DNA of 21,451 bases. Source: a virus. Every line of letters starts with the position of its first letter. The stretch's first letter is position 1. The notes below the pieces were generated by a model. That model was not told where the DNA came from and did no database searches. It was given only the letters and a program-made list of their open reading frames with translations. Shown here piece after piece: positions 1 to 21,451 of this stretch. The stretch covers positions 1-21,451 of the IMG/VR virus record IMGVR_UViG_3300035698_003237, one strand, 5' to 3'. A program made the position numbers and the translations under genes.

Positions 1-218
1 ATGTAACTATGCAGTATAGATCTTCAGCACCACCCAAATATCATCTAACGGATAGATGGGATGCCGGCTGGCATCAACTACGTATGGGCATATTACATGA
101 TAAGAACATTAAACTAGATCCCGCCACCCAAAAACTGTACGATACTTTCAAGATTAAATACAAAGAATTGGGCAATCGGCTGCGCCCTAAGATATATGAA
201 TATGGATTTTTTAGATGA
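1..218 (+). CDS. C-terminal fragment of a probable phage DNA N6-adenine methyltransferase (5' end outside window)
   Basis: The frame is open from base 3 to the TGA at 216-218, so the ATG at 9 need not be the true start; no ribosome site can be judged this close to the edge. The 71 visible residues contain WDAGWHQLRMGI and, at the end, ELGNRLRPKIYEYGFF. From memory of the family, phage N6-adenine methyltransferases with a GEF(Y/F)TP start often finish with a WDAGW-Q-I-R segment followed by a basic helix ending IYE(F/Y)GFL. The start of just such a protein is cut by the right edge of this window, so this may be the other end of the same gene on a circular map. It overlaps the terminase start by ATGA. 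The family call rests on a short, catalytically uninformative tail; an unrelated small gene starting at base 9 remains possible. Confidence 0.5.
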   Translation, partial: VTMQYRSSAPPKYHLTDRWDAGWHQLRMGILHDKNIKLDPATQKLYDTFKIKYKELGNRLRPKIYEYGFFR

Positions 219-1504
219 AACACTTTAATGAACTTAATCAGTCAGAATTAAATGCTTTAACTAATTTATCTGACAATGCGAAAGTTGGAATGTACTATGA
301 TTGGTATGGTACTCAGACTGGTATCGCTCGTGCCCGCAGTAATCAGATACCTCCGAGTGGCGATTGGCGCACTTGGCTTATATGTGCGGGTCGTGGCTTT
401 GGTAAATCGGTATCGGGAGCGCAATGGGTCAGGCACAGGGTCGAAACCGGAGCAGCAAAATCAATAGCTATGGTTGGGCCCACCGCTGCTGATGTAAGAG
501 ATACAATGGTGGAGGGACCAGCTGGAATACTAGCTATATCTCCACCCTGGTTCAGGCCCAAATACGAAAGCTCGAAAGCTAGATTAACGTGGCCTAATGG
601 TGCGGTAGCACTGCTCAAATCTGCAGAGGACCCAAATAGACTCAGAGGTCCAAACTTAGACTCGCTCTGGTGCGATGAGATCATGTACTGGCAGCACGCA
701 GAACACGCATTTGATGTATTATTGCCCACACTCCGACTCGGATTAGATCCACGATGTGTGGTAACAACTACGCCAAAGAAGTCTGCGTTTCTGCGCAAAC
801 TAGAAGCAGATGATAGCACTATCATAACTACTGGGACAACATACGATAATCGAGATAATCTAGCTCCAGCGTTCTTCACGTCGATCATCAAACGATACGA
901 GGGCACTAGATTCGGAGATCAGGAGTTGCTGGCAATAGTCCACGATGAAGCCGAGAACGCCCTCTGGCGAGCAGACATAATACAACATGTTTCACCAACT
1001 AGCGAAATAGACTTCAAAAAAACCATTATCGGAGTGGACCCAGCAGTAACCGATAAGCAAACATCAGATGAAATCGGCATAGTATCAGTGGGATTAGGAC
1101 AAGATAACAACTACTATGTACTGGCGGATAAATCATTACATGGTGGAGTGAAGGCATGGGCTGAACAAGCTATCTGGCAATATCATACACATAACGCTGC
1201 ATACGTAGCGATAGAGTCCAACATGGGTGGTAATCTATTAATCAATGCCATCCATACACTGGATAATAGCGTCAAAGTAGAGCTGGTACCCAGTACCAGA
1301 TCCAAATCAGTACGAGCTGCACCAGTAGTAACCGAATATGAACGAGGTATGGTGTATCATATCGGTACGTTTCCCGAACTGGAAGAACAAATGTTAGGAT
1401 GGGAATCGGACTCCGACTTCAGCCCAGATAGATTAGACGCATTATGCATCGCACTGAACGAACTGATCAAACCAAAACGTAAAATCTTAGCTGGCATCGC
1501 ATAA
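215..1504 (+). CDS. terL: Terminase large subunit (DNA packaging ATPase and nuclease)
   Basis: This is the packaging motor: it pumps DNA into the prohead using ATP and cuts the concatemer. The 429 residues fit a compact TerL. In the ATPase domain, the Walker A is GRGFGKS at about 59-65, the Walker B ends in LWCDE at 151-155 (D154 with catalytic E155), and the coupling motif is VTTTPKK at 183-189. The C-terminal RNase H-like nuclease shows acidic residues D275 (IIGVDPA), E334 (VAIESN) and D408 (DRLDAL). The start overlaps the upstream stop as ATGA, indicating translational coupling. No small terminase lies just upstream; the likely TerS gene is at 19869-20318, near the right edge. Function is secure; the packaging type (cos or headful) cannot be read from this. 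Confidence 0.96.
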   Translation: MKHFNELNQSELNALTNLSDNAKVGMYYDWYGTQTGIARARSNQIPPSGDWRTWLICAGRGFGKSVSGAQWVRHRVETGAAKSIAMVGPTAADVRDTMVEGPAGILAISPPWFRPKYESSKARLTWPNGAVALLKSAEDPNRLRGPNLDSLWCDEIMYWQHAEHAFDVLLPTLRLGLDPRCVVTTTPKKSAFLRKLEADDSTIITTGTTYDNRDNLAPAFFTSIIKRYEGTRFGDQELLAIVHDEAENALWRADIIQHVSPTSEIDFKKTIIGVDPAVTDKQTSDEIGIVSVGLGQDNNYYVLADKSLHGGVKAWAEQAIWQYHTHNAAYVAIESNMGGNLLINAIHTLDNSVKVELVPSTRSKSVRAAPVVTEYERGMVYHIGTFPELEEQMLGWESDSDFSPDRLDALCIALNELIKPKRKILAGIA

Positions 1505-1560
1505 TTAAATAAAATAAGTTGATATGATTGTTTGCATTTCACGTTTATAACGTTTATCTT

Positions 1561-1629
1561 ATTTAAAGCTAAAGGGGAGCAAATAAGAGAACTTAAATGT
1601 TCCGCTCTCCACCAAAATAAAGGGACACC
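1561..1629 (+). promoter_or_regulatory. AT-rich leader with hairpin and a 7-codon mini-ORF ahead of the virion protein gene
   Basis: The 125-base gap after terL begins AT-rich, with a direct repeat ACGTTTAT/AACGTTTAT near 1542-1559 and ATTTAAA at 1561-1567. GGGGAGC (1574-1580) can pair with GCTCTCC (1604-1610), seven pairs including one G-T, and inside it GAAC (1589-1592) pairs with GTTC (1599-1602). An ATG at 1597 with GGGGAG upstream opens a seven-codon frame (MFRSPPK, stop 1618-1620), ending nine bases before the real gene start at 1630. The stretch 1561-1599 resembles the leader before terS at 19834-19871. A promoter or a translational control site is inferred, not shown. Confidence 0.35.
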
Positions 1630-2316
1630 ATGTCAGATGCATCATGGACTGGCTCTCTACGCCGTCACGTCGTCAATAATGCGAATCTCAACGAACTCAA
1701 CACCACTATCAGTAGTGGTACTGTTGTCATCGAAAGTGGCAACGTATCTATAGTCGATGCAGATGGCGACAAGGCCAAAGTAGACACAATAGTCTCCAGT
1801 CTACAGGTTATAGATGTAATGCATCACGAGATTCACGAAGCCTGTGCATACAACTTAACTGCATTCAGTGGATCGGTTGCCGACAACGATTACCTTACAG
1901 TTTCCATCGAGACTCCAGCTGATAAAGCACTACATATCTTATGGGGCGCAGAAGTATATTCAACGGACGCCTCGCCTGATTATTGTGAATTAATCGGACT
2001 ATCTGGATCAGCCGTGGCACTTTCTGGGCTTCCTCAAGTTCCTATTAATAAGTGGATGGGCCACGCTAATACCACTGATACAGTTTGTACTGTATCAGGA
2101 TTTGCTGATCCCCTTACTATGTTCGCCGACTCCGGTATTGTATATGGTCCAGTGTTAATACAACCTGGTGGGCGGAAGAGTGGAGCTGGTATACAAGGTG
2201 GCGGTAGAGACGAGTGGATAATGGATTCAGGGGTAGTAGTTGGACTGGCACTGAAAAATAACACTGGTGGCACTGCAGCATTGCAAATAACACTCGAATG
2301 GTATGAACACTCCTAA
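1630..2316 (+). CDS. Putative virion structural protein, beta-rich (family of unknown function)
   Basis: A 228-residue protein between terminase and portal. It has no signal peptide or membrane segment and is rich in Gly, Ser, Thr and Val with alternating hydrophobic residues, as in beta-sandwich virion proteins. From family memory, its pattern (a central HHEIHEACAYNL segment, a Gly-rich stretch RKSGAGIQGGGRDEW, and a C-terminal LALKNNTGGTAALQI then WYEH) is like uncharacterised structural proteins common in environmental siphophages. The start at 1630 has AGGGA at 1621-1625 only four bases away and may be coupled to the mini-ORF that ends at 1620. An ATG 14 bases before the portal start lies inside this gene. 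A head decoration or fibre role is possible; no enzyme motif is visible. Confidence 0.7.
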   Translation: MSDASWTGSLRRHVVNNANLNELNTTISSGTVVIESGNVSIVDADGDKAKVDTIVSSLQVIDVMHHEIHEACAYNLTAFSGSVADNDYLTVSIETPADKALHILWGAEVYSTDASPDYCELIGLSGSAVALSGLPQVPINKWMGHANTTDTVCTVSGFADPLTMFADSGIVYGPVLIQPGGRKSGAGIQGGGRDEWIMDSGVVVGLALKNNTGGTAALQITLEWYEHS

Positions 2317-2326
2317 AGGATATAAA

Positions 2327-3601
2327 ATGGGCACACTAATGGATTGGGCCAAATCACTAGGTCCGATGATAAATACCAAGGCGATAGTAGATGAAGCTAC
2401 CAGGCAGATAGATACTGGATATGGTGGTGATTTTTCGCTTCGTCCTGGTATATCAGTTACAAACCTGGGTGGTACGCCCACGGATATGTCTTCATACGAT
2501 ACGATGCTATCAGAAGGATTCAGCAAAAACCCAGATGTAAGAGCATGTATTTCCGAGATAGCGGCAGCGATAAATGGATTAGAATTAGAGTTTAAGATTG
2601 GTGAGGCGACAATAGAAAACAAGCAATTAAAGAAGCTATTAAAGCGCCCAAATCAATTTCAGACGGGCGATGAATTCATAGAGATGCTGATATCCCACTT
2701 GCTCTTAGCTGGCAATGCATATATAGTAGCCGCTGGAGGTATCGTTAATATAGAACCTAGCAGTTTATGGCTTTTAAATCCTAAGTTTATAACGGTTAAA
2801 ACTGGGGATGCTGATCAGCCGATCCAGGGATTTACATGGAAGCTGGGTGAAAAAGGTGAAAAGTTCTACAGAGTTGAAGAAGTACTACATTTAAAAGAAC
2901 TCAATCCAGATACTGTACTAACAGGTCAAAGCCCACTACGATCAGCTGCGTATCATATAGACTTCGGGAACGAAGGCATGGAGTGGGACCTATCACTAGT
3001 ACGCAATGGTGGACTAATTGGTGGAGTTCTCAAAGTACCTGATGATATGGGAGATGACCCAAAGGCATTAGATCGGATCAAGGGCGAACTGCGAGATAAG
3101 TTCAGTGGCTCCGATAATCCAGATAAGTATTTTATAGCTTATGGTGGCATGGAATACGAGCCAGCCTCGTGGAGTCCACGAGATGCAATGTGGCTCGAAG
3201 GACTTACACTATCCACTCGCAAAATATGCAGTGTATTAAGAATCCCACCCGAGATCATAGGCGACCATGAGAATTCAACATACAATAACTACGATGCAGC
3301 TAAGAAGAGTTTCTACACTGAATGTGTTATTCCATATACGAATAAGATTTTAAGTGGTTTAAACTATTGGCTTTCACCTAAGTTTGGTGATAACTTACTT
3401 ATATCATTTAATCAAGACAAAATAGATGTCTTACAAGATGATAAGACTCCAGCATATGATCGTGTCACAAAAGCATTTCAAGCTGGACTGCTATCGCGTG
3501 AAGCTGCACTGGAAGAACTGGGCATACACGATAAAGGCACCACGTTCGCAGGTAAACCAGATCCGGTAGAAGTACAACCAGAGGAAGAATCAAGTGAGTA
3601 A
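2327..3601 (+). CDS. Portal protein (HK97 type)
   Basis: Forms the dodecameric ring at the unique capsid vertex, through which DNA enters and to which the tail attaches. The sequence has the family hallmarks: an N-terminal VRACISEIAAAINGLEL helix, LLKRPNQFQTGDEFIEML, LLLAGNAYIV, LNPKFITVK, VLHLKELNPD, GQSPLRSA, and a stem/crown region ending RIPPEIIGDHENSTYNNYDAAKKSFYT. I place the start at the ATG at 2327 because AAAGGA at 2315-2320 sits six bases upstream; the in-frame ATG at 2303 lies inside the preceding gene and has no such site. That gives 424 residues, normal for this family. The acidic tail (EVQPEEESSE) encodes the GAGGAAG ribosome site of the next gene. Confidence 0.95.
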   Translation: MGTLMDWAKSLGPMINTKAIVDEATRQIDTGYGGDFSLRPGISVTNLGGTPTDMSSYDTMLSEGFSKNPDVRACISEIAAAINGLELEFKIGEATIENKQLKKLLKRPNQFQTGDEFIEMLISHLLLAGNAYIVAAGGIVNIEPSSLWLLNPKFITVKTGDADQPIQGFTWKLGEKGEKFYRVEEVLHLKELNPDTVLTGQSPLRSAAYHIDFGNEGMEWDLSLVRNGGLIGGVLKVPDDMGDDPKALDRIKGELRDKFSGSDNPDKYFIAYGGMEYEPASWSPRDAMWLEGLTLSTRKICSVLRIPPEIIGDHENSTYNNYDAAKKSFYTECVIPYTNKILSGLNYWLSPKFGDNLLISFNQDKIDVLQDDKTPAYDRVTKAFQAGLLSREAALEELGIHDKGTTFAGKPDPVEVQPEEESSE

Positions 3602-4331
3602 TATAAAGACAAACGACATGATCGTCCGCGAGATGCCGATCAGTATAGACGATGACAGTGCTGAGACGGGTGCGATAAGTGGGTACGCCATGAAGTGGAA
3701 CGTGTTGGACGACCATGGCACCATATTTGATCGTAGATCATTTAACCAGTCGTTGCGTAGTGGTCGCAAATACACTCTACTCTGGTCTCATAAACAGGAA
3801 GAGCCAATCGGTAAGATATTGTCGGTTGAAGAAGACAACATTGGACTTAAGTTCAGCGCTGCGCTTAATCTAGATGTACAGCGCTCACGTGAAGTACTAA
3901 GTATGCTGCGAAATGGAGACATAAGTGGTGTATCCATTGGTGGCAAAGTACTTAACATGCGATTAGATGCAGATATGATGCCGCATATCACCGAAGTTAA
4001 GTTAAATGAGATTAGTCTCGTTTCTATACCATCGGTGCCAGGGGCAGGAATCATCACCGTGAGGTCTGTAGAAGACGCAATGTCGTGCATACTTCACGCT
4101 AATCCAGATCAAATAACAGATCAAGTTGAGCAAGCACAAAAAGTGCTAGAAACACTAACGACACTCCTAACAACCGAGGCACCTGGTGGCACCACTCGGG
4201 ATACCGAGCCGGACCAACTCGAAACTCTACCGGATAATGAGCCGTCGACAACAGAGACTGAGTTGCTATCGCTACTAAGTGGAAATCCCAACGATGCAGC
4301 TAAGAGTCTAATCGATTTACTAAACTCATGA
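3594..4331 (+). CDS. HK97-family prohead protease (peptidase S78)
   Basis: Serine protease that matures the capsid by removing the scaffold-like delta domain from the capsid protein, then digests itself. The catalytic His is probably H66 in LLWSHKQEEPIG and the nucleophile S114 in ISGVSIGG, followed by the conserved EVKLNEISLVSIPS strand. The start is GTG at 3594, eight bases inside the portal gene, chosen because GAGGAAG at 3581-3587 is correctly spaced; the ATG at 3618 is less well placed. Residues 1-160 hold the protease. The remaining 85 or so are acidic, Thr/Ser-rich and helical at the end (ETLTTLLTTEAPGGTT, AKSLIDLLNS), a tail that could help scaffolding or bind the capsid protein. Confidence 0.92.
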   Translation: MSNIKTNDMIVREMPISIDDDSAETGAISGYAMKWNVLDDHGTIFDRRSFNQSLRSGRKYTLLWSHKQEEPIGKILSVEEDNIGLKFSAALNLDVQRSREVLSMLRNGDISGVSIGGKVLNMRLDADMMPHITEVKLNEISLVSIPSVPGAGIITVRSVEDAMSCILHANPDQITDQVEQAQKVLETLTTLLTTEAPGGTTRDTEPDQLETLPDNEPSTTETELLSLLSGNPNDAAKSLIDLLNS

Positions 4332-4343
4332 GGAGAGTTCCAC

Positions 4344-5561
4344 ATGGATCTCAAAGCAGAAGACGTCCAGAAGTTTTCCGAGATGGTCTCAACGGCTACC
4401 GAGTTCCGCTCGCAGATCAATACAGCTATCGAAGCTGGCAATGGCGTGGCAGAACTGAAGACTAAACTGGATAAGGTAACAACTGATATCGGCGATCTAG
4501 CAGAGAGAATGCAGAAGCCGGATATCAAGGATATTGAAGAGAAGACAAAGAACGACATAGAAACACGCGCACATGAAGCGTTTATCACGCGTATGCAACA
4601 TGGTACGATGGATACGTTGGATACCGAAACAAGACAAGCATATACCACGTCCCTAATGGGCGCATATGGTAAGCTTGAGGAACTCGACGTCCGTGCACTG
4701 TCAGTCTCTAATGACTCGCAGGCTGCATATCTTGTCGATCCCGACTATGCGGCTGGCATAATCAAGGACATATCGGAGTTTTCACCCATCAGACGACATG
4801 CGCAGGTCAGAACTACACGTAGTACGGCTGTTAAGATTCGCAATCGTACGACTGTTGCTGGAGCTACATGGGTTGGCGAGACAAGTACTCGCGCGGAAAC
4901 GACTAATCCAGCTTACGGGCTGATTACCATTCCTGTCAACGAGATGCAAGCTCAAATTCCTGTATCGACATGGATTCTTGAGGATGCGAAGGGCCTCGAA
5001 AGCGAACTACGCAGCGAATTTGCGGAAGCTTTCGGAGTGGCTGAGAATGCAGCGTTTGTCTCTGGCTCAGGTAATATGAGACCGGAAGGTTTCATGCGTA
5101 ACACAACCTTGCTGGCTGACTACGTTGCTTCATCTTCGGGTACAGCGATTGAAGACCCAAGACAAATCCGTAAAATGCCGCTTAACGTCAGCGAACAGTA
5201 TAGACGTAACGGTATGTTCTTCATGAACCGCTCAACGTATGCCGATATCATATCGCTATACGATGGATCGAGTGCGTTTGCGCTCAAAGATGGAATGCTT
5301 TCGAAGATTCCTCTAGTGATAGATGGTTATCCTGTCGTTCTTACGCCGGATATGCCAGATATCGCAGCGAATGCTTATCCGATATTGTTCGCGGATATGC
5401 GCCAGCTTTACACGATCATCGAACGTACCGCCGTTCAGATTATGCGCGACCCGTATACCCTGAAGGACACTGGGCAAGTTGAGTACGACGCCCGCAAACG
5501 AGTTGGTGGCGCAGTGCAGAATTCTAGTGCTGGTGTCGTTATGAAAGTGTCGGCTAGTTAA
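4344..5561 (+). CDS. Major capsid protein (HK97 fold)
   Basis: Builds the icosahedral shell. The 405 residues split into a charged, coiled-coil-like N-terminal delta domain (about 1-115) serving as internal scaffold, and the HK97 fold. The junction reads RALSVSNDSQAAYLVDPDY at 117-135, the usual position of the mature N terminus; cleavage by the upstream protease near here is inferred. Further fold hallmarks are the ATWVGET loop, EDAKGLESEL helix, ENAAFVSGSG, and a C-terminal FADMRQLYTI / QVEYDARKRVGGAV segment. GAGGAG upstream of the ATG gives a strong ribosome site. Codons look less AT-biased at third positions than in neighbours, as expected of a very highly expressed gene. Confidence 0.96.
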   Translation: MDLKAEDVQKFSEMVSTATEFRSQINTAIEAGNGVAELKTKLDKVTTDIGDLAERMQKPDIKDIEEKTKNDIETRAHEAFITRMQHGTMDTLDTETRQAYTTSLMGAYGKLEELDVRALSVSNDSQAAYLVDPDYAAGIIKDISEFSPIRRHAQVRTTRSTAVKIRNRTTVAGATWVGETSTRAETTNPAYGLITIPVNEMQAQIPVSTWILEDAKGLESELRSEFAEAFGVAENAAFVSGSGNMRPEGFMRNTTLLADYVASSSGTAIEDPRQIRKMPLNVSEQYRRNGMFFMNRSTYADIISLYDGSSAFALKDGMLSKIPLVIDGYPVVLTPDMPDIAANAYPILFADMRQLYTIIERTAVQIMRDPYTLKDTGQVEYDARKRVGGAVQNSSAGVVMKVSAS

Positions 5562-5581
5562 GTCGATAGAAAGGATTTAAC

Positions 5582-6007
5582 ATGAGTCGCGATCTAAGAA
5601 GTAATACAACGGTCAAAAGTGCTCTAGTGTCCGCTGCGCACACAACCAGTGTAAGTGGTGAGATTATAGACGTCCTGGATTACGAGAGCTGCATGTTCGT
5701 GCTATATAATGGTGCGCAGGCAGACCTCGACGGTGGGAAGTATTTTACCCCCACCCTGCAGTCTGGTGATAATTTAGCACTTAGTGATGCAGCAACGGTT
5801 GGAACTGGTTATCTCACAGATAGTTTTGTGGTGATTTCTGGTGCCGCTGGCGCTGGTGCGCCGTCTGGCGTACAGGCAGTCGGTTATGAAGGTGATGCCA
5901 GGTATCTACGCGTCGTCCTTACCGAAACTGGAGTTGCTACCGGAGTTATCGGAGCAGTTGCAGTACTCGGCGAGCCGCTTAATGCGAAAACAGCAGTAAA
6001 TAGTTAA
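5582..6007 (+). CDS. Capsid-associated small structural protein
   Basis: A 141-residue protein directly after the capsid gene, with AAGGA at 5571-5575 as ribosome site. It is Gly/Ala/Val-rich with predicted beta strands and no catalytic motif. The pattern GEIIDVLDYESCMFVLYNGA, then GVQAVGYEGDARYLRVVLTETG, then AVAVLGEPLNA is one I recognise from unnamed proteins that often follow capsid genes in HK97-like siphophages. A decoration or head-completion role is inferred from position only. It is followed by the strong hairpin at 6014-6035. Confidence 0.7.
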   Translation: MSRDLRSNTTVKSALVSAAHTTSVSGEIIDVLDYESCMFVLYNGAQADLDGGKYFTPTLQSGDNLALSDAATVGTGYLTDSFVVISGAAGAGAPSGVQAVGYEGDARYLRVVLTETGVATGVIGAVAVLGEPLNAKTAVNS

Positions 6008-6013
6008 ACTAGA

Positions 6014-6035
6014 TGGGGAGGGGAAACCCTCCCCA
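6014..6035 (+). promoter_or_regulatory. Strong RNA hairpin after the capsid gene block
   Basis: TGGGGAGGG (6014-6022) and CCCTCCCCA (6027-6035) are perfect complements, nine pairs closed by a GAAA tetraloop. No T-run follows, so it is not a standard intrinsic terminator. It ends 10 bases before the GGAG ribosome site of the next gene. Likely roles are protecting the 3' end of capsid mRNA, partial attenuation, or an RNase processing site. The in-frame ATG at 6013 begins inside it and is not the start of the downstream gene. Confidence 0.8.
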
Positions 6036-6054
6036 CTATCACTATGGAGCAAAG

Positions 6055-6693
6055 ATGAATACAGTAATAGTTACAGCCCCGACGGAGCAACCTGTAACAA
6101 CGGCTGAAGTTAAGAGCCATATAGGTATACCATCGGCAACAACTACATTCGATTCAGTGATTTCTGGTATGTATATACCAGCGGCGACGCTCCAGGCCGA
6201 GAACTATACAGCAAAGAAGTTCGTAGATCAAGTATGGGACGCGACCTGGGATGCTATACCTGGGCCGCCAGGATTCGTAGACGATATCAAGTGGACCATA
6301 GGTTGGCCTCTTGGTATATCACTACCTGGATATGGGTTCATCGAGTTACCATATTCTCCACTAGATTCTGTGTCTGGCGTGTATTATACAGATACGGACA
6401 ACACGGAAACTGAAGTTAGTGGTACGGTCTACACGACCGATACTAATTCTACACCTGGTCGCATATTGCTCAACAATGGACAATCATGGCCCACTGGATT
6501 ACGTGGATATGATTCGTTCAGGGTGCGATATACATGTGGATACGGTGCAGCAGTTGCAGTTCCAGCAGATATCAAACTTGCAATAATGACAATAGCAGCA
6601 GCATTCTTCGCACATAAGGGCATGTGTAGCGATGATGTTATACCTAAGACGGCGTACCGGATACTGAACAAGCGGAAGGTGGTAACACTATAA
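6055..6693 (+). CDS. Head-tail connector protein (gp6-like)
   Basis: Binds below the portal as the first ring of the neck. The N terminus, VTAPTEQPVTTAEVKSHIGI, then a helix with AAATLQAENYTAKKFV-like spacing, the central beta part around LPYSPLDSVSGVYYTD, and the C-terminal PADIKLAIMTIAAAFFAHKG helix match gp6-type connectors. I choose the ATG at 6055, preceded by GGAG at 6046-6049, giving 212 residues. The longer frame from 6013 would translate the hairpin and add an unlikely MGRGNPPHYHYGAK leader. The stop overlaps the next start by one base. Confidence 0.88.
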   Translation: MNTVIVTAPTEQPVTTAEVKSHIGIPSATTTFDSVISGMYIPAATLQAENYTAKKFVDQVWDATWDAIPGPPGFVDDIKWTIGWPLGISLPGYGFIELPYSPLDSVSGVYYTDTDNTETEVSGTVYTTDTNSTPGRILLNNGQSWPTGLRGYDSFRVRYTCGYGAAVAVPADIKLAIMTIAAAFFAHKGMCSDDVIPKTAYRILNKRKVVTL

Positions 6694-7031
6694 TGGCATG
6701 TAAGAATAGTATTTCAGTTCCCACTTTGATGCACTCGGTAGATATTGAGGCATATAGTAGTGGCCGAAGTGTCGGTGGTATATCATCTGGCACATGGACA
6801 GCCAGTAGTAGTGGTGTACAATGTGATATCAGGCCCATTGGTGGCGGCGAGATAGAACGTAATCAACACGAAGAACACTATACTACACATGAGATCACGA
6901 TGTGGTACGATGCAGATTTGAGTACCGCTAAGAGGATCAATTACAACGATAGAGTATTCAATATCAAGCGCATAATCACGGTACATGAAGGCAATATGCT
7001 ACAGATTCTGCGAGTGGAAGAGGTATTATAG
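6693..7031 (+). CDS. Head closure / head-tail adaptor protein
   Basis: A 112-residue protein in the standard position between connector and gp10-like protein. Its order of strands (DIEAYSSGRSVGGISSGTWT, GVQCDIRPIGGGEIERN, HEITMWYDADL, INYNDRVFNIKRIITV, NMLQILRVEEVL) fits the SPP1 gp16 / HK97 gp7 adaptor family, in which a compact beta barrel plugs the portal channel. The start TAATG shares an A with the connector stop, and the stop shares a G with the next GTG start, so translation is coupled throughout this block. Confidence 0.8.
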   Translation: MACKNSISVPTLMHSVDIEAYSSGRSVGGISSGTWTASSSGVQCDIRPIGGGEIERNQHEEHYTTHEITMWYDADLSTAKRINYNDRVFNIKRIITVHEGNMLQILRVEEVL

Positions 7032-7393
7032 TGTTATCATACAGCTTGACTGGCACCGAAACATTGACGAGGAAGATCAATGGAATGGACGCCCCATTAG
7101 TTAACGCACTATTGGCAGCGATAAATACGGGACTGAAGAAGGTACGCGATGATGCTAAGAGTTTAGCTCCAGTCGATACTGGCGAGTTAAGAGATAGCAT
7201 AGTGGTGATTAATGCCACGAAAACAGATAGTGGCGCAGTAGTGGCGAGGGCAGATCATGCATCATATGTTGAGTTTGGGACAACTAAGATGGCAGCACAG
7301 CCATTCTTATTCCCAGCACTAGAGTCGAATAAAGCGTATATCGAGAGAACGCTTAAATCCGATGGTAAAGTTGCTATAAGGAAGGCAGTCTAA
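7031..7393 (+). CDS. HK97 gp10-like tail completion / neck protein
   Basis: A 120-residue neck protein. The diagnostic family pattern is clear: a helix ending KKVRDDAKSLAPVDTGELRDSI, then a strand with ATKTDSGAVVARADHASYVEFGTTKMAAQPFLFPAL. This protein joins the head neck to the tail tube terminator. The start is GTG at 7031, with AGAGG at 7018-7022 as ribosome site; no ATG lies nearby in frame. It overlaps its neighbours by one base on each side. Confidence 0.9.
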   Translation: MLSYSLTGTETLTRKINGMDAPLVNALLAAINTGLKKVRDDAKSLAPVDTGELRDSIVVINATKTDSGAVVARADHASYVEFGTTKMAAQPFLFPALESNKAYIERTLKSDGKVAIRKAV

Positions 7394-8262
7394 TGGCTAA
7401 TTTAGTTACAAATCCTGGCTTCGAAACTGGCAATCTTACTGGGTGGACGATATATACTGGTGATGGGTCATTTGGTCACGGCTCACCACTTGCTAGTGCG
7501 TTAGCCGATTATAGTGGAATTTATGGACTAAAACATGAAGTATTTACAAACGCTACATCAGGTGATATCGGAACAAACCAGGCAGTATCTGGCTTATTAG
7601 CAGATCATCAATACGATATACGATGCGATATCCAGGCTACATCTAGCGTGGATGATACACTACGGCTGCAATACGATTATGTTGACGCCAGTGGCTCGCA
7701 TACGTTGTCGCTACAACCCACAGGGCTAAATGCGTGGGAGCGGTTAAGTACTACATTCATTACATCTGGTGCATATACCTCCGGGACAGTTAAGTTATAT
7801 GGCAATGGTGACATGTATGCAGATAATATCGTCATCGAGTATATCGGTGGCGAAGGTAGCCAGATGTTTCCGGTGCAATCAGGAATATGGGTGGCACTGG
7901 ATTCTGGCAGTCTAATAGTCGGTTCACTTCGCGTACCAGTATACGATGATGCGCCAGTTAATACTGGAGTATATCCATACATCACGATATCGGACTTTAC
8001 AGAGATACCGTGGGATACGTGCAATACAACTGGCAACGAAACTACCTGCACCATGCATGTATATAGCAGGGTCGCGGGATCATACGAGTGTAAGTCGATC
8101 ATAAGTGAAATACAATCAAGATTACACAGACAGAATATAGCAATCGGAACAACCGATACATTTGGAACACAAGTAGAATACAAACAAGTCGTACGAGACC
8201 CAGCAGATGTCGCTGTAACTCACGGAATCGTTAGGGTCAGGATAACCACAAAGGATAATTAA
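7393..8262 (+). CDS. Tail terminator (DUF3168-like) with N-terminal carbohydrate-binding module
   Basis: Two domains are visible in 289 residues. Residues 3-150 look like a CBM_4_9-type jelly roll: NLVTNPGFETGNLTGWTIY, then GLKHEVF, an AVSGLLADHQYDIRCDI strand pair, LNAWERLSTTF, and the closing MYADNIVIEYI. Residues 158-289 match tail-terminator proteins of the DUF3168 type: FPVQSGIWVALD, VPVYDDAPVNTGVYPYITI, a MHVYSRVAGSYECKSIISEI helix, and a final RVRITTKDN strand. Such terminators cap the tail tube and usually stand alone at roughly 110-140 residues, so the N-terminal half is an addition. Position between the gp10-like gene and the tail-tube genes agrees. Inference: the added module would be displayed around the neck. 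Domain assignments are by eye. Confidence 0.8.
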   Translation: MANLVTNPGFETGNLTGWTIYTGDGSFGHGSPLASALADYSGIYGLKHEVFTNATSGDIGTNQAVSGLLADHQYDIRCDIQATSSVDDTLRLQYDYVDASGSHTLSLQPTGLNAWERLSTTFITSGAYTSGTVKLYGNGDMYADNIVIEYIGGEGSQMFPVQSGIWVALDSGSLIVGSLRVPVYDDAPVNTGVYPYITISDFTEIPWDTCNTTGNETTCTMHVYSRVAGSYECKSIISEIQSRLHRQNIAIGTTDTFGTQVEYKQVVRDPADVAVTHGIVRVRITTKDN

Positions 8263-8263
8263 T

Positions 8264-8704
8264 ATGGCAGAGATTAATGGTTCTAACGTCACCCTTGCAG
8301 TGTCACAGAGTGGCACAGGGCACTTAGCTCTTTCTGGACTTAACGGTGCCGATATGAACTACAGTGCTGGTACTGTAGACATTACATCTACAGATGCTGC
8401 TGGTGATATAGAGAACATATTTGGTCAGCAATCATGGATAATGTCCGCAGATGGCATAGCAACTGCTGATCCATTTCCAACTCCTACTGCTGGTGTAGAT
8501 ATATCATGTTGGCAGGTGATTGAGAGTGGTATACAGCAACGCAAGGGTATATACGTACTACTCACCGATGGCTGGTCAACTACTTACAGTGGCGTAGTTA
8601 CGATATCGAGTTACGATACGTCGGCAGTCACCGATGGTACTGGTGCGCAAGAATGGTCACTACAGTTCGCCAATTCAGGCCAACTCACAATGGCAGGAGC
8701 CTAA
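8264..8704 (+). CDS. Tail tube protein, first copy
   Basis: A 146-residue protein, about the size of siphophage tube subunits, starting MAEINGSNVTLAVSQSGTGH and containing TVDITSTDAAGD, W-IMSADGIATAD, and a C-terminal WSLQFANSGQLTMAG strand. These features, and the place between the terminator and the tail chaperones, identify a TP901-1-like major tail protein. The downstream gene is a clear paralogue sharing the NG-NV start, the ID-T pattern, SADG-TAD and the C-terminal strand. AAAGGA at 8250-8255 is the ribosome site. Which copy builds most of the tube cannot be told from sequence. Confidence 0.85.
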   Translation: MAEINGSNVTLAVSQSGTGHLALSGLNGADMNYSAGTVDITSTDAAGDIENIFGQQSWIMSADGIATADPFPTPTAGVDISCWQVIESGIQQRKGIYVLLTDGWSTTYSGVVTISSYDTSAVTDGTGAQEWSLQFANSGQLTMAGA

Positions 8705-8707
8705 GAT

Positions 8708-9118
8708 ATGGCAGATTTAAATGGTATTAATGTTGCGGTGTATGTCTCGGCTTCAGCTGCTGGTGCCAACACTGCACTAGATGGTCAGAAGAATGGATCG
8801 TTATCGAGATCAACAAACGTAATCGATGTAACTACACGTAGTGATGCTGGTGTTACTGCCTCCGTCCACAACAACAACGGGTGGAATGTTAGTGCAGATG
8901 GCTCGTTTACTGCAGATAGTTATACAGGTGCAGGATACGCAATAGTTAGAGCAGCGATACTTGCACGTACCCCAGTTTGGGTTGTACTTAGTGGCGTTCA
9001 TGGTACTACGGCTTCGGGTCAATCTGTACCTACCGCATATAACATTTCAGCGTCGAAGGATAATTCGCTTGACTGGTCAATGGAGTTTGTGGGTTCAGGA
9101 GCGCTAACAATAGATTAA
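8708..9118 (+). CDS. Tail tube protein, second copy (paralogue)
   Basis: A 136-residue paralogue of the preceding gene, beginning MADLNGINVAVYVSASAAG and keeping NVIDVTTRSDAG, WNVSADGSFTAD and the C-terminal DWSMEFVGSGALTID. It lacks the longer middle loop of the first copy (the segment around PFPTPTAGVDISC). AGGAG at 8695-8699, inside the end of the first copy, is its ribosome site, so both are translated from one message. It may be the main tube subunit, a minor ring, or a decorated variant. A strong hairpin follows at 9127-9150, as after the capsid block. Confidence 0.83.
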   Translation: MADLNGINVAVYVSASAAGANTALDGQKNGSLSRSTNVIDVTTRSDAGVTASVHNNNGWNVSADGSFTADSYTGAGYAIVRAAILARTPVWVVLSGVHGTTASGQSVPTAYNISASKDNSLDWSMEFVGSGALTID

Positions 9119-9126
9119 CATAATAA

Positions 9127-9150
9127 GTGCCCCCAGTTAATTGGGGGCAC
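9127..9150 (+). promoter_or_regulatory. Strong RNA hairpin after the tail-tube genes
   Basis: GTGCCCCC (9127-9134) pairs perfectly with GGGGGCAC (9143-9150); an A-T and a G-T pair can extend it inward, leaving a TTAA loop. Outer ATAA (9123-9126) and TTAT (9154-9157) can add pairs across a short bulge. There is no T-run, so simple termination is unlikely. It sits just upstream of the AAGGAG ribosome site of the chaperone gene and would reduce or partition expression between the abundant tube proteins and the scarce chaperone. A GTG at 9127 lies inside it and is not the gene start. Confidence 0.78.
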
Positions 9151-9171
9151 AACTTATCAAGGAGATTACAG

Positions 9172-9657
9172 ATGTCAAATACAACAAGTAAGATCGCTAA
9201 GGGTATAGTGAAGCCTTATATTGTCGACTTCCCAGTTGGTGATAAGATCGAAACACGAGAGCTTCGGTACGACAATAGGGCACTAATTGCAATCGAACGT
9301 CTAATGGATATTCCGATACCCAGAATAATGGAAAAGGTATTAGATGTATCTGATAATGACAATCCAGTTTGGTTGCTCGGACTAAAGGATTCGTTGGAAC
9401 TACTCAAGATCGGGCTAATGGCTAAATATGGTGAACACAGTGATGATGATATAGACGAGTTAACATCAGGTATAGCGATACAAGAAATACCGACTATGGT
9501 AGTTTCCGCTATTATGAAAGCATTAAATCCTGATATAGATATTGAAAATCCTGATATAGATACTGACGAAGGGGCACAAGAAGTAAAAAACGCCCAAAGC
9601 CCACGGAAGACTTCTGGGAAGAACTCCAGTGGAAAGCCCTCTGGGTCTGCAGTTTAG
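9172..9657 (+). CDS. Tail assembly chaperone, short form (gpG-like)
   Basis: A 161-residue acidic protein in the classical position between tail tube and tape measure, where lambda gpG-type chaperones coat the tape measure during tail assembly and are absent from the virion. The N-terminal part (VDFPVGDKIETRELRYDNRALIAIERLMDI) folds as short strands followed by helices; the C-terminal part is low-complexity acid and Lys/Ser-rich (NPDIDIENPDIDTDEGAQE, then KTSGKNSSGKPSGSAV). The start at 9172 has AAGGAG at 9159-9164; a GTG at 9127 is in frame but lies within a hairpin. Near its end, at 9585-9591, it carries the -1 slippery heptamer that gives the longer GT-like product. Confidence 0.85.
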   Translation: MSNTTSKIAKGIVKPYIVDFPVGDKIETRELRYDNRALIAIERLMDIPIPRIMEKVLDVSDNDNPVWLLGLKDSLELLKIGLMAKYGEHSDDDIDELTSGIAIQEIPTMVVSAIMKALNPDIDIENPDIDTDEGAQEVKNAQSPRKTSGKNSSGKPSGSAV

Positions 9658-9965
9658 ATTGGGATACATATTGGTCGTTGATACCAGCTGAAATACATCA
9701 GCTATATATGGGAGTGATGTGGAGAGAAGACCATAGATTATGTCAAGATACCAGAATGCTGGAGTATCATGCTGCGATAGCTGGTGGAGTAAAGGGAGCA
9801 AATAAATATAGATATAAGTCGATATTTAAGGACTTCAGACTAATAAATAAAGTAAAAGTAGATCTTGAATACGCTAAGGCTAATAGGCACATGGATTTCT
9901 ACAGGCAACAACTGATAGAAGCCGGACTCGATCCAGATAACTTAGAAGAAGACATAGATGAATGA
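9172..9965 (+). CDS. Tail assembly chaperone, frameshifted long form (gpGT-like)
   Basis: Predicted -1 frameshift fusion of about 264 residues: the first 139 codons are those of the short form, then ribosomes slip at 9585-9591 and continue in the overlapping frame to the stop at 9963-9965. The new frame is open right through the junction, beginning KRPKPTEDFWEELQWKALW and VCSLDWDTYWSLIPAEIHQL, then WREDHRLCQDTRMLEYHAAIAGG and a helical, acidic end. The T-like part typically bridges the tape measure and the tube subunits. It has no convincing own start (only a TTG at 9678 without a good ribosome site), which supports expression by frameshifting. It overlaps the tape measure gene by eight bases. 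Confidence 0.88.
9585..9591 (+). promoter_or_regulatory. Programmed -1 ribosomal frameshift site (A AAA AAC)
   Basis: The heptamer AAAAAAC is in the exact X XXY YYZ phase of the gpG frame: GTA AAA AAC. A tandem slip by one base gives AAA AAA, then CGC CCA AAG in the T frame, which contains no stop before 9963. Location 66 bases before the gpG stop is typical for G/GT pairs. A weak CCCA/TGGG stem (9600-9603 with 9615-9618) lies nine bases downstream; its role is doubtful. Confidence 0.9.
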
Positions 9966-12711
9966 AGAGTTAGCCAAATTAATAGTTAAAGTAGGGCTGG
10001 ACGCCAAAGAGTTCAAATCTGGTTCAGCTGCCATAATAAGTAACTCCAAGAACATGCGATCCGAAGCTGGTAGAATGGGTCAAGAATTCTCCCGCGTTGG
10101 TCGTATGATTACAATAGGATTTACTGCACCTTTACTGGCAGCTGGAGTCGGACTGCTTAAGTTAGCCGGTGAACTCGAACAGACACATATCGCATTTACT
10201 ACGCTATATGGATCGGCTACTAAAGCTACCACAGTAATTAAAGACCTTCAGAAATTCGCTAAGTCGACTCCATTCCAATTCGATGGTCTAGCTCAAACAG
10301 TTAGACTGATGAATGCAATGGGACTGGAAAAGAACAATCCAATTCCAATGCTGACGCAAATAGGAGATGCCGTTTCCGCCCTAGGTGGCGGTGCTCCAGA
10401 GATGGATCGTGTTGTCCGGGCACTTGGTCAAATACAAGCTAAGGGCAAACTAGCAGCCCAGGAAATGAACCAGTTATCCGAACTCGGTATCAATGCATGG
10501 GATTCACTAGCTAAGGCGCTAAATACAGATGTAGCTGGAGCCCAACGCCAGACTACAGCTGGTGGTGTATCATCTGATGTCGCTATAAAAGCTATACTGG
10601 ATGGATTCGATCAGTATCAAGGTGCAATGATGGATCAGTCTAAGTCACTACTTGGTATGCTGAGTACGATGAAAGATGCATTCATAATGTTTGCACAGGA
10701 TGTTGGTACAGCGCTTCTACCGATAGCTAAAACGGTCATGGACGCCGTTATAAAACCACTTTCTTTTGTAACTGAAAAATTTAATGAATTCAATGATGCA
10801 ACTGGTGGTGTTTTGACTGCCAGTGCAGGTGTTAGTGCTAGTTTCTACGCGACAGGTGCAGCAGTTTTGTGGAGTAGTGGGAAGATTCTTACCTATATAT
10901 CTAACATTAAAAATGCAGGTATAGCTACAAAGAGCGCAGCTGTTGAGCTAGCTCTGATGCAAGGGCTTCACGCTCGTGCTCTAAGTGGCGCAGCTGCTGC
11001 ACCATTGCAGATGCTATCATCAGGATTTACAAGGGAAGCTGCCGAATTAGAGCCAAGAATAGAGTCACTCCGGAGAACAGTAGCAACAGCAGCAACAGGA
11101 TTTTGGACACTAAAGATAGCTCTGATAGCAGCAGCATTAGCAGTGGGTGGGCTATATGGTGCATATCAGTATTTAACAAGGGAACGACGAGCAATAGTAG
11201 AAGCAGCAACTGATGAGTTAGATATACAACGGCAACTAAATGAACTAGAAGCAGAAGGCGTAGATATCACAAATGTTGCAGCAGTTGCTAAAGCCAACGA
11301 AATTAAGTTAATAAGAGATAAGATAGCTGCACAGCGTGAGATGATGGAACTGGCTAGAGCCGATGTCGAAGTACAACGGGGCCTAGTGGAAAGCATAACA
11401 GGTGATCAAACGGCTGGTGCATCTGGTGTGTCGCTAATTATACAACAATGGCTGGCCGGAGGAGACATTGAAGAGCTTACAGAGACAGCAAATACAGCTG
11501 CAGATGCCGTTGAAAGATTAACTGAGAAATTAGATAATGCAGTAAATACACCAGACCCAGTGGCAGTAGAAACAAGACTAGATACAAGAATTAGGCAGCT
11601 ACAAGAAATAAGTGAAATCGAAGGAGAAATAGGGAGACAAGAAGCCATTGCTGCTGATCTACGTCGCGAGCTTGAAACTAATCAAACAACCTGGGCTTTC
11701 CCATTAGACAGGAAGGCTGTAAAAGCAGATATATCCTTCGCCGAGGGACAAATAAAGCAACTAAATGACAAATTAAGTGAAATAACCCCCGAATCAGAAG
11801 AAGACATCACAAAGGATATGCGGGATGAGTGGAAGGTCCGCGATGCTGCGAGTGCTTCACACTGGGAACATGTTAGACGCGACGAAATAAGACGTAACGA
11901 CGACTATTATGAGATTGTTGTAGAATCACAGAATCGTGTCACGGATAGCTATAGCCGCTTCTACGAGCGACAGCGACGATTACGCGCAGACGCAGCTACA
12001 CGTAGACAAGACAGTGCGAACAGACGAGCATTAATGGCAGATCGTGGAGAAGACTCAGATGCACTAATTGGCCGGAATGAGATGGTCAACCGGAATGAGC
12101 GTGATCTAAGAGCTGCAGAAGCTGGAGTTGTGGTTCCAGATACATTGCCAGCCACGATAGAAGAGACGAAAGCACAACAGGCAATATGGGACAACAATGC
12201 AGAGAGGTTTGCTGGAACAGTAGGTAACATGACTGCATCATTCGTGATGGGCATGGACGATATAAAACAATCTGCGCTGAACGTAGCAGGTCAGATACTA
12301 TCCATGTTGATATCGTGGGGCGTCCAGCAAGTTGTATTAACAGCAATAACGAATAGAAATACCGCAGCTGTAAATGCTAATACTGTTGCTAAAACAGCTA
12401 ATGCTGCTGCAGGACTTGGTATGGGACTTGGTGCTGCTGTTGGAGTAATATCTACTATATACACTGTAGGTAAACTATTTGGAGCATTTGCCGATGGTGG
12501 TATAGCCGCAAAACCGATGATAGCTACAGTAGCCGAAAAGGAACCAGAAGCCATTATACCATTTAGTAAGATGGGTAAGTTTATAAACGATGTAGGTGGC
12601 AATAGTGGTGGTGGTGGTGGAGATACATACGTATATTTGGATAGTGAACAAATAGCTGCACGAGTAGAGCGCAGAGTCGGGAGAAATATGGCTCAAAGGG
12701 GAGCGGCATAA
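9958..12711 (+). CDS. Tape measure protein
   Basis: Sets tail length and is ejected at infection. The N terminus is family-typical: IVKVGLDAKEFKSGSAAI, SRVGRMITIGFTAPLLAAGVG, then THIAFTTLYGSATKA, LQKFAKSTPFQFDGLAQTV and a LSELGINAWDSLAKALN segment as in tape measure N-terminal domains. A hydrophobic helix near 382-406 (TLKIALIAAALAVGGLYGAY) and another near 815-845 may enter the host membrane. Between them lie charged, coiled-coil-rich helices. The C terminus, after a Gly-rich linker, is VYLDSEQIAARVERRVG. At 917 residues and the accepted 0.15 nm per residue, the tail would be about 140 nm long (inference). No lysozyme or peptidase motif was seen. Confidence 0.95.
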   Translation: MNEELAKLIVKVGLDAKEFKSGSAAIISNSKNMRSEAGRMGQEFSRVGRMITIGFTAPLLAAGVGLLKLAGELEQTHIAFTTLYGSATKATTVIKDLQKFAKSTPFQFDGLAQTVRLMNAMGLEKNNPIPMLTQIGDAVSALGGGAPEMDRVVRALGQIQAKGKLAAQEMNQLSELGINAWDSLAKALNTDVAGAQRQTTAGGVSSDVAIKAILDGFDQYQGAMMDQSKSLLGMLSTMKDAFIMFAQDVGTALLPIAKTVMDAVIKPLSFVTEKFNEFNDATGGVLTASAGVSASFYATGAAVLWSSGKILTYISNIKNAGIATKSAAVELALMQGLHARALSGAAAAPLQMLSSGFTREAAELEPRIESLRRTVATAATGFWTLKIALIAAALAVGGLYGAYQYLTRERRAIVEAATDELDIQRQLNELEAEGVDITNVAAVAKANEIKLIRDKIAAQREMMELARADVEVQRGLVESITGDQTAGASGVSLIIQQWLAGGDIEELTETANTAADAVERLTEKLDNAVNTPDPVAVETRLDTRIRQLQEISEIEGEIGRQEAIAADLRRELETNQTTWAFPLDRKAVKADISFAEGQIKQLNDKLSEITPESEEDITKDMRDEWKVRDAASASHWEHVRRDEIRRNDDYYEIVVESQNRVTDSYSRFYERQRRLRADAATRRQDSANRRALMADRGEDSDALIGRNEMVNRNERDLRAAEAGVVVPDTLPATIEETKAQQAIWDNNAERFAGTVGNMTASFVMGMDDIKQSALNVAGQILSMLISWGVQQVVLTAITNRNTAAVNANTVAKTANAAAGLGMGLGAAVGVISTIYTVGKLFGAFADGGIAAKPMIATVAEKEPEAIIPFSKMGKFINDVGGNSGGGGGDTYVYLDSEQIAARVERRVGRNMAQRGAA

Positions 12712-15177
12712 ATGGCTACTAAATATAGAATTAGATTAGATACCGCAGATACAGATGTTGATAGAAGCGAATATATAATGCCTGGTTCGTTGATAGCTGA
12801 TAAGTCAATAGATGGTAGATCAGTTGCTAAATTTAGCATGATTGGTCCATACACTACACTGCAGCCTGAATTGCTACCTGGAATGAGTATGGCATTAGAT
12901 TTCCCTTATAATCCCAGTGATACCACGTACGCTGAATATTTTGCGGGTGAAATAGATGATGTAACTGAAATAGATCTAGCTCCAGGAAATACATCAACTA
13001 TGGTGCAGTACGATGTTGTATGTACATCGTGGGCAGCAATATGCGACAGGAAATATACATCGGTTAGATGGAAAGATCTTACAGTATCTGGAATACTGGC
13101 AGATATATTAACTACTGCACTATCTGGCGAAGGATTTAGTATAGGTGCTATATCAGCTGTGCTGTATGCAACTACGCTGGATGTAGTGGATGGAATATAC
13201 ACTGCAGTTAGTACCTCATTAGATGATATAAGTACGCAAACTGGAGCTTATTGGTGGATTGGTGCAGATCGCACCATAAATATGAGTACACGAGCTAATG
13301 GTACTGTAGTGAACCGCAATATGGTTACTACAAATCCTGGATTTGAAGATGGTCTTACTGACTGGGAAGACATCGGTGGTACATTTGACGACGAGGCAGT
13401 GCAAACAGCGGTCAAATACGAAGGCACTCATGCCTATTATGCAATTGGATTACAAGGCAATTCCGGCAGACGTAGATACGTATCTGTAGTATCTGGAGAG
13501 ACTTACACGTTTTCCGCCTATGGATATGGTAGCGATGGTAGCGACGCACATATACAGGTCGTACACGATGGAGTAACTTATAACGAGTATCTATCCGCTG
13601 GTGATTCATGGAATCGATATTCGATTACATTTACCGCTACCGATAGTGCCGAAGTAGCTGGACTGTATATCATTGCAGGTGAAGACACTATATATGCAGA
13701 CGCTGTAATGCTACAGCGTGGACAATGGTTAAGTGACTATAGAGCTACTGGCGGAGTACCTGGCGGGATAAGTAACTTAAGTGTTAACCGAAATAGATCA
13801 GAGTACCGAAACAAGCAATATATTGTTGGTAAGACAACAATGAACGATAAGATAGATGGCAACGGATGGCAACGGACATTTCCACTAACTGGGCGTCCAC
13901 TGGCTACCCAAGACGTGCAGTTTCGACCATCTGGGTCTGGCGATATGCAAGTCAGAAATGTATCAACAAATACAGCTGATCAGGTACACACTACACTAGC
14001 TAGTGGAGTTGGTGTTGGTTTTGGTCAACCAGCTGGTAGTGCCGAGCGAGTAGAGCTATACTCTTCGGAGAGTGCAGATAGTGGAATAAATGTTGAGATT
14101 ATTGGATATAGTATTGCCGATAATGATATCAATTCCGAGATACTAACTACCAATGCAGCAGATGGAACGACATCAGTTTACTCAACTGGATATTTCGACA
14201 ATCTCATGGCGTTCAAAGTTACTGGTGCTGTGGAGGCAGTAGGTACTCTTACTCTTAATACATATCCAGAGGTCACTGAGATAGTAGTAATACCAATCCC
14301 GGAAGGTATCCCGGACGAAGACAAGGTAGGTGTATTGACTGTAGCTGTAGATCCATTCTATATTGCGCCAGAGGCGATAAGCCTACAGACCGCAGAGAGT
14401 GGCTATATTGGTATATCTGGAGACCCAATGGTATCTGGTGCACCCAGTCGTAGAGTTGCGAAACTATATGGTGATGCTGGTAGGATACTATTTAACGATG
14501 AGCTGGATATCGGAGCCAACCCATACATGGAAAACATTTATGAGGTCTATGTTGGTGATATAGCTGCAACTAGTACAGTGGTGGTGGACCGACAGGATGA
14601 ATGGGTTTGGGAATATGGTAATGATGTAATCCATCAAAATAGCGGTCAACTAACATTCGAAGGCTTGGGTGAATTTAACCTATGCAAATTAATAGATTCA
14701 GGTGAATCTATATCGGTTAATTACACTGGTTTGGCATATCCATTAGTAACTGTAACGGATGCTACTGAGGTGACGGCAAGGGCAGCAGATAGTTCTGGGA
14801 CAACTGGGATATACTCAAACTTATGGTTTTCATCACCCACCGAAATCAAAAATACAACCGAGGCGCGAGCTATTGGTAATAATTTAATTGAGGCATATAC
14901 CAGAGATGGTCCAACTTCGTATTTTCCGCGAGTGGATATGTCACTAAATGTATATCAAAGTGGGTTGGAAATCGGTTATCTGGTTACAGATTCGTTCCCG
15001 AAGCATGGTATAACCGATCAACAATACATGGTTACTCGGACTAGCATTCGAGACTACGGGACAAATGAACTTGATAGATCCGTTAACTTTGTCATGCAAG
15101 TGGACCTAACAAACACCAAATCAATAGGTAACTGGGAAAAGTACTGGCGAAATATAGCCAAAGTAGGTTTGAAATAA
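12712..15177 (+). CDS. Tail hub / tail tip protein with inserted carbohydrate-binding module
   Basis: An 821-residue protein directly after the tape measure. Residues 1-195 resemble phage baseplate hub N-terminal domains (YRIRLDTADTDVDRSEYI, YFAGEIDDVTEIDL, YDVVCTSWAAICDRKYT, and STQTGAYWWIGADRTINM). Residues 203-348 form a CBM_4_9-like module: NMVTTNPGFEDGLTDWED, KYEGTHAYYAI, VSVVSGETYTFSAY, SWNRYSITFTA, and the closing IYADAVMLQRGQW. The hub fold resumes with ISNLSVNRNRSEYRNKQYI and ends in a long beta-rich part (GLEIGYLVTDSFPK, QQYMVTRTSIRDYG). Function as tail tip and possibly receptor or glycan binder is inferred. AGGGGAG upstream gives the ribosome site; the start directly abuts the tape measure stop. 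No peptidase motif was recognised. Confidence 0.82.
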   Translation: MATKYRIRLDTADTDVDRSEYIMPGSLIADKSIDGRSVAKFSMIGPYTTLQPELLPGMSMALDFPYNPSDTTYAEYFAGEIDDVTEIDLAPGNTSTMVQYDVVCTSWAAICDRKYTSVRWKDLTVSGILADILTTALSGEGFSIGAISAVLYATTLDVVDGIYTAVSTSLDDISTQTGAYWWIGADRTINMSTRANGTVVNRNMVTTNPGFEDGLTDWEDIGGTFDDEAVQTAVKYEGTHAYYAIGLQGNSGRRRYVSVVSGETYTFSAYGYGSDGSDAHIQVVHDGVTYNEYLSAGDSWNRYSITFTATDSAEVAGLYIIAGEDTIYADAVMLQRGQWLSDYRATGGVPGGISNLSVNRNRSEYRNKQYIVGKTTMNDKIDGNGWQRTFPLTGRPLATQDVQFRPSGSGDMQVRNVSTNTADQVHTTLASGVGVGFGQPAGSAERVELYSSESADSGINVEIIGYSIADNDINSEILTTNAADGTTSVYSTGYFDNLMAFKVTGAVEAVGTLTLNTYPEVTEIVVIPIPEGIPDEDKVGVLTVAVDPFYIAPEAISLQTAESGYIGISGDPMVSGAPSRRVAKLYGDAGRILFNDELDIGANPYMENIYEVYVGDIAATSTVVVDRQDEWVWEYGNDVIHQNSGQLTFEGLGEFNLCKLIDSGESISVNYTGLAYPLVTVTDATEVTARAADSSGTTGIYSNLWFSSPTEIKNTTEARAIGNNLIEAYTRDGPTSYFPRVDMSLNVYQSGLEIGYLVTDSFPKHGITDQQYMVTRTSIRDYGTNELDRSVNFVMQVDLTNTKSIGNWEKYWRNIAKVGLK

Positions 15178-15237
15178 TACCCAATTCATTTACATTCTTA
15201 AATATGGGCAACTTAACTAACATAAAAAGGATAAATT

Positions 15238-15621
15238 ATGTCACAAGCTGATCTAAACGTAATTGCACCATTCACTTCCGGCTCCGTTGAAGTTAAAGTC
15301 GTGATGGGAGTGTATGGCAACGCTAATCATGGCGCTATCGCAGTCACCTCTGGTGATGCTGGCGCTGTTGAGATATCTGTAGCATCTGGACAACTTGGTG
15401 GTTCTAACTTTGGGATCGAACTCAAGATGGAAACTACCGATGCATATCTCAAGTTTGCTTCGTCCGGTGATGCCGTATCTCCCGCGTCTGGTGATATACT
15501 ATTCGCCCGTGGAGATGGTTGGAAATACTTCCCCTATGGGGACACTACGAGAATAAGTCTAATATCTACCGGCGCTGGCGTCAGTGGCTGGTGTCACTAT
15601 ATCGAATACCCAGGAGCGTAG
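15238..15621 (+). CDS. Small tail-associated protein of unknown function
   Basis: A 127-residue protein with no recognised family. It is Gly/Ala/Val/Ser-rich and beta-patterned (SGSVEVKVVMGVYGNANHGAI, ISVASGQLGGSNFGIELKM, DAYLKFASSGDAVSPASGDI), lacks signal peptide and membrane segments, and ends SGWCHYIEYPG. It follows the hub gene after a 60-base gap and has AAAAGG at 15225-15230. The position between hub and lectin suggests a tail-tip or fibre component. The CAGGAG of the next gene lies in its last codons, so the two are co-translated. Confidence 0.65.
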   Translation: MSQADLNVIAPFTSGSVEVKVVMGVYGNANHGAIAVTSGDAGAVEISVASGQLGGSNFGIELKMETTDAYLKFASSGDAVSPASGDILFARGDGWKYFPYGDTTRISLISTGAGVSGWCHYIEYPGA

Positions 15622-15622
15622 A

Positions 15623-16405
15623 ATGCGAAAAGCAATGGGAATCGGAATACATACCGGACTGTACTCGTTGTCAACTGGATTTGGTAGTCGTGGTATTCCA
15701 TTCTACGGACTGTCGTTCGATGGTGACGACTATGCATCCGCCGCTGATGCGATAACAGGCGACGAGTTCGATCTCGGGACTGGTCCGTGGGCAGTGACGG
15801 CATGGGTTAAACTGGTAGCAGATGCGGCTGATGGCTATCAAGCCATCATCTCAAATGGCACTGGTTCTACCTCCTTTCGTATCTACATCAAAGTCGCGGC
15901 TGGCGTATGCCACGTTTCAACGCATACGAATGAAGGTGCCCCGGTACTCGACGAATCCACGACTACATGGGCACGCGGCGCATGGGCGTACATAGGGTGG
16001 ATTCTCGACGCCGACGGTGGCACCTGTCGGCATTACATCAATGGTGTGGCCGATGCCACTACGGCGGACTTCTCGGCTCTGAGCACTGTTACAAACTCCG
16101 ACGCCAAGTTCATCGGCACCTACAACACTACACCACAAAGCCCGTTTGCTGGCGAGATAGTCGACCTCCGGGTTTGGAAAGCGTCCACATTAAGCGCTCC
16201 CAATGTCGCAGCCGAGTTCGCGAACACTAGTCCATACACGTATCCCACGACTGTTCCAACATGGCACGGCATCGTCGGAGATGCACCGGGGTCGTCGTCA
16301 ATCAGACCCGATACTGGCATATCAGTGTTCACTTACGCTGCTGGTGCAGCAGCTCCGACGCCTACGGGTCCATATACTTCACTATCATCAGGGGGACCAG
16401 TATAA
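15623..16405 (+). CDS. LamG / concanavalin-like lectin tail protein
   Basis: A 260-residue protein. Residues 30-200 read as a LamG-like jelly roll: LSFDGDDYASAADA, FDLGTGPWAVTAWVKL, YQAIISNGTGSTSFRIYI, WAYIGWILDADGGTCRHYINGV, AKFIGTYNT, FAGEIVDLRVWKASTLS. Such domains bind sugars and are frequent in phage fibres and tail tips. The rest is Pro/Thr/Gly-rich, perhaps a linker or attachment segment. I choose the ATG at 15623 with AGGAG at 15612-15616; an earlier in-frame GTG at 15584 overlaps the upstream gene. GC is visibly higher than in neighbours (39 of 60 at 15961-16020 against 25 of 60 at 14461-14520), hinting at recent acquisition. Receptor binding is inferred. Confidence 0.78.
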   Translation: MRKAMGIGIHTGLYSLSTGFGSRGIPFYGLSFDGDDYASAADAITGDEFDLGTGPWAVTAWVKLVADAADGYQAIISNGTGSTSFRIYIKVAAGVCHVSTHTNEGAPVLDESTTTWARGAWAYIGWILDADGGTCRHYINGVADATTADFSALSTVTNSDAKFIGTYNTTPQSPFAGEIVDLRVWKASTLSAPNVAAEFANTSPYTYPTTVPTWHGIVGDAPGSSSIRPDTGISVFTYAAGAAAPTPTGPYTSLSSGGPV

Positions 16406-16704
16406 TGGGAATGTTACTATGCCACGTTCCGGCAACACAAGGAACAAAAGACAACTATGCAGCAAACCTGGATGCTAGTGCAGCTAGACTATTTGGCTGG
16501 CCGTGTATGCACCCGACTGCATTTGGTAATCTATATGAAGACGACGATGGCGAACAATGGTGGGCTATCATAGATGCGAAGTTAACTAACGAAATCGTGC
16601 AAGCTATTGCAACAGAATACGATGCAACGCAGATGAATATATTTTACCGTGACCAGGGAGATACCGAAGGACTAACAAAGGTTGTTAGTGATCCTATCAT
16701 TTAA
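16405..16704 (+). CDS. Small protein of unknown function after the lectin gene
   Basis: A 99-residue soluble-looking protein with an acidic middle (NLYEDDDGEQWWAIIDAKL) and a helical stretch (TNEIVQAIATEYDATQM). No family is recognised. The start is ATG at 16405, sharing an A with the lectin stop, with AGGGGGA about eight bases upstream; longer in-frame readings would run into the lectin gene. Tight coupling to the lectin suggests a chaperone or accessory for it, as small genes after phage fibre genes often are, but nothing in the sequence proves this. Confidence 0.65.
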   Translation: MGMLLCHVPATQGTKDNYAANLDASAARLFGWPCMHPTAFGNLYEDDDGEQWWAIIDAKLTNEIVQAIATEYDATQMNIFYRDQGDTEGLTKVVSDPII

Positions 16705-16736
16705 CCCTGTTAATTTACTAGTTTAAGAGACTTTAA

Positions 16737-17024
16737 ATGGCACAGAATACATCAAATAAAGATAGACGCAACGATTCGATGACAGATCGAATCCTCGCTA
16801 GTGTGATACCGCTACTCATCGTAGCTGGGATAGTTACTATCATAGCCTTCTGTTTCGAAATTAATGGCAAAGTAGATGAATTATCGTACCGTATGGCTAC
16901 TGTTGAGCTGCTAGTTCAACAGCACATTGTAGCGCCTGATTGCCATCCAGTTAGCGCTACCGTGCAGTACATCCCTCAGCAAGTGGACGACACAATCGTC
17001 GAACCTTTAGTTAGCGCGCACTAG
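16737..17024 (+). CDS. Single-pass membrane protein, possible lysis-cassette member
   Basis: A 95-residue protein with a charged N terminus (NKDRRNDSMTDR), one clear membrane helix at about 19-43 (ILASVIPLLIVAGIVTIIAF), a short helix rich in Glu/Val (GKVDELSYRMATVELLVQQH) and a polar tail. It is the last gene before the terminator at 17051. In many siphophages holin or spanin genes sit here, so a lysis role is possible, but one membrane helix is not diagnostic and no endolysin gene is present in the window. The ribosome site is weak (AAGAGA upstream of the ATG); an in-frame ATG at 16779 is an alternative start. Confidence 0.6.
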   Translation: MAQNTSNKDRRNDSMTDRILASVIPLLIVAGIVTIIAFCFEINGKVDELSYRMATVELLVQQHIVAPDCHPVSATVQYIPQQVDDTIVEPLVSAH

Positions 17025-17050
17025 GTTCCGCGCACATCTGTTTCTCCCGC

Positions 17051-17091
17051 GATAGGCCGGTCTGTATTCCCTCGGATCGGCCTATTGTTTT
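17051..17091 (+). terminator. Intrinsic terminator ending the structural operon
   Basis: ATAGGCCG (17052-17059) pairs perfectly with CGGCCTAT (17078-17085); GTC/GAT-type pairs extend it inward to 17062/17075. The stem is followed by TGTTTTG. GC-rich stem plus T-rich tail, 27 bases after the last gene of the block, is the expected design of a Rho-independent terminator for the late transcript. Confidence 0.82.
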
Positions 17092-17129
17092 GCTGAGTGG
17101 GTCTAAGAGCACTTCTAAGCGACTCTAGC

Positions 17130-17141
17130 ATCTAATTAGAT
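17130..17141. repeat. Perfect 12-base palindrome, possible operator
   Basis: ATCTAATTAGAT reads the same on both strands and lies at the end of a run of TCTA repeats (17102, 17114, 17124, 17131). The ribbon-helix-helix gene 540 bases downstream is a possible binder, since such dimers prefer short palindromes. No experiment or copy of the same palindrome elsewhere supports this. Confidence 0.3.
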
Positions 17142-17224
17142 ATATCCTCTATATATCACCTGACTGGCCGGCAGCGCCAGGCAAGGTGGAATAGATATAC
17201 TTTCAAATTGATAAGTCATCTACA

Positions 17225-17259
17225 TCATGTGATTCAGCGCCATCCGGCTAATCACATGA
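17225..17259 (+). repeat. 10-pair inverted repeat / hairpin
   Basis: TCATGTGATT (17225-17234) and AATCACATGA (17250-17259) are perfect complements. Inside, AGC (17236-17238) pairs with GCT (17247-17249) beside a one-base bulge. No T-run follows. It could be part of a structured RNA or a protein-binding inverted repeat. Confidence 0.7.
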
Positions 17260-17410
17260 GTTCTACGCTTACTAGATAATCATATACTGGCCACTTAGCC
17301 GATAGAGGTAGACGACGGGGACAGGAGGAGTATACCGGACTTAGTTGATGTGCTAAGTAGGAGAACTATGTTACTTTAACCTCGATATTGTATATATACC
17401 TCCCAGGTGT

Positions 17411-17450
17411 CCATACACCCCCTAGTAAACTAGGGGGGGTGGTTGTATGG
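17411..17450 (+). repeat. Two-part 15-pair hairpin
   Basis: Outer stem CCATACA (17411-17417) with TGTATGG (17444-17450), inner stem CCCCCTAG (17418-17425) with CTAGGGGG (17430-17437), TAAA loop, and a six-base bulge (GGTGGT) on the 3' side only. No T-run follows directly, so the hairpin is a stronger candidate for a structured RNA or stability element than for a terminator. Confidence 0.75.
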
Positions 17451-17537
17451 GAACCATGCTAGGTTTGTTCCTCTAGCTAGATATATATAATCATAACTCC
17501 TTTATTTACCACAACTTACCAAGTACCCAACAATCAG

Positions 17538-17573
17538 CTGGTGTGTGGTTCCGATGTGGAACTATTGGACCAG
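17538..17573 (+). repeat. Nested hairpin
   Basis: CTGGT (17538-17542) pairs with ACCAG (17569-17573), enclosing GTTCC (17548-17552) with GGAAC (17558-17562) and a GATGT loop. It is followed by an A-rich then T-rich stretch, so read on either strand it could end or shape a transcript before the replication genes. Confidence 0.6.
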
Positions 17574-17682
17574 ATAAAAAGTTGAAAATTTCTCAATTAT
17601 TTTTCATATATCCATTTGCATCCCAGATAGCATTGGTTATCTTTTTACTAGTGATAAGAACACACACACAAAGGAGCACAAG

Positions 17683-17844
17683 ATGGCAAACACAACGATG
17701 GTGGGAGTGAAGCTGAATCCCGAAGATCTGGAAAAGCTTCAGGATATAGCGAAGCAGCTATCACCAGATAATGTACCATTACCACTAAGCAGGGCGATGA
17801 AGACATTGATACGAGCAGCACACGAGGAATTGAAGAATGATTAA
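17683..17844 (+). CDS. Ribbon-helix-helix (CopG/Arc-like) small DNA-binding protein
   Basis: A 53-residue gene with AAGGAG at 17671-17676, six bases before the ATG. The layout is that of a minimal ribbon-helix-helix protein: a short strand MVGVKLN, helix PEDLEKLQDIAKQL, a turn SPDNVPLP, and helix LSRAMKTLIRAAHEEL. These proteins dimerise, insert the strand pair in the major groove and commonly repress transcription or control copy number. It is the first gene after the gene-free region and precedes the RepA-like ATPase, so it may regulate that operon. The second helix lacks the usual G-S-S pattern of CopG, so the call is moderate. Confidence 0.65.
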   Translation: MANTTMVGVKLNPEDLEKLQDIAKQLSPDNVPLPLSRAMKTLIRAAHEELKND

Positions 17845-17848
17845 TGAA

Positions 17849-17874
17849 AAAGGCCCGCGAAGAGACGAGCCTTT
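17849..17874 (+). terminator. Weak terminator-like hairpin
   Basis: AAAGGC (17849-17854) pairs with GCCTTT (17869-17874), with CG/CG inside after one mismatch. It starts five bases after the small regulator stop. The tail (CAATTC) is not T-rich, so it may only attenuate reading into the ATPase gene. Confidence 0.35.
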
Positions 17875-17928
17875 CAATTCGGAGGTTAATAATACCATAC
17901 CAAAACCATATAACCGAGAGGTCATATA

Positions 17929-18846
17929 GTGATATCACAAGATAACTATAACCCACAAAATAACAAGCCCAATGGACTTAGAAACATGCTAGATATCAAA
18001 AAGGGCGCTAACAAACCAGACTTCATTGTCGATGGAGTTATAGCACCAGGATTGATGATACTAGCAGGTGCCACGAAATCGTTCAAATCATACCTGTTGC
18101 AGGATATGATACTCCACATAGCACGAGACGAACCGTGGCTAGGCCACGCAGTGAAGCAAGTACCATGTCTCTACATAGATATGGAAATGTGTGATCGTAT
18201 GATAGATCGCAGAACAGAAACAATTATATCAGGTGTTGATATGCCAGCAAACGCCCAGTGTTACGTGAACACTGAAATACGACCTGGGAAAGAGTTCATC
18301 GCGGAACTAAAAGCAAATCTAGAAGCTACCGACGCAAAACTGGTGGTAGTGGACTCGCTAATCAAGGTAGCGCTAGGCATAGATGAGAATAGCAGTGCAA
18401 TGGCGACGGTGATGGAAGACCTACACAGAATAGCCAGAGACCGCAATATCGCACTTATCGTAGTGCATCATAGTGGGAATAAAGCAGAGTCGGTACTACG
18501 TGGTCACTCAAGTATACGCTCAGACTGCGACACAATACTACAAGTAAATCGTGACATGCGTACCGATATCGTCAAAATATCAACATACAAGACTCGGGAT
18601 ATGTTTGACACCGAATTCCATGCAAAATTCAACTACGAGACCGACGCCGAAGGCGATCTATCAAAGGTCACGTTTGAGCTAGTAGATGCGCCAACTAAGA
18701 AATCGACAACACCTATCTCTCTCAGAGATCAAGTCAAGACAGCAATAGCTGATGGTGCCACTACTGCCACAGAAGTATACGAGATAGTAGGTGGGAGAAA
18801 AGCAACAACTCTCGCAATGTACAAAGAGCTGAAAGGTGGCAAATAG
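17929..18846 (+). CDS. RepA-like hexameric helicase / AAA ATPase
   Basis: A 305-residue RecA-fold ATPase of the plasmid RepA / AAA_25 type, the likely replication initiator or helicase loader of the phage. Walker A is GATKSFKS at 47-54, in the KSFKS variant typical of this group; the following helix is YLLQDMILHIA. PCLYIDMEM (79-87) is the usual strand-acid motif, Walker B is LVVVDS (138-143), and VVHHSGN (178-184) the sensor-like motif. The C terminus (SLRDQVKTAIADGATTATEVYEI, RKATTLAMYKEL) looks like a winged helix for DNA binding. The start is GTG at 17929 with GAGAGG at 17916-17921. No primase, polymerase or DnaB-like partner is in the window, so the host probably supplies the rest. Confidence 0.88.
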   Translation: MISQDNYNPQNNKPNGLRNMLDIKKGANKPDFIVDGVIAPGLMILAGATKSFKSYLLQDMILHIARDEPWLGHAVKQVPCLYIDMEMCDRMIDRRTETIISGVDMPANAQCYVNTEIRPGKEFIAELKANLEATDAKLVVVDSLIKVALGIDENSSAMATVMEDLHRIARDRNIALIVVHHSGNKAESVLRGHSSIRSDCDTILQVNRDMRTDIVKISTYKTRDMFDTEFHAKFNYETDAEGDLSKVTFELVDAPTKKSTTPISLRDQVKTAIADGATTATEVYEIVGGRKATTLAMYKELKGGK

Positions 18847-19037
18847 TGAAAAATCCAAGCAAGAAAAGACAACCGATGCGACGAGTATGTAAGATGGAAG
18901 AAATACATCCAAGTATCGCCGCGTGTTGCGACGCAATATACTATATCACTAGAGACTGCGACGAAATCGAAATAGTGCCGAGAAAGCACAAGAAGCCAAC
19001 AAAAGGAAAAGAAAGCCCTGGTGGGTTGGAAGGATAG
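18846..19037 (+). CDS. Small basic Cys-containing protein of unknown function
   Basis: A 63-residue gene starting at GTG 18846, sharing one G with the ATPase stop, with GAAAGG upstream. It is Lys/Arg-rich at both ends and has four cysteines (C15, C27, C28, C38) in a middle that reads IHPSIAACCDAIYYITRDCDEIEIV. A small zinc- or nucleic-acid-binding protein is possible; no family is recognised. Coupling to the ATPase gene suggests an accessory role in replication. Confidence 0.55.
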   Translation: MKNPSKKRQPMRRVCKMEEIHPSIAACCDAIYYITRDCDEIEIVPRKHKKPTKGKESPGGLEG

Positions 19038-19045
19038 AGTGTAAT

Positions 19046-19537
19046 ATGAAACCGATAGCAACATGGACGCAATGCGCCGACAACGACAACTACGAGATAT
19101 CCGAATGCGGAAGAGTATGGAGCAATATCACGAATAAAACACTTAAACTTTCCGATACGAACGGATACAAACATACAGCTATACTAGTAGACGACGAATA
19201 CCGTACCGTATATGCCCATCGACTAGTGTACGAAGCATACGTGGGCACCATCCCGGATGGGATGGAAATAGATCATATAGATGGCGATCCGGCGAACAAC
19301 CACGTCAACAACTTAAGACTCGTAACTCATCAGCAAAACGTAGTACTATCGCATAGATCAGGTAGATGCGATCAGCGTATCAAGGCACAACGGAGATTCG
19401 ACTGGGATACCATCCAACAGATACGTGCAGACGCAGCAAATGGAGTAACGGTTACGCATCTGGCCAACAAACACAATGTCGCCAACTCATCGATGTGGTA
19501 CATCGTCAACCACCAGGCATATGCGAGGGAAATATGA
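19046..19537 (+). CDS. HNH homing endonuclease (NUMOD4 type)
   Basis: A 163-residue free-standing endonuclease. Residues 1-50 match NUMOD4 (YEISECGRVWSN, TLKLSDTNGYKHTAIL). The HNH_3 core follows: AHRLVYEAYVG (H58), MEIDHIDGDPANNHVNNLRLV with D76, H77 and the Asn cluster at 84-90, then THQQNV. The C terminus (DTIQQIRADAANGVTVTHLANKHNVANSSMW) is a helix-turn-helix used for DNA recognition. Such genes are mobile and nick sites in related phages lacking them; a role in packaging is also known for HNH proteins beside terminases, but this one has the homing layout. AAGGA lies 11 bases before the ATG. No intron or intein is evident around it. Confidence 0.88.
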   Translation: MKPIATWTQCADNDNYEISECGRVWSNITNKTLKLSDTNGYKHTAILVDDEYRTVYAHRLVYEAYVGTIPDGMEIDHIDGDPANNHVNNLRLVTHQQNVVLSHRSGRCDQRIKAQRRFDWDTIQQIRADAANGVTVTHLANKHNVANSSMWYIVNHQAYAREI

Positions 19538-19617
19538 TGACCATCGGACTAACCATCGTAATCACTTACGCAGTATATGATCTATTCTGGCCGCTCCATC
19601 GGAGGATAATAGGATGA
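19534..19617 (+). CDS. Very small membrane peptide (27 residues)
   Basis: The frame from ATG 19534 to TGA 19615-19617 overlaps the HNH stop by four bases and the next start by ATGA. It reads MMTIGLTIVITYAVYDLFWP then a basic end LHRRIIG: one short hydrophobic segment and a positive tail, like phage micro-membrane proteins. GGGAA upstream is a poor ribosome site, so expression would depend on coupling. It could alternatively be a spacer; its last codons contain the GGAGG site of the following gene. Confidence 0.4.
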   Translation: MMTIGLTIVITYAVYDLFWPLHRRIIG

Positions 19618-19787
19618 TCAAACTGGTACTAACATATGATGATGATACTGAAGAAGAAGTAACTATAATGGACGACGAGACGGCAGATATAACAGTCCAA
19701 GGCGATAGGATAATAAAGCAAATAAATGTCAAACTCGTGCAGAACATCGAACTAAATTATATGGTCGTAAATCCCCCCAGCATATAA
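19614..19787 (+). CDS. Small acidic protein of unknown function (57 residues)
   Basis: The frame 19614-19787 has a strong GGAGG ribosome site (19601-19605) and is coupled to the preceding peptide by ATGA. The sequence is acidic at the start (LVLTYDDDTEEEVTIMDDE) then alternates like beta strands (ADITVQGDRIIKQINVKLVQ) and ends VVNPPSI. No family is recognised. Its place before terS closes the early block; DNA-mimic or regulatory roles are pure speculation. Confidence 0.55.
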   Translation: MIKLVLTYDDDTEEEVTIMDDETADITVQGDRIIKQINVKLVQNIELNYMVVNPPSI

Positions 19788-19833
19788 GCTAATATTGGCA
19801 TCTGGATCATAGACCATTACATTTATTTAAATG

Positions 19834-19868
19834 ATTTAAATAACTAAAGCTCGGGAGCAATAAACTTA
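19834..19868 (+). promoter_or_regulatory. AT-rich leader before terS resembling the leader at 1561-1599
   Basis: ATTTAAA (19834-19840), CTAAAG (19844-19849), GGGAGCAA (19853-19860) and ACTTAATG (19864-19871) occur in the same order and similar spacing as ATTTAAA, CTAAAG, GGGAGCAA, ACTTAAATG before the virion protein gene. The GGGAG also serves as ribosome site. A common promoter or translation-initiation leader is inferred. Confidence 0.35.
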
Positions 19869-20318
19869 ATGGCTACTAATCAGGCAACTAAACCGTCCAA
19901 AAGACTTACGTTAAAGCAGCAAAGATTCATCACTGCCTACATAGCCAACGGTGGAAATGGACTACAAGCGGCTAAAACAGCTGGCTACATGGGGGCTGAC
20001 AACATATTAGCCAGTATAGCAAGTCAGAATTTAACCAAGGATTATATCAAAAAATATATAGACGAATGGGTAGATAGATGTCCTGATACACTAGCAGCAC
20101 AAGAAGTACTACAACAGCTTACCCACATGGCACTTAGCTCTAAGACACCGGCAGCAAGCCGGGTCAAGGCACTAGAACTACTAGGCAGATATCACGCTAT
20201 GTGGATCGATAAAACACAAACAGAACAGAACATCAACGTAGATTACAGTGCAGCAGTAAACGAAATAAACAGTGCAATTAATCGCAATACAACAGAATCA
20301 CCGGAATCAGAGTCCTAA
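19869..20318 (+). CDS. terS: Terminase small subunit
   Basis: A 149-residue protein with the Terminase_2 N-terminal helix-turn-helix pattern: LTLKQQRFITAYIANGGNGLQAAKTAGY (13-40), then IASQNLTKDYIKKYIDE and VLQQLTHMALSS, a conserved SRVKALELLGRYHAMWID helix (98-114), and an acidic tail. TerS binds phage DNA at the packaging start and loads it onto TerL. TerL is at the opposite edge of the window, so the usual terS-terL neighbourhood only appears if the map is closed, with three genes between. GGGAG at 19853-19857 is the ribosome site. Confidence 0.9.
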   Translation: MATNQATKPSKRLTLKQQRFITAYIANGGNGLQAAKTAGYMGADNILASIASQNLTKDYIKKYIDEWVDRCPDTLAAQEVLQQLTHMALSSKTPAASRVKALELLGRYHAMWIDKTQTEQNINVDYSAAVNEINSAINRNTTESPESES

Positions 20319-20347
20319 TGTACCAATAAATTCATAGGACGTCGAAA

Positions 20348-20379
20348 TGTACGATGCCCTATCAATGGGCCTCCGTACA
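20348..20379 (+). promoter_or_regulatory. Two-part hairpin after terS
   Basis: TGTACG (20348-20353) pairs with CGTACA (20374-20379), enclosing GCCC (20356-20359) with GGGC (20367-20370). Ten pairs in a 108-base gap that otherwise holds nothing clear. No T-run follows, so an RNA stability or attenuation role is more likely than full termination. Confidence 0.6.
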
Positions 20380-20415
20380 GAAAACTGTAGTAAGGGATGA
20401 ACTAAACAAATTGAT

Positions 20416-20650
20416 GGAGAAACACGATGACTGAAGTACTGAAATATATAGTAGCGCCAATAGTAGTAATTATAATAAAATTGGCAATGGCAGCATTCCT
20501 ATTGATGCTGGCATGGAACATAGTAATACCGATGATATACTTTGGCACTGCCATCGCTACCCATATAAGCTTTAAAATATCAGCGTGCATAGTAGTAGCA
20601 TACTGGGCCCTTAGCACACCAGACTACATCATCAAGGAGAAACACGATGA
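20416..20650 (+). repeat. Repeated 15-base translation start element (20416-20430 and 20636-20650)
   Basis: GGAGAAACACGATGA occurs exactly at both places and contains the ribosome site and start codon of two consecutive genes. A third related copy, GGAGAAATGGATGA at 20979-20992, precedes the methyltransferase. Identical initiation elements suggest duplication of a gene start or selection for equal translation. Confidence 0.75.
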
Positions 20651-20672
20651 ACTGTGTAATGACGATAGTTGA
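20427..20672 (+). CDS. Small membrane protein with two membrane segments
   Basis: An 81-residue hydrophobic protein: a long apolar stretch at about 4-42 (YIVAPIVVIIIKLAMAAFLL, MLAWNIVIPMIYFG) that can form one or two helices, a second at 51-63 (ISACIVVAYWAL), and a charged tail (IKEKHDELCNDD). GGAGAAACACG precedes the ATG. No lysis or immunity family is recognised, though a holin-like protein cannot be excluded. The next gene starts within its last 26 bases. Confidence 0.6.
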   Translation: MTEVLKYIVAPIVVIIIKLAMAAFLLMLAWNIVIPMIYFGTAIATHISFKISACIVVAYWALSTPDYIIKEKHDELCNDDS

Positions 20673-20979
20673 TCCATACTCACGGGTTAACATGTGGTGT
20701 TATCCATATCGTACAACTACTGAGGAGCAATGTCGTAGACTGGAAGCTAATACACAATGTCTAGTGTGTGGTGGTACAGCTACGTATAACTTCCATCACT
20801 TCACCATTGGAGGTGAAGTGGTGTATCATATGATCTGTAACGACAGAGTACACTGCAAAGTGGGAATGATAATAACCTTAAGAGGCAATACATGGTACTG
20901 CGACCGCCCACTATCATGCGCAGCGCTAGAAGATATGAGCATGTATAAACAAAAGAATTTCGCGGTGGATCTTACATAG
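20647..20979 (+). CDS. Cys/His-rich, probably zinc-binding small protein
   Basis: A 110-residue protein with a cluster that could hold zinc: C38-x2-C41, H50, H51, H61, C64 and C70 (CLVCGGTATYNFHHFT, YHMICNDRVHC), plus C85 and C91. The middle resembles an HNH-like or zinc-ribbon core, but no complete HNH signature is present. The start at 20647 has AAGGAG upstream inside the preceding gene. Position just before the methyltransferase may mean a partner or accessory; this is inferred. Confidence 0.6.
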   Translation: MNCVMTIVDPYSRVNMWCYPYRTTTEEQCRRLEANTQCLVCGGTATYNFHHFTIGGEVVYHMICNDRVHCKVGMIITLRGNTWYCDRPLSCAALEDMSMYKQKNFAVDLT

Positions 20980-20988
20980 GAGAAATGG

Positions 20989-21451
20989 ATGAATACTAGC
21001 ATGGAGCGTCGTAGATTCACTGGTGAATTCTACACGCCAATTAGATTCGTAGAGCTGGCGCATAAGTATGCGGCGAAACACTGGGGCAATCTAGATCAAT
21101 ATAGTTTCTATGATCCGGCATCAGGTACCGGGAATTTAATATTCCCGTTAACTAAGTATGATAAGGTATTCATGTCGACGCTGGAACCTGAAGATATTAA
21201 TTATATAAATAGCTCTAATGTATTTCCTGGCGCGGTAGCCTGGCAGGAAGACTTTTTAAATACACTTAAAGTTAAGGCTGATCTGGCCATGGCACTAAAA
21301 GACAAATCACGTAAATGGGTATTCATAATGAATCCACCATTTGCTGCTGGTACTGATATGTCAAGTTTAGCTGGCGTAGGTAAAGAAAAAACAGGTGTCG
21401 CTACCAATGATATCAGGGACATCATGGCTACTAAAACACTCGGGCATGCCA
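20989..21451 (+). CDS. DNA N6-adenine methyltransferase, N-terminal part (cut by right edge)
   Basis: The frame opens at ATG 20989 with AGGAG at 20978-20982 and runs to the window end (154 codons). It shows the amino-methyltransferase order of motifs: motif X GEFYTPIRFVELA near residues 12-24, motif I YDPASGTGNLIF (SAM binding), an acidic EPED loop, and motif IV NPPF (catalytic, N6-adenine or N4-cytosine class). The later segment GVATNDIRDIMATKTLGHA is typical of phage N6 methyltransferases with this start. An ATG at 20985 in another frame stops after four codons. The protein probably modifies phage DNA against host restriction. Target-recognition sequence is not visible. The gene may resume at the left edge (bases 1-218). 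Confidence 0.88.
   Translation, partial: MNTSMERRRFTGEFYTPIRFVELAHKYAAKHWGNLDQYSFYDPASGTGNLIFPLTKYDKVFMSTLEPEDINYINSSNVFPGAVAWQEDFLNTLKVKADLAMALKDKSRKWVFIMNPPFAAGTDMSSLAGVGKEKTGVATNDIRDIMATKTLGHA

Follow-up and report, generated by a model that had tools for sequence, protein, structure and literature searches.

A phage tail terminator joined to an N-terminal domain of the CBM_4_9 carbohydrate-binding type

Gene organization of the neck region

The window, i.e. the whole 21,451-nt stretch of viral DNA analysed here (IMG/VR record IMGVR_UViG_3300035698_003237), shows the canonical order of neck and tail genes, in which an adaptor, a stopper and a gp10-like protein are followed by a CBM-terminator fusion and two major tail proteins (Table 1). 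The fusion ORF starts with an ATG located 7 nt downstream of a GGAAGG motif, and this ATG overlaps the stop codon of the upstream gene as TAATG. No other terminator gene was found when the window was scanned. The fusion gene encodes the only tail terminator of the phage, N-terminally joined to a jelly-roll of CBM16/CBM4 type. The GC content is 0.44 in both the CBM and the terminator part, and no clear foreign signature was seen in that of the CBM part.

Table 1. Location of the genes, domains and sites discussed in the text (window coordinates).
Feature	Position	Strand	Assignment
Head-tail adaptor	6013..6693	+	PHROG_442
Head closure / stopper protein	6693..7031	+	PF05521, PHROG_25
HK97-gp10-like tail completion/Neck1 protein, immediate upstream neighbour of the fusion	7031..7393	+	PF04883, PHROG_5
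CBM-tail terminator fusion gene, 289 aa	7393..8262	+	ORF with good ribosome site; architecture repeated at L105:7536-8396
N-terminal CBM_4_9 / CBM16-like jelly-roll, residues 1-151	7393..7845	+	PF02018; AlphaFold2 beta-sandwich; Foldseek 2zex
Short linker GGEGSQ, residues 152-157	7846..7863	+	Gap in the model between CBM strand 141-150 and helix 158-170
In-frame ATG, Met158	7864..7866	+	Aligns with start codons of unfused terminators; possible relic or internal start
Tail terminator domain, residues 158-289	7864..8259	+	PF11367 / PHROG_176 profiles; folds 6tba, 9j1j
Major tail (tube) protein 1, immediate downstream neighbour of the fusion	8264..8704	+	PF06199, PHROG_1407
Major tail (tube) protein 2, paralogue of protein 1	8708..9118	+	PF06199, PHROG_1407
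Second CBM_4_9, residues 206-323 of an 821-aa tail protein	13318..13746	+	PF02018, E 1.9e-9
Tail-region protein, concanavalin-like Laminin_G_3	15584..16405	+	PF13385, E 4e-15; PHROG_3475 minor tail protein, E 1.3e-4

Domain structure of the fusion protein

Pfam assigns residues 2-136 to CBM_4_9 (PF02018; 33.1 bits, E 8e-8, gathering cut-off 25.9 bits) and residues 177-286 to Tail_completion_gp17 (PF11367, the family once named DUF3168; 47 bits, E 3e-12, cut-off 24.5 bits). The protein also matches the PHROG_176 tail terminator (E 6.5e-18). In sequence-profile comparisons, the terminator part was related to SPP1 gp17 (5a20, 2lfp; E 7e-20) and to RcGTA Rcc01690 (E 3e-8), and the CBM part to CBM16 and to a porphyran-binding CBM.

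A full-length model of the protein was calculated with AlphaFold2 using 21 sequences. It contains a beta-sandwich between about residues 49 and 150 and the terminator fold from helix 158-170 onward. The pLDDT is 80-94 over most of residues 191-289 and about 30-35 for residues 1-48. When the model was compared to the PDB using Foldseek, the C-terminal half (158-289) matched the RcGTA terminator (6tba; E 1.1e-6, target TM 0.70), as well as the monocin cap (9j1j) and Listeria AgB (4acv), and the N-terminal half matched the CBM16 structures 2zew and 2zez. For the CBM model (pLDDT 66), the top match was CBM16 2zex (E 1.3e-5), with a TM value of only about 0.45 because the N-terminal third is poorly modelled. 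Across profile and fold searches, the relatives of this domain are CBM16 (2zex/2zez), the porphyran-binding CBM 8xmz and CBM4. Profile, fold and gene position all agree that the C-terminal domain is a member of the terminator family. The N-terminal domain is of CBM_4_9 (CBM4/9/16/22) type, as judged from its profile and its predicted jelly-roll fold. The first-pass annotation of this locus had proposed that about 150 residues of jelly-roll precede the terminator in one chain. Profile matches, fold comparison and the recurrence in a second phage (see below) bear this out: in the model the CBM occupies residues 1-151 and the helix starting at residue 158 opens the terminator fold. The prediction does not show a single non-CBM fold.

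The best fold and profile relatives of the N-terminal domain are the CBM16 modules of an S-layer associated multidomain endoglucanase/mannanase (PDB 2zew-2zez, 3oea, 3oeb), with which it shares an NPGFE motif near the N-terminus and a core Trp and Asp. The core motif N7, F10, E11, W18 and D144 is conserved. The ligand-contact residues of CBM16 (W20, Q81, Q93 and W125) are less easily traced. An aromatic residue, Y21, stands at the position of W20 in both phages; W125 lies opposite a gap, and Q81 and Q93 have no clear alignment. The CBM16 modules belong to bacterial glycoside hydrolases, and most of their ligand contacts could not be matched confidently in the fusion CBM.

The fusion recurs in a second phage

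A contig from a second phage (IMGVR_UViG_3300035698_003419; L105, L107 and L110, hereafter L105), whose terminase is 71% identical to that of the window, encodes a 286-aa CBM-terminator fusion within the same gene order. Its CBM_4_9 match (27.4 bits) and its PF11367 match are both above the Pfam cut-offs. The two fusion proteins are 61% identical overall and differ by substitutions and by indels that are all in-frame; the length of the linker is unequal. Identity reaches 79% in the terminator domain and 45% in the CBM, where it falls from 95% over residues 1-19 to 38% past residue 19. For the neighbouring genes the values are 80% (adaptor), 75% (stopper) and 58% (gp10-like). In both parts of the fusion gene pS, although near saturation, exceeds pN, which indicates that CBM and terminator are both translated and under selection. 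The contrast between a CBM at 38% past residue 19 and a terminator at 79% fits a host-facing module. However, tail genes elsewhere also diverge strongly (25-43% identity), so fast divergence of the CBM alone is no proof of host contact.

A more distant contig, L182, has the same gene order, an adaptor 30% identical to that of the window and a free 141-aa terminator. Since this terminator is free, the CBM would most simply have been gained in the lineage shared by the window phage and L105.

Survey of tail terminators

The survey covered 127 terminator ORFs, including a few copies of the window and L105 genes. They came from named phages, from viral contigs and from 786 drawn bacterial genomes (Alphaproteobacteria and Pseudomonadota). 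The genome draw represents one phylum, and the ORFs read from it were the top-scoring ones and any with a long open frame. A CBM was carried by the terminators of the window and L105 only: none of the about 120 others matched the CBM profile, by which CBM presence was judged and which would miss distant fusions. The terminators of about 20 named phages with related proteins appear free. Upstream open-frame extensions were present in about 25 bacterial-genome terminators; all were rejected as fusions because they gave no match to the CBM profile and consisted of Arg/Ala-rich out-of-frame sequence, as is typical of readthrough in GC-rich genomes. Terminator alignments were too diverse for a pattern search. 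The fusion protein used as a direct query gave no match among viral contigs and genome contigs. N-terminal modules of the form MxNLxxNP[GS]FE were found in seven viral contigs, one of them that of L105; in the remaining six the module belongs to tail-like or enzyme-like proteins and never to terminators. Within this sample, the search for further DUF3168 proteins with an N-terminal CBM, called for in the first-pass annotation, returned the L105 contig alone.

Comparison of the two-domain model with BFVD using Foldseek gave alignments of 358 columns to a protein of Leptospira phage LE4 and of 257 columns to A0A516M9I3, a 281-aa BFVD model. The LE4 protein (385 aa; L115, MF974397:18056-19213) is encoded directly before a putative tail sheath gene. 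The alignments suggest that in both proteins a terminator-like fold comes after a beta-sandwich, as in the model of the fusion. Sequence comparisons of the LE4 protein gave no support for a CBM-terminator architecture, and we retain it as a lead, not as a second case; A0A516M9I3 is likewise a lead only.

A putative glycan-binding collar at the neck

Host binding is usually credited to the tail tip. Tail terminators are hexameric and sit on the last ring of the tail tube, and both main helices of the R4C terminator are peripheral (PMC11784142, PMC10276861). As the family is known to form hexamers, we infer that six copies of the fusion protein would encircle the neck, in a ring closing the tail tube and docking to the head. 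Each CBM would be tied to the N-terminal helix of its terminator by the six-residue linker. Given this linker and the peripheral helices of R4C, which would place the N-terminal helix at the ring rim, the simplest picture is that of six CBMs projecting outward as a collar around the neck. The collar CBMs would add weak, multivalent binding to glycans, the likeliest target being a host-surface or capsule polysaccharide; together with the CBM and LamG domains of the tail-tip region, they would make productive adsorption more likely. We favour this reading as a reasonably probable one. A point against it comes from T5, whose terminator is rendered monomeric by an N-terminal His-tag, which is not the case with a C-terminal tag (PMC11784142); thus an N-terminal domain might hinder ring formation. 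Glycan binding and host adhesion by the fusion CBM are plausible by analogy with the neck CBMs of lactococcal 936 phages (PMC6669499); the adhesion to mucus suggested at first pass is not supported. If the terminator also served as a glycan-binding collar, adhesion would take place at the head-tail junction without a dedicated fibre. Such an arrangement would also imply that the ring copes with an N-terminal load of about 16 kDa, and would offer a simple anchor for the display of a domain at a defined six-fold site.

The neck as such is a known location for carbohydrate-binding modules. In lactococcal siphophages of the 936 group, CBMs are present on neck passage structures (NPS), on Dits and on major tail proteins, and CBMs of the neck and of the tail attach to host cells when fused to GFP (Hayes et al. 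2019, PMC6669499). The proposal that the neck is an unusual place for glycan binding therefore stands for the terminator itself, with no case among the about 120 others, but not for the neck in general. The likeness to the NPS lies in the many CBM copies at the neck, which for the fusion phage are predicted, and in the distribution of CBMs over several places of the virion, the window phage likewise having several candidate binding domains. In the NPS, however, a separate collar protein of 500-900 aa, BppU-like at its N-terminus, extends into long coiled-coil fibres that bear the neck CBM at their end, whereas the window chain consists of CBM and terminator domains only, with the CBM directly on the terminator and no fibre. 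The fusion may work like a neck passage structure protein of the 936/P335 type, yet is not one. In evolved Dit and MTP proteins a CBM is inserted in the distal or major tail protein; here the scaffold is the terminator instead. SPP1 gp17 and RcGTA Rcc01690 share the fold, the slot between gp10-like and major tail protein genes and the predicted ring role, but are free proteins of about 134 aa without a CBM. CBM-decorated virions are thus known; the new element is the terminator as CBM scaffold, and we found no published example of a CBM joined to a tail completion protein or terminator in the literature searched. It is possible, though we put this forward tentatively, that the terminator ring is a recurrent adhesin chassis, with independent N-terminal beta-sandwich fusions in unrelated phages (window/L105, perhaps LE4 and A0A516M9I3) giving rise to six-fold glycan-binding neck collars.

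Alternative roles of the N-terminal domain

The jelly-roll might bind no sugar and act as a structural decoration that stabilises the neck or touches the capsid vertex. Many virion decorations are jelly-roll or Ig-like, the CBM_4_9 assignment is a sequence-family call, the CBM16 contact residues are recognisable only in part, and N-terminal modules with NPGFE or NPSFE are also found in unrelated viral proteins, both virion and enzyme-like ones. However, a module packed against the neck should co-evolve with it, whereas the CBM past residue 19 has diverged far beyond the adaptor, stopper and terminator (75-80% identity); in addition, its nearest folds are sugar-binding modules. We regard a purely structural role as rather unlikely.

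The ring could also be mixed, with Met158 serving as an internal start for a free terminator and the fused form as a minority decoration. Met158 coincides with the starts of free terminators, and it is preceded at 7 nt by GAAGG, whose duplex energy (-6.2 kcal/mol) is close to that of real starts. However, 10 of the 122 internal ATGs of the window have a site equal to or stronger than this one, and the corresponding residue of L105 is Leu. No in-frame ATG, GTG or TTG is present near the terminator start of L105, the closest being a GTG within the CBM. The fused form must therefore be used in L105, and its ring must tolerate the CBM unless the latter is cleaved off. These findings make a mixed ring improbable and lead us to read Met158 as what may be a relic of the ancestral terminator start codon.

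The CBM might instead be a transient assembly or solubility tag, either cleaved off or remaining outside the mature virion. The T5 terminator is soluble as well as monomeric with its N-terminal tag (PMC11784142), so the timing of ring assembly could be set by removal of an N-terminal domain, and the linker is poorly conserved. Yet no protease site was recognised and the CBM sequence, though divergent, is under selection, which leaves such processing very improbable. Finally, although free terminators are the rule, the suggestion that a sequencing frameshift joined two genes can be set aside with near certainty, since a single fused ORF with in-frame indels recurs in the independent L105 contig and neither a ribosome site nor a stop codon placed as for a separate CBM gene was seen.

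Other features of the genome

Tandem major tail paralogues are also present in L105 (8398-8802 and 8818-9237). Both proteins may contribute to the tube, or one of them may be specialised. The second CBM_4_9 of the window belongs to the 821-aa product of ORF 12712-15177, located after the tape measure gene. It is 63% identical to its counterpart in L107 and its flanks are 44% and 37% identical, a trend opposite to that of the neck CBM. The Laminin_G_3 protein (273 aa), a further candidate binding protein, has a GTG start overlapping ORF 15238-15621. This latter ORF (127 aa) has no Pfam or PHROG match and shows the highest conservation among the genes compared between the two phages (85%), amid strongly diverged tail genes. 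ORF 1630-2316 (228 aa) occupies an unusual position between terminase and portal; it has no convincing Pfam match and is 50% identical in L105.

The terminase of L116, a 14-kb contig of an Alphaproteobacteria MAG, is 47% identical to that of the window, and the binning of this contig with an alphaproteobacterium gives a weak hint as to the host group of the window phage. Contig L089 (1-1255) joins homologues of the last (20989-21450) and first (1-218) genes of the window, with about 0.9 kb between them. The window thus probably represents most of a circularly permuted genome of about 22.4 kb and is nearly complete; this size is small for a siphophage-type gene set.
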